Origin: Rhodocollybia butyracea
Taxonomy: Eukaryota; Basidiomycota; Agaricomycetes; Agaricales; Omphalotaceae
Assembly (NCBI GenBank): GCA_015501585.1
Contig: JADNRY010000123.1
Span: 118,015 to 182,014, forward strand
Direction of reading: 5' to 3'
Length of the DNA: 64,000 nucleotides
The notes beneath the pieces were generated by a model that did not search any database, had not been told where the DNA came from, and worked only from the letters and a program-made list of their open reading frames with translations. Both the position numbers and the translations under genes were made by a program. Shown here piece after piece: positions 1 through 64,000 of this stretch. How positions within the stretch are numbered: position 1 is the stretch's first letter; each line of letters begins with the position of its first letter.

Positions 1-902
1 ATCTCCACATTTCACAAACAAATCCCTTAGCCCCTGCACACTCTCCTTCTGACCAAATTGTCCATCATCCTCCGTAACCTCAAGCACCTTCTCCAACACC
101 GGAACCATCAATCTTGCGTCTTCAGGATAGATAACAACTCTGTTATCCATAAGGTTCATGAATATGAACAATCCCCTCATACGACTTTCGCCAATGGGAT
201 AGGACAATAAACCGTGTCCATGATTTTTTGGCTCCAGTACGACCTATCTAAGAGTCCGTCAAAGTCGTTCCCTCGCAACATCGTATGACGCTGAGACAGT
301 TTGGCAAGCATACTGCTGAAACCGAAAGTGGGTGGACCGGTGCTGGGGCCGGGTTCTGTATCCATTTCGTAGCTCGAGGAGAGAAGGGTTTCGCCGTTGT
401 TTATAGGCTCGCGGACCCAGCTAAGGAGAATGCCCAGTGCGTCGTCGATGAGCGCGGTGCCTTCGGAGAGAGCTGATTTGGAGGTTTCTTTGGGGGTTTC
501 TCTTTCTTCGAAGGTTTCTTCAGGGCTTTCTTCAGAAGTTTGGACAGAAGATTGAAGCATGATATCCTTCTCAATAAAGAACCGACGCGCAGAAGCAGAG
601 TCTGCTTCCGTTTTCATAACCTCTGCCGCCTCTGCCTTGACCCCCTTGAGATAGGTTATAGCGGCGCGGAGGGCATCGCCTTTGATGACATGCCAGCCTG
701 AGTAGTGGTATTCGAAGATGTCGGTTTCGTCCATCTCGTCGTAGGCGTCTTCGCCGTCGTAGGTTAGTTTGAGGAGGTGTAGTTCACCGGTCATGATGCA
801 GATGGAAAGGTGAGAGGGAGGAGAAGAAAGAGGACACAGAGGGAGGAGTTGACGTTGAGACGATGATGGTGCAGAAGCAAGCCGTAGTATCTGGTGAGAC
901 AT
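1..902 (-). pseudogene. Unknown-family gene, copy 1, frameshifted and cut by the window edge
   Basis: No function recognised. Read from 902 the frame gives 241 codons, with an acidic Ser/Glu-rich middle and a C-terminal part (LLSWVREPINNGE, LLDRSYWSQKIMDTVYCP) that clearly matches the intact relative at 50328-50870. The frame stops at 177 just where the relative continues as MRGxxxxMNLMDN. The lost part resumes in the next frame from 179 down to base 1, so one base appears to be deleted near 180-184 (AAAGTCGTATG here, AAAGTGGGTATG in the relative). An internal start at 795 (MTGELHLLKL) is an alternative beginning. The gene is the partner always found upstream (in genome orientation, to the right) of a HET gene in this window; its own HET partner would lie left of base 1. 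The product could be cytosolic; no signal peptide or membrane segment is evident. Confidence 0.6.
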
Positions 903-1573
903 GACGTTCAGGACATACTATTATAAGCAGAGTTCAAAGCAGAGTTCAAATAAACTTGTACACCAATACGAGATTTGCACGGTGTACTGTCTGGAAGAAT
1001 ATTGCGATAATGTCCATCAAGAACTAGCCCACAGGTTGATTTTCTTGCGGTTGTTAACTGTGCGAGCTTCCGGTCAAGCACGCGCCACGATCACTCGAGT
1101 ACTCAAGTACTCACTCACAGGTGCATTTCCGTACAACATCTATCAACTTGAGCAGTGCTTGAGCGCAGAAAGAAAGAAAGTACATCTCACGAGATGTTTG
1201 TCTGATCCGACAATTACTCGGGCCGAAATCCGAACCACCTTCTCTTCTGTTCTACTACCCTCGATACGTCGCCCCGACACATTTGTATTAGAAAGAGGAA
1301 GAAGATTTGGGGAAAACAAGTCTTACCAGTACCAGAAAAGTGGGCTTTTCCCTGCCAGTGTCTCTGCTTTCTTCGTCTCATTTCCATTTCCATCTCTAAT
1401 CTTTTTTGTTTATTTAGTTTTTGTCTTTTGTCTTTTCATACCTCCAGCGCAGGCGCAGGCGCAAAGGACTCGAAGCAATCAAAGAAGAAGGATAGGAAGA
1501 GGAAGCACTCTGAGAATGTGGACCTGACAGATAGGCATAACGATGATTTTGAATCATAAGTGCTTGTTATTGT
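903..1573. other. Intergenic, no recognised gene
   Basis: The stretch holds an open frame on the plus strand (901-1527) without recognisable motifs or a convincing start. Near 1350-1445 it is pyrimidine-rich, like a fungal promoter or intron 3' end. A lysine-rich frame ending at 1558 (KKKDRKRKH) could be a terminal exon, but nothing upstream joins it. I make no gene call here. Confidence 0.4.
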
Positions 1574-1930
1574 CAACAGAATCCCGGTACGTTTATTCAA
1601 GATAATCCTAGTTCTATGATTCCAAATATCGCGTCTTAAGTACTATAATTTGTGTATCTGATAGGTCAAGGCAGGATCCGGAAATAATCGATAATCGCTA
1701 AACCAGCCAATCCCTCCCTCACGCGCGACACACGCGAAATATCTCTGCGTGTAACATGTACCATGAAGCCGATTCTCCTGCCACGATCGACCACGGTCGA
1801 GAGTGCCAATGCCACCACCTGCGCGCTCGCCAAAGCAGACTCATAAATGGGAATGGGAAAACACATTGCCCTGGAACGATGGTGCGGCGATCTTTTTTGA
1901 AAAGCGGGCGGATTTTTATTGGTTAGTGGG
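1574..1930 (+). pseudogene. Repeated exon-intron relic, copy 1
   Basis: About 330 bp are shared with 44625-44960. Both copies contain an intron-like block that starts GTACGT (GTATGT in copy 2) and ends CTGATAG (1588-1663 here). It is followed by a frame ending with TTVESA and A(L)AKAD before a stop. Copy 1 has an indel and a stop after SRQDPEIIDNR, so it cannot encode the same product. Conservation of splice-like ends suggests a once-transcribed gene end; the family is not recognised. It lies between the unknown gene and the HET gene in both modules. Confidence 0.4.
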
Positions 1931-2909
1931 AGGTATCAGTACAAGCTTACGGCTGCAATCATTTCTCTGGGACAAGGAAAGAAGAATGCGTGGCAGGCTT
2001 GTTGCTGAAATTGATGCTGCTGCTGAGGTGCGTGTATCTGATCTTATGAATGATATCATCAACTGAAGGTTGATATAGATACTACGGTTCACCGATTTTT
2101 TGAGATTTGGGGTTGGAATATGTGGGCTCAGCAGCCGGTAAAGAACTCTGCGTGCATGGAAGTGCGTTAATCAACGGTTGCTCGTTTGAGATTATATCTT
2201 TGATACTTACTTTCAAGTCCAGCCATAAGGAAGTGTTAACGTTTGCCGTCAACCCCTTTCAATTTCGCGATCGGGGAGAAAATCTAGGCGCAACGCGGCC
2301 GCTTGCGCTCGTAGGCAACTTTGCATATTTTGCGGATGTACCATCTTCACCGAGGCCAGTGTACCCCCGGCGTCATCCGATTCGTACCTGGCCCTTGGCC
2401 CTCCTCCAGAGGTTGTCGCCCGGGCAATCGAACGCAAGAGCTTCGCTGCGCTCCATTTCACCAAGCTGTGGAAAGACATTTAGGATGATATGGACAAAGT
2501 ATAAGGGGTACCCGCCTCCTGGACCACCCAGGGAGAGACATCCACGCGCAGATATCAGATGGGAACGGCGCGGTGCTGAGCGCTGAGCTTCGAGACGGGT
2601 GATAATCGATAAGGAGCTGAGCGAGAAGATCGTGGCGGGGGTGAGGCTGTGGGGGGATTAGTGTGAGCTTTGGGTGTGTGGATAGCTGGATTAGTATGCC
2701 TTGTGTGATATTGTACGTACTTGAGGGAATGCTTTTCAAAACTAAAACAGATACATAAGTACATTTAAGACCGGGTTTCAAGCTTCAAGCCCTGGTCACC
2801 CCTACAGTGAGGGAGGGAAGACGACTAGGTCGTCTGACCCGACCCATACCAAACTCTCCATCACAAAAAAAGATATATGTATAGGTACATAGCCAGCTGC
2901 ATTTGTAGT
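1931..2909. other. Intergenic between relic and HET gene
   Basis: Only frames without recognisable motifs occur here. The last 40 bases (about 2870-2909) are homologous to 47560-47610 beside the second HET copy, so the HET duplication extends past the coding region. Nothing else can be supported. Confidence 0.4.
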
Positions 2910-5021
2910 TTATACAACGATCTTTCCAATGGATGCTCTGGTGATGTGTCTTGGGTACTCATCTCTATGCAGACCACTGAAGTATGCCCTGGACTTTCTG
3001 GTGACTTCAATTCTAGAGTTGTACTGGTTATGAGAGGTTCGAAGCAGATCAGAGCAAACAGATGCAGTCAATACCGTTTTGTTCCCCAGTGAGGCAGTAA
3101 AAATGACTTCATCAGAAACCAATAGTTGGCCTCTAGTACCAGCGTTACGTGCACTTCGTCTCTGATTATCGCGGTATAAGTTGCAGATATCCTTCGCGGC
3201 TTCCTCGTACTTTGTGTCCTTCAGAAAATAAACATTTGACCATACGGTTTTGTCATTGAATCCGAATGTAACTGCAAATCTTTTCTGATCCTGCTCATGC
3301 CAAAAACAGAGAATGCCTGTGTCACTGGCATCATCCAACAAAAGATTCATGGTATCCTTGTCCCGGTCCTCCCAAGCATTGTCAGGGTATGATTCCTCTA
3401 GAGAGAAACCAGCATTGATCGCGCTGGAGAAGGATACACTGAATTCAAACTGGACCGGAAGAACAGCTGGAGCTACATCAACGACACGGACATTGAGTAT
3501 ATGGCGGAGATCCTTATTCTGGTACTGGCGACGTGTCTCAACGAGGATGGCAACATTATCTGCCAGAGATTTTGACATCCTGTCCACTTGAAGCTTTTTC
3601 TGGCCAAAGACGGCGTAAGACCATTGAATGTACTCGAGATTGGGCTTGTCCGTTTTGAAATTAAGAAGAAGGTCGAACCAGCCCTTTCCAGCCACAACAA
3701 CAAATGGCCGGCGGGTTCGGTCATGTATGAAGAGGAAAGCCTGGGGAAAATCATCCAGTACGAAAACTCCAATGCTATGGTCTACAGGATCAGTGATTTT
3801 GGCGGCAACGGGGATTCGGAAGTCTGCACTGGAGGGGAATACTTCAATAGGCCTAATCCCCTGACCACCAGAAAAGAAGACTGCTACTCGGTCAGAAGAG
3901 GGAAAATTATGTCCGAGGCGGGGAAGATCCCACGCCATGAACAGTAGTTCCTGTGGGCTCCCCTCAATTTTTCCACACATGTTCCGTATTGCGTCTTCTT
4001 CAAGAAGCTTGTTTGGATGAACCCTCTTGTGATTACCCTCACCTGACTTTTCGGTGAAAATGGCCAGACGCTTCGACGTCTTCGATTTACAATTCAGAAG
4101 AGCCAGGAACTCTGACTTGTCATCGATGACGGGTAAGAGGGTAAGGTGGACTAGTAAGCCCATATTGGTCATTGAAAACGGCCGTTGATTGTCGAACCAG
4201 AAAGGCATATACTCGCCACTTCCTTCAAAGACATCTGGACTGGTGGCAACTATCCCGCTAGTATTGGTAGATGGTGACTTCGACTTCCAGGCAAAGATCG
4301 TTTGATCGTTAGAAACCTTCAAAATCTCCTCCTGTAGCCTGATGAACGCATGCTCTCCTTCGCCATAGATCGGGGGCATGTAGACACCAAAGATTCCCAT
4401 TAGTGAATACGCCCTGTCTTCTACGCGTGTTGTCTCCCTTCTAGCGGCCCAAGACATCCTCGCCGCGATACTGCTCTTGCTCAGATCAGCACCCAACAGA
4501 ACCTCTGATGGGATCCCAGTAATCTCTGTGATGGTCTTTTGCAGGCTCGCCTTCGTTCCAATCTTCACCCAGTCATTTGTGAAGAAGAAAACTGTCACCG
4601 GTGCTATCAACTCCTGTAGAGTCCACCCTCTTGTAAACCATTTACACGTCCGGAAGTTCAACTTGAAGGACCGGCCGAGACGGTCACTTCGCATATCCGC
4701 CAGATAGGCATAGCAAATTTCTGCTTTTTTGTAATAACTGTACATCGAGTTGATGGCTTCCGAGAGCTCGGAACTGCTGGATTTATCAATGCAGCAGGTG
4801 TCGATCCAGATGTACTCCCAATCCTCCTTGCGTGCCAGCTCGCATGCTCCCACAAGCTTAGACCACCCTTTCTTCCCCTTTCTCTTCAAAGAATCCTGCA
4901 TATCCTGGAACGTCACCTCCTCGTCTCCCCAGACATGTGAGAGGATTGCATATTTCGGTCTCTTCCGCTCATCAACATAGACGAGCTCCGGGTCTGTACC
5001 AAGGGTTCGAAGGAGTCGCAT
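2910..5021 (-). CDS. HET-domain (heterokaryon incompatibility) protein, 703 aa
   Basis: Intact 703-codon frame. The N-terminal third is a HET domain (Pfam family PF06985): YAILSHVWGDEE at residues 24-35, WIDTCCIDK at 72-80 with the following serine run, CYAYLADM near 103-110, RGWTLQELIAP at 131-141, and EDRAYSLMGIFGVY at 201-214. Proteins of this family act in fungal allorecognition and can trigger cell death after fusion of unlike hyphae; whether this one does is inference. The C-terminal 480 residues carry no NACHT or WD40 repeats and match only the broken copy at 47818-49683. The start at MRLLRT is the usual start context of the family and is shared by both copies. A TATAAA box lies about 120 bases upstream. 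The unknown-family gene follows to the right (fragment at 5941-6200), as in the second module. Confidence 0.9.
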   Translation of the reverse strand: MRLLRTLGTDPELVYVDERKRPKYAILSHVWGDEEVTFQDMQDSLKRKGKKGWSKLVGACELARKEDWEYIWIDTCCIDKSSSSELSEAINSMYSYYKKAEICYAYLADMRSDRLGRSFKLNFRTCKWFTRGWTLQELIAPVTVFFFTNDWVKIGTKASLQKTITEITGIPSEVLLGADLSKSSIAARMSWAARRETTRVEDRAYSLMGIFGVYMPPIYGEGEHAFIRLQEEILKVSNDQTIFAWKSKSPSTNTSGIVATSPDVFEGSGEYMPFWFDNQRPFSMTNMGLLVHLTLLPVIDDKSEFLALLNCKSKTSKRLAIFTEKSGEGNHKRVHPNKLLEEDAIRNMCGKIEGSPQELLFMAWDLPRLGHNFPSSDRVAVFFSGGQGIRPIEVFPSSADFRIPVAAKITDPVDHSIGVFVLDDFPQAFLFIHDRTRRPFVVVAGKGWFDLLLNFKTDKPNLEYIQWSYAVFGQKKLQVDRMSKSLADNVAILVETRRQYQNKDLRHILNVRVVDVAPAVLPVQFEFSVSFSSAINAGFSLEESYPDNAWEDRDKDTMNLLLDDASDTGILCFWHEQDQKRFAVTFGFNDKTVWSNVYFLKDTKYEEAAKDICNLYRDNQRRSARNAGTRGQLLVSDEVIFTASLGNKTVLTASVCSDLLRTSHNQYNSRIEVTRKSRAYFSGLHRDEYPRHITRASIGKIVV

Positions 5022-5940
5022 GATTCTTTTCAGTGTGTGAGTTTGGCAGCATGGGCAGCACCACCTTGACTGAAACGTACCGAAAGACTTTCTGTTTGTT
5101 TAACGACGAAACTGAAAGAGAAAAGCACGCCCTAGGCCCACTTTATAGGTTCATTCACAGGCAGGCAGTGTAAACAAGTGTAGAGCACCATCAATAAGTA
5201 TTAAAAGTGTCACCAAGGCTGCGCGAGCAAAAAGCTGCCCAATTCAGATGAGATGAAATAGATCAATTGAGTGCCTGGGAGAACCACAACACATCACAAA
5301 AGCATGCTCGACGCTCGCTTCTTTGATTTCTTGACACTCAATGAGGCTCAAAGGCTGTCTGCAGACTTACATATGCTGACGTTTACAATCTCCTGATTTC
5401 AATTATCATCTTGGGAGCCTACTGAAGCTTACTGGATAGGTATTCTGTCTGTTCAAACATTGAGAGAACTTAAAAGCAAGCACGTACCTTCAATGACTAT
5501 TGACGGTGTCAATTAGGCCTGTAAGAGCGCTGTATTCAGACAAGGCTACTCAGTGTGCATGACTAGTAGAAAAACTACACTCCAGTTAATATATTGTAAA
5601 ACTATATGTATGCGCACCCTCGTTCTTTCTAATTTTACTAGCCCTTTGATTCATGAGGCTCGAAAGTTGTCCTCGATATCTACATCGATAGGATCATTAA
5701 TATTATCCCTCCTTCCTTCCAAATGAACGATAAGGAAACTTAGATCCACAGGATGAAGTTATATCTGATGTTTGTGGCTAGAACATGTAGACAAACGATC
5801 AACAAACGATAAGGCAAAAGATATGGACTTGGACCTCGTTTCATCGTTTGTACAAGACAAAAAAGCTACCCGTCCGTGGTAGCGATAAGCGCTAAGTGTT
5901 AGTTTAGGCGCTGATCAACTCCTTCCTTCAACAGCCATGA
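5022..5940. other. HET promoter and intergenic region
   Basis: Bases 5022-5290 align with 49684-49935 upstream of the second HET copy. The rest is AT-rich with no frame of note. Confidence 0.5.
5142..5147 (-). promoter_or_regulatory. TATA box of the HET gene
   Basis: TATAAA on the minus strand about 120 bases before the HET start codon. The same element, in the context CCTATAAA, is kept at 49782-49787 upstream of the broken HET copy, and more than 250 bases of surrounding promoter sequence are alignable. Confidence 0.5.
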
Positions 5941-6200
5941 ACAAACATTAGCTCTCAGTCCATACCAACCATAGACAACCCCTACATTTTACTTTTAACT
6001 ATCCCCTAATATAACAACCATCTTGACATTTCGCAAACAAATCCCTCAACCCTCCACACTCTCCTTCTGTCCAAATTGTTTGTCATCCTCCATAACCTCA
6101 AGCACCTTCTCCAACACAGGAACCATCAATTGTGCGTCCTCAGGATAGATAACAACCCTGTTATCCGTAAGGTTCATGAATACAAACAGTCCCCTCATAC
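5941..6200 (-). pseudogene. Unknown-family gene, copy 2, 3' fragment
   Basis: Only the C-terminal part remains (MRGLFVFMNLTDNRVVIYPEDAQLMVPVLEKVLEV), closely matching copies 1 and 3. The match ends abruptly at 6200, immediately at the outer end of a gag-only LTR element; the open frame beyond that point reads into the LTR. The sequence left of it (from about 5925, CCTTCAACAGCCATGAACAAACA) is also found at 45970-46020. The gene was destroyed when the transposon island formed. Confidence 0.75.
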
Positions 6201-6453
6201 TATAACGTGCCCTATGGGCAAAGTCCTTAAGAACACCAGTGAACATGACAAATAGGATACTATTGTGTGTACGACAGTGTAAAAGACTAACTAGACTCTT
6301 AAGTAATTGTACGATACTTATAGTAATGGATTTATTATATAATTAATAATAAATAGAATGATAAGATAGACCGTTTGGTCTATCGGCGGCGTCTAGGATG
6401 ACCGTATCGCCGGACACGGTCAGTGGTGATTATGGAGAGGCGGAGGTGTTACA
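6201..6453 (-). repeat. 3' LTR of family A, copy 1 (253 bp)
   Basis: The same length as the LTR at 44372-44624. On the minus strand it starts TGTAACACC and ends CACGTTATA. Its outer edge is the exact break point of the unknown-family gene fragment. Confidence 0.8.
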
Positions 6454-6823
6454 CCCTCCCCCACCAGATTAACATCAGGGATGTGAATCAAAAATGGTAA
6501 TGACATCATCACCATCCAAACCATTTTTAATTTGGTTTAACATAGAATGATCCCGCATCAAGTACGGGATTTAATTGATGCGGCGCATCAGATTTTCGGA
6601 CTTGTCCGAATCAAATGATAGTGGGGTGTACCACTAGAGCATGATTTGATTCAGAAATGTCCGAATGTTCAACGCGCAGACTTGTAATTTTCCGAGTAGT
6701 GCTTGAGGGGGATTCTCAGTGAGAATCTGACTTGAGAATAAGTAGCAATGCCCAGGTAAGGCATATTACCTGGGCGTCTGAATCCAATAATAATTTATTT
6801 GGAAGGTTTATCCTTTCTGATTT

Positions 6824-8880
6824 TCAAGGAGGCTCAAGAACATATCCAATGTTCTCAGTATCTGATTCATCAGGGTATTCCGATGATTGTTCGTCATCTC
6901 TATTCACCCGTATTGGGTGAGTACTCAATAAGGTCAAACTCCCGTGCAGCTTGATGAATGGTTGTTGCTTGGATGCAACGATCAAAGACACCAATAATGG
7001 CGCCTTCAAATGTCCACTTAAGGACAGCACAGTGTATACCAGCGACTTCGTCATTATACCAGTCAAGGGCTTTGCCCTGTAGAAACATGCCAAGCATGGC
7101 AGTCCGTGTAGCATCATAAGCGTCACTGCACATGCGGTTGACTACCATCCATTGGAGAAGTGACATTAGCCACCTCTCAAAGACATCGACATCCGGAGAT
7201 CCGTCATAGACCTCTGGAGATGGAACTTTAAGAGCTTTACAGCTCTCAATGGGAGGGATAGGATTCCCTATCTTATCTTGAATTTGTTTACGGTACACTT
7301 TGTGTACCTTGTGTTTCCATCGGGAATGATGTTCGTCATCACCTGTTATTTCTCACATCTTAGATGCAAGTGAGCACAGTAATTTACGCTGCTCATTTTT
7401 AGTAATTTTACCCTTGCGGGTAGCAAATTTGTCTAGCCAAGAAGCATTAGACAACAAGTCAGTATTTAACTCGGTGTCACTTGGGTCTGATGATTCATCT
7501 GACCACAGGCTGCTCTTGCGGCCTTTGGATTTAGCACTCTTGTGCTTCCTCCCCCCTTCACCGGATTTTTTGCTAGGAGCTTTTTGATCCGGCATTATTA
7601 CTTGGTCCTGGAAAGGACTCGGCGGGTGGGATGTAAAATCGATCCCAGATTTCTCTGGGAGTAGTCAATTTGTCAACAGGTATTCCGTCGACATTATATC
7701 CCACCATTTGGTTGGGAAGCCCAGATGGCGCAAATCTGAAATCTCGGAAACTGGCATTATGTTGGTGTTGAATCGCTATGTGACTCTGGCGCATTGCTGG
7801 GTGGCAATTTGGGCAGTGTTATAGTAGTGTGTACTACCGGAGGGGCAACACTTTGTGTTGCCGGGGCAATGGATATGGTAGTAGGAACTACCGGAAGGGT
7901 ACTGTGTTGCGGTCCCATACTGGAGTGATTTCCAGTAGTGTTTGGTACAACTACTGGAGGTGTAATAATAATATTGGGTACCACTGGCGCCCTTGCAGTA
8001 GGTAAGTACATTGTACTTTCCTGTGGTGGTATTGCTACTACCTGATCAAAGTTACAAGGTAACTTTGGTTCATTGTTGATGTTCACCGCGCTTTGCGGTG
8101 AGCGGGATTTGGTCACAGGTAATGGCCTGGGACCTTGCAGTGTCTGAGACGCTGCCTCCGCATTGGGACTCTGTCTCATGTGGGATGTGTTGATGGGTGT
8201 CGGTGTAGTTACTGACACTGGTGCATATTCCTGTCAGAAGTGATTACAGGAACATGACCGAGTGACTTGGTCATCCCTTGTGAGTACTGTTTGTTCAACA
8301 GTGATTGTTGGACTGACGGTGCCTTGGGCACAGTCTCACACCATTGGTGTACCAAGTTGTTTGTCTCAGTATGAACAGATGGTGTTGCATTGTGCAATAC
8401 CAGCGGTGTGACGGCAGGCTGTCTCAGTGTGGGTGCAGCAATAGTGATTCTATTGCTGTTTCTCGATGAAGAAGATCTTTCTTCATCAGATCGGATGTTA
8501 GATGCATCCCATTTCTTAGTTATATTGAGAATATGATTGAGTACTTGTGTACTCTTGTCAAGTGATGCCGCTACATCTCGTAGTGCAGAAGAAATCTCAC
8601 TTAAACCCTCTTGGGTTGGCTGTTTCTTACAAATAGTCATAGACTGTTCATTAGGTGGACTCTTGTCCTGCCTGTAGTGCCGTCCTTCAGATGCATGCAC
8701 CAAATGAGTCGCTGATGCAACTGAATAGATTGAGTGTGGTGACATGTCACCACGAATGGAAGGTGCGCAATCGCGCACACTCTGATATGACTTCTCTGAT
8801 TGATTTTGAGAGGTCATAGGGACAGTGAATGATATAGCGAGAAAGAAAAATGGAGTGGGTTTGTATAGATTGTGTAGCAA
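6824..8880 (-). pseudogene. Gag of family A, broken
   Basis: Homologous to 42483-44030 but split into at least five frames (8880-8209, 8218-7757, 7794-7573, 7595-7353, 7298-6900). The likely start is MTSQNQ at 8817. The N-terminal half is Ser/Pro/Thr-rich. The capsid-like part has FERWLMSLLQWM, FLQGKALDWYN and TFEGAIIGVFDRCI, the pattern of retrotransposon Gag proteins. About 225 bp between NTG and RDDE are deleted compared with copy 2. It would form the particle shell if intact. Confidence 0.75.
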
Positions 8881-8986
8881 GTTGGAATAATGGTTGTTAT
8901 ACTTGGTAGTATAACTGTTTTTAGCTTGTTAAACTAATAGCTTTGTGTTATTCACACAATAGTAATTTTTTGATGTTCAAAAAAAG

Positions 8987-9181
8987 TATAATGCACCCTA
9001 TGGGCAAAGTCCTTAAGAACACTGGTGAACACAACAAATAGGATACTATTGTGTGTACAACGGTGTAAAAGACTAACTAGACTCTTAAGTAATCATACAA
9101 TACTTATAGTAACAGATTTATTATATAATTAATAATAAATAGAATGATAAGATAGACCGTTTGGTCTATCAGCGGTGTCTA
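8987..9181 (-). repeat. 5' LTR of family A, copy 1, truncated (195 bp)
   Basis: Aligns along its full length with 6201-6395. The first 58 bases of the LTR are missing and unrelated sequence begins at 9182, so no target-site duplication can be read. Confidence 0.8.
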
Positions 9182-10429
9182 CATCAGGAAAAGTACCCCT
9201 AAACTTAAGGCGGCGAAAGGCCACTTAAGGCATAGAAGCCAACTTAAGCAGCTCTTGGCTGGTAAGTTACTCCCGTGACTCAATCAAAGGTTCATGCTAT
9301 CACTCTGTCTGAAGTCGTCGTGATTGACCGGAGATTGACTTGACGCAACTTAGAGTTGCTGTCAAATTTGACAGGTTGGCTAAAGCGGTAACCAGGGCAG
9401 CTTAAGTTGGCTTAAGTTCACTTAAGTTAGCTTGAGTCACCCCAAACAAGACTAGGGTGTCCTAGTATTGCTTTTCTCACCTTTCATGGCTTATGAATAT
9501 ATCAAACAAAAGAGATGTCTAAAGATGTGTATTTGATTCATTTCTATTTAAGGACGGTGCTACAGTAGTTGAAAAGGACTCTACAAAAGATTATGGACTG
9601 AGCGGTACATGAATGGTAGAAGCATGCAAGCAAGTAGGGATAGAATGTGTGAAGCAAAGAAGGTGAGGCAGAGAGATGGAGGCATCAAGTGGTGTAATGT
9701 AATGAGCAGGGACAAATGAGAGCGACAGGTAGACGGAAAGGACAGTGGAAGGTGAGCGATGACTAGACATAGAAGAAAACATCAGATAGGTGACCAACAG
9801 AAGTGAAAAAGTCTCACCTTATGCAATGAAACACAAAAAAACACCTAAGAGAAAAAGCGCAGATGAACATACAAACAATGTCAGAAACGTACCAGGTTTG
9901 ACAACAGGAAACCACTAAACCAGTGCAGTATCAGTGCGCAAACAGGATAGACATCACAAGAACTTACTGTAAGATAGCATGAAATAGTGGAAAGGGAGAA
10001 ACGATGAAGGGCAGACAGAGATGATGGAAGAGCGAGAGCAGGAGTGTTGCCTGGGAACTGACACATATTAAGTCCAACATGACATGTGGTTAAGTCATAA
10101 GGGCATGTGATTTGAGTATTTGGGCATGAGAGCCAACTGCTTTCTTCAGATGGTTGTGATCAACAGTGAGCACAAATAGCGCCATATACTGGCCTCAAAT
10201 TTAACAGAAGTGCTTGGGAAAGCATTAGAGAAGAGGGAAAGGTCATAGAAGTAGCAAAAAACTGCGGCTCTAAAAAGATTGGCCGGAGTCCAAAAAAGGA
10301 AGTTGGCTCCCAGGCGTTTGCGAAATTTTGCAAACGATGAGCAGCAACCAATCTTTTTAAGCGCCCAGTGAGCAGCAAAGGGGCTTTAACAAATTGTTCA
10401 TATCTTCGTCAATTCTGGTTGGATTTTGT
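9182..10429. other. Non-coding, CTTAAG-rich
   Basis: Contains many CTTAAG/TTAAGTTGG words near 9205-9460 and again related words near 11510-11590, perhaps remnants of inverted ends. No gene recognised. Confidence 0.4.
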
Positions 10430-11440
10430 TAATCCAGAGGGTAATAAAATCGTATAAACACCCTCTGCAGGCTCGTACATGACTCCTATGCAATTTCTCT
10501 TAATGTTCCACCTGCTCCCCCTCATCCCTAGGCCAAAATCGAGTTTTTTGTAAATTACCCATATGTTAGTCAATTCTAGTTCAATTTTCTTTGTTGAGTT
10601 CACGAATAGGTCTAGTATGGACCCTCTAAAGACTCGCAGATGAGTCCAATGCAGTTTCCTCTAGTGTTCCACCTCCTCCCCCCTCATCCCTAGGCCAAAA
10701 TCGAGTTTTTTGTAAATTACCCATATGTTTGTCAATTCTAGTTCAATTTTCTTCGTTGGGGGCACGAATAAGTCTGGTATAGACCCTATAAAGACTCGCA
10801 TATGACTCCAATGCAGTTGCCTCTAGTGTTCCACCTCCTCCCCCTCATCCCTAGGCCAAAATCGAGTTTTTTGGAAATTACCCATATGTTAGTCAATTCT
10901 AGTTCAATTTTCTTTGTTGAGGGCACCAATAAGTCTGGTATGGACCCTCTAAAGACTCGCAGATGAGTCCAATGCAGTTTTCTCTAGTGTTCCACCTCCT
11001 CCCCCTCATCCCTAGGCCAAAAGTGAGTTTTTTTGTAAATTACCCATATGTTAGTCAATTCTAGTTCAATTTTTTTTGTTGTTGGCACGAATTGGTCTGG
11101 TATAGAGCCTCTAGGGACTTGCATATGACCCCCATGCAATTACTCCTAGTGTTCCACCTCTTCCCCCTCACCCCTAGCCAAAAGTGAGTTTTTGTACATC
11201 ACCCATATCTTAGTCAATTCTAATTCAATTTCCTTTGTTAGGGGCATGAATAGGTCTGCTGTAGACTCTATAGAGACCTGCATATGCCTCTCATGCACTC
11301 TCCCAATATTCCACCTCCACCCCCTCACCTAGGCCAAAAGTGAGTTTTTTGTAAATTACCCATGTCTTGTTCCATTTTAATTTGATTTTCCTGGTCAAGG
11401 GCACAAATAAGTCTGCTATAGACCCTCTACAAACTTGAAC
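10430..11440. repeat. 161-bp tandem repeat, about six copies
   Basis: The word TGTTCCACCT, or its close variant, recurs at 10504, 10665, 10827, 10988, 11150 and about 11307, giving periods of 161, 162, 161, 162 and 157 bases. Each unit also holds CCCTAGGCCAAAA, GAGTTTTTTGTAAATTACCC and TAGTCAATTCTA. Divergence increases towards the right end. No coding sense. Confidence 0.8.
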
Positions 11441-11590
11441 ATGTGTCTACAAACACATAAAAAAGCTTGTACAGTATGCATAAGTGTTGTACATGCATAC
11501 AGACCTTGTACAAATTTAACCTGAGGTTGACATATATTCTCAGGTCAACTCAGGCTAACTTGAGTCAACTCAAAGTTGGGGCTTGAGTAG

Positions 11591-12481
11591 GTGTGACGGA
11601 TGGGTGTAACCGGTCATGTTACTGATCTTTAAGTAGCAAAGCGCCCGAGTGCTAAACACTTACTTTTACAATTTTATGTTTTACCTTTACTATTCTTTTT
11701 CTATAAATCCCTAGTCTCAGGCTCTCGAGATCCCATTCGTTGGGTAACGCGACATTAAGCAACGACACAAGCTCCCTTTTGTCGGGTCACGCGACCCTCG
11801 ACCAGGGATACAGGTTTCATTCACTTCTAACAGCTGACAGCTGTTATCTCCCTTACCCTTCCATTCCCTCTCTCAGGCTTATGGGATACATTTGCGCACG
11901 GGCTTCACAATGGTGGGGGTACCGTGGAATTCTGTGCCTAGGAATTGAAGAGGTTTAATGGAGATCAGACGGACACAGTTCATTATCTATATTGTAGTGC
12001 TGAGTCTCTAGCACACGGTTTGATCTTTATCATCTTGTATATAATGAGATTGCCTATAGTGCCATTCTAGCACATTGGTATTGTCTACTGGATGTAAAAC
12101 ATGTTAACCGCCTGCACTCGAGCTTAGAAGAATCACAACACGACGCGTATCTCTCTTAATTCAAGTAATGACCTCACTATCATAGTGCTTTTCTAGCACA
12201 AGAAGATTCTGTGATTTGCCAAGACTAGAGACTTCAGACGGGTTCTATTCATTGTTGCCGTTACTGAAAGACGTGGCGGCAATTCAATGTCCATCACCTT
12301 CATCTCGACTTATTACCCCCATGGTTTTCGATCAAACTCCTTCCTTAAAGCCATAATCTCACACAGACAACTTCTGTAGATGTGCTTATCTAGCACTCGC
12401 AGTTAAGGCTGAAGAACTGGAGACATGGCTCTCGATTGTCATATATAGATCTGTTCAAGTCAACACTTACCTACACTTGTT
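11591..12481 (+). other. 5' leader or LTR of the gypsy element
   Basis: Non-coding and rich in short hairpins: GGGTCACGCGACCC near 11795, AACAGCTGACAGCTGTT near 11828, and four copies of the GTGCT-loop-AGCAC motif. No second copy of this stretch was found in the window, so LTR limits cannot be set. A TGTGA start near 11592 and a TCACA near 12352-12356 are possible ends. Confidence 0.4.
11998..12396 (+). repeat. Four copies of the same hairpin motif in the leader
   Basis: At 11998-12015, 12059-12073, 12185-12199 and 12382-12396. The same ATAGTGCTNNTCTAGCACA consensus as in the gag 3' end, although the leader is not coding. Confidence 0.75.
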
Positions 12482-14044
12482 ATGTCGGAAAGAGGTTCGG
12501 GCAAGAAAGGCAATAAACCTAAGCGAGGATGGGGACTAGGCCTAGGCATACCTTCCAAATCCAGAGGATCATCTCTGTTCCGTGGAGCTCATGCAGCCTC
12601 TCATTCTAGTTCAAATTCTGCTATGAGTGATTCTAGGCCAAACACTAGATCTATGTCGCGCGTTGTGACTAACACCTCGCCATCTGTTCCTCCAGCTCCC
12701 CCTGTGCGTCCAGGTCCCTTGGTACCGGCCAGGATACCGGTCAGTGGAAGTGCAAATCTCTCACACTCCTCTTCAGGACTGGGTGTATCCAATCCTGGTG
12801 TCGAATCGCCAGCTTCCTCTAATGAGACTGTCTCTCCAACTAAACGGAGCGGACCAAGCATTCCTAATGTGGTCATGGGAATTCCCTCCCCGGAAGAAGG
12901 AACCCTCGCCTCAAGCTCAGGAATGGGATCGTCTCCTCTCACGGAACTCTCCCATACAAACTCTCCCCCCATGGCTGACGACAAATTTGAAGCTTGAATT
13001 ATGGAAGTCCATAACGTTCCGGAGTATCGGACGATTCATCCTGGATCATCGGAATCAGATGAGAATACTTATCCCCTTGTCTTCTCTATCCTCCACGTTC
13101 TCATTCCGATTAGGGACGAGCCTCCCTTAGTCTCATATCTCAAATACTATCCTGATATGACTTTTGAATACAACCCTTTATTAGGTTATGGAGTGGTAGA
13201 TGGGTCTATACCTGACTTGACTGAGGATGAAGTAAATCTGTTCTGTACCGCCCTGGTAAGGTGGGAATGTGATCCCCCCATCGAGCCCCTCTATGGTCAC
13301 GGACTGGCTCTGCGAGAGTTGACCCAATGGTTCATCAAATATCAGTACAATCCTGATCATGTGATGCCATATCGGAGTACTGTGGATGGACAAGCCTCGA
13401 ACTTATGGACATTTGGAAGCAAGGGTCTATTCAGCGTAGCCCATATGACCTTGGGTTTGAACCAGGTATGCGACTCTCTGGCTATGATAGCCAATCCTGG
13501 GGCCAGATCTCACTTTCAGTTCGACCCAAACTTCAAACTCACCAAGATCCTCGAGGTTTACAACAACCCCAACATTCTCTTTATGACAATACAGACACTA
13601 CAAGCCAGAGCAGATGCTGCCTACTCTCATATTTGGAAATACCTTCAAGCCATCAGACGTAGGTGTGGACTAGAGATTCTGGATAATGAGAGTCTAGTAG
13701 GGAGCTTTCTGATGTCAACCGTCCCCGAGGTACAAGAACAGTTCGGTAAAGAATCTGGACCAGTGGAGTTGGGAAAGCTTCTAAGTAGACCCGAGTATGC
13801 GAGGGACATAATAGGAGCTCAAGAATATAGTGCCTCTGCCTTGAGAGGCTTAAGGATACAGCCAAGCCCTCATTACCGCCCCTCACGTCTTGTGTCACAT
13901 CAAAGGCGACAATCCGAACGCCTGACGGTTGAATCTGTGTCACATGCCTTTGCGGTGAGGAACAATCCATTCTCGTGGACCACTGATTCTTCTCATCCAC
14001 CACTCCCTCCTCCAACAGAGATTGTCAATCAACCTCTTGTTTGA
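12482..14044 (+). pseudogene. First ORF of the gypsy element, one in-frame TGA
   Basis: Two frames in register, 171 and 347 codons, are separated by a single TGA at 12995-12997. The first part is basic and Ser/Pro-rich (KKGNKPKRGWGLGLG). The second part is more ordered (DMTFEYNPLLGYGVVDG, LWTFGSKGLFSVAHM). I do not recognise a domain. By position it is the N-terminal portion of a structural polyprotein or a separate accessory ORF upstream of Gag. The premature stop is of the CGA-to-TGA type seen elsewhere in this window. Confidence 0.6.
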
Positions 14045-14112
14045 TTTGTTGAAAAGCCCACATCAATATCGGCTGCTCTCCGTCGCGTTCTGTAGTAAGT
14101 TGTCTACCTTGA

Positions 14113-15016
14113 ATGGGACCTACTATCCCTTCCTCAAATCCTGATAGGTTTGACAACCGTCCCCTCCCTCCTCACATGCCAGGACCAGTACAATTGCCAA
14201 GAGTGGAACCATGGACTAGCCACGTCTACACTTACGCCAATCAAACCACAGTCATGCCAACCGCTCCTCCCGCTACCCAGGTCGGATTTATCCCCCCGCA
14301 ACCAGGCCCAACAGGAGTATCCAGAGGTGTAATGGCTCCAGGAGCAGCAGTTGGACAGTCAGTAGGTCCTCCACCTCTCCCAGGAATCCCCTATGGAGGC
14401 CCTCCCAGCGGTCCAGGCGGTCATCCAGGTGGTCATCCAGGTGGTCCAGGTGGTCCAGGTGGTCCTCCAGGTGGTCCAGGTCCTCCAGGTGGTCCAGGTC
14501 CTCCAGGTGGTCCAGGTCCTCCAGGTGGTCCAGGTCCTCCAGGTGGTCCAGGTCCTCCAGGTGGTCCAGGTCCTCCAGGTGGTCCAGGTCCTCCAGGTGG
14601 TCCAGGTCCTCCAGGTGGTCCAGGTCCTCCAGGTGGTCCAGGTCCTCCAGGTGGTCCAGGTCCTCCAGGTGGTCCAGGTCCTCCAGGTGGTCCAGGTCCT
14701 CCAGGCAGTCTAGGTCATCCAGGTGGTCTGGGTGGTCTGGGTGGTCCTTCAGGCGGTCCAGGCGGTCCTCCAGGTGCTCCAGGTGGTCCAGGTCCAGGCA
14801 GTCCCCCAGGCGGACCTGGGGGCCTCCAGGCGGACCTGGGGAGCCTCCAGGTGGACCTGGGGGCCCTCCAGGCGGTCCTCCAGGCGGCCCCCCAGGTGTT
14901 CCCAGTGGTCATGGAGCTCCTGCGGTAAACAATGCTATGGATTGGCAGATTAATAGGAAACTTCCGCCCTCATTGATTCCCAGATGGGATGGGAATGGAA
15001 AAGCCATAATCCAATA
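14113..15016 (+). pseudogene. Gag of the gypsy element, 5' part with collagen-like repeats
   Basis: A Pro-rich start (MGPTIPSSNPDRF) is followed by Gly-Pro repeats and then by NNAMDWQINRKLPPSLIPRWDG. The last part lies in the -1 register relative to the start: near 14824 one C is missing from GGGGGCCTCC compared with the neighbouring unit GGGGGCCCTCC. Reading is cut at 15016 by the CACTG-ended element. Coding resumes at 21627 in register with KAIIQY once the element and one ATA are removed. Confidence 0.65.
14480..14706 (+). repeat. 18-bp tandem repeat encoding Gly-Pro triplets
   Basis: About a dozen copies of the 18-bp unit GGTCCAGGTCCTCCAGGT. In the Gag frame it reads GPGPPG, that is Gly-X-Y triplets as in collagen. 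Looser copies extend to about 14900. The long open frames in other registers (VQVLQV) are by-products of the repeat. Confidence 0.85.
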
Positions 15017-15286
15017 CACTGCCAGTACCTCAGTATATTACCTCCGAAAAAGGGATAGAAGTATAATATATTTTTCCCCTGAATTTTAACAAATTTTTCC
15101 AATGAAAAAGAGTGAATATTGCCCTGGAAATAGGCATGGGAAAATAAGTACTTTTTCGGCGGCTATTTCGCCCGAAATAGGGCGCTAAATATGCCATCAA
15201 TTTCGGCTGATTTATTAGTAATTTTTCGCCATCAATTTTTTTCATATTTCTTTAGACAAAGAAAATCTATTTCAATGGAAATATGT
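15017..15286 (+). repeat. Left terminal inverted repeat of the CACTG element
   Basis: Aligns with the reverse complement of 21389-21623 over nearly its whole length, with an indel of about 30 bases. Contains TTTTTCGGCGG and other subterminal words. Confidence 0.8.
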
Positions 15287-15412
15287 TAACTATTTCGGCT
15301 GCGAAAAGAAACGGGCATTGAGCGGCGGGCCGCCCGGGCCGGACAAAGGGCTCTTTGGCCCATTCAACGGGCATTCAATGCCCGTTGCTTTTCGCGGCTG
15401 AAATAGTTAACA
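15284..15412. repeat. Small inverted-repeat element (129 bp) flanked by TA
   Basis: Arms TGTTAACTATTTCGGC and its reverse complement extend for about 40 bases each (to AACGGGCATT). TA lies on both sides (15282-15283, 15413-15414), as for mariner-type MITEs. The GC-rich centre is GGCGGGCCGCCCGGGCC. Confidence 0.55.
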
Positions 15413-15419
15413 TATCTTT

Positions 15420-16364
15420 TTGAAACACATCCCGCAAACAGAAGCCATGTCCAGCCCCAATCAGTCCTTTTGCAAGGTGGTGGAAGGTGCGGTGAGCGCT
15501 AACCGTGTACACGACAGGTCTACAGCCCAACGCCTGCCACAAAGCTCCAGTTCTGCCATCATCCCAAGCACACAGCCTCCCCAAAATTGCATGCCATCGC
15601 TGATTCCTTCGTCGAGCCGTTCAATGACCTTACAATCCACGACAACTTGGTCCAACCGCTCCATTGGTGACAATCCCAACTTGCCACCAGCAAACAATGA
15701 CTCCGGCTCACCTTCGACTTCAGACAATCCTAATCATCCCCTGCCGTCTTTCACCAACAATATTACCCCTGGTTTCGCGGAACCTCCTCCTAAAAAGAAG
15801 GTCTCTCCCCAGTCCTCGGTCAACATGCCCGCCCTTCTGTACCCGTCCAATTCACGCCTCATCCCAAATCCTGTAGGCAGTAAAGAAAGCGCTACGGCGG
15901 CCAGATACCGAGGGGACAGCAACGACCTCCGCTTGGAGAATATGCTCCGCACAGAGATTGCAAGTACCGTGGGCCACATTCAAGACCTTAGGGCGAGCCT
16001 TCACCAATCCGGCGACAGCTACCTGAATGCCCATCGGGACCTGGCACAAGATAACAAGGTACTTCACGATGAGGTCAACACCTTGTACCGGGATGTCCAT
16101 GAGCTGGAAAAGTTGAGAGCTGACTACAATCTCATCTGTCGCCGGCTGGAAAATGTTGAAAATCAGATGAAGAACTCTGGAAGGTTATTGTTTCACAGCC
16201 CGAAAACACCCGTTTCAGCACCGGTCACCCCCGTAGCCTCAGAACCGGACAAGTGTCCCCCCAACCGCTCCACCTCCTGTCTTGACGCTTCTCACAACAT
16301 TGATGAAATTTATACAGATTACGACGGATCAGACGATGAAAAGCTGGCCCTGCCCTGCAAGTAG
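15420..16364 (+). CDS. LINE ORF1 protein, N-terminal part
   Basis: 314 codons, beginning MKHIPQ; MSSPNQ at 15447 is an alternative start. Residues 1-150 are Ser/Pro/Asn-rich and of low complexity. Residues about 175-255 are charged and heptad-like (LAQDNKVLHDEVNTLYRDVHELE, LICRRLENVENQMKN when read in pieces), consistent with the coiled coil that makes ORF1 proteins trimerise. ORF1 proteins bind the LINE RNA in the ribonucleoprotein. The stop at 16364 may be premature: a frame with an RNA-binding-like C-terminus follows at once. Confidence 0.6.
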   Translation: MKHIPQTEAMSSPNQSFCKVVEGAVSANRVHDRSTAQRLPQSSSSAIIPSTQPPQNCMPSLIPSSSRSMTLQSTTTWSNRSIGDNPNLPPANNDSGSPSTSDNPNHPLPSFTNNITPGFAEPPPKKKVSPQSSVNMPALLYPSNSRLIPNPVGSKESATAARYRGDSNDLRLENMLRTEIASTVGHIQDLRASLHQSGDSYLNAHRDLAQDNKVLHDEVNTLYRDVHELEKLRADYNLICRRLENVENQMKNSGRLLFHSPKTPVSAPVTPVASEPDKCPPNRSTSCLDASHNIDEIYTDYDGSDDEKLALPCK

Positions 16365-16938
16365 GGGCTTCCATGATCAGCGCGGCCAGCGCTCAAACCA
16401 GACAGGCCTCCTCAAGCTCATCCCACGAGAACCATCCTTCCCTCTTCCAGCGGCTCGGTTCTCCCTCGTCTCGCTCACACGATATTCCCAACGTTACTAT
16501 GTCGGACCCTCAACACGGGAATTCTCCATACGCCTCTCTCCTAGGACGCATCACCGAAGACTCCATGACACCCGGGTCAGCTCCTCCAACACCATCAAAC
16601 CCCCAGGGGACAAACTCTTCGCCCCGCCCTGGAACTACTACACATGCTTCAATCCCAGGCTCGACAGTACGTGTTCTAACAACAGGCCACTCATTCCCAG
16701 GAACGGTAGGGCCCTTCGGGGCTTTTTCCATTACTGGATGCGCAAACTTGACAACACATCCCGTCGCCTGGTACCGCCATATCATGTAGCTCACGTTCGA
16801 CCAGGCCGTCGCCAGGTTTGTCTCACTTTCAGGAAGCCTTCCCAGGCCCGTGCCTTTGTCACTGCCTGGGCCAGCCATCGCTCTTGCATTGATGACTATG
16901 CTTCCTTTGAAGTGAGGCCCGAGCCAGGGCTCGAATGA
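16365..16938 (+). pseudogene. Possible C-terminal part of LINE ORF1, out of frame
   Basis: Ser/Pro-rich frame 16373-16789, then the frame ending at 16938 with YHVAHVRPGRRQVCLTF and QARAFVTAW, resembling the compact RNA-binding end of ORF1 proteins. The relation to 15420-16364 needs at least one frame change. It ends 9 bases before the ORF2 frame, as expected for ORF1 next to ORF2. Confidence 0.4.
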
Positions 16939-16947
16939 CGGTTAGGA

Positions 16948-19900
16948 GTGGGGAAGAAACGAATGGATTGTATAGCGTTGCCTCACCATACTACTTCCTT
17001 CAACTGTAACACTAGTTTTTCCAAATTGAAAATTCTTAGCTGCAATCTTGGAGGCCGCTTACAATCAAATCTTCTCCACTCTGAATTCTGTGAGCTTTTT
17101 GAGAATGCTCATCTTGTGGCAGTCCAGGAAACTCATCTATACCCGGATGAGATTTGGCATACGCCAGAAAACTATTCTGCTTTTTCACAACCGCGCCCAA
17201 CTGAGAACTTCGATGACCCATGGGGAGGAGTTGCCACCTTCGTACAATCGGACTTACATGCCACGCTGCATCAAGACCTTTGTGGCCCAGACATTGTAAC
17301 TGTGGAAGTGGAGGGAATTTTATTCATTAACGCTTACATCCTTCCGCATAATACTTGTTCGGACTGGAATCGTTGGTCAGACACCCATCCTTGGGAGGCT
17401 CTCAAGGAAATCTGCGCACTTGCAAGTAACCTGAATAAACCGTTTTTCATCCTTGGTGACCTAAACGCTCGCACGGGCTCCCAATATCCAGATGCACCTC
17501 ACCCGGCTTGTCAATCTCCAGACTCTTATTGCTCTCTGCGTGGAACACAGCTCCTCGCTTTATGCAATGACTTCCGCCTGACCATTTTGAATGGCTCATT
17601 GGGGATCCCGGGCACGCACTCAAACTGGACCTCATTTCAGAAACGCCACAACACCTATGCAACTTCGGTCATCGACTATGGCATCTGCTCCCACTCCTGC
17701 GTCCCGATTATTGCATCATTTGATGTCTCGCCTAGGACAAAATGGTCTGACCACGCGTTCTTGTCTTTATCATTACTTTGTCCCTGTAACGCCCTCCCTA
17801 ATGCCCATCCAACACAGCGCCGTAAACGCCCTGAGTTTCCTCTACCGTTAGTTACCCATCTGGATCACCTCTTGAATGACGTCCTGCACACCACTCCACC
17901 TGATTGTGTAGAAGAACTTGGGAAGCTCTTTGGATCATGTGAAACTAGCCCCACTCAGTCCAATGGTCATGGATTAAAGATTTTCACCGATGGGTCAGCT
18001 AAAAACAATGGTGGACAGGACGCAACTGCAGGGGCGGGCCTCTATGCCGGACAAGGCCACTCTTTCAATTGTGCGGCAAGGGTAACTGGGAAACAAACAA
18101 ACAATCGGGCAGAGCTGTTTTCAATTCTCCTGGCCTTGCAGAAGTCACCGCTACATCGCCCCCTTGATGTTTTCACTGACTCTACATATGCAATTCACTC
18201 CATCGTTCACTGGTCACTTCGCAACTCCAAATGCGGATGGGTATGTATGAATGGTGACCTCCTTCGTATCATTGCAGGCTGGATTTCGGCCCGCTCAGCT
18301 CCCATTTTCTTCCACTATGTCAGGGGCCATTTGGGTAACAAACACAACGACGCAGCAGACAACTTGGCAAAGCAGGGCTCATCATTGCCACTACCGATCC
18401 CTTACTCTGCCACAGATTTCTTCCATATACCAATCCCACTTCCTCATACAGTTCCGACTGGATACTGTAAGGTTGACACAGATCTTCCGGAACAGGTGCC
18501 ATCCTCAAAACCAAAACCTACTCGGAGTCATTCCTACCCCCAACGGCACAGGGAACACTCTTTTAAGAGACAGCTGCAGGATGGGATATTGGACCAACTA
18601 CTGGAAAGTGCGTCTGACTCAGGGGCCTTCTGGAGACTATATAAACGACTGCGGTACCCGGGAAATGCCCCTTCTCTCGTGTCATTATCAGATCTGGTCG
18701 ACTGCTTTGTACCGCGCATGAACCCACCATCGCATGTCTCCCCAGAGCTCCAGGACCGACTTCGGCAGGAATGTGAGCTTTGTAAATGGACCAACAAATC
18801 TATACCTTCAATCTTCGCCACTTTAAATGAGCGACTAACCGAAGCGGATATTCAACGGGCCAAAGCTCATCTTATTTCGTCCAAACTATCGCATGCTGCA
18901 GGTATCGATGGCTCCTCTTACGAGTGGATCCTGGATCTCGATAACACAATTTTGTGTGATCTCCTCAATGCATGTGTGGATGCTGGAGAGGTTCCAACGG
19001 CATGGCTAACAACCTTGATCAGAGCTATTCGGAAACACGGTTATCGCGACTTTTCTCAGGCCACTGAGTATCGGGCAGTCGGGCTGGAAAGCTGTATTCT
19101 CAAATTTCTCACCCTCATCATACACATGAAACTGGCTGAAGCCGCCGAGTCTGCGGGTATCATCCCACCTTCTCAGAACGGGTTTTGTGAACACTATCGC
19201 ACAAATAATAATGTCTTCATTCTGCGTACTCTGATAGAGGAAACAAGATCTCGAGGCGAGTCTCTGTATGTGGCTTTTGTGGATATATCCAATGCCTTTC
19301 CATCAACAAACCAACACCGCCTGTGGAACAAGTTGTATGATTACTGTATGACTGGCCGGTATTTTGATTGGCTCAAACTTCTCTATAGCTGCATGTCATA
19401 TGTTGTGTTACAGGAGGGGGAAATCTCGGAAAGCTTCCAGGCTCTATGTGGCGTACTAATGGGTGACCCTGCTTCGCCTATGCTCTGGAACCTCTTTCTT
19501 TCATCCCTGCAGCTTGATCTGGATCCACAAGACGCCTCCCTTTGTGGAGTTCCGATTTCCCATCTTGAGCATGCAGACGACATCACCATTATCTCACGCA
19601 CCTCGCTCGGACTTCAGAGACACCTGCGGGAGTTAGAATCCTGGTGCAATGAGAACTTCCTCACGTTGGACACAAAAAAGTCGGTCTTTATGATCTTTGG
19701 CCCCGTACCCGAGCCTCTTCCCATAATCACACTCTCTGGGTCTCCACTTCATGTGAAGGACAGTTGGCCATATGTTGGAGTTTGGCTCCAGTCCACTTCG
19801 CGTGATATTTTTGCAAGCCACTACAAGAAGAAATTGCAATCAGCGGTGGTATGTGCTAGAAGTGTTTTCGGTTGCGAGCGTCTAGTAGGAAGACAACGAT

Positions 19901-20922
19901 TCCCTCCACATATCGCTAGGGACTTGTATGTCGCCCTAGTAGATTGTCATTTGACACATGGTTGTGATGTTGCTTTGGACGTTGAGCCAACTTCTTGTAA
20001 TCCGCTGTATAACATGCAACTCAGTTGCCTACGCCGCATTCTTGGACTTCCTCGTAATTCCACTATCTCTCCTCTCTTCACTGAGCTCGGTCTTCTCCCC
20101 CTCCATACTCGATGTCTCGAACTTAATCTCAAATTTCTGTCCTTTACCATCTCACGCCCAGATGACACTCTGGTTGCTCTTGCATTACAAGCCAACAATG
20201 TTCTTTGGTCTAGGGGCAGTTCTTGCTGGTTGATGGATGTTGATTGGGTTTTAGCCAACTTACCTGGTTCCCATTATCGACTTCCTGCTCTGGAAGACCT
20301 GACGACATCATCAATCGATACCATTATCCATAACATCAAAACATTGGCAATACGCCGGCTGGACAATGACCTCGATAGTTTACACAAGTTGCGCTTATTA
20401 CGGGGGCATTTGGAACCTATGGAGCATGACCCGCCGATTGCAATTTCACTGCATTTGCGACACTACCTCCATCTAGTCAAGAACTTCCGTCACTGTCACT
20501 CTCTCACTCGTCTCTTATGCGGTTCCTTGGCCCCGGGAATGTTTCGTGCAACTCCAGGAAAATGCTCTTTAAGTCCAGGTCAATCACCAGCACTCCTTTC
20601 TTGTCGCCGATGTCATGCTCCTTTCGAAACTCCCGAACATGTACTTCTATTGTGCAGAGGCATTCCAGAACTCATTCCGATTCGCAACAACTTTCGCACT
20701 CTTGTTGCGGTTTCCATTCCAAATCTTCATCCACTGTTTCCACTCAGTGACAGCGACGCAATTTCTCTACTTAAGCAAGCTATTTTCTCATGGACCGCGG
20801 TTCCCACCACAGCAAAGTTTATTCATGGGGCTGTTCAAATTTGGTCTGCATCGTTGACCGGGAATCGAGTTTCTTATGGATCTGAGGGAGAGAGTAGTGA
20901 CTCTGTCAATATTTCCTCTTGA
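16948..20922 (+). CDS. LINE ORF2: endonuclease, RNase H, reverse transcriptase, zinc finger (1324 aa)
   Basis: Carries out target-primed reverse transcription. In order: an APE-type endonuclease (SCNLGGRL near residue 32, VQETHLY near 58, LGDLNARTG near 169, SDHAF near 265); an RNase H domain at about 342-480 (FTDGSAKNN, NRAELFSI, FTDSTYA, HNDAADNLAKQG, so all four acidic positions are kept); reverse transcriptase at about 620-930 (FVDISNAF near 776, GDPASPMLW, HADDITII near 873); a Cys/His finger CRRCHAPF...HVLLLC near 1218. RNase H lies before RT, whereas in I, Tad1 and R1-like LINEs that have it the domain follows RT. The frame is uninterrupted, suggesting a possibly active copy. The start shown is the first ATG; MDCIALP at 16963 is also possible. 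Confidence 0.9.
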   Translation: MGKKRMDCIALPHHTTSFNCNTSFSKLKILSCNLGGRLQSNLLHSEFCELFENAHLVAVQETHLYPDEIWHTPENYSAFSQPRPTENFDDPWGGVATFVQSDLHATLHQDLCGPDIVTVEVEGILFINAYILPHNTCSDWNRWSDTHPWEALKEICALASNLNKPFFILGDLNARTGSQYPDAPHPACQSPDSYCSLRGTQLLALCNDFRLTILNGSLGIPGTHSNWTSFQKRHNTYATSVIDYGICSHSCVPIIASFDVSPRTKWSDHAFLSLSLLCPCNALPNAHPTQRRKRPEFPLPLVTHLDHLLNDVLHTTPPDCVEELGKLFGSCETSPTQSNGHGLKIFTDGSAKNNGGQDATAGAGLYAGQGHSFNCAARVTGKQTNNRAELFSILLALQKSPLHRPLDVFTDSTYAIHSIVHWSLRNSKCGWVCMNGDLLRIIAGWISARSAPIFFHYVRGHLGNKHNDAADNLAKQGSSLPLPIPYSATDFFHIPIPLPHTVPTGYCKVDTDLPEQVPSSKPKPTRSHSYPQRHREHSFKRQLQDGILDQLLESASDSGAFWRLYKRLRYPGNAPSLVSLSDLVDCFVPRMNPPSHVSPELQDRLRQECELCKWTNKSIPSIFATLNERLTEADIQRAKAHLISSKLSHAAGIDGSSYEWILDLDNTILCDLLNACVDAGEVPTAWLTTLIRAIRKHGYRDFSQATEYRAVGLESCILKFLTLIIHMKLAEAAESAGIIPPSQNGFCEHYRTNNNVFILRTLIEETRSRGESLYVAFVDISNAFPSTNQHRLWNKLYDYCMTGRYFDWLKLLYSCMSYVVLQEGEISESFQALCGVLMGDPASPMLWNLFLSSLQLDLDPQDASLCGVPISHLEHADDITIISRTSLGLQRHLRELESWCNENFLTLDTKKSVFMIFGPVPEPLPIITLSGSPLHVKDSWPYVGVWLQSTSRDIFASHYKKKLQSAVVCARSVFGCERLVGRQRFPPHIARDLYVALVDCHLTHGCDVALDVEPTSCNPLYNMQLSCLRRILGLPRNSTISPLFTELGLLPLHTRCLELNLKFLSFTISRPDDTLVALALQANNVLWSRGSSCWLMDVDWVLANLPGSHYRLPALEDLTTSSIDTIIHNIKTLAIRRLDNDLDSLHKLRLLRGHLEPMEHDPPIAISLHLRHYLHLVKNFRHCHSLTRLLCGSLAPGMFRATPGKCSLSPGQSPALLSCRRCHAPFETPEHVLLLCRGIPELIPIRNNFRTLVAVSIPNLHPLFPLSDSDAISLLKQAIFSWTAVPTTAKFIHGAVQIWSASLTGNRVSYGSEGESSDSVNISS

Positions 20923-21330
20923 TTGCATGGTACTTCTAGTAATGTGCATGACATCCCTGGGTGGTGGTGCGCTGGTTTCGTCGCCAGTTGCGTGGGATTT
21001 GGCATCTCCTGTAGACGAGGACTACGCGAGATGCTGTCCATGATCCGGCAAGAGCCGGAAAGGCCACAGCGCGGTTACGCCTGCATGGGGACATGGTTTT
21101 GCCCTATCACCCTTCCTCTTCTCTGCTGGGGTCTAATGCACGGTCTATTTCACTATGTAATCAGGTACTAAGCTAGCCTTTACTTTACCTTAGGCCTGCT
21201 ACCATCCCTGTCCCCGCCTGACAGTCTACCTTCTCTTCGGGAGTTGAGCTCGCTGTCTACGTGGGTACAAGGACCGGCCGTTTCCTTTACGGGACCGCAG
21301 GCGATTTTATTATCGTTTGGGCCGTGTAAT

Positions 21331-21358
21331 CTATCTATCTATCTATCTATCTATCTAT
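21331..21358 (+). repeat. (TCTA)n tail of the LINE
   Basis: Seven tandem CTAT units ending at the junction with the right inverted repeat region. LINEs often end in such short tandem repeats in place of poly(A). Confidence 0.7.
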
Positions 21359-21388
21359 TACAATTGAAATATATTTTCTATTGCCACT

Positions 21389-21623
21389 CATATTTCCAAG
21401 GAAATATCAAAGAGATTACAAAGGAAAAATATACCGAAAAATTACTAATAAATCAGACGAAATTGATGGCATATTTAGCGCCCTATTTCTGGCGAAATAT
21501 CCGCCGAAAAAGTACTTATTTTCCCATGCCTATTTCCGGGGCAATATTCACTCTTTTTCACTGGAAAAATATGTTATATTTCTATCCCTTTTTCGGAGGT
21601 AATATACTGAGGTACTGGCAGTG
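21389..21623 (-). repeat. Right terminal inverted repeat of the CACTG element
   Basis: Reverse complement of the left end; ends GGCAGTG directly before the ATA duplication. Confidence 0.8.
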
Positions 21624-21626
21624 ATA

Positions 21627-22892
21627 CCTTATTCAAATGCAAGAACTAGCTCTTCTCTCTGACCAGATGATGGCAGATCTAGGAAAGTGGGCTCCCTCAC
21701 AATTCTCAGGAGATGCTAGGGACTGGTGGGAGATATTGACCCCAGACTCGAGATTGTACTACTCACAGTTGTGGTTAACGTTGTTTGAAGGCATACGGGC
21801 CTTCTTTATGGACAGAGCATGGGTTGAGGCTAGAACAGTAGAATTTGACAGCATGCAATTTTGCGTTGGAACGGCCTGCGAGGACGAATCCCCTCTGAAG
21901 TTTATTCAGAGAAGACAATGATATGCTTTATTTCTCTACCCGATTGGGGGGCCGGGAGACAAACCTCTCTTGGTCACGTGCATACTTCAGACCGCCCCTT
22001 CTGGTTGGGAACCTTATATCAACCCTCAAGTTTGTCCTAGTGTTTTTGCTCTTATCACTAAAGCAAAGACAAGCGAGACTCTGCTGACAACTGCTTGGAA
22101 AGCCTCCCGTCTATTGTATTCCTCCTCAAGACCTCTCAATTTCAGAACCAAGAGTAAAACTTGTACAAATGTAACGAAGCACCAAGCCTTTATGGTCTCA
22201 AACACTGACTCTGAAGGAGAGGACATCGGAGAATCGGAGGGGGAACGGGAAGCTTTGCCTTTGAGAGACAAAACCAGGGAGGCCTTAGCCAACTCGTGGG
22301 AGATGTTGGAAGAAGAAAGACTCCCAACCCTTCCTCCAACAACAGGAATCCCTGTCCAGCTTGGCCTTCCACTCCTCCCTTTGAAAGGGATGATTCGGTA
22401 GTCAGCAATCGTCAACCACCGGGTTCTTGCTACATCTGTTCATCACCAAAATACTTCGCCAGAGACTGCCGACATTATGGACAATGGCTTTCATTGAGAG
22501 AAACTAATAGGGTTAACGTAGGAGTTTCTGAAGTCGAGATACAAGAACAGGATTGTTTGTACTCAGTAGTGTTAGCTGAATCCCACTCAGTTTCTCTTTT
22601 GACCAGTGAGGAGTTGTTCCCCAAAGAAAACCCACAAGCTCACCAGGTGCAACATCCGGAGAGAATACCCAAGTCCGAGAGTACTAATCTAGCACCTCAC
22701 AACGATTCGAGAGCTACACGTAATGCTTCTATCACTCATGTCAGTATGAACCCAGATGATTTGGATAGTGCTCATCTAGCACATCCCAGTTCTCGCAACG
22801 CAACACATAGTGCGTTTCTCGCACATGTACCCTATGAAAGGACAGTAGATAGTGCTCTTCTAGCACATCCACAGTACCTTCCTTACAATTAA
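21627..22892 (+). pseudogene. Gag of the gypsy element, 3' part (capsid and zinc knuckle)
   Basis: Capsid-type motif WAPSQFSGDARDWWEIL, LWLTLFEGIRAFFMDRAW and SPLKFIQRR, the retrotransposon Gag domain. An in-frame TGA at 21919-21921 follows; the same frame runs on (YALFLYP, WEPYINP) to about 22400. A shift between 22300 and 22400 leads to the frame ending at 22892. This holds a degenerate zinc knuckle CYICSSPKYFARDC (C-x2-C-x4-Y-x4-C, with Tyr in place of His) and a 14-residue repeat SAxLAH. The knuckle would bind element RNA; the lost His suggests decay. Confidence 0.7.
22681..22866 (+). repeat. 42-bp repeat with hairpin motif, gag 3' end
   Basis: Hairpins at 22768-22782, 22810-22824 and 22852-22866 are exactly 42 bases apart, with weaker copies at 22681 and about 22722. 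Consensus ATAGTGCTNNTCTAGCACA; stem GTGCT/AGCAC, loop of five. In the middle copy both stem ends change together (GTGCG/CGCAC). Confidence 0.8.
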
Positions 22893-23034
22893 GAGAACAG
22901 GAATTATCAAAGGTTCATTAAACACAAAGGCAAAGGAAAGGGGAAAGACTATGGTCACTCCCCCCAAGGGACAAGGCCAGATCGGAGTTGAGGAAAGAAT
23001 CACCTCAAAGACATTCCTCCCCTTTACGCTATTA

Positions 23035-24835
23035 GGCCTAAAATCGGCCTAAGGCGTGTAACCGTACATTTTGACACTTTGTACGTGTTATACAATGCAA
23101 TAAGAGAGTTATACAGAGCCCGAGCGTGATAGCTGTTGCCGAGGCAAAGAACTTAACAATAATACTCAGCGAGCCGTGAAGGTACGCCCACAAGCGTAGC
23201 CTAGAGCCAAGCTAGCGAGGATACCTGGGCTGCCCGGAGATGTAACGCTAGATTGTCAATCTAGTTATACCCAAAGAGTGTAGACTCTCTAAACTACAGG
23301 ACATCTCGAAGCAGGATAAGTACTAAGCCAACGTGTTACTTGAGGGAAGGCATCCCTCGCACTAAGACCCCCAACAAGCTATGTTAAGATGTGGACTTTA
23401 CAGTCCGTAACAATGGACCAGAACAATCCCGAGGAAACCGTAGAGATCTATTCGAGGCCCTGGTCGCGACCGTGAGGACGGTAGAAACATGCTTAGCGGT
23501 CCTACGGAAAGCTACGCGCCGGGATAGCCTTGGCAAATCGAAACATTTGATCTTAGAAATCATACACGGAAGGTCTTATCCGTTAAAGCCGACTATCGGG
23601 AATCACTTGTATGTACTCAGCGCAGTTGCTCGAGATTATCATAAGTGGTGTCGTTGGAAAGCTAGATAACAGGCCTTCTCGAGCGAATGTTAATCACACT
23701 CAGGATGGACAGAACTATCCGAGGAATAGAATGAAACTCACCCAAGGGAAACCGGGCGGCGAGTGATCATGAAGGGTCAAGGTACTCCTGACCCCGGAGA
23801 ATTGTGGAGTAATCGGAGAAACCTTGCTCAGATCAAAACACTCTAAAACTATGTTAATCCTCACGAAATCATATTTTACCTCTGATATATACCCAAGAAT
23901 GGACTATTTCTTTATCGTGTGTACCATATATAGGCTGGAGTTTCCTTTCCGAGCCAGATTCCTCTGTTCCACTCTCTTTCCGTCTCTCTCCGTATCTGTT
24001 TCATCTATTTTCGTATTAAACTCTCTCTACTCAGTATATAAGCCAGATATATTTATTCAATAAGACAAGTTTCTTGCCCTCAACTTGACTGCTAAGACCA
24101 GTGCTCCGTAGAACGTCCCCACGTGATCAGTAGCGTGACGCCTCCTGACTTGGTTATCTTAAGAAAGTAATAAACTTCACATGCTTCGCAAAGCCCATTT
24201 ATATCTTGATCGAATTTAAGTGTGTAGAGTTCTCTCGAACTCCAGATCGACTCAAATCTAGTTGCTTCCTTAGAGGGGACGGTTTCTAGTAAGGGATTAT
24301 TTGGCTCCAGAGTGAGGGTTCCTTAGTTGACTTCTTCACGAAGTTAGACAAGCCACTAAGATTGTGGTACGAGTTCCTAGTGATTAAGTTCACTCACAAT
24401 ATCGTAGCTTGGCCCAGAGTTTGGTCGAGGACTTTACGGCGTCACAGTAGCTAGTGCCAGAGTTTGCCTAGGAGAATCTTAGTTTCGTTGTATTGGTTTT
24501 GGTTTTGGTTAATTGATTTGGACATACACACCTGGTTCCCTCGTACACTCGTACACCCCAACTAAGCTTCTCTCGACTTAGTTCTAAGAGTTGTCTAAGC
24601 TTAGTTACCCACGTTAGCGCTACAGTCTTGAGCCTGGAGCAGTCGCGTGCGTACATCCGATATTACAAGACTTTCCCTCGGGGAATCTCTGACAACCCGC
24701 CCTCGCTCCCTTACATATCAATAGTCTGGTTAGGTGCGGTAGTGTTTTTGTTAGGTTGTTTTATAGCACCTTTTGCATACCTACACATAAATACCCAAAT
24801 AACGCGAAGAGGTTGACAGAAGAATAATAGAGTGA
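23035..24835. mobile_element. Unclassified 1.8-kb insertion with 7-bp flanking repeat
   Basis: GCTATTA occurs at 23028-23034 and 24836-24842. Removing the insertion joins PPLYAI to KARALPEGM in one frame, so this is a likely insertion in the gypsy pol/gag junction. It contains no recognised protein. It holds promoter-like TATATATAGG near 23927 and TATATAAG-like words near 24040, CT-rich blocks and an AATAAG near 24060, and so resembles a solo LTR or a short non-coding LTR element. TGTAAC at 23056 and TTACA at about 24710 could be LTR ends. Confidence 0.5.
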
Positions 24836-24842
24836 GCTATTA

Positions 24843-26382
24843 AGGCCAGAGCCCTCCCAGAAGGAATGCATTCTCTGGGAACTAGAGCCCTCCACATGAA
24901 AGCTAAGCTGTGCTCGATAAACCACCAAGACATAGAAGCGCGTCTAGATTCTGGTAGAGATGTCCACGAGTCCAAGTCTTCACAAGTACTTGCAGGTAAG
25001 ATCCGTGTCAAAACCCGCAAGTATGTGACTCGCGGATCCCAGGATCCGTTTCCCACGGGTCAGGCGCGGGTCACAAGTCAGACATTTGCAATTTTTGGTT
25101 GACTTGCAAGTACTTGTGTGACTTGTGCAAGCAATATGAACTCATATATTTGTTGTTGGTGATCAAAACTTACAGTAATTAATAGTATCATATTTATTAT
25201 AGTACTTATCAAGTACTGCCACACATGTTTGAGGTTGTAGACAGCTCACAGCGACTGAGCGCTTATTTTAGCGCCCAATCGCCGTAGGCTGTCTACAATC
25301 CAAAGCCTAACTGTCAGTACATTTTTACTTCATACCATAGTATGAAATTAGTGTAACAAGTAAAGTACAGGTTTTTAATAGCATTATACACTGTACAATC
25401 ACTGTATGCAAGTAAATAATGGTAAATACTTGTGAATATAGCTGTAACTACTTGATTAGTGTGCGGATCCACAAGTACTTGTGAGACCCGCAAGTACTTG
25501 CAGATAATACTTGCGAGTCAGTGACCCGTTTCCCACGAGTCAGGCCTTTTAGGCCACAAGTACTTGCGCTCCGGATCCAAGTATACTTGGATCCGGACTC
25601 GTGGACATCTCTAGATTCTGGCGCAGACATTACTCTCATATCAGAAGATCAGTGGAAAGCTCTACCAGAGTTGGGGAACCCGAAGACCGGTATGAGAATG
25701 AGTTTATACCACCTCACAGGGCAAGCAAAAGTACTGGGATACGTGGTATTTCCAATGTTCATAGAATCATTCAACGGGACAATAATCCAATTTGACACCA
25801 AAGCGTATGTTATACGCAATATGAAAGTACCTCGCCTTCTAGGAGAAGATTTCCAGACCTCGTATGAACTAGGCGTATCATGCAACCACTCAGGATCTTG
25901 TGTGGTGTCCTTAGGAAAATCTGGGAGAACAATCCCGGCCTTGACATCCCGCAACACTGACATCGGATTTGAAACCAGACGGGCATTCACAGCCGGTGTT
26001 TACGGAAGAAACAAGGCGGCTAGGAGAGCGAATATATGCAGAAATTGAGTATCCGAAGCCTTGATGGAAGTGACAGCCTCCGAAGACTATATTATAGCCC
26101 CAAATTCCATACGCAATGTTCGCATCTCAGGACATTTCGAAGGACAGAAGGAATGGCTGATTGAGAAATTAGTTATCGGAACCAATGATTCTTCAGTGTT
26201 AGCTACTCCTCTAACATGGGCAAATATAGATCATCGTGCCTCTGGCCAACACTTCTCCTAGACCTTGGATCATAAAAGAAGGAGATGTTATGGGCCATCT
26301 GATAGACCCCTTGTCTCTCGATAGTCCTTTGAGCCCTGAGGATGTGAAAAGATACGCGACATCTATAGATATTATACGATGA
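24843..26382 (+). pseudogene. Gypsy protease region, interrupted by a MITE
   Basis: Reads KARALPEGMHSLGTRALHM, then IEARLDSGADITLISEDQW once the MITE (24955-25613) and one 8-bp duplicate are removed. LDSGAD is the active-site motif of a retropepsin-type aspartic protease. LLGEDF follows near 25840, in the position of the usual LG.DF/LLG motif. A stop at 26048 and a shift near 26230 break the rest, but the last frame (VMGHLIDPLSLD) still reads as pol sequence to 26382. The protease would process Gag and Pol. Confidence 0.75.
24955..25613. mobile_element. hAT-type MITE, 659 bp
   Basis: Perfect terminal inverted repeats TAGAGATGTCCACGAGTCC and an 8-bp target duplication GATTCTGG (24947-24954, 25614-25621). 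An 8-bp duplication and TAGAG ends are hallmarks of the hAT superfamily. There is no coding capacity. Five CAAGTACTTG palindromes lie near both ends, as possible transposase-binding subterminal repeats. A central inverted repeat TTGTAGACAGC flanks the middle. Confidence 0.9.
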
Positions 26383-27267
26383 TAGGGTTAACTATGAGTA
26401 TGTGGGCAGAAGGCAAAACAACACCAACACAAACACACAATCAGACTTTTGAGTTCTGGGGTAATTCAAGATTGATCAATGGACTCTATTGCACAAAATG
26501 CTCTATAGTCTCTGGGGTTCTCTTTGTACTTTAACTATTCCTTTCAAAACAAGACTCTGGACTTCAAAACTTTCAAACAAGACAAGACTGGGACTTTAAC
26601 TTTCAATCAATCAACAACAACAACAACAAGTGCAAGGTCTCTTTCTTTGTCTGTTCAAATGCAATGCAAGTTCATTCAAGTTCTGTCAGAAGCAAAAGCA
26701 CTCTGAATAATTCTGTTCTTTCTTCTGCCAGAAGCACCCTATTACTACAAGCTTGACAGCAAGCTTGTTAACCTGGGGGGGGAGGGATGCCTTCTTTCTG
26801 GAGGTCTCCCCTTGATTATATACCCAAGGAAGCCAAGAGTATTGGTAAGGGGAGCATGTGCTCTGCATACGAGGCTGTATGGCATCATATGGTCAATTCT
26901 ATTGTGAAATTTTACATCAGACCCGGAAACGGTGAACAGAGACCGCCCATGAGGTCGTTTCACTCTATTCAGTTCCATTTCAGATCATAGATGTTCAATC
27001 TCAAGTTCTTGATATGTTCTTTTTCATTCATTCTTGATTGTCAGTACTTACAGTGACTTATGACTGTAAGTAAGTGTGAACCAGTAGTTCACAGGTTCTA
27101 TAAGTGAGGGAGGACTTGAAGAACAATGTATCTCAGCTATTCTTGCTTCGATAATTGTCATCTAAGCCCTGCAACATCAAGTTTCATTCTAATCTTTGAA
27201 ATACTGCTCCAAGGGGACAGATCTCAGTTCTATGCTGGAGCATCGGAAAACCACCCAGTATCGGGAC
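26383..27267. other. Unassigned stretch left of the gag-only element B
   Basis: No recognised gene. Contains a (CAA)n run near 26612 and a run of seven or more G near 26776. It may be part of another element or of the gypsy pol that has lost similarity. Confidence 0.4.
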
Positions 27268-27272
27268 GTTGT

Positions 27273-28528
27273 TGTTATGACTCGATCAATAGTCTCGTCC
27301 AAACCTTCACAGTACATAACTCGGCAGTAAAAATGATAAGAGAAATTAATGAGATTATAGAGCAAGCCTTTCCGTTCGTTGAAACCGCTAGGCAAAAAAT
27401 ATATACTCAAACAACTAGGCTCAAGTAAAGTTAGTAACTAGTTTGTAATATGAAACTCACAGAAGTTATTATTTGGAGATAGCTCGACAAATAATAATAA
27501 GATTACCCTTGGAGATGGCTCGACAAGCAGTAATATGAATCAGAACTAATACTCGGAGATGGCTCAACAAGTAGTAGTGAGTGTGGTGTCTAGTACTCGG
27601 AGATAGCTCAACAAGTAATAGTGAGTGTGGTGTCTAGTACTTGGAGATAGCTCAACAAGTAATAGTGAGTGTGGTGTCTAGTACTCGGAGATAGCTCAAC
27701 AAGTAATAGTGAGTGTGATGTCTAATACTTGGAGATAGCTCAACAAGTAATAGGAAGTTGCAACTCGGAGATAGCTCAACAAGTGGCAATTAAAGAAGTA
27801 TTCACTAGGAGATAGCTCAACAGGTGAATGTTAGTGGATACAACTTGGAGTTAGCTCAACAAGATGTATAAATGTGTATTGTAGCTTGGAGATAGCTCAA
27901 CAAGATACAATGAGTTGGTCTGGTGATTCACACAAGTGATAACAGCAAACAAGTGGGGGTTTGGATTTAAGAAAATAATACGTCTCACGTACATTGGTCA
28001 ATCTAGACTACTTATATACTGTGCAATGTGTACTAGTTAGGAAATGCTGCGGAATGACTAGATTTGAGTCATAACTGCGGAAATACTGTGGATGAGTCAG
28101 TCTGACTATGTAATGCTGTGCAATGACTAATATTGAGTCATGTATGCGGAACCGTAGTTGACTCAGATATCTGGCTGTGCAATGACTGATATTGAGTCAT
28201 TGATGTAAAGAGGCTATGCAATGATGTCATAGCTGTGGAGCAGTGATGTGATATCATAACTGCGGAGCAATGGAATGACATCATGATTGTGGAGTAGCAA
28301 GATGACATCATAGTTGTGGAGCTAGAATGATGTCATGACTGTGCAGACTGTGCAGTGACTGTTAAAGATCATTCTGGTGTTCTGGAAGAATGTGTGCAGC
28401 ATTAACCCAAATGGTGTTGAATAACTAATGAATGTAAAATGTTAAGTAGAAGTATTAATGATAGTGTTCATAGTTGGTTACAGAAGAAAAAAGATTGGGT
28501 GTATAGGATTTAGATCCGGGTCATAACA
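27273..28528 (-). repeat. 3' LTR of element B
   Basis: 1256 bp. In element orientation it runs from 28528 to 27273, with U3 at 28528-27987 and the transcribed part beyond. Contains eleven hairpins (27466-27911). Confidence 0.92.
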
Positions 28529-28545
28529 GTACTCCCCCTTAAGAC
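28529..28545 (-). promoter_or_regulatory. Polypurine tract of element B
   Basis: Minus strand TTAAGGGGGAGTAC ends at the 3' LTR, the expected plus-strand primer. Confidence 0.65.
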
Positions 28546-30038
28546 CGAAACCCTCTGAGGCCACATATGAGTTAGGGAGTTCAATGTTCATTCATCAAAT
28601 CAGCAGAGCAAAGGAGTTGACTGGAATCAATTTCTGCCTTTCATCTGTGTCTTGAGTTTCATTCACATTTTGACTTTAGTTGGTGATTGTGGAGTGGCCC
28701 ATTGATTGGTCATTAGTGTCATTGGTGTCGTTAGTGGCCTTGCCTGATACGTGAATTTTTTTGCTCAAGTGCCAGGTAGCGTCAAAACTATCACTAGCAA
28801 GTGACATTTTACATCAACATCATGATTCTGATACATCAAAGATTTTGGCAGTGCATTATGTCCATGGATCTGATTTACGGGAATTCCATCAATCAAAATG
28901 ATTGTTTGATTGGAGATATGTTTACATATCGATGATATGATGGTCACTCTGATGTCAATTGCTGCAAGTTGATTGGTGGTTTAGTTGAAAATAGTTGACA
29001 TTATTGGCAAAGCTAGGTCTCGAGGTTCTGAGTATATCATTTAGATAGATTCAGCATATTTCCAGTTAATCAGAGATTTGATTTCATGGGCCTGAAGCTC
29101 ATGGTTTGTGATATTTGTGCCATTTCGGGCTCAACTGCCGGTGTTTCAGTAAGCATTAATCTTGACTTGGTAGTTGAATCTCATGTTGATACAAGATTTC
29201 CGGAATTGTAGATGTATTTTTTGGTGTAATAGCGGGTATGAATGATTTTCATCTTCGGTTAGATTGAAACTCATTAACCTGAGGTGTATCTCAGGTGCGG
29301 AAATCTCTCTTCCTTAGTATTTATTCAACTCCTGTTTAGGCTGTTGGTATTCTCCTTCCTTTCCCCTTGTTATGCGATGCTTCTGCACATCTTTCAAAGC
29401 TGCTCTGCTTTCTGGTGTTCTTGCTACAATTTCTGGGCATAATATGTATCATAAGTAATCGCATTTGGTTGGAGATCATAGGGTTAATGTGGCGGTAAGT
29501 TTTTTGCAACATTTCTGAGTAAGTTCCACAGTTGGTCTGGTTGAATGGTCAAGAGTTAACGAGCTTGGCATCATTTGTTGCTCCATCCTGCCAGTTTCTT
29601 AAGGGCATTCTAGCATGGTTCTAGATTGGTTCTAGACTGCAAAATTTTATTTCATTTCATTTTTTGGCTTGTGCTCAACTGAAAGTTGAAATTTGAGTGT
29701 TGTGGAACATCAAAGCTGATCAGTTCTCTGATGTTTGGGCGTTATATTTGGGGATCATATGGGTCATGAATAATGGCATCGTAAAATCATTAGGGTGTCG
29801 TGGTAGCAGCATTGGTGCTGAGTATGCTCTGGCTTAATCAAGGGTCTTCAGTAGTGGTTTTTCTTCTGCATATGGGTATCTTGATGAAGGTAGAGCTGAA
29901 TTGGATTTTATAGGATTTTATAGGTGAATAACTTGGTGCTGATGATAATTGGTTGAAGAGAAATTAGAGAATTAATGGCTGGTCCTTAGGTTTCCCCTAT
30001 TCTTCCTCAGCCATGGAAGGTTCTCTTGGTTGTGATTC
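28546..30038 (-). other. 3' non-coding part of element B
   Basis: About 1.5 kb between the gag stop and the polypurine tract, with no frame longer than about 95 codons and no protease, RT, RNase H or integrase motif on either strand. This is where an autonomous relative would carry pol. Confidence 0.75.
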
Positions 30039-33000
30039 TTATATTTCCCCTCCTTCAGGGTCTCCTTCCATGAGTGTGCTGTCAATATCAATGACTTCAC
30101 CCTCAACTTCAAGTGTAATATTGCTTGGTGTGTCACTGGAAGTGTCCATAAATGTAGCTCGACCCGATACATTATTGCGCCGTTGTGGGCAGTTTCTGGT
30201 GAAATGGCCCATCTCACCACAGTAAGTGCAAGCCCCTTTTGCTCGTCTTTGGTCATACTCCTCTTGAGTGACCCAAGCCATTTGTACTACAGCTGAAGCC
30301 TCATTGATATAATTGTTTCTAGAACTGTTGTGATTCATTCTAGATGGTCTTTGAGTCTGTGTGTTAGATGTAGTAGCGTCCTGTGGTTGAACTTGTGTTG
30401 TATGATTATTAGGCGGAATATTCTGATTGAAATTTGTGTTTGCAAAGGTGGAGTAGCTGTTTCCTGACTGGTTGTGGTCAAGGGTTTGATTATTTGTGTT
30501 TTCATTTTGGGTATTGTTATTCCCAGTTCTGAAATTATTCCCAAGTCCGGAATCATAAAATGCTTCTCGTGCGCCATCAATGTCCAATAGCCTATCAACA
30601 ACATCCTGATATGTTTCTGGCAAATTGCCAACCATTGTTAGACGGTTGCGCAGATCTGGCCGGATCTGATTCAGAAGTCTCCATCGCTTAGCAGGATCAT
30701 TGTAAGTGGTGCGGTTAGCAATGTCTTCAAACTTGACTAAAAAGTCTGCAAATGACTCTCTTGAGACTTGTATACATTTATCTAGTTGTGATTGAGCATG
30801 CATTTTCTCATCATGGAGACCAAACATGCGTCCAAACAACTTAACAAACTCTGACCAGATATTCAATGCTGGAGTAAAGGATTCATTTTCTCCATTAGCC
30901 TGTTTTTCTACCAGATTATTGTAGTACTTTGCTGCAGGTCCTGTAAGGTATGATGCGGCAAATGTAATTTTTGAATTATCTGTAGAGTAAGTCATTGGCT
31001 TTGCATTGAACATTATCAGCACTGAATTTAGAAATGCTCTCCATGCGGCTCTGTTAGATCCATCAAATGGTGTTGGTTTGTTGATGTCAAGTTTTGACTC
31101 TCTCGTCAGAGCTCTAGTGGCTTCTTCATTCCTTCTTTTCTGTTCCTCTCTTTCCGGATTGTGCTCATTGCCATTTCTACCGTCACGTCCATCTCTTCCA
31201 TCTCTTCCATCTCCTCTGTCTTTACAGCAGCAACAATGAGATCTGCCACAAGGCTGTTTTGGAGGTTCACCATCATTTGGTGGTGGAGGAGGTTCATTGG
31301 GTCTGCTGTTCCTGTAGGAATTGTTTCCGTTGTTCTCACCATTGTTTCTGCTTTGGTCATTCCCTTCACTATGATTTCCAGGGTCATCTGGTGGTGGGGG
31401 TGATGGTGGCGCTCCTCCTGATGCTTGGACAGGTGCCTTGCCTTTGTTTGGGATGAATGGGTAACCATTCATTGGCAAAAATTCATTTGCTTCAACAGCC
31501 CAATTCAGACCTAAAGGTGACCTAGGTACAACAGTCTTATGAGTCTGTGGAACCTGACCATGATGTGTGAGCAAATGTGGTGGCTCTACTAGCTCTACAG
31601 GAGATTGGATGGTTATGGGAATGTGAGGGGAGTCAAATGTATTTTTTGTAACTTGTGTCTCAGGAAATACCTGCCGACTTGTTGAGGCTTGAGCAGGTTC
31701 ATATTTTGTAGGCATTGCAAAATCCTGCTTTCTGCTTCTAAGTCTTGTATTTCTTTTCCCTTGATCAAATAGTGAGTGACTACCACTTGCATGAGGTGGC
31801 TCATCTCGTTGAAGTAGAGTTCTGGAGTGATCATGTTGATTTTCATTTCTCACTACTTGCTCCATTTTTTCAACAGGGTTAGTCACTAATGGCATATGTG
31901 TTGTGGGTTGAATAATTGGTATATTAACATTTTGAGGACTTGGTGGTTGAACCCTTCTTGTCCAGGCAAGTATTCTGTCAGTCTCATTAGAGCTTTCATT
32001 TTGCCTAGAGTTCCTCTCTGTAAGTGGAACATGAGTTTCTTCCACATTTCTTGTGTTCTCAACTGATTGATTTCTTTGTATGGAGGTTTGTGCACTTGGT
32101 GGAACTTCTGCTTTTGATGAGGTTTGCACTGGTGTGTGAACACTTGGTGCATTTTCCTGTACTTTGGCCATCTGGCTCATATGAACAGAAGGTGCTAATT
32201 CTGCACTAGTGCTACTTCTTGCCCTCAATAAAACTTGAACTCCATTCCTTTGTGTCTCGTTATACAGGTATGTTAACATTTGGCTATTCCTTTTGTCTGA
32301 TATCCGCTGATACAGACTTGGACTTAGTAATGCAAGCTCACTCTGACCTAGTCTTTCCAACTGTTGAACCCATTGCCAAGGCTGAGCATTTCTGCTTCTA
32401 TAGCCTAATGACTCTAAGAATATTTGGCATTGTTGACTAAGTCTGTCAAACTGTGTCTGTCCATTTTGAAGCTGGTTCAAAATTGGTACACTATTGCTTG
32501 ACTTATGTGAGTCTTGTTTTGCTGAGCTTTTTACTGAGCTTTTGGAAGATCCACTTGGTGATGGGATGTTCCTGACAGTTAAAACTGGTTGCAAAACTTG
32601 CAATTGAACAGGTGATTGTTCATGTCCTTGTGACTGGTTTAAACTCCTAACAGCACTTAAAGCAGTATGGTCTGACTGAGAATTGTGAGATTGATGTGGT
32701 GGGAACTCATGATGTGAGCTACTATGAGCCACAGAATGCTCTTGGATCTCCTCAGGGACTACAGACAATGGAGACCTTCTAACAGGCTCAGATTGTCTTG
32801 TACTTGGCCTTGTAAGAGATTGTTGTTCTCTATACTGTGCTTGTAACGAGTCAAAAAATTCAATTATAGGTGTCTGTGATTGATTCACAATTGCTTGTGG
32901 CAATACATTCCTACTAATTGACTGTATGGGTGATGAGTGGCGGCTGTGTGAAGGATTTTGTTGAGGTTCTGAGACCTGAAGTATATCCCTGTTTTGCCTT

Positions 33001-33455
33001 GTAGAGTGTTCACCCTGAGATTTATGTGTTTCAGATTGCACAGAATGGCTATGATGTGAAGAAGGTAGAGGTACATTTGCTGCAAGAGTAAGATTTTGCT
33101 GTTGTCCTCGCGAACCATTATCAACTAAATGACTGGTGGAACGGTCTTCGTGATGAGCAAATATCTCAGAAATCTCTGCAGTAGGGGTCATTCTAACTTC
33201 TTGAACCACAGTTTCAGTGAAATTTGATCCATTTGATCCAATGTGAATTCTCCGCATCACTACAACTTCACCTTCTGATATTTCAGTGGGTGTCCACTGA
33301 CTTATGTCTCCAACATTAGGATTGTCTTGTCCCAGTGTATATCCTGGAGCATTAAAACCGGTTGGAATAGTTTGATTACTAGATCCTTGAACAAATGTTT
33401 CAGGATGGTGATGAGACCCAGTTTGGGTGCGCGTTTGAGTTGTTTGTGTAGACAT
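30039..33455 (-). CDS. Gag protein of element B, 1138 aa, intact
   Basis: Forms the particle and packages RNA. Residues 1-730 are Ser/Gln/His/Asn-rich and of low complexity, far longer than the usual Gag N-terminus. A cysteine cluster SHCCCCKD and DGR repeats lie near 735-755, followed by a charged linker. Residues about 785-985 form the capsid-type retrotransposon Gag domain (TPFDGSNRAAWRAFLN, AASYLTGPAAKYYNNL, FADFLVKFEDIANRT, RWRLLNQIRPDLRNRL). A canonical zinc knuckle CTYCGEMGHFTRNC lies near 1075-1090 (C-x2-C-x4-H-x4-C), followed by an acidic tail. There is no protease or other enzyme motif downstream. The start at 33455 lies 30 bases inside the LTR, the first ATG after the primer site; the inferred 5' UTR is about 744 bases. 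Confidence 0.92.
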   Translation of the reverse strand: MSTQTTQTRTQTGSHHHPETFVQGSSNQTIPTGFNAPGYTLGQDNPNVGDISQWTPTEISEGEVVVMRRIHIGSNGSNFTETVVQEVRMTPTAEISEIFAHHEDRSTSHLVDNGSRGQQQNLTLAANVPLPSSHHSHSVQSETHKSQGEHSTRQNRDILQVSEPQQNPSHSRHSSPIQSISRNVLPQAIVNQSQTPIIEFFDSLQAQYREQQSLTRPSTRQSEPVRRSPLSVVPEEIQEHSVAHSSSHHEFPPHQSHNSQSDHTALSAVRSLNQSQGHEQSPVQLQVLQPVLTVRNIPSPSGSSKSSVKSSAKQDSHKSSNSVPILNQLQNGQTQFDRLSQQCQIFLESLGYRSRNAQPWQWVQQLERLGQSELALLSPSLYQRISDKRNSQMLTYLYNETQRNGVQVLLRARSSTSAELAPSVHMSQMAKVQENAPSVHTPVQTSSKAEVPPSAQTSIQRNQSVENTRNVEETHVPLTERNSRQNESSNETDRILAWTRRVQPPSPQNVNIPIIQPTTHMPLVTNPVEKMEQVVRNENQHDHSRTLLQRDEPPHASGSHSLFDQGKRNTRLRSRKQDFAMPTKYEPAQASTSRQVFPETQVTKNTFDSPHIPITIQSPVELVEPPHLLTHHGQVPQTHKTVVPRSPLGLNWAVEANEFLPMNGYPFIPNKGKAPVQASGGAPPSPPPPDDPGNHSEGNDQSRNNGENNGNNSYRNSRPNEPPPPPNDGEPPKQPCGRSHCCCCKDRGDGRDGRDGRDGRNGNEHNPEREEQKRRNEEATRALTRESKLDINKPTPFDGSNRAAWRAFLNSVLIMFNAKPMTYSTDNSKITFAASYLTGPAAKYYNNLVEKQANGENESFTPALNIWSEFVKLFGRMFGLHDEKMHAQSQLDKCIQVSRESFADFLVKFEDIANRTTYNDPAKRWRLLNQIRPDLRNRLTMVGNLPETYQDVVDRLLDIDGAREAFYDSGLGNNFRTGNNNTQNENTNNQTLDHNQSGNSYSTFANTNFNQNIPPNNHTTQVQPQDATTSNTQTQRPSRMNHNSSRNNYINEASAVVQMAWVTQEEYDQRRAKGACTYCGEMGHFTRNCPQRRNNVSGRATFMDTSSDTPSNITLEVEGEVIDIDSTLMEGDPEGGEI

Positions 33456-33471
33456 TTAATGGGGGCGGGTA

Positions 33472-33484
33472 GAGACGTATTATT
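33472..33484 (-). promoter_or_regulatory. Primer-binding site of element B, self-complementary to the RNA start
   Basis: On the minus strand AATAATACGTCTC begins one base after the 5' LTR. Its exact complement GAGACGTATTATT lies inside the LTR (34187-34199) just below the TATA box. It matches no tRNA end I recognise. This is the arrangement of self-primed Tf1/sushi-type elements. Confidence 0.6.
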
Positions 33485-33678
33485 ATGTTATGACTCGATC
33501 AATAGTCTCGTCCAAACCTTCACAGTACGTAACTCGGCAGTAAAAATGATAAGAGAAATTAATGAGATTATAGAGCAAGCCTTTCCGTTCGTTGAAACCG
33601 CTAGGCAAAAAATATATACTCAAACAACTAGGCTCAAGTAAAGTTAGTAACTAGTTTGTAATATGAAACTCACAGAAG

Positions 33679-34124
33679 TTATTATTTGGAGATAGCTCGA
33701 CAAATAATAATAAGATTACCCTTGGAGATGGCTCGACAAGCAGTAATATGAATCAGAACTAATACTCGGAGATGGCTCAACAAGTAGTAGTGAGTGTGGT
33801 GTCTAGTACTCGGAGATAGCTCAACAAGTAATAGTGAGTGTGGTGTCTAGTACTTGGAGATAGCTCAACAAGTAATAGTGAGTGTGGTGTCTAGTACTCG
33901 GAGATAGCTCAACAAGTAATAGTGAGTGTGATGTCTAATACTTGGAGATAGCTCAACAAGTAATAGGAAGTTGCAACTCGGAGATAGCTCAACAAGTGGC
34001 AATTAAAGAAGTATTCACTAGGAGATAGCTCAACAGGTGAATGTTAGTGGATACAACTTGGAGTTAGCTCAACAAGATGTATAAATGTGTATTGTAGCTT
34101 GGAGATAGCTCAACAAGATACAAT
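33679..34124 (-). repeat. Eleven-hairpin array in the 5' UTR of element B
   Basis: Tandem units of 36-45 bp, each with the constant core GAGATAGCTCAA (rare variants GAGATGGCTCGA, GAGTTAGCTCAA) between complementary arms of 9-11 bases. Arms differ between units yet pair: TTATTATTTG/CAAATAATAA, TTGCAACTCG/CAAGTGGCAA, ATTGTAGCTTG/CAAGATACAAT. The same array is at 27466-27911. It lies between the inferred RNA start and the gag start. Confidence 0.9.
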
Positions 34125-34223
34125 GAGTTGGTCTGGTGATTCACACAAGTGATAACAGCAAACAAGTGGGGGTTTGGATTTAAGAAAATAATACGTCTCA
34201 CGTACATTGGTCAATCTAGACTA

Positions 34224-34231
34224 CTTATATA
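34224..34231 (-). promoter_or_regulatory. TATA box of element B
   Basis: TATATAAG on the minus strand, about 25-32 bases before GAGACGTATTATT (34199-34187), the inferred 5' end of the RNA. The same box is in the other LTR at 28011-28018. Confidence 0.6.
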
Positions 34232-34277
34232 CTGTGCAATGTGTACTAGTTAGGAAATGCTGCGGAATGACTAGATT

Positions 34278-34548
34278 TGAGTCATAACTGCGGAAATACT
34301 GTGGATGAGTCAGTCTGACTATGTAATGCTGTGCAATGACTAATATTGAGTCATGTATGCGGAACCGTAGTTGACTCAGATATCTGGCTGTGCAATGACT
34401 GATATTGAGTCATTGATGTAAAGAGGCTATGCAATGATGTCATAGCTGTGGAGCAGTGATGTGATATCATAACTGCGGAGCAATGGAATGACATCATGAT
34501 TGTGGAGTAGCAAGATGACATCATAGTTGTGGAGCTAGAATGATGTCA
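34278..34548 (-). promoter_or_regulatory. Cluster of bZIP-type sites in U3 of element B
   Basis: In the left LTR, where coordinates were read directly, TGAGTCA/TGACTCA occurs at 28065, 28093, 28134, 28159 and 28193. TGACATCA/TGATGTCA occurs at 28222, 28276, 28303 and 28328, plus TGATATCA at 28249. This LTR has the same set 6213 bases higher. They are AP-1/Gcn4-like and CRE-like palindromes, upstream of the TATA box. Confidence 0.55.
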
Positions 34549-34746
34549 TGACTGTGCAGACTGTGCAGTGACTGTTAAAGATCATTCTGGTGTTCTGGAA
34601 GAATGTGTGCAGCATTAACCCAAATGGTGTTGAATAACTAATGAATGTAAAATGTTAAGTAGAAGTATTAATGATAGTGTTCATAGTTGGTTACAGAAGA
34701 AAAAAGATTGGGTGTATAGGATTTAGATCCGGGTCATAACAGTTGT

Positions 34747-35464
34747 ATCGTATTTCCAACTTGTATAAACTCGTTTCAAGGGTTCATAAATTTTCTAAGG
34801 CCTCTGATTGATGGGCATTGAAGTATGAGCATATCTATAGAAATATAGGTATGTCTCCTCCTAGTACCTACTCAAATCTTGTCTCTATGGTCGGGGGACT
34901 CATGGAGTATAATGCGGGAGGGCAGGGGACGTCGACGGGACCTGTTCGGACTCGGTTTGACCCCCACTCTTGTCCTGTATCATCATGCTATGCAATTATT
35001 TGAAAATGAGGCATTTATCCCAACAACTGATGTAACCATGTTCTGGGACCGGAGAAGTACCCTGGATACCGGTATTTCGATGCCGTCGGATGCCTATGCA
35101 CTGCTTTCGTTTGTTCTAGTGCTTCAGGGTCTCTGGTACATTTTATTTCTTGCCCCAGATTGCCCTTTTGCATGTTCTAAGTTTTATACCCTTAGTAAGG
35201 TATTATCATTCTGAGTAAGCATTTCCTATGGAAGGGAAAGCTTGTAATCAAGTGCTAACTACTAGTGGAACAATGTAAGAATCGTCCAAACGGACTGCAA
35301 CATCGAAGGTTTCATAGAAAACGGCCTCCTGGTGAGGTAGTTCCAAGTAAATCAGTTATATCAAATTCAGAGTATGGGCCGAAATGGCCAATGGTTTGAG
35401 ATCAATGTTAGGCCGTCATGCGCGTGAAGCGGTGGTAATGCAGGCATTGTATGAGCACCCATTG
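34747..35464. other. Unassigned stretch with one open frame
   Basis: A plus-strand frame (34879-35214, 111 codons) contains TTDVTMFWDRRSTLDTG and a hydrophobic end (SFVLVLQGLWYILFLAP). Family not recognised; it may be a piece of another element or of the gypsy polyprotein. Confidence 0.3.
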
Positions 35465-38400
35465 CAGTAGCATTATTTAAATACCCCCAGTACCTGTTGT
35501 GGAGATTATGATAATAAACCCAGTAAGCTACTGTACAGTAAGAGTGTAGGGGCATTTTAATCCCTCTGTGTTCGCATTTGATGAGGTCATGTGACTTGTT
35601 CGTTGCAGCTTTTGGGTGGCTGGAGGAAAATAGGTTATTTACGGGCCTATTTAGGCAATTTCTGGGATGGTAGCTAGCCCAAAAAAGACTATATATAATG
35701 TATTAATATTTGAGCACTACTCCGAGGTAGATTAGGCACCATAAGGGGATGGATTGCATCGAAAAATCTAGATGACGTTTGGTCAAAGCTGGCTGAGCAT
35801 TACCAAATTGGGTAATGCCATCAAAACAGTAAAAGCGGCCTAAAAAGTATGCCTCTACATGGATATTCCGCCCTATAAGAGTGTAGATAGTATCTTTACA
35901 TATATAATAGGTCCCTGCAGCGAAATTACAGTGATAGCTGCAGTCAAAGCTGTTTTATTACCATATTTAGAATGCCAGCAAAGCGGCCTAAAAGCTTGTT
36001 TATGCATGGGTATTCTACCTAATAGCAGTCTATACAATGTTTATAGATGTCAGTGGGCACCTAAAGCAAAACTAAAGCAGGTATATGGTGTAATAGTAGC
36101 ACTGCTTCGATGTTTGGGTCTGTGGCTGTGTTGTAAAAAATCGAAATAAAAGTAGGGATGTTTAATATACTAGTGGTACAGGCATGGTCTCTGCATAATG
36201 TATGTATGCCTGAAGCGAAATCAGAGCATTCTATGGAGAGAATAGGCTGTAATTGCCCGCTCTAGGCCGGAGGAGGTCAAAGCTGTATGACCAAATAGGG
36301 AAATATATGATTACATACAGGTGGTGTTGAGTCGAAGTTGGGCTCAGTAATGGCATGGCCTCTCAAGGTCTGAGGCCAGGAATACATATCTGAGTGCTGT
36401 AGTATACTAGCTACGCCCTCCAGGTGTTATATTTGACAATATGTGGGCAGGAATATGTACATGGAGTGATCAATGGTGAGTAACCATCAAAATTCGCATT
36501 TTTGAGGAATTAAATACTAATAATAAGTGTCTAAGCGCAGGTAGGACCTCAAAACTCGGTAGGTATACTCCCCAGCATAGTATACACCTGATCCGTGTCC
36601 AAGAACAATTTATATGGCACCAGATGCGATGGTATACACTGATCTTTATTGATTTTCCCTCAAAACTCGATTTTTTGAGGTATCATCATGGAATATTGGG
36701 GCCTTAAGAGTAGCCAGGCGGCTAAGACGTCGTGGATAGACTGTACTATATGGTATTAGTCTTTGCCATATGCAAGAACGATTTATGCAGCACCTGAAGC
36801 GATGGTATTCCCTGATCTGTATGGATTCTGCGAAAAAATGCGATTTTCAGGAAATAAAATAGGCATAGAGTGTGCTACAAGTCTCAGATCATACTAAAAA
36901 CCTGGGAAACATGTCTTCGAATTGAATTCAACAACTACCAGGTGTTATATTCACATCTGGGTACCTCCATGGAACAATACTGTTGTAAGTGCACACTAGG
37001 ATATCTCTAGTTGGCTCAAAGTTCAGATCGTGACATTGAGATGTACATACTCAAACCTTTTGGTCTGGAGGGCCTCTATATGATTCGAATACATGATTAC
37101 CCAAGTTTGAGCATAGTCTGAGGTGCATAGCACACTCTATGCCTATTTTATTTCCTGAAAATTGCATTTTTTCACAGAATCCATACAGATCAGGGAATAC
37201 CATCGCTTCAGGTGCTGCATAAATTGTTCTTGCATATGGCAAAGACTAATACTCTATAGTACAGTCTATATACAACGTCTTAGCCCCCTGGCTACTCTTA
37301 AGGCCCCAATAATCTATGATAATTCCTCAAAAAATCGAGTTTTGAGGGAAAATCAATAAAGATCAGTGTATACCATCGCATCTGGTGCCATATAGATGGT
37401 TCTTGGACATGGATCGAGTGTATACAATGTAGGAGAGTATACCTACCGAGGTTTGAGGTCCTACCTGCGCTTAGACACTCAATATTAGTATTTAATTCCT
37501 CAAAAATGCGAATTTTGATGGTTACTCACCATTGATCACTCCATGTACATATTCCTGCCCACATATTGTCAAATATAACACCTGGAGGGCGTAGCTAGTA
37601 TACTACAGCACTCAGATATGTATTCCTGGCCTCAGACCTTGAGAGGCCATGCCATTACTGAGCCCAACTTCGACTCAACACCACCTGTATGTAATCATAT
37701 ATTTCCCTATTTGGTCATACAGCTTTGACCTCCTCCGGCCTAGAGCGGGCAATTACAGCCTATTCTCTCCATAGAATGCTCTGATTTTGCTTCAGGCATA
37801 CATACATTATGCAGAGACCATGCCTGTACCACTAGTATATTAAACATCCCTACTTTTATTTCGATTTTTTACAACACAGCCACAGACCCAAACATCGAAG
37901 CAGTGCTACTATTACACCATATACCTGCTTTAGTTTTGCTTTAGGTGCCTACTGTACATCTATAAACATTGTATAGACTGCTATTAGGTAGAATACCCAT
38001 GCATAAACAAGCTTTTAGGCCGCTTTGCTGGCATTCTAAATATGGTAATAAAACAGCTTTGACTGCAGCTATCGCTGTAATTTCGCTTCAGGGACCTATT
38101 ATATATGTAAAGATACTATCTACACTCTTATAGGGCGGAATATCCATGTAGAAGCAGGCTTTTTAGGCCGCTTTTACTGTTTTGATGGCATTACCCAATT
38201 TGGTAATGCTCAGCCAGCTTTGACCGAACGTCATCTAGATTTTTCGATGCAATCCATCCCCTTATGGTGCCTAATCCACCTCGGAGTAGTGCTCAAATAT
38301 TAATACATTATATATAGTCTTTTTTGGGCTAGCTATCATCCCAGAAATTGCCTAAATAGGCCCGTAAATAACCTATTTTTGTCCAGCCACCCAAAAGCTG

Positions 38401-38541
38401 CAACGAACAAGTCACATGACCTCATCAAATGCGAACACAGAGGGATTAAAATGCCCCTACACTCTTACTGTACAGTAGCTTACTGGGTTTATTATCATAA
38501 TCTCCACAACAGGTACTGGGGGTATTTAAATAATGCTACTG
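35465..38541. mobile_element. 3.08-kb foldback element with about 1.45-kb arms
   Basis: The two halves are inverted copies: CAGTAGCATTATTTAAATAC starts the left arm at 35465 and its complement ends the right arm at 38541. The arms meet near 36925 and 37085 around a spacer of about 160 bp. They differ by scattered substitutions, so the copy is not brand new. There are no coding frames. Internal sub-repeats include CAAGAACAATTTATATGGCA against CAAGAACGATTTATGCAGCA. No clear target duplication is visible (ATTG left, AAGC right). Confidence 0.85.
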
Positions 38542-38732
38542 AAGCGGCTGGTACGAGCATGTCCGATTTGGGTTTCAGTGAACACAGCACTGGGAGAAGG
38601 TCTCCAAGTGTTGTGAACACTACGTATCATGCAAAGACTGTCTAGTAATGGGCTTCAAGTCTAGTTTTAGACTCAAAAAGTCTCAGGGCATATCAACGAA
38701 CTCAGATTAGAGGTACCCTTCAGGCCCAGGAC

Positions 38733-40586
38733 ATGGTGGATTCTCCTTATTATCAAGAATCCCCTCCCCCTCAGTCTGAAGAGGAGGAAGAAGGTCCTTC
38801 TGGTCCGAAGATGACTGCCTGGCCAGGCCCCCTTGATAACAACACAGACTCTGACATTCCCTCTCTCATCAACTCAGGACTGGACATCCCTGAGAACATC
38901 CTGCCCCGTCTGAAGGAAGTCCTTAATAAGAACCGAGGAGATTTTGGATTAGATGGCCATTTAGGAGACTATCCAGTGAAAGTTCCTTTAAATCTGAAGG
39001 AAGGCTCACAGCCAGTGTCCCTTCCAATGTACGCAGCATCTCCCTTAAAGAGAGAAGTGATAGACAAGCAAGTAGCTAGCTGGCTGGAGGCAGACATCAT
39101 AGAACCTTCTGCCAGTCCTTGGGGTTTCCCGGTAGTGGTGATATTCCAAAAAGGAAAACCGCGATTTGCTATCGACTACAGGAAACTCAACGCACAGACA
39201 ATACCAGATGAGTTTCCTATTCCACAACAATTCGAAATAGTACAAGCTTTATCTGGGTCTCAAGTACTGTCTTCATTCGATGCACTGTCCGGATTCACTC
39301 AGATTCAAATGGCAGACAAAGCCAAAGAAAAGACGGCCTTTTGCTGCCATCTAGGGCTGTTCCAATTCAAGAGGATGCCATTCGGCTTAAGAAACGGTCC
39401 TTCTGTATTCCAGAGGATTATGCAGAATGTACTGGCCCCCTTTCTATGGATTTTCTCCCTCATTTACATTGACGATATAGTAGTGTTCTCCAAGTCATGG
39501 GAAGATCATCTAATCCATTTGGACAAGGTACTGAGCACAATTGCTAAGTTGGGACTCACTCTCTCCCCTAAGCAGTGTTTTGTAGGATTCTCCTCTATCT
39601 TATTACTTGGTCAAAAAGTATCAAGGTTGGGCCTTTCCACCCACGCAGAAAAGGTGGCGGCAATCCACAAGCTAGAACGCCCCCATTCAGTACACGACCT
39701 ACAAAAGTTTCTTGGGATGGTCGTATACTTCAGCTCTTACATTCCATACTACGCCTTCATAGCAGCTCCTCTATTTTCTCTTCTCCAGAAAGGAGTGAAA
39801 TGGCATTGGGAAGCCAAACACGAGATCACATTCAAACAAGCTAAATTAGCACTGACAGCTGCTCCGGTATTGGGACATCCAGAAGCAGGATGGCCTTATT
39901 GACTATACACGGATGCCTCAGATGTGGCGCTAGGATCATGTCTACAACAAGTACAAACCATGTGAGTAGGGGATCTAAAGGGGACATCAGCGTACAAAAT
40001 ATTGGGAAAAGCCTGGCTGGACAAGGAACCAAACCCCCCGCTGTTCATGAACAAGCTTGACGAGAACGTAAAAGATTATCCGGAAAACCCAGGCACCTGG
40101 GGAAAATCATTGGATGACACCAAAATCAGCATCAAGAGAGTCATAGCCTACTGGAGCAGATCTTTTAAACCGGCTGAGAAAAGATACAGCGTGACAGAGA
40201 GAAAAGCTCTAGCTGCCAAGGAAGCTCTGATCAGATTTCAGCCATTCATCGAAGGTGAGCAAATCATCCTCATTACCGACCACGCATCTCTACAATGGGC
40301 AAGAGTCTACAAGAATGCCAATCGGAGACTTGCTGCCTGGGGGGCAGTATTCCCCGCATATCCTGGACTGAAAATTGTACACAGAGCAGGTCGTGTACAT
40401 TCCAACGTGGACCCAATTTCTCGTTTACCTAGGATTCCCAGACACACTTCACCCTTGTCTGACCCGACTCCAAGTATAATCCCAGAAAAGTCAACTCAAC
40501 ATAAGGCACAGGAGTTCGAGGATCGGGCAGTTCAGTCACCCAACTTATTAGTTTTATTAGTCTACACTTTTGTTACATTGACCTGA
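38733..40586 (+). pseudogene. Gypsy reverse transcriptase and RNase H
   Basis: RT: KREVIDKQVASWLEADIIEPS, FAIDYRKLNAQTIP, SSFDALSGFTQIQM, MPFGLRNGPSVFQR and the active site YIDDIVVFS (about residue 247), then LGMVVYFSSYIPYY. RNase H: LYTDASDVALG, then ITDHASLQW and the HRAGRVHSNVDPISRLPR end. Two in-frame TGA codons (39900-39902 and 39963-39965) split RT from RNase H. No integrase follows; sequence turns into tandem repeats after 40590. It belongs to the same element as the protease at 25.6 kb by order and strand. Confidence 0.85.
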
Positions 40587-40599
40587 CTAAAAAGACTCA

Positions 40600-41330
40600 A
40601 AGTCCCTGGCAAATCCAAGGTGCCTTGGTCATGTCCAGGGAAGTGGGTCATGTCCAAGCAAGTAGGCCATGACCTGGTCACCTGGGTCAAGTTGGTCATG
40701 ACCAGGGGTAGGATAGGGTATGCCCTGGCAGGGATAGGGTACCTTGTGGGAGAGGAGGGAGACCTCTTGGGAGGGGTGTGGAACTTCCAGGGTAGAAGTA
40801 GGGGGTGCAGTGGGGGTGACAGAGGGGGAGTAGAGGGTGCTGAGGGAGGAGTAGGGGATGCTTGGAAAGCAGTATAAAATGCTTTGGGAGAGATGTCAGC
40901 CTCCAGAGTGGAATAAGATGGTGCAGGAGAGATGTCGGTTTACATGTGAAGTGTGTGCATCCTTGGGGAGTGTTTCGGTGGGCTAATTGCAGGTACATGG
41001 GGCAGTGGGAAGAGAAGGGAAGCTGCTGGCTCATGCTGAGTTGGATCTGGCCAAGGACAGCTTGGACATGACCTGGGGCAACTTGGACATGACCAGGAGC
41101 AACTTGGATATGACCAGGGGCAACTTGGACATGACCAAGGTTAGGTTGAACATGACCAAGGTCAACTTGGACATGACCAAGGTTAGGTTGGACATGACCA
41201 AGATTAGGTTGGCATGACCAAGGTTAGTTTGGACATGGCCAAGGGCAACTTGGACATGACCAAGATCAGGTTTGGCATGACCAAGGGCAACTTGGACATG
41301 TCCAAGATTAAGTTGTACATCATTTAAGGC
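40600..41330 (+). repeat. Degenerate tandem repeat built on CTTGGACATGACCAAGG
   Basis: Many copies of GACATGACCAAGG with spacing of about 20-26 bases, especially 41060-41310. CTTGG and CCAAG in each unit can pair. Open frames here (MTKVRLDMTK) are repeat artefacts. Confidence 0.7.
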
Positions 41331-42482
41331 ATTTTAAAAATTACTATATTAGGAAATTTTTAAATTTCTATAGTGGCTGAGGTCAAAGCTGTTTTTATTA
41401 CCAAATTAGGCAATTATCAAACACTTATGTTTTTCTCATAGAGTTAGACACATTTGGTATTTTTGATAAATTACTATATTAGGCAATTTTATTCCAATAG
41501 AGTTTTATTTCTTAATTAGGCAATTTCAAAAGTTTGCAGTGGATGAGGTCAAAGCTGTTTTCATTGCCTAATTAAGAAGTGACAAATCTTTTGCAGTGGA
41601 TGAGGCCAAAGCTGTTTTTATTACTTAATTGAGAAATCACAAACCTTTTGCAGTGGATGAGGTCAAAGCTGTTTTTACTACCTAATTGGGAAATGGCCAA
41701 ACTCACCACAAAAACTGTCTGGACTCTATCCATGAGGACAAGAACTTGTAGTAGGCATCCAGACCCCTTCTCCATACATAGAACAGGTGGCTTACCCCAA
41801 ATGAAGGCAATCCTGTGGTGGGAAGGGGTTGGATTGCAAAATATTTTTTGGATGAGCTTTGATTTTAGTGGATGAGGACAAAGCTGTATGTCCATAAAAG
41901 GAAATTAATGAAAAGAGGTGAGTCTAAAGATTGCTTGATATAACATGCAGATTGACATGGATAAGGCTGATCCTTTTCATCCCCTGATACCCTCTACCTT
42001 TTCTGGGTCTCTGATATATTTAGATGTCCCATGGGAGATCAGTTCTTATTGATCTTTCAAATTTCCCATCAAAAACCCCCATTTTTTCGAAATTAATGGA
42101 TAAGTATCAGAGTATCCAGGGCAGTGGGGGCCACAGGCTTCTATGGCATTGTACCCTGTTATAATAGGTATATCTCCACCACTCAGGAGTACTTCACACT
42201 GTCCTGAGAGAGTGGGTAATAACTGTTCTCTGTATATGTGTGCATAAATTTCGCTTTTTTGCCTATTAAATCATTAATAGAGGCAGCTGTAGGGCAGAGA
42301 TGACTGTCTAGCTTAGCATATAGCATGCTAGTATAATATAGATTGATGCCAGAGCCTTTTCTTGACCTACCCTTGTCTTACCTTGATGTACCAGTAGTCC
42401 TGGGTTCTTAAGTGTCTGATACTTGTGTCAAACTTATCATCATACCTTGAACATCATATAGTAGGAATATTTTGTCATAGAT
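41331..42482. other. AT-rich region with 57-bp repeats
   Basis: The word GCAGTGGATGAGG(T/C)CAAAGCTG recurs at 41536, 41593 and 41650 (57-bp period), with looser copies near 41381 and 41870. No gene seen. The same AGGTCAAAGCTG word is found in the foldback element. Confidence 0.55.
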
Positions 42483-44030
42483 ATGCTAATGTACTTCCCT
42501 ACTGCAAGGGCGCCAATGGTACCCAATATTATTACACCTCCAGTAGTTGTACCAAACACTACTGGAAATCATTCCAGTATGGGACCGCAACACAGTACCC
42601 TTCCGGTAGTTCCTACTACCATATCCATTGCCCCGGCGACACAAAGTGTTGCCCCTCCGGTAGTACACACTACCGTAAGACTGCCCAAATTGCTGCCCAG
42701 CAATGTGCCAGAGCCAAGTTCAATGCCAGTACCAATGGTATCGGCCGAGTTGCAACCACAGCCGCTTCCGTTGGGAGTAGCTAAAGATTGGGTGAGTCAC
42801 ATAGCAATTCAACACCAACATAATGCCAGTCTCCGAGATTTCGGATTTGCGCCATCTGGGCTTCCCGACCAAATGGTGGGATATAATGTCGATGGAATAC
42901 CCATTGACAAATTGACTACTCCCAGAGAAATCTGGGATCGATTTTACATCCCACCCGCCGAGTCCTTTCCAGGACCAAGCAACAATGCGAGAGCAAAAGC
43001 TCCTAGCAAAAAATCCCATGAAGGGGGGAGGAAGCACAAGAGTGCTAAATCCAAAGGCCACAAACGCAGCCCATGGTCAGATGAATCATCGGACCCAAGT
43101 GACACTGAGTCAAATACTGACTCATTGTCTAATGCCTCTTGGCTAGACAAATTTGCTACCCGCAAGGGTAAAATTACTAAAAATGAGCAGTGTAAATTAC
43201 TGTGCTTGCTTGCATCTAAGATGCGAGAAACAACAGGTGACGACGAATGTTGTTCCCGATGGAAACACAACGTACACAAAGTGTACCGTAAACAAATTTG
43301 AGATAAGGTAGGGAATCCTATCCCTCCCATTGAGAGCCGTAAAGCTCTTAAAGTTCCATCTCCGGAGGTCTATGATGGATCTCCGGATGTCGATGTCTTC
43401 GAGCGGTGGCTAATGTCACTTCTCCAATGGATGGTAGTCAACCGCATGTGCGGTGACGATTACAATGCTACACGGACTGCCGTGCTTGGCATGTTTCTAC
43501 AGGGCAAAGCCCTTGACTGGTATAACAACGAAGTCGCTGGTATACACCGCACTGTCCTTAAGTGGACATTTGAAGGCGCCATTATTGGTGTCTTTGATCG
43601 TTGCATCCAAGCAACAACCATTCATCAAGCTGCACGGCAGTTTGACCTTATTGAGTATTCACCCGATACGGGTGTGAGGGATTATTATTCCTCACTTACA
43701 CGATGGGCATCACGGATGCTCCAAACACCGGATGATGCAACAATGCGGAAACGGTTCATTGAGGGATTACCCTTCAATATTATCAGGCAACTCATGAACG
43801 AGGGGATCGTTCCGGAGTATGCCAAATTAGAAGTGATGGTCAGAGCCGTCACATGCATTGAGGACCACACGGCCCTCACCAAATATTATGTCTCTTCTAG
43901 GAGTAGAGACGATGAACTTGAATTATCAGAACACCCCAATGAGTTGGACACCGAGAACATTAAAAATGTTCTTGAGCCAATTGAGGAGGACACCTCCTTA
44001 AGTATCGGAAAGGATAAACCTTCCGAATGA
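42483..44030 (+). pseudogene. Gag of family A, copy 2, one in-frame TGA
   Basis: Two frames in register are separated by TGA at 43299-43301 (RKQI stop DKVGNP; copy 1 has Gln there). The N-terminal part is Pro/Thr/Ser-rich. The capsid-like part includes DVFERWLMSLLQWMV, GMFLQGKALDWYNNEVAG, TFEGAIIGVFDRCI, RDYYSSLTRWASRML and RKRFIEGLPFNIIRQL, a full retrotransposon Gag domain. An acidic tail follows. No zinc knuckle was seen. TGA here and CAA in copy 1 can both derive from an ancestral CGA. Confidence 0.8.
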
Positions 44031-44371
44031 TTTATTGGTTTATTCCGATGCCCAGGTAATATGCCTTACCTGGGCATCACTACTTATCCTCAGCCCGGAT
44101 TCTCACTGAGAATCCTCATTAAGCAATACTCGGAAACTTCTGAGCCTGCGCGTTGAACATTCGGACATTTCCAGATCAAATCATACTCTAGTGGTACGCC
44201 CCACTATCGTTTGATTCGGACAAGTCCGAAAATCTGATGCGCCGTATCAATTAAATCCTGTACTTGATGCGGGATCATTCTATGTTAAACCCAATTAGAA
44301 ATGGTTTGGATGGTGATGATGTCATTACCATTTTTGATTCACATCCCTGATGTTAATCTGGTGGGGGAGGG

Positions 44372-44624
44372 TGTAACGCCTCCGCCTCTCCATAATCACC
44401 ACTGACTGTATCCGGCGATACAGTCATCCTAGACACCGCCGATAGACCAAACGGTCTATCTTATCTTTCTATTTATTATTAATTATATAATAAATCTGTT
44501 ACTATAAGTATCGTACAATTACTTAAGAGTCTAGTTAGTCTTTTACACTGTCGTACACACAATAGTATCCTATTTGTCGTGTTCACCGGTGTTCTTAAGG
44601 ACTTTGCCCATAGGGCACGTTATA
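44372..44624 (+). repeat. 3' LTR of family A, copy 2 (253 bp)
   Basis: Starts TGTAACGCC after the purine tract GGTGGGGGAGGG, ends CACGTTATA. Collinear with 6453-6201. Confidence 0.85.
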
Positions 44625-44960
44625 TATAGTTGTCAACAGTCTGAGAAGCCCCGGTATGTTTTATTCGAGTTCTATGATTCTCTTAAGTACTATAATTTGT
44701 TTATCTGATAGGTCAAGACAGGATCCGGAAATATCAATAAACCAGCTCACACGCACAACCACATGCGGAAATATCTTGGAATGTACTGTAACCATGAAGC
44801 CAACTCTCCCGCCATGGTTGACCACAGTTGAGAGTGCCTTAATGACAATTACCAGTGCGCTCGCTGCCAAAGCAGACTTGTAAATGGGAAAGGGGAAGCA
44901 TTGCCCTGAATGATGGCCACAGTGCAGTGGTCTTTTTTGAAAAGCGGTGGATTCAGCTGC
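44625..44960 (+). pseudogene. Repeated exon-intron relic, copy 2
   Basis: Matches 1574-1930. The intron-like block GTATGT...CTGATAG is followed by an open frame SRQDPEISINQ ... LTTVESALM ... ALAAKADL ending at 44883. It begins within a few bases of the LTR end, so its upstream part was replaced by the island. Confidence 0.45.
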
Positions 44961-45140
44961 TGCATTAACTTTATTTTAATAAAACCTGACAAGTTCTCCA
45001 AAGTGTATTTTAATATTTTCGAGAACTTCTCCATGTCAGGTGATTGATGAGCCATAATATTAAACAAGCCATATCTTGGGAACCAGGACCTGTGGGAAAA
45101 AACTGAGACCCCCCCCCTTATATTGGGGCCCCCTCCCAGC

Positions 45141-45465
45141 TGCGACCCTAACCCTAACCCTAGCCCAACCCTAGCCTGCTGTACAGCCTCCCTGCCATTT
45201 TAACCCTAACCCAACCCTAATCAACCCTAAACCCTAACCTGAGACACCCTAACCCACCCTAACCCTAATCCTAACCTTTTACCCTAACCCTAACCCTAAC
45301 CTAAAACTAGCAGGAGCAAGCCCCTGCACCCCATTGATATTCTCACCCTAACCCTAAACCTAACCCCTAACTCCCAACCCCTAACCCTAACTAAGTGCTC
45401 CCCATATTTGGCAATGACTCAGACAGCTCTCCATGTTATTTGGGCTAACCCTAACGAGAGCTGCC
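45141..45465 (+). repeat. Interstitial telomeric repeat, degenerate (CCCTAA)n
   Basis: Dozens of CCCTAA/CCCTAAC units mixed with variants and short non-telomeric inserts. CCCTAA reads left to right, the orientation of a left chromosome end. It is internal here, between the relic and the broken HET gene. Confidence 0.9.
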
Positions 45466-45491
45466 CTTGCCATTGCATAGTACTAGTGTCG

Positions 45492-45590
45492 TGGAGAACT
45501 TGTCTATTTTATTTAAATACGCTCTGGAGAACTTATCTGTTTTATTTAAATACACTCTGGAGAACTTATCCATTTTATTAAAATAATGCT
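45492..45590 (+). repeat. 33-bp tandem repeat, three copies
   Basis: CTGGAGAACTT units at about 45492, 45525 and 45558, each followed by TTTTATTTAAATAC. Inverted relatives occur near 44985-45045. Confidence 0.7.
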
Positions 45591-45610
45591 ATAGCTACAG
45601 GTGGTGGATT

Positions 45611-45679
45611 TTGTTAGTGGAAAGTTATCAGTGCTCAGTACAAGCCTTGTACTGAGCACTGATAACTTTCCACTAACAA
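45611..45679. repeat. 69-bp near-perfect palindrome
   Basis: Two 34-bp arms (TTGTTAGTGGAAAGTTATCA and onward) separated by a single C, with no mismatch seen. Confidence 0.9.
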
Positions 45680-46823
45680 CTGTATGCTGGTTCTATATTA
45701 CTTGACCTTCATATCAGATTATATACTTATACTACAGTACAGATACTTACAGACCCGGTAGACATCTCTAGAGTACCTGAGTAAGTAAATGAGTAGGAAC
45801 AGTATCAGTGCCAAATTGCAGTGGTGCCATCATTGACTCAACAGCTACAACGGAAGCACCTCACTTCCTAAAGCAAAGTGAACTAATAGAGAAATTAATG
45901 TGAGTAACACAGGGAGTTGATCTGTCTTGTAGTCGGGGATTGCTGCACAGCATCATTAAGGATATGTAATTCCTTCCTTCAACAGCCATGAACAAACATC
46001 AGCTCTCAGTCCATACCAACCCTAGACGACTCTCTAGATACTCCTGAAGGTCCTGGGATCAAATTTGTAGTCCATCTCCATGACATATTTCTCAACCTTG
46101 GGTTTCTTCAAGACTTTATGTGAGCGATAGGTCCAGAAGCGATAATAAGCAAAAGCTTATCAGACAGAATTTAGGGGGGCGCAAACGATCCCCTTTATTC
46201 TAAGTACGGTGGCTAATATATATAGGTTAATCAATAACAAATACGGTAAAGTACGGGGCAGCGGGTAACATGACCAGGGGGCAGCTGAGACCCAAAACAA
46301 CAACTGTCAGACCAGCGGTCCACCTTCAACACTTTACCTCAAAAACATGCCTGCCAACAAAGCCACCATCTCAAAGCTCAAAGTTCAAATCCTTCATCTA
46401 TTTGCGCTACCCCGGGAGGAAAGGACAACATACAAAAGGTTAACTTGCCACATCTTCTCGGAAACTCAAAGCTCAATAGAATGCCTACTCAGGGTGCATT
46501 CAATTACAGTTTGATTTGGTACTCCTTGTATATTGAACTGCAGGCCATGAGATCTCAAGTATCGGAACAGAACATTCTCAGGTGTGCTATGTACGGTTAC
46601 CCTCTTGTATTCTTTGTACTCATCCTATATACACATGCAGTACCCTAACAACAAATAGTTTCCAAGATTCTGAACATTACACCACACATATCCTACTCAA
46701 CTATCGGCTCTTACTTTACTTCGTGTTCCATTCATCTGGTTTCGGAGGCGGTTGGACTGCCTTCTGATACGCTAGATCAGTTCTATAAATCTGGTAATTA
46801 TATGCGCATAACCAAGATTGTGA
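45680..46823. other. Intergenic, shared subtelomeric words
   Basis: Bases 45926-45960 recur at 63966-64000, 45737-45770 share ACTTACAGACCCGGTAGACA with 53376-53400, and 45970-46020 match 5930-5975. No gene was recognised in the rest. Confidence 0.45.
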
Positions 46824-47303
46824 GTACTCCATACAGTCACATTCCCAGCAGGGTGTTGGTGTTCATTACAATGATGCTATGGCCAGAACTTGTCGGGTAT
46901 CGACGGATGGACACCATCTGAATGCTGACTCCCCATCCATGAACACTTGAAGTTCTCGAGATATTCCTGGTATCCCGTGGGTGCCAGTGGGTACAACGGG
47001 TACATTGCATCCATACACCTTCCTAACACAGACATAGACAAAGACAAACGCACTTGTCAAAGATGGGTACTCCATACAGTCACATTCCCAGCAGGGTGTT
47101 GGTGTTCATTACGATGATACTATGGCCAGAACTTGTCGGGTATCGATGGAAGGACACCGTCAGAATGCTGACTCCCCATTCATGAACACTTGAAGTTCTC
47201 GAGATATTCCTGGTATCCTGCGGATGCCAGTGGGTACGGGTACATCACATCCATACACCTTCCTAACACAGACATAAACAAAGACAAATGCACTTGTCAA
47301 AGA
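46824..47303. repeat. 243-bp tandem duplication
   Basis: GTACTCCATACAGTCACATT begins at 46824 and again at 47067. The two units differ by few substitutions and one short deletion (GTGGGTACAACGGGTAC versus GTGGGTACGGGTAC). Confidence 0.8.
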
Positions 47304-47817
47304 CACACAAGCACATGTACATCCACATTCCTTGGTACCTTCGCCTTACTTTGCTCAAGTCCCGTTGTCTTCGCACAGTATGCTCAATGGGCAGGCGGAC
47401 AGGCAGCGAGAGGCATGGTAGCAGAGATGTAGTTGATTACTCTGAATCCTTTCTTTGTACCATTCCTGATATCCCTTTGGAACCTCACAGTATTGGCTTT
47501 GCTACTTTCTTGGGTATAGTATTTCTATCTCTAGCTTTTCTGCTATGTGTACTTATGACCTACATAGCCAGCTACATTTGTAGTTTATACAGCGATCTTT
47601 TCTACTTGGGTCTGGCGTGAGTAGTTGAGTGTGCAAAGGACCACTGTGTCAACCTGGTTGGAACTTTCTAGTAAATGTTAATCTCAGAATTGTACTGGTT
47701 ATGAGAGTTTTGAAGTGGATATGAACAAACAGCTACAGTCAATTCTGTTTTGTCCCCTGCTGAGGAATTAAAAGCAACTTTGTCATGAGCAAATAGTTTG
47801 CCTAGACTACGTGCACT

Positions 47818-49683
47818 TCACTTCTGATTATCACGGTATGAGCTGCAGATATCCCTTGCGGTCTCTTCGTACTCTGTGTCCTTCAGAAAGCAAACATCTG
47901 ACCATACGGTTTTGTCGTGGAATCCAAATGTAACTGCAAATCTTTTCCAATCCTGCTCATGTCGAAAACAGAGAATGCCTGTGTCACTGACATCATCCAA
48001 CAAAAGATTCATAGTATCCTTGTCCCATTCCTCCCAGGCATCATCAGGGTATGATTCCACTATAGAGAAACCAGTGTTGTTCGCACTGGAGAAGGATACA
48101 CTGAAAGCATACTGGATCGGAAGAACAGCTGGAGCTACATTGATGACACAGACATTGAGCACATAGCGGATGCGTTCATTCTGGTACTGGCGACGTGTCT
48201 CAACAAGGATGGCAACATTATCTGTCAGATATTTTGATACTCTGTCAAGCTTCTGGCGATTGCCGTAAGACCGTCGAATGTCCTCGAGATTGGGCTCGTA
48301 CGTTTTGAAATCGAGAAGAAGGTCCAACCAGCCGTGTTCAGCTACAACAACAAACAGCTGGTGGGTCGGGTCATGCATGAAGAGGAAGGTGTGGGGCAAA
48401 TCCAAAAAAAGCGAAATATCATGTGTGAAGCAATGATCCGCAGGAGCAGTGATTTTAGAGACATGGAGGCCTGCATCAGAGGAGTTTACTCTAATGGGCC
48501 TAATTTCCTGACCACCAGAAAAGACGACTGCTATTTGGTCAGGATAGAAGTGATTACTTCCTAAATAGGGAGGATCTCACACCCTGAACGATAGTTCCTG
48601 TGGGCTCCCCTCAAATTTTTCACACATGTCCCGTATTTCATCACCTTCAACAAGCTCACTTGATTGAACCCTCTTGTAATTACCTTCATTTGACTTTACC
48701 CGTGAATATGGCCAGATGCTTTGACGTCTTTGATTCACAGTTCAAAAGAGCCAGAAACTGTGGCTTTTTCTGGCATTGTGGCTCGTCATCGATATCGATG
48801 ACAGGCAGAAGAAGAAGGTGGAGTAGTAAGCCCATATTGGTGATTGAAAACAGCCGTTGGTTGTTGGACTGGAAGGGCATATACTCACCACTTCCTTCAA
48901 ACACATCTGGACTGGTGGCAAGTATCCCGCTGTTAGTTGGCCGCCAGTCTTTCCAGGCAAAGATCGTGTGATCATGGGACGCCTTTATAATCTCCTCCTG
49001 TAGCCTGATAAATGCATGCTCTCCTTCACCGTAGATCGGCGGCATGTAAACACCAAAGATTCCCATCAGCGAATATGCCCTGTCTTCTACGCGTGTTGTC
49101 ATCCTTCTAGCAGCCCAAGACATTCTTGCTGCGATACTGCTTTGCTTCAGATCGGCCCCCAGCCAGTAATAGCTGTAATAGTCTCTTGCAGGCTTGCCTT
49201 TGTTCCAGTCTTCTCCCATTTGTTTGTGAAGAAGAAAACTGTCTCCGGTGCTATCAACTCCTGCAATGTCCAACCTCTCATCCACCTCCGGAAGTTCAAC
49301 TTGAAGGACCGGCCGAGATGGTCACTCCGCATATCCGCCAGGTAGGCATAGCAGACTTGTGCTTGGCGGTAGTATCTGTACATCAAATTGATGGCTTCCG
49401 AGAGCTCAGAACTGCTGGATTTATCAATGCAGCAGGTGTCAATCCAGATGTACTCCCAATCCTCCTTGCGCGCCTGTTTGCATGCTCCCACAAGCTTAGA
49501 CCACCCTTTCATCCCCTTTCTCTTCAAAGAATCTTGCATATCCTGGAACGTCACCTCCTCGTCTCCCCAGACATGTGAGAGGATCGCATATCTCGGTTGC
49601 TTCTTCTCATCAACGTAGATGAGCTCTGGGTCTGTACCAGTGGTCCGAAGGAGTCGCATGATAATAGTCTGATACCTGTTCAA
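47818..49683 (-). pseudogene. HET-domain gene, second copy, frameshifted
   Basis: Homologous along its length to 2910-5021. The N-terminal HET domain is well kept (YAILSHVWGDEE, WIDTCCIDK, RGWTLQELIAP) down to about 49160. There about 20 bases are missing compared with the intact copy (ITG then WGP instead of ITGIPSEVLLGADL), shifting the frame. Coding resumes in 49285-48686 (ADLKQSSIAARMSWAARR, EDRAYSLMGIFGVY), is lost again near 48690, and resumes in 48405-47818. At least two shifts therefore disable it. A truncated HET domain could still be made from 49683. Confidence 0.88.
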
Positions 49684-49781
49684 TGTGTGAATTCAGTAGC
49701 ATAGCCAGTATCTCTTGAATGAAATGTACTGAAAGGATTTCTGTTTGGTCAATGACTAGAGAGAGCAAGCCCTGGGCCCAA

Positions 49782-49787
49782 TTTATA
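49782..49787 (-). promoter_or_regulatory. TATA box kept upstream of the broken HET gene
   Basis: TATAAA on the minus strand, equivalent to 5142-5147. Confidence 0.45.
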
Positions 49788-50327
49788 GGTTTGTTCACAG
49801 GCAGGCACCATAAACGGGTGTAGAACATCACCGATAAGCGCTTAAGCATTAATGGTTTCACCAAGGCCAACAGAAATGCTGCCCAATTCAGATGAGATAA
49901 GATAGATTAATTGAGTGCCTGGGAGAACCACAATTACACGCTCGGTGCTTGTCTCTTTGATTTCTTGACACTCAACGAGGCTCAAAGGCTGTCTGCAGAC
50001 CTACATATCCTACGATCATCCTGGGAACTAGATGAGCATAGGGAAACTTCTATCCACAGGACCAAGAGGGCCTAGTGAGGTTACAAATATTCTGGATGCA
50101 GGATCATTCCGGGAACATGTAGATGAGTGATACAGGAACTTAGATCCACAAGACAAACAGGGCAGTGAGGTTATGGTACACCAAGCATTAGTTTAATGTT
50201 CTCCATCCATTCCTTTGCTTAACCACCATGACAAACACCATACCTTGTTCCATACCAATGCTAAATCACTCTCCAACTCCAAAGAGATAACCCTTATCCG
50301 CTGAGACAGTTCTCAATCAGATATACT

Positions 50328-50870
50328 TTATCCCCTGATATAAGTACCCTCACAACATTTCGCAAACAAGTTCCTGAGCTGCTGAACGCAATCCTTCTGA
50401 CCAACCATATCATCGTCCACATTGTCTTCTGTAACTGTAAGCACCTTCTCCAACACCGGTACCATCAACTGCGCCTCCTCAGGATAAACAAATACGCCGT
50501 TATCCATGAGGTTCATTAATGTATACATCCCTCTCATACCCACTTTTGCCAGTTCAACAGGACAATAAACCAGGTCCATGATTTTTTGACCTTTGTAGGA
50601 TCTGTCCATGAGCCCATCAAGATCGTTCTCGCTCATCATTTTTCTCTCCTCAGCCAGTTTCGTGAACATGTTAGCGAGACCGCGAGGATTATCATATGCA
50701 TATGCAGGTGACGACAATTGAGAGTACCTCTCGAACAGTACTGGTTGTCCGTTGTTCGTAGGCTCGCGGACCCAGCTGCGGAGAACACCCAACGCGCCGT
50801 CGATAGACATGACGCGGTCGATTGGTTCTTCAACTTGGCAAAGTCCGTACAAGATTTGCAGACTTGTCAT
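50328..50870 (-). CDS. Unknown-family protein, copy 3, 180 aa, intact
   Basis: No known family recognised. The product is a small, soluble-looking, mostly helical-type protein with conserved blocks shared with copies 1 and 2: LRSWVREPTNNGQ, LDGLMDRSYKGQKIMDLVYCP, MRGMYTLMNLMDNGVFVYPEEAQLMVPVLEKVL and a C-terminal LRNLFAKC. There is no signal peptide or membrane span. It lies about 650 bases upstream of the broken HET gene on the same strand; the same pairing in the other modules suggests a functional link or simple co-duplication. The N-terminus is shorter than in copy 1, so an upstream exon may exist. Confidence 0.65.
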   Translation of the reverse strand: MTSLQILYGLCQVEEPIDRVMSIDGALGVLRSWVREPTNNGQPVLFERYSQLSSPAYAYDNPRGLANMFTKLAEERKMMSENDLDGLMDRSYKGQKIMDLVYCPVELAKVGMRGMYTLMNLMDNGVFVYPEEAQLMVPVLEKVLTVTEDNVDDDMVGQKDCVQQLRNLFAKCCEGTYIRG

Positions 50871-51148
50871 GTTGTCCTGAAACAGTACTGCCAGTGCTAT
50901 GCATTACCCTTGAAGCTTTGAAGCTCTTCAAGCTTATTCACGGAGAAATGAGTAAAAGGAACTTTCAGCACCATGAGTTATCAATTTGATAGTAAACGCC
51001 GGTGGCTGTTGGCGCTCACGCCATCCTGTTGAATTGGAGTCATGCCATTCATAACTCTTGATTTTTCTCTCCGTGTCACCCTTCTCCCTAGTACATCTTC
51101 TCTTAGATCTCTACAACGCGCCAGTCCAACGAATCCAATCACCAAAAA

Positions 51149-51520
51149 ATGGCTAACAATAGACACAAAAACACCTACTCTGCACTATGGTTTACCAACA
51201 CCGGATCCAGAGACGCCTCTGCGCCCGTGCCAGCCGTACAAATTGTCTACACTGTCTATCACAGTCAAGAACCCGTTGATGAAGCCCAGTCAAAAGTCCG
51301 GATGGCGAAAACGGACTGGAACGGATCAAATCAACTTTTTCATACATCTCATCTGACGAGAGCTGCTTTTCCCAGCTTTTCTTTGACCGAGCTCGACTAC
51401 CGACGTCAGAGTCAACGAAACCGACAACATTGCCAACAATTCCGACAATTCAAGCATGCAACGGACTTTGTCGTCGCGTCAGAGTTGGCCAAAGCCACAC
51501 GCCCGACTCGACTAGACTAG
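51149..51520 (+). CDS. Candidate small gene, 123 aa
   Basis: ATG at 51149 in a good context (CACCAAAAAATGGC) follows a pyrimidine-rich leader (51060-51110), as in expressed fungal genes. The frame (MANNRHKNTYSALWF ... VQIVYTVYHSQEPVDEAQSKVRM) runs to 51520; no domain was recognised. It could be a first exon of a longer gene, since CT-rich and intron-like sequence follows. It is divergent from the unknown-family gene, 278 bases away. Confidence 0.4.
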   Translation: MANNRHKNTYSALWFTNTGSRDASAPVPAVQIVYTVYHSQEPVDEAQSKVRMAKTDWNGSNQLFHTSHLTRAAFPSFSLTELDYRRQSQRNRQHCQQFRQFKHATDFVVASELAKATRPTRLD

Positions 51521-54372
51521 CTAAAGATTTGGGGAATTTGACAAGTCAAAAAATTGGGGAAGGAAGGAAGCTTAGGAAGGATTTGGGGAAAGTCGATACG
51601 CGTGACGTGTCGAAGTCTCTCTCTCTCTTGTACCACCACCACTACTGTCAAATTCCCTTGCACGAAGCCCATCTCTCTATGCACGAGCGGAAGTACTGTA
51701 CGTGTCCTTTTATTCTTTTGATGTATGTGCTGACTTGTTCTATTGGCCAGCTTCTCATTGACATCGATACCGTACGAAAATCCACCGCATATCCTAACGC
51801 AAAGTACGTTTTGATATCTATCTGTTGAATTTTTACTCACTTGAATCTCTTGATAGGCGTTGTCATCATTGTACTAGGTTCACGAGGGATATATGTGTGC
51901 CGAATTGAATGCAGGGCATCGTTAGCAGTACGAAAGTCGCTGGTAGGTTTCATTCATTCCTTCTTTAGCTCCCTGTCTAACTATTTTCTAGTAGTAGTAG
52001 GAGAAGGCAAACGGGAAGGATGTGACGAAGAATGGACAGTATTACTTTTGTGTATTGACTACTGTAATGTGTATTACGTCGTATCTATGGAAATGTATGC
52101 CATATAAGGCAATTGACCTGAAAATTCTCTGGTCGAGTCACTGGTCCGATCTGAGCAGATTTACAACAGTGGTTAACCTGCTTGTAGCGACTCAAATCAG
52201 TCAAAACCACTATGGCACACTCCCAACCATTCTGAGCATATTGACTTTAGCCAAGTGTACAATTTTTCGGACCAGAGTGGATGATAGCGGATCGTACCAA
52301 CAGTTTTCATTTCACTGCGCCAGCGTCAAAAAATATCGGGCTCAATTATCGCCGAAAGTATTGTTGTAATTACTTACCTTTTTCAATAAGAATTACGGTT
52401 GAAAAATCTTATGAAAAATACATTGTAATTGATTGTCTTTTTCTTTTGAAATTTCGCCAGTAATCTATTGTATATTTCGCTCGAAAAAGGCAATGAGATT
52501 ACTTATCTATTTTGCTCGTGATTAATTAAAATTTTCGAGCGAAATTTTTACAAGGTAATAACTGGAAGTTCGGTCATGTGATCTGTATTGGACAACACTT
52601 CCTGTCTTTGAACGCGACTTACGGATCCCCGACTCTGACCGAAGGGAAGGGAGGGTCTTGTAGGTGCCAATTGAGTGTTGGATTCTTCAAAAACCGCCAG
52701 ATCGGGTAGTTCTTTCCCACCTGATCTTCAGCCGCCGTGCCAGTTGTTTCATGTCGAGCCGCTATGCCGGCTGGTCTGTTTTTCGATGATCTCCATCATA
52801 ACCATGAATGTTTCGGATCACTGCCGGGAGGCTCATGCCCAATTAGGCTATGCGGGCGCATATGACCTACCGGCATCGCCAAGGCATGGCAATTCTTCTT
52901 GTTCCTCGTACTTCCCCTCTTTTGAGCTTGCTTTCACAATATTTATAATTCACTCTTGTGAGCGGTCTTGAATCAAACCGCTCGGCATATGTAATTGACA
53001 GGAATATCCCTTTCTGGGATATATCCGGAACGAGCTCTCCATTTGTGATAAACCCAGCCAATATTAATAGGTTTTCAAGTTGAGCCATGCCGAGTAAGCG
53101 CTTGCGCGCTTACTCTACTTCCGTCGTTCCGACTCTCCCGAGTATTCCTGCTTTTCTAGGGAATCAATGCCATTTCTTAAACAATCAGTGTATGTAGATC
53201 AACTCTCTAATGAGCAGCATTGCAATCCATTATCCTGTCAACTTCTACATGTTTAAGTAAATGATTATACTTAGCCTTAGATGTTGTAGTTCGCCGAGCC
53301 GATGACATCATGTCAATCCGGCACTGATATTCCTCCGACGTTGCTTACTGATTTACTTACCAAGATACTTACTAATACTTACAGACCCGGTAGACACCTC
53401 GTAGAGTACCCGTACTGTAGTATATAAGGCCAGGTATGAATGCCAAGTAATATAGAGCAATAGAGCACTTATATCCCCAATCTCCTGAGGGAGCCTCACG
53501 GCTCCGAGTCCCCACTGCGCCGGATACCTACGACATTAGAGTGATTCATAACTCTCTACTACTGTATGATTACAACTGTTTCTTGGCTTAGCAGTATCTT
53601 ATCCCACTTATTGTGGCAGGTAGTTGCCCGGTTGTACCAGTGCCTTCAGACAAATTATACTCTATTGGAAGTACTTTAAATACCTCAGCACTAGGTGTTT
53701 GGTTGTTTTACTGTCTTACACAGTGTTCTACATTAAGGCCGTAAACCCGGAATCCCAGACCTTGAAGGCTTAGGTCTATTTAAGCCCTTAATTAAGACTT
53801 GTAATCTATTTTATTAATTTTGGCCAGCCACAAGTGAATTTGTGCTACAAATTGGCTACAAGCATCATTTCTGGTATACCTGGTCACCATCAAGCCATCA
53901 GTAACTCCAAATAGTCTCCAATGGCACCATTGTCAAGTATAGTATCCTTCTCAACGTGAATCAGACCTTCCACAAGCACTGCCTATTTTATAATAACCTC
54001 CTTGACCTTTGCACTCACTTCAATAACTCACAAAAAGTTTAGCAGGAGTGATCAAATGTAAAATATCTGAAGACATACTAGCACAATGGTGTGATTGGTG
54101 AAGTGGTGCCTGATACTCAAGCAACTCATTATCTCCCTGTTCTCACTTCACAAACATCATGTACCCACTTTGCTCTTCTTATCTTCCAACTGCTCCAGTT
54201 GAGATCAGCTGTTGGTACTAGTTGACTCTCCTGGCCAATGCAGTACCATCCTTTTAAGACTCTGTAAGGCCTTAAGACCTTAAGATATCCTTGGAAATTC
54301 TTAAAGCCTTATGTTAAGGCCTTAACTTGAGGCCTTCCCACTTAAGCCTTATCCCTTAAGTAGAACACTGGT
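51521..54372. other. Long intergenic region
   Basis: No supportable gene. 52280-52570 is AT-rich with several TTTCG(C/A)C-type words and may be a decayed MITE. 53376-53400 repeats a word found at 45737-45770. 53480-53530 contains a short GAGGGAGCC/GGCTCC hairpin. Confidence 0.4.
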
Positions 54373-54377
54373 CTTAC

Positions 54378-54657
54378 TGTTAAGGTAAGTTCAACTCAGT
54401 TGTTAGGAAAGTAACTATATTATATACCTGTTAAGGTAAGTTCAGCTGTATGTATGTCAGTAAGTGGATAAACTAAATATAAAGAAAACGGTCTCACCTC
54501 AGTTGTTAGGAAAGCAACTGAGGGAGCCGTATATGCCGCTCTACGTGACTAAGTACCAGCTGTATAGTATAAAGTAAGCATGGCGTATATGGAATAGGGA
54601 TGGTCAAAGCTGCGTATATTAGTCCCAATATGTATACATACAGAGTAAGCTCTAACA
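54378..54657 (-). repeat. 3' LTR of the copia element
   Basis: Contains two copies of TGTTAAGGTAAGTTCA and a hairpin CCTCAGTTG/CAACTGAGG (54497-54523). Confidence 0.9.
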
Positions 54658-54670
54658 CCCCCCCTACTCT
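54658..54670 (-). promoter_or_regulatory. Polypurine tract of copia
   Basis: Minus strand AGAGTAGGGGGGG ends at the 3' LTR. Confidence 0.7.
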
Positions 54671-57600
54671 GTATGGTCTATCCCAAGAAGTGATACCAGC
54701 GTGGAGTGGGTTGGGCCGCTCAGTGCCTTGGTGAACACGTCTGCCACATTTTCGCCCAATCGAATCCTCGTTACCATCACCTCCCCACTCGCCACCTTCT
54801 CTCGCATGTAGTGGTGCCTCATCTCAATGTGTTTGACCAGTGCGTGCCGGTTGGGGTTCTCTGTCAAGCACACTGACCCGAAGTTATCGCCTTGCATATC
54901 AATTGGACCCTCCTGCTTCACCTCGGATAAGAACAATTTCAGCCAGATTGCCTGTTGTGTGGCACAGGACAGCACAATGTACTCAGCCTTGGTCATCGAA
55001 AGGGCTTACTGTTGCTTGTCTTTTCAAACTCCAGGATACGGGGCCACCTGCCATGAAGAAGACATATTCGGAGGTCGACCTGGATGTGTCCCTGCACCTG
55101 CCGTGGTCAGAGTCTACAAACCCATGTGGTTTGAGGCCTGTGCCTGGCTTGTCCTCTAATGGCTCTGGGCATCCATAGATGATGTCATAGTCAAGTGTGT
55201 TTGCTATGTACCCCGCTAGCCACACGACACATTCCCAGTGTTGCAACCTGGGTTTAGTTGGTACTTTGCTAGCAGCCCTGCTGCGTATGCCATGTTGGGT
55301 CGGGTACATACCTGGCCCCACATACTAGATCCAATGAAGGCGCGGTAGGGCTTGTCTTCCATAAACTGTCGTCCTTCCTCTGGCAATGGGTTCGGTGCTT
55401 CTATTAGTTTGACATTTGGTGGGAGGGGAGTATTCCGTCGTCGTACATCCTGGAATCCAAAGTGCTTGAGCATGCGTTCGAAATACCTCCTTTGTGAGAG
55501 TGTAATTGCTTTGGTTATCAGGTTCTGTCTGATTGTCATTCCAAGCAGTACCTCCATCCTCACCTCATTTGCGACCCATTGACTTCCTAGGTCCTCAACT
55601 GCTTTATCGTGTCCTGCCTCGGTAGAAGATCCTCCACATATGTTGTCCCCGTATGTGCTTGTTATGGTATACTCATCCCCGACTTGTCAAAATCTGATAC
55701 ATGGGTCCACCTGTGAAGTTGTATACCCATTGTTCCTGTAGCCCTCCACTAGTGTCGCCTGCCAGTCATGGCTCCCCTGCATTGTGCCGTATATTGACTT
55801 TTTCAGTTTACACACAAGGTGCTCTGTTCCGGGCTTAACAAACCCTTCTGGTTGTTTCATGTAGACTTTGTGCATGATTGGACTATTGAGGAACGCTGCA
55901 GTGAAGTCCACCTGGAAGATAGACAGCTTCAGAACTGTGATGATTGCCAAGACCAGTCGGACAGACTCCATACGCGCTACTCCACCATATGTCTTATCAT
56001 AGTCCTGACCCTGTATTTGTGTGTAGCCCTGAGCAACATACCTCGCTTTTCGCTTTAGCAGATTCCCTTCAGCGTTGAATTTTATTGCATAGGTCCACCT
56101 GCCGCCAGTCAGATTTGCATCCGGGGGAAGAGGTACAAGCTCCCAGCAGTCCTTCACCATTAATGTCCTGTACTCCCTCTCCATTGGCTCCCTCCAGAGG
56201 TCTGGCCGCTTCATCGCCTGTTTGTATGAGGTCGGCACCCAGAGTTTGCCTGATGTCATGGCAAAGGAGTATGGGCTTTTGGAGATAAGTGCCAGTGGCT
56301 GTTCCTCTGCCACTGCCTCGTTAGTCCATGCTTCTCCCTCCACCCTCGCTTTCTCTTCTTGCTCCTCATATTCTCCACTCTTGATGAGTCTATGTGATGG
56401 GATATGGCCGCATGCACTACGGCGGACTGGCTCTGGTGGTTGTATGGTGTTCTGCAGTTGGGTGCTGCACCAAGGTTATCAGGTTCGGCAGGTTTGAGTG
56501 GTTCACTGTGCATCCATGGTGTGTCCACATTTGGCATAGCTGCGGGTGTTGTATCAGGGTTAAGCTTAGACACAGGGTCGATTGGGTCCAATTGTTTGAT
56601 TATCTCATTATCTTCAATTACATCTTGATCACCCTAAGCTGTTGGCATATGTGTATGGTGTGGTGTCCCTTCCTCAAAAACCACATCATGACTTTCTTTG
56701 ATGGTTTTCATTTCTGGAACCCAGATCCTGTACCCCTGTCTTCCCAGATATCCCAGTAGTCTGCCTTTGACCGCTTGCCTTCAAAGCTTCCCGTCAGTTC
56801 TTTGTGGTAATGTCGCCCAGCAATTGCACCCAAAGGGCCTCAGGTGTGATATGTCCTGTCTCTTGCTTGTCCATTGCTCAACAGGTACAAGGTCTGGGTA
56901 TCTTGCTGATGGGACAAAATTATCCATGTAAATGAACATCGCCGACGCTTCGCCCCAGAAGTAATATGGAAAGCCTGAACCCTCAAGCAATGTGTGTGTC
57001 CCCTCCATTACAGTCCTGAACGCTCACTCAGCCACTCTATTTGCCGCAGATGAATCGTGTGGTACCTTCTCAATAAGGATGCCATTTTCAGTGCAGTATT
57101 CATCTACTGCTCCATTATTCAACTCTCCACCGCCATCTATGCGTATGGTTCTCAGCTTCTTCCCTGTCTGCTTCTCCGCCATAATGCGGTACTCGTGTAG
57201 GCACTTCAACCCCGTCTCCTTGCATTTATTATTCAAGTAGAACGGTAAATGGAACGATGACTTCCTGTCCATGCAGAGCAGAAGGTAGCTGCATCCTCCT
57301 CTGGTTTGTGTTCTCGCTGGCCTGAACATGTCAATGTGTACGCGCTCAAGTACCTTGGTCTCGTGCATGAGTACCTCATCAAAGGGCTGTCTCTTTGCCT
57401 TCCCATATAGGCAATCTTTGCACATCCCTCCACCTTGCTTTTTATAATATTCAGACTGTCAACAAGATTCCAACTGGTCATGCACTGTAGTATGTGCTGG
57501 ATTGCAATGTGGCCTAGCCGTCTATGCCAAGTAAGTAAGTTGGCTGGTTTATCTCTTGCACGCGAGTAGTTGATGTTTACACTCCCTGACTCTAGGATCT

Positions 57601-58060
57601 CCACCTCATACATCTTTGCTTTGCTGTGCCCTGTATAATGACCTCCCTTTGGGCGACTTTACAGTCATTATGCCGCCTCCCCACTCTCCTCTCATTCCTT
57701 TGTGGTCTAATGTTGAGAGTGATATCAGGTTGTGTGTGAATGATGGAGTGTGTTTTACGCCCTGGAGTTTTATGGTCCTTTCGTTCTTGCTATGCACATG
57801 ACAAATTGTACTGTCCCAACTCCTTGTATTTCAAATCTCCCCACGTCGCCCAATATGGCGCTATTGCCTCTCTGCCCTTGTACCTCAGTATACTCAATAA
57901 AGTCTGATTTGTGCACCCAACGGTGCTCTGACATGCCGGAGTCAAGAAAAGTTTGTGTTATAGGAGCGGGAGGTGAGTATAGGGACATAGTTCCCTTGCA
58001 GACAGTACAATGTTTAGAGCTGACAATTGTATAACTAAGTATGTCTTTATCTACATCCAT
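54664..58060 (-). pseudogene. Copia Pol: protease, integrase, RT, RNase H, broken
   Basis: Protease LDSGMSEH near 57945 (usual DSGAS.H). Integrase zinc region HRRLGH with CKDCLYGK (57530-57410) and core HIDMF, RIDGGGE; VAE is followed by an in-frame TGA at 57024-57026 where Arg is usual. RT: WELVPLPPDANLTGGRW, KARYVAQGYTQIQGQDY, VDFTAAFLNSPI. An in-frame TGA at 55687-55689 follows, and the active site reads TYGDNI instead of TYVDDI. RNase H end: TKAEYIVLS, KHIEMRHHYMRE, ENVADVFTKAL. Further frameshifts near 55220 and 54990. The product cannot be active. Confidence 0.88.
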
Positions 58061-59111
58061 GCTCTCCCCCCTTTCGCTGACCTGTGACCTTTAGAACAGG
58101 ATTATACAGTCTAGCCTCAGAGTCAGTGATTGGTTCAAGCTCTTGGATGGATTTAGACATACTCAAGGGGTTCATGGCATTTGCCAATAGGACGTAGGTA
58201 GCCATAGGTGTGCTGGCATCAGACTTGGTGTCCTCCATTGCTACTACTTTCGCATTCAGTTCGGTCTTTCCCTTGTTTGACTGTCCCTGTTTCGGTCCTT
58301 GGCCTTCCATACCGCCGCCTTTCACCCAGCATTTCCTAGCCATGTGTCCAGGCTTTCCACAGCTGTGGCAGGTGAATGTGGGCCTGTCTCCAGTGCGCTG
58401 TTGGTAGTTACCCTGAGGATGGGTGGCCATGAATGCCTTGACCTTCTTGGTCTCTCATTCCTCCTCCAATCTCTCCTCTTCCTTCTGAAGCCAGAGAGTA
58501 TGAAGGTATGTGAACATGTCTGCACTGGACGTTCCTGGGACAATGCAGACATCTCGCTTCCAGTCGCTAGGCATGGATGAGATAAGAATGAGACAGAACT
58601 GTGCGTTGGGAATACTCCCTCCTAGGTCATGGACCTTTTTTCAGGAGGTTTCGCATCTTCTTTTCGTGGGCTTCCATGGTCTGTTTGAGCGGGTCGAATC
58701 TCTCAGAACAGAGAGCTGTATCTGCAAAGTGGATATGTTGTTCATCTTTCTTCTCGAACTGCTTAATGAGGTTCTTCCAGATTTTGGAGGCCCTCTTTGT
58801 CTCATCAATTCCAAGGCTGGTGGGGTCAACCACGTTTGACACAATTGCTCCAGCAACAAGCCTGTCACGGGCTTCCCACTCCTTGTACTGGGGAACTGGG
58901 CTGAACAGTGGCGTCTGCTGCGGCGTGTAGATTGGTCCAGGGTTGGTCTAGCAATAGTCCCATCGAGATAGCCCGTCAAGCCTTTTGATTGGATAGCAAA
59001 TAAAATTTCTCTTTTGAATGGCCTCCAGTTTTCTTGGCCAACGAGCTGTTTCTCGTCTGGGAGTCTTGGTATGTTTAGTAGATTTCCTGACGACATTTTC
59101 GCACTGGACAA
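58047..59111 (-). pseudogene. Copia Gag, broken
   Basis: Starts MSSAKMSSGNLLNIPRLPD with NWRPFKREILFAIQSKGLTGYLDG, the copia Gag N-terminus. It is split over several frames. Zinc knuckle CHSCGKPGHMARKC (C-x2-C-x4-H-x4-C) near 58360. Would assemble the virus-like particle. Confidence 0.8.
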
Positions 59112-59144
59112 TATACTTTTGATAATATGTTTTTCTCGATATTT

Positions 59145-59172
59145 GCGCTGTTAGAGCCCGAGTCTCATAATC
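59145..59172 (-). promoter_or_regulatory. Primer-binding site of copia: half-tRNA type, Met-like
   Basis: Directly next to the 5' LTR. Its plus-strand reading GTTAGAGCCC then GAGTCTCATAATC resembles the D arm to anticodon arm of an elongator tRNA-Met (CAU anticodon), as in copia-type elements primed by an internally cut tRNA. Confidence 0.5.
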
Positions 59173-59449
59173 TGTTAAGGTAAGTTCAACTCAGTTGTTA
59201 GGAAAGCAACTATATTATATACCTGTTAAGGTAAGTTCAACTGTATGTATGTCAGTAAGTGGATAAACTAAATATAAAGAAAATGGTCTCACCTCAGTTG
59301 TTAGGAAAGCAACTGAGGGAGTCGTATATGCCACTCTACGTGACTAAGTACCAGCTGTATAGTATAAAGTAAGCACATATACAGAATAGGGATGGTCAAA
59401 GCTGCGTATATTAGTCCCAATATGTATATGTACGGAGTAAGCTCTAACA
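59173..59449 (-). repeat. 5' LTR of the copia element
   Basis: Differs from the other LTR at several bases and by 3 bp in length, so the insertion is older than element B. Confidence 0.9.
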
Positions 59450-59454
59450 CTTAC

Positions 59455-60013
59455 ATATATGCATTCAATTACCTAGGACACTAGCTAGATTAACCACCAA
59501 GTTTAAAATGACGCAACAGTTCCTCAACAGCAAGCAATGAGTACAACAATAAGTCTGGCACATGATGGGATGCAACTCATAAATGTCTCAGTGGAGTGCA
59601 TCTTGAGAGCAAAACTAAGGGTGATGATACATCAAGAAGTCTGATGTACATTGGGATATAACTGATACATGAGAGTGAAGAATGCAAGCATAAAACATTT
59701 CAAGAGCAACAGAGTCCAATACTAAGCTGGGGCAGTAGCATGATCGGGAGCAGTGTTGGAGGTGGCTTGCTACATGCTGTATCTGCTGAAATTTCCATGC
59801 AGCACAATTTATTGACGTGGTTGAGGCAAGGTTGAGGGAGGAGCGCTTGGGCCATTCTGTGTTCCTTCAATGACGGCACTATACTCCCTCTATCAGAGGA
59901 TGTTCTTCTGGTGAGTTCTTCCCCAGATTTGTCCAGACAATTCTCTGGGTGTTCTCCAGGAGTCTCCAGGCTTATTGTCACCAGCCTGGACCCATCCTCT
60001 GGGCCTCTCACTT
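59455..60013. other. Intergenic between copia and the next element
   Basis: No recognised gene or repeat. Confidence 0.4.
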
Positions 60014-62220
60014 CACTTCAGTCACCCCTTTCAATCTCCCAACTTAGGGCCAATTTTTCATCAAATATTGACCCCCTGGGGCAGGCAGTACCGGGCATTT
60101 ACCGACCTTGGTATTACCGGATTGGTAGTACCACGGTCTGGTACCTGGGCCCTGGGTCCTGGTCTGGTACTACCACCTTGGTACTACCGGATTGAAATTT
60201 TCAAATCTCTTTTCTGGAGCCCAGAGCCATCCCCTTCAACCCCTACCAGTCATCCCTTGCACTAGACTATGCATTGGGCATTGTTTGCCTGCTAAATAGG
60301 CTCACAGCCTGATCATTATCTGACTGCTACATGATGATTCCTGCTGCCAGATTAAATTTTTGTGATGCACTAGCAGACTGGGTATAAACAGTAGGGTGTT
60401 ATCATAGTCAACATTGGCAAGTATTTGGTGTAATTTGGTGTACTTAATTGTGAGGTCTAGCTTCCAAGTGGAAGTAAGATCAGGTAATGGGGTCAAATAA
60501 GGTAATTTGTTCAATAAGGTCCTTTAAGTACCTTAAAGGTAGGTTAAGGTAGTTTCAATACATAAGGTAGCTGTAAGGTAGCGGAGTTTAAATAAGGTAA
60601 GGTAAATTGTCACCCACCCTACATAACATATGTGTATGTAAATTAATTTGTATATAGGTAATAGCTTGAAACATTATCTGAGGTTATTGGAATTTGAAAG
60701 TACATGTATAGGCTATCACTACTAGAGTTGTGCAGAAGACACCCAGCCTTTGTTCCCTGTCCAATGTTCACAATGGCATCCACTCCTTGATGCAGGTCAT
60801 GCTATTGGAACCACTGAACCGAGACAGTAATATTATACCCAGGTCTTCCAAGACTGGTAGTACCAAACTCGGTAATACCAAGCCCTGGTAGTACCAAACT
60901 CGGTAGTACCAAAATTGGTAGTACCAAACTCGGCAGTACCAAGCTCGGTAATACCAAGCTCTTGGGAGTAGCAAACTTAACATTAGCATGGATTCATGGT
61001 CCCAAACCAGATTCATTTATTTAGCACTCAAGTTAATAAATATTAGTAATTGACAAAACGTCCATAACATGTTGGCAGACCGGTAGTACAAGACCCAGTA
61101 GTGCCAAGACTTCATATTACAGAGCTATTAGAATCCAAAAACAGTTGTAATAGTTATTTATTCAGTAATAATACTGTACAGATAACATCCACAAAGCCCT
61201 ACATACACCATTCCTATTTATTTAACTTCAGCTTGACTGAAGTAGGCATGTAACATTCATAGACCAAAGTGAAATTCCTTCTTCCATGGTTTGGTAACAA
61301 TGAGACTTTGGTTTTTAATTAGTTAACTTTGAATAAAAGGTATTCTTCCCAGCTCAAGTTTCCAACTATCAGGGGAGATCTACTTCAAAGAACAATAAGA
61401 GGGGTCATAGAAAGAGCATACAGCACTGTCTTTCTACCCACCCATCTTGCAATATTTATTATGTATTGTTATAGAAACATTTAAAAACCTGTAAATAAAT
61501 GTACTATATGTACACAGTCATAGTGTTGGAGTGAATTAAAGAAGGTGTTGAATAAGCTCAACGTTCACTCCGGTCTAATAGCAAGAAGCCCTAGCAAAAA
61601 AGAAACGCGCAGGGGAAAATCATACTGTAAGCTACCTTAAATAGACTACAGCTACGGAGAAATAGACGGAGTAATATACATAAAACATAAAGTAAAACAC
61701 AAGGATAAATAGATAAATATCCCGCATGGTGTGCACTCCGGGGGAAAACAAACAACCGACACCACAAGAGAAACTTCGGCAAGCAAATCAATTGCTTAGC
61801 TGATTCCATCGTCTCCAACACATAGAAGAGAAGGGCAACCAAGGTTTTCAGGTTATCAATCTGTTGCAGAAAAAATATCCTGGCGGTGGTGGGCTCTGGC
61901 TGCAGGCAGCAGGAATCATGCAACCATCAGTGATCAAGCTGTGAGCCTATTTGGCACGCAAATGATGTGGCATGCCCAATGAATAGTCTAGTTTAAGGGA
62001 TGACTGGTAGGGTTGAAGGGGATGGCTCTGGGCTCCAGAAAAAGAGATTTGAAAAATTCAATCCGGTAGTACCAAGGTGGTAGTACCAGACCAGGACCCC
62101 TGGCACGTGGGCCTTGGTAGTACCAAGGTCGGTAAATGCCCGGTACTGCCTGCTCCAGGAGGTCAATATTTGATGAAAAATTGGCCCTAAGTTGGGGCAT
62201 TGAAAGGGGTGCCTGAAGTG
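60014..62220. mobile_element. 2.2-kb inverted-repeat element, CACTTCAG ends
   Basis: Left end 60014-60290 is the inverted copy of 61945-62220 (CACTTCAG, then CACCCCTTTCAAT). A 7-bp direct repeat CTCACTT flanks it (60007-60013, 62221-62227). No transposase frame inside, so it is non-autonomous. The superfamily is uncertain: a 7-bp duplication fits neither hAT nor CACTA well. Rich in the palindrome GGTAGTACC. Confidence 0.75.
60842..60962. repeat. 17-bp tandem repeat with GGTAGTACC
   Basis: About seven units of the type CGGTAGTACCAAACT, each with a near-palindromic core GGTA(G/A)TACC. Confidence 0.7.
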
Positions 62221-64000
62221 CTCACTTGGACATTTTACGAGTCCTGAATGAAATGAAGGCTCGTCCTTATGGCGGGTTTTGCATGGGAATTTGTCCCAAT
62301 TAAGCCTGATTTCTTCCTAATCGGGTTGACCCAAAAACGATTTCATTTCGATATATTTGGAGCGTCAAAGCGTGCGTCACGTGCTTCACAGTACAAATCA
62401 ATTTTTTCTTTCATTCAAATTCATTGCCTTTGGCTTAGCTCTGTTGTTAATCCCGTTAAAATCTCGTCAATTGACCACTTTGCTGAAAACCTGTTTCTTT
62501 CATTCTGTTTGTTGACCAGAAACTGTGGATTTACAGGCTTGTTTTGGTGGTGTCAAGACTCAAAGTAGGTCTACTGCTTGTGTGTAATTCTTCTTCTACG
62601 AGTATTTCAATTTTCTATTGTCACTCAATTTGTACAAGTTGAACAAGGCTCTGATGAAGAGGAAAAGTCACTTGCTTCCTATTCTTGTCCCATTCAGACA
62701 CCACTTATAAGAAGTTATAGCACAATTTCTCATTTGCACACTGTGATCGATGACTCAACCTCTCAATATTCTCGATGTTTGAGCTTCAAGTTTCAACCTT
62801 TCGACATTTAACATCAAGGGTACCAGGAAAGCTGAGCTGTATGCTCTTATCTTTCACTCGCCAAATCACATCTCATAGTGTTTTAGGCAATGTATAAAAG
62901 GCAATGTATAAAAGACTTCAACAAAAAGCAGTGTTGTGCTGACAATACAAAAACCTTTGAAGTGCAAGAAAGTCAAGTCTGCAAACCCAAACTCAAGTAA
63001 CATAAAAGAATCTAAGTATCAATGTTGAACGTTGAACATTGATGTCCCAAGCCCTTCTGTCTCACTCACATTCTCCAATGGATCCGACTCCATTTCATAT
63101 CTTTTAAGTTTTCACCAGATACTGCTCAAGCTCAAGCCTTGACTTTGTCCACTATTATATCAACATTTCAGCTCAATGCATGCCTGTGGACTCCAAAGGT
63201 AGTTTTTGCTTGTCTTGTTGAATTCTAATGAAACGTTTCTGCGCTTGTAAAATGGCAATAATAAAACATCAGGACTCGTACCTGCCATGCACTTAGCCGA
63301 TGGCCCACACTCACAAGTGAAGTTGTAGCATATTTATCCACAGGTAGAGTGACAAACTGACTTCTCTCTATCCTAACTCTGCCAGGTATGTTCTCATATC
63401 ATGCATATCATCTGTTTGACAATATTCCTTACAGTTTCTTGATTATTGCTCTGCCAGTAATTATCATAGCAGCTCTTTAAGTTGTGTCTAGGAGTCCCAC
63501 TTATAGTTTTTCAACCATTTCCTGCTTCCTATTCCTATTTTCTATCTACTCCTGTACTCTTGTTTCTTTGCACCTTGCTCAATAAATCCCAGCGTCACCT
63601 CCTCAACACGGCTGCTTTTTCAACTAATCACACAGTGATTTTTCTTGAATAGTGCCCACAGCTGGTTAGCAATCCATAACAGGGGCCAAGTTTCTCTTTG
63701 GAACTGTGAGAAGTACTGGAATTTGTTCACTCCCTGTGCACATGACGCGAACATGACTTTATCATCTGTTGGATCATATCATTTATCTGCACTCAAACAT
63801 TGCTCAAACGAAGTCAATCAAGCGCTAGTGAAAGATAATGAAAGTTAATGATCAGTTAAGCATAGTCAGTAGCAGAAATAAGAGTAAGCAAGTACTAGAT
63901 TAACAGCAAATAATATAAGGTGAACAAAAGATGAAGGGGCAAGATGTGACCCCAAGTACATTTGCCTTGTAGTCGGGGATTGCTGCGCAGCAGCGTTAAG
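62221..64000. other. Unassigned right end
   Basis: Short frames only (longest 62269-62568), none recognised. The last 35 bases repeat 45926-45960, so another subtelomeric module may begin beyond the window. Confidence 0.4.

What the first reader, a model, noticed from the sequence alone, without database searches (positions are those of the whole stretch)
33679..34124. Eleven tandem RNA hairpins with a constant cap and covarying stems in the LTR of a gag-only element
Each unit keeps GAGATAGCTCAA (GAG and CTC pair again, leaving a four-base loop and a two-base bulge) but its arms differ: TTATTATTTG/CAAATAATAA, TTGCAACTCG/CAAGTGGCAA, ATTCACTAG/CAGGTGAAT, ATACAACTTG/CAAGATGTAT, ATTGTAGCTTG/CAAGATACAAT. 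Different sequences with the same pairing is what selection on structure leaves. Some mismatches (C opposite A on the plus strand) become G-U pairs in the element RNA, which favours an RNA role. The array lies in the inferred 5' UTR between RNA start and gag, and again in the 3' LTR (27466-27911). Packaging, dimerisation, translation control or capture of a helper's Gag or RT are possible roles. Sequence shows the structure; the role is inference.
Basis: partly seen in the sequence, partly recalled or inferred. Interest (0 to 1): 0.92.

Follow-up and report, generated by a model that had tools for sequence, protein, structure and literature searches.

The report
Hairpin array in fungal retrotransposon leader
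A mushroom jumping gene that makes only a shell protein carries, at the start of its RNA, a row of small hairpins that all show the same tip on differently spelled stems, probably docking sites for a protein that packs or handles the RNA.

Summary
Each LTR carries eleven hairpin units with a near-constant cap and stems that differ but still pair. The whole array folds better than shuffles only as element-sense RNA (z -3.7 sense, -0.9 antisense).

The surroundings say where it acts. A TATA box lies 33 nt upstream of AGACGTATTATT, the exact complement of the sequence just after the 5' LTR: the layout of Tf1-type self-primed reverse transcription. The 742-nt leader from there to gag has no ATG (about 10 expected; 0 of 2000 shuffles). 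So the array sits in the 5' leader, between self-primer and primer-binding site.

The genome (probably Rhodocollybia butyracea) holds an estimated 300 such arrays, with 5 to at least 16 units in those read. No pol-bearing member was identified, but most internal regions were not read.

Best explanation: repeated protein-binding RNA hairpins, most likely a multivalent packaging site for Gag. This role is inferred. A compaction role for priming gained no support: scrambled leaders close equally well (60 of 60). Covariation rests on about seven related stems in one species.

The parts
27268..27272 (.). target site duplication, left copy (GTTGT)
   Evidence: right copy at 34742-34746
34742..34746 (.). 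target site duplication, right copy (GTTGT)
33486..34741 (-). 5' LTR (1256 bp), one base different from the 3' LTR
27273..28528 (-). 3' LTR; carries a second copy of the array at 27465-27911
34240..34565 (-). U3 block of dyads (ATGAYRTCAT / ATGACT..AGTCAT) with CTCCRCAG; enhancer-like by appearance, upstream of the inferred RNA start
   Evidence: sequence; repeat
34224..34231 (-). TATA box TATATAAG
34187..34198 (-). self-primer AGACGTATTATT, inferred 5' end of the element RNA
34171..34178 (-). TCCAAACC, 5' strand of predicted long-range helix P2
33678..34124 (-). array of 11 hairpin units (sense cap GAGCYAWCTC)
33511..33518 (-). GGTTTGGA, 3' strand of predicted long-range helix P2
33473..33484 (-). 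primer-binding site AATAATACGTCT, one base after the 5' LTR; complementary to the self-primer
30039..33455 (-). gag ORF, 1138 aa: Retrotrans_gag at residues 832-923, CCHC knuckle at 1075-1091
28529..28540 (-). polypurine tract AAGGGGGAGTAC

Best explanation
The array is a run of RNA hairpins in the 5' leader of a self-priming, gag-only Ty3/gypsy-type element. Shown from sequence: near-constant cap on stems that differ yet pair; sense-strand folding of the array; position between a 12-nt self-primer at the inferred RNA 5' end and its complement at the primer-binding site; an ATG-free leader; much the same ordered units in the copies read, with 5 to at least 16 repeats. Ribosomes would scan the same leader to reach the gag start.
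For: Cap kept while arms change: GAG and CTC in all ten aligned units, outer arms mostly different; compensatory pairs. Over 75 locus stretches (related, some overlapping), stem plus cap-stem sites vary at 19 of 214 against 29 of 128 spacer/mismatch sites. Array z -3.70 in sense, 0 of 100 shuffles as good; -0.88 in antisense, 14 of 100. ATG-free leader in the window, 0 of 2000 shuffles; 35 of 41 leaders have no ATG from self-primer to the end of the PBS. Self-primer:PBS pairs 12 of 12 Watson-Crick in 32 of 41 leaders, 3 have one G-U, 6 one mismatch. Gag constrained: dN/dS 0.43-0.50 in 4 comparisons of N-terminal pieces. Against the window, four leader regions have median identities of 97.9-99.0% over 40-43 of 43 copies, while the first 450 nt of gag are 84-86% in the 4 copies where they were compared; in L031 the U3 is much diverged.
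Against: No protein binding, transcript or particle data. No Gag motif shown to read this cap. High leader identity may reflect recombination between LTRs rather than selection: in L011, L020 and L028 the U3 is also 99.6-99.8% identical. The compensatory changes come from about seven related stems inside one array. Wobble asymmetry is weak and single units do not clearly prefer the sense strand. The unit number varies freely, so no fixed count is needed. In 23 of 41 leaders an ATG stands 4 nt before the gag start, so 'first ATG is gag' holds for the window's class, not for the other.
Confidence: 0.5

Rival explanations
1. DNA-level binding sites: the cap is the site of a DNA-binding protein, giving an insulator or downstream enhancer, as the repeated Su(Hw) sites of Drosophila gypsy do (recalled, from no call).
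For: Repeated 13-mer core downstream of the promoter; the same LTR has a dyad repeat upstream of the TATA box that looks like a DNA-type array.
Against: A DNA site does not explain compensating arms, sense-preferring folding of the array or stem sites less variable than spacers.
Confidence: 0.13
2. RNA dimerisation: identical units in two RNAs form extended duplexes, so that two genomes pair in register.
For: Homodimers of units 1 and 6 are predicted 3 kcal/mol more stable than two hairpins; the one unlike pair computed gains nothing.
Against: Any imperfect palindrome behaves so; it gives no reason for a constant cap. Three pairs computed only.
Confidence: 0.12
3. Folding aid: the hairpins compact the leader so that the self-primer reaches the primer-binding site.
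For: The array lies exactly between the two strands; the predicted fold closes the self-primer helix in 40 of 40 distinct leaders.
Against: Leaders with a shuffled interior or a shuffled array close the helix equally well, 60 of 60 each, with a like number of unpaired bases outside helices.
Confidence: 0.08
4. Translation or RNA-fate control by a host RNA-binding protein that reads the cap, including a decoy role.
For: ATG-free leader, as expected if ribosomes scan it.
Against: No host reader identified; gives no reason for so many copies.
Confidence: 0.12
5. No function: tandem repeats whose arms were made palindromic by template switching (quasi-palindrome correction; recalled).
For: Tandem duplication is plainly at work (5 to at least 16 units).
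Against: Does not predict a constant cap, G-U pairs kept in sense, absence of ATG, or stem sites less variable than spacers.
Confidence: 0.05

Closest known systems
Tf1/sushi-type self-priming LTR retrotransposons (Tf1, Tj1; Tcn1 proposed)
   Same: Primer-binding site is complementary to the 5' end of the RNA (PMC4600332 and PMC7175516, passages read).
   Different: No pol in the window's element; a leader of about 500-800 nt, much of it a hairpin array, lies between primer and PBS.
TR-GAG non-autonomous LTR elements (known from plants)
   Same: LTRs, PBS, PPT and a gag-only ORF (definition recalled).
   Different: In an agaric fungus; open gag frames of 749 aa or up to 1152 aa; hairpin array. 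TR-GAG papers seen only in a search listing.
Multiple packaging signals of single-stranded RNA viruses (MS2 type)
   Same: Shared recognition motif in loop and 5' bulge on many hairpins of differing sequence (PMC6281560, passages read).
   Different: Tandem and clustered in the leader, not dispersed; no binding shown.
Retroviral packaging leaders (psi)
   Same: Structured leader near the PBS, implied Gag reader (recalled).
   Different: Retroviral leaders use a few unlike hairpins (recalled), not a tandem array of one.
Conserved Hairpin Site of fungal GalEa Copia elements
   Same: Hairpin thought to be essential for transposition of fungal LTR elements, near the site of priming (PMC5445492, passages read).
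   Different: One hairpin after the LTR in elements without a PBS; Copia, not Gypsy.

Membership tests
Tf1/sushi-type self-priming element | PBS complementary to the 5' end of the element RNA | tested here: met
   12 of 12 pairs in 32 of 41 leaders, 3 with one G-U, 6 with one mismatch; the RNA 5' end is inferred from the TATA box and the ATG boundary, not measured
Tf1/sushi-type self-priming element | PBS adjacent to the 5' LTR and not a tRNA (TGG) site | tested here: met
   LTR-T-AATAATACGTCT
Tf1/sushi-type self-priming element | RT/RNase H of that clade in the element | tested here: not met
   between gag and PPT no ORF of 100 aa or more except a 104-aa frame overlapping the gag end
Tf1/sushi-type self-priming element | cleavage after about nt 11 of the RNA | not testable with these tools
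   needs experiment
TR-GAG / gag-only non-autonomous LTR element | LTRs, PBS, PPT, TSD and gag, no pol | tested here: met
   window element. PBS-to-PPT distances in 30 copies: 18 at 3.43-3.53 kb, 6 at 4.91-4.96 kb, 6 others of 4.2-8.7 kb; insides of most not read
Multivalent packaging signal | repeated hairpins with a shared motif and variable stems | tested here: met
Multivalent packaging signal | specific binding by capsid/Gag and need for packaging | not testable with these tools
   needs experiment
gypsy-type DNA insulator array | sites act as double-stranded DNA, no need for paired arms | tested here: inconclusive
   arms pair beyond chance, which that model does not need; a DNA role on top is not excluded
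Rfam RNA families | match at gathering score | tested here: not met
   0 matches in the window

The most novel reading that the evidence does not exclude
A tandem packaging and priming module: a self-primed retrotransposon leader built of 5 to 16 or more repeats of one protein-binding hairpin, exchanged as a unit among gag-only elements, so that a family without polymerase is carried by strength of RNA-Gag valency; the unlike stems could also act as a register code for pairing like RNAs.
Probability: 0.3. Interest if true: 0.82.

Novelty: new variant of a known kind. Interest (0 to 1): 0.62.

Why it matters
To my knowledge packaging and priming signals of LTR retrotransposons outside yeasts are little known. 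Here one leader shows the probable RNA start, the self-primer, the PBS and a repeated, countable hairpin whose copy number varies naturally in one genome. That makes valency and cap recognition directly testable, and shows how gag-only elements can stay constrained in Gag and leader.

Tried and rejected
Compaction for self-priming: no support, shuffled leaders close as well.

Primer:PBS covariation as proof of use: L083 and L086 have matching double changes, but apart from L075 all variant letters lie at the CpG of ACGT, and five leaders are mismatched there. With 6 and 2 primer variants against 3 and 1 matching PBS variants among 41, about 0.4 and 0.05 matches are expected by chance (hand sum). 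Treated as inconclusive.

Wobble asymmetry: 10 G-U, 4 G-U-to-Watson-Crick, 6 A-C and 2 other variant types; points to sense RNA, too weak alone. Folding single units does not separate the strands: antisense is more stable for units 1, 2, 3, 10 and 11, sense for the other six.

Autonomous partner: C523 and C561 looked long enough, but the extra stretches gave no pol domain in the four ORFs scanned. None found; not excluded elsewhere.

Relatives elsewhere: the only Gag relatives reported are from Dendrothele bispora (8 proteins), whose DNA is not held here. The cap pattern had 0 exact matches in viral contigs and 1 in a Vibrio contig, taken as chance. The genome cannot be searched with an RNA model.

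Literature on a hairpin array in an LTR element leader: searches listed none that I recognised from titles and abstract starts (one listed no paper at all); one search looked for the host genome. Most subscription papers are not in that library.

Full report
Where it is. The window is fungal: a HET-domain gene, and Gypsy, Copia and LINE fragments. It lies in a 95.6-Mb assembly, contig C257. The HET protein encoded at 2910-5099 has its best match, 67%, in Rhodocollybia butyracea, and that protein's contig length (173,864) equals that of contig C323 of this assembly. So the host is probably R. butyracea; this is inference.

The element. On the minus strand: 5' LTR 34741-33486, gag 33455-30039, PPT 28540-28529, 3' LTR 28528-27273; 5-bp target duplication GTTGT; LTRs differ by 1 base of 1256. 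Gag is 1138 aa with a Retrotrans_gag domain (E 1.3e-7) and a CCHC knuckle. Between gag and PPT there is no ORF of 100 aa or more except a 104-aa frame overlapping the gag end.

The array. Eleven units at 33678-34124. In sense orientation each reads arm, TT or TC, GAGCYAWCTC, arm. GAG and CTC are invariant in ten aligned units. Stems differ and pair: on seven stem types the true partners have mean duplex energy -2.7 against 0.0 kcal/mol for swapped partners, reached by 1 of 5040 permutations, the identity itself; the gapless pair count is reached by 4 of 5040; one swapped pair (unit 4 with unit 10) is stronger than any true one. Counting on the ungapped alignment: 89.2% of cells paired against 78.8% in shuffles; 6 of 13 pairs have double changes (5 of 500 shuffles reach this); covariation score 0.321 against 0.139, 0 of 500; the number of further pair types is not above shuffles (173 of 500); sliding the partner by 1 to 3 columns drops pairing to 36-50%. 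The units are related, so these counts are not probabilities. The cap has two possible registers which the data do not separate.

Which strand. The 456-nt array folds at -98.8 kcal/mol in sense, z -3.70 (0 of 100 shuffles as good), and at -113.2, z -0.88 (14 of 100), in antisense: lower in energy, but no better than its own shuffles. Single units do not separate the strands: antisense is more stable for 5 of 11. Variants at stem positions in related copies: 10 types give G-U in sense, 4 turn G-U into Watson-Crick, 6 give A-C, 2 others: in the right direction, weak.

Where the RNA starts. TATATAAG at LTR position 511 is followed 33 nt on by AGACGTATTATT (544). One base after the 5' LTR comes AATAATACGTCT, its exact reverse complement. 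A 12-mer match somewhere in a 1256-nt LTR has a simple chance near 7.5e-5. There is no TGG tRNA site. [quoted passage not shown]). The 742 nt from there to the gag ATG hold no ATG; shuffles give about 10 and none of 2000 gives 0; the 512 nt of U3 hold 14. The last upstream ATG begins 9 nt before the self-primer. Of 43 leaders with a junction, 41 (the window's own included) have a placeable self-primer; L074 and L096 were dropped for lack of one. In 35 of the 41 no ATG lies between self-primer and the end of the PBS; the exceptions are L064, L083, L084, L085, L086 and L087. After the PBS, 18 have the gag ATG first (the window's class); 23 have an ATG 4 nt before it, which in the two read (L011, L028) opens a frame of 7 codons.

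Long-range fold. Without constraint the predicted fold of the leader closes with the self-primer:PBS helix and UCCAAACC:GGUUUGGA, z -4.60, 0 of 20 shuffles. All 40 distinct leaders close the first helix with 11 or 12 pairs, and 325 of 370 unit stems form. But leaders with shuffled interiors or shuffled arrays close it just as well, 60 of 60 each, so the array is not needed for closure in this model.

Copies. The cap pattern with one mismatch has 3535 matches in the genome against 341 for the reversed control; at about ten units each that is roughly 300 arrays, an estimate. Of 69 places matching the LTR/PBS junction, 51 are exact, 4 have one mismatch and 14 two; 13 of the 14 are a second PBS-like sequence. 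Thirty of the 55 junctions pair with a downstream PPT: distances of 3.43-3.53 kb in 18, 4.91-4.96 kb in 6, and 6 others. Arrays in the 41 leaders have 5 to 13 units, the stretch of L096 at least 16. In most copies read the order of units is kept and the middle unit varies in number; L067 lacks the first units and L080 one more.

Conservation. Against the window, four leader regions have median identities of 97.9-99.0% over 40-43 of 43 copies. In the four copies where the first 450 nt of gag were compared (L011, L020, L028, L031) gag is 83.9-85.9% and the leader regions 93.4-100%; over longer gag stretches L020 and L031 are 95% and 92%, L011 and L028 80-83%. In L031 the U3 is diverged and rearranged (aligned pieces of 70 bases or more at 76-87%). 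In L011, L020 and L028 the U3 is as close as the leader (99.6-99.8%), so exchange of whole LTRs explains part of this. Gag N-terminal pieces show dN/dS of 0.43-0.50 in four comparisons, so Gag is constrained. Stem plus cap-stem sites vary in 19 of 214, cap-loop sites in 6 of 54, spacer and mismatch sites in 29 of 128 (20 of 739 unit hits dropped; the 75 stretches are related and some overlap).

Reading. A constant cap on stems that need only pair is what sequence-specific recognition of a hairpin leaves. MS2 packaging hairpins share a loop motif and a 5' bulge over differing stems (passages of PMC6281560). A tandem run of such sites beside the priming site of a gag-only element suggests multivalent Gag binding for packaging. 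That step is inference. Alternatives, with reasons, are listed among the rivals.

Limits. All copies come from one genome and most read here are alike. Gag relatives were reported only from Dendrothele bispora, 44-61% identical over parts of the capsid region, and their DNA could not be read here. No polymerase-bearing partner was found, though the search was partial.

Noticed in passing
window 34240-34565 and 28027-28352: U3 carries a second repeat block of dyads (ATGAYRTCAT, ATGACT..AGTCAT) with CTCCRCAG; in L031 it is expanded in about 26-27-bp steps. Looks like a DNA-level enhancer array.
   Followed up: partly
C534, C705, C808, C1038, C472, C495, C550, C784, C637: In 8 of 18 copies of the 3.45-kb class, and in C534, a second PBS-like site (GTCATAAAATAATAATACATCYC) lies about 2.9 kb after the first; it can pair with the rarer primer variant AGATGTATTATT.
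   Followed up: partly
gag start of L011, L028 and 21 other leaders: One class of leaders has ATGAATG at the gag start: an ATG 4 nt upstream, opening a 7-codon frame in the two read.
   Followed up: partly
C523:88969-97073 and C561:100039-107837 (L081, L082): Two copies with the second PBS-like site carry about 4.4-4.6 kb of extra internal sequence with no recognised pol domain in the four ORFs scanned.
   Followed up: partly
window 35465-36922 and 37083-38541: A 1.46-kb inverted repeat, 96% identical, arms 160 bp apart, next to a reverse transcriptase ORF, probably Gypsy.
   Followed up: no
window 45145-45391: Degenerate TAACCC/ACCCTA telomere-like repeats inside the contig.
   Followed up: no
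window 14412-14896: Tandem tract with an 18-bp period (TCCAGGTCCTCCAGGTGG) in open frames, collagen-like.
   Followed up: no
window 2990-5381 and 47659-50014: Two copies (80% identical) of a region with a HET gene, about 45 kb apart.
   Followed up: no
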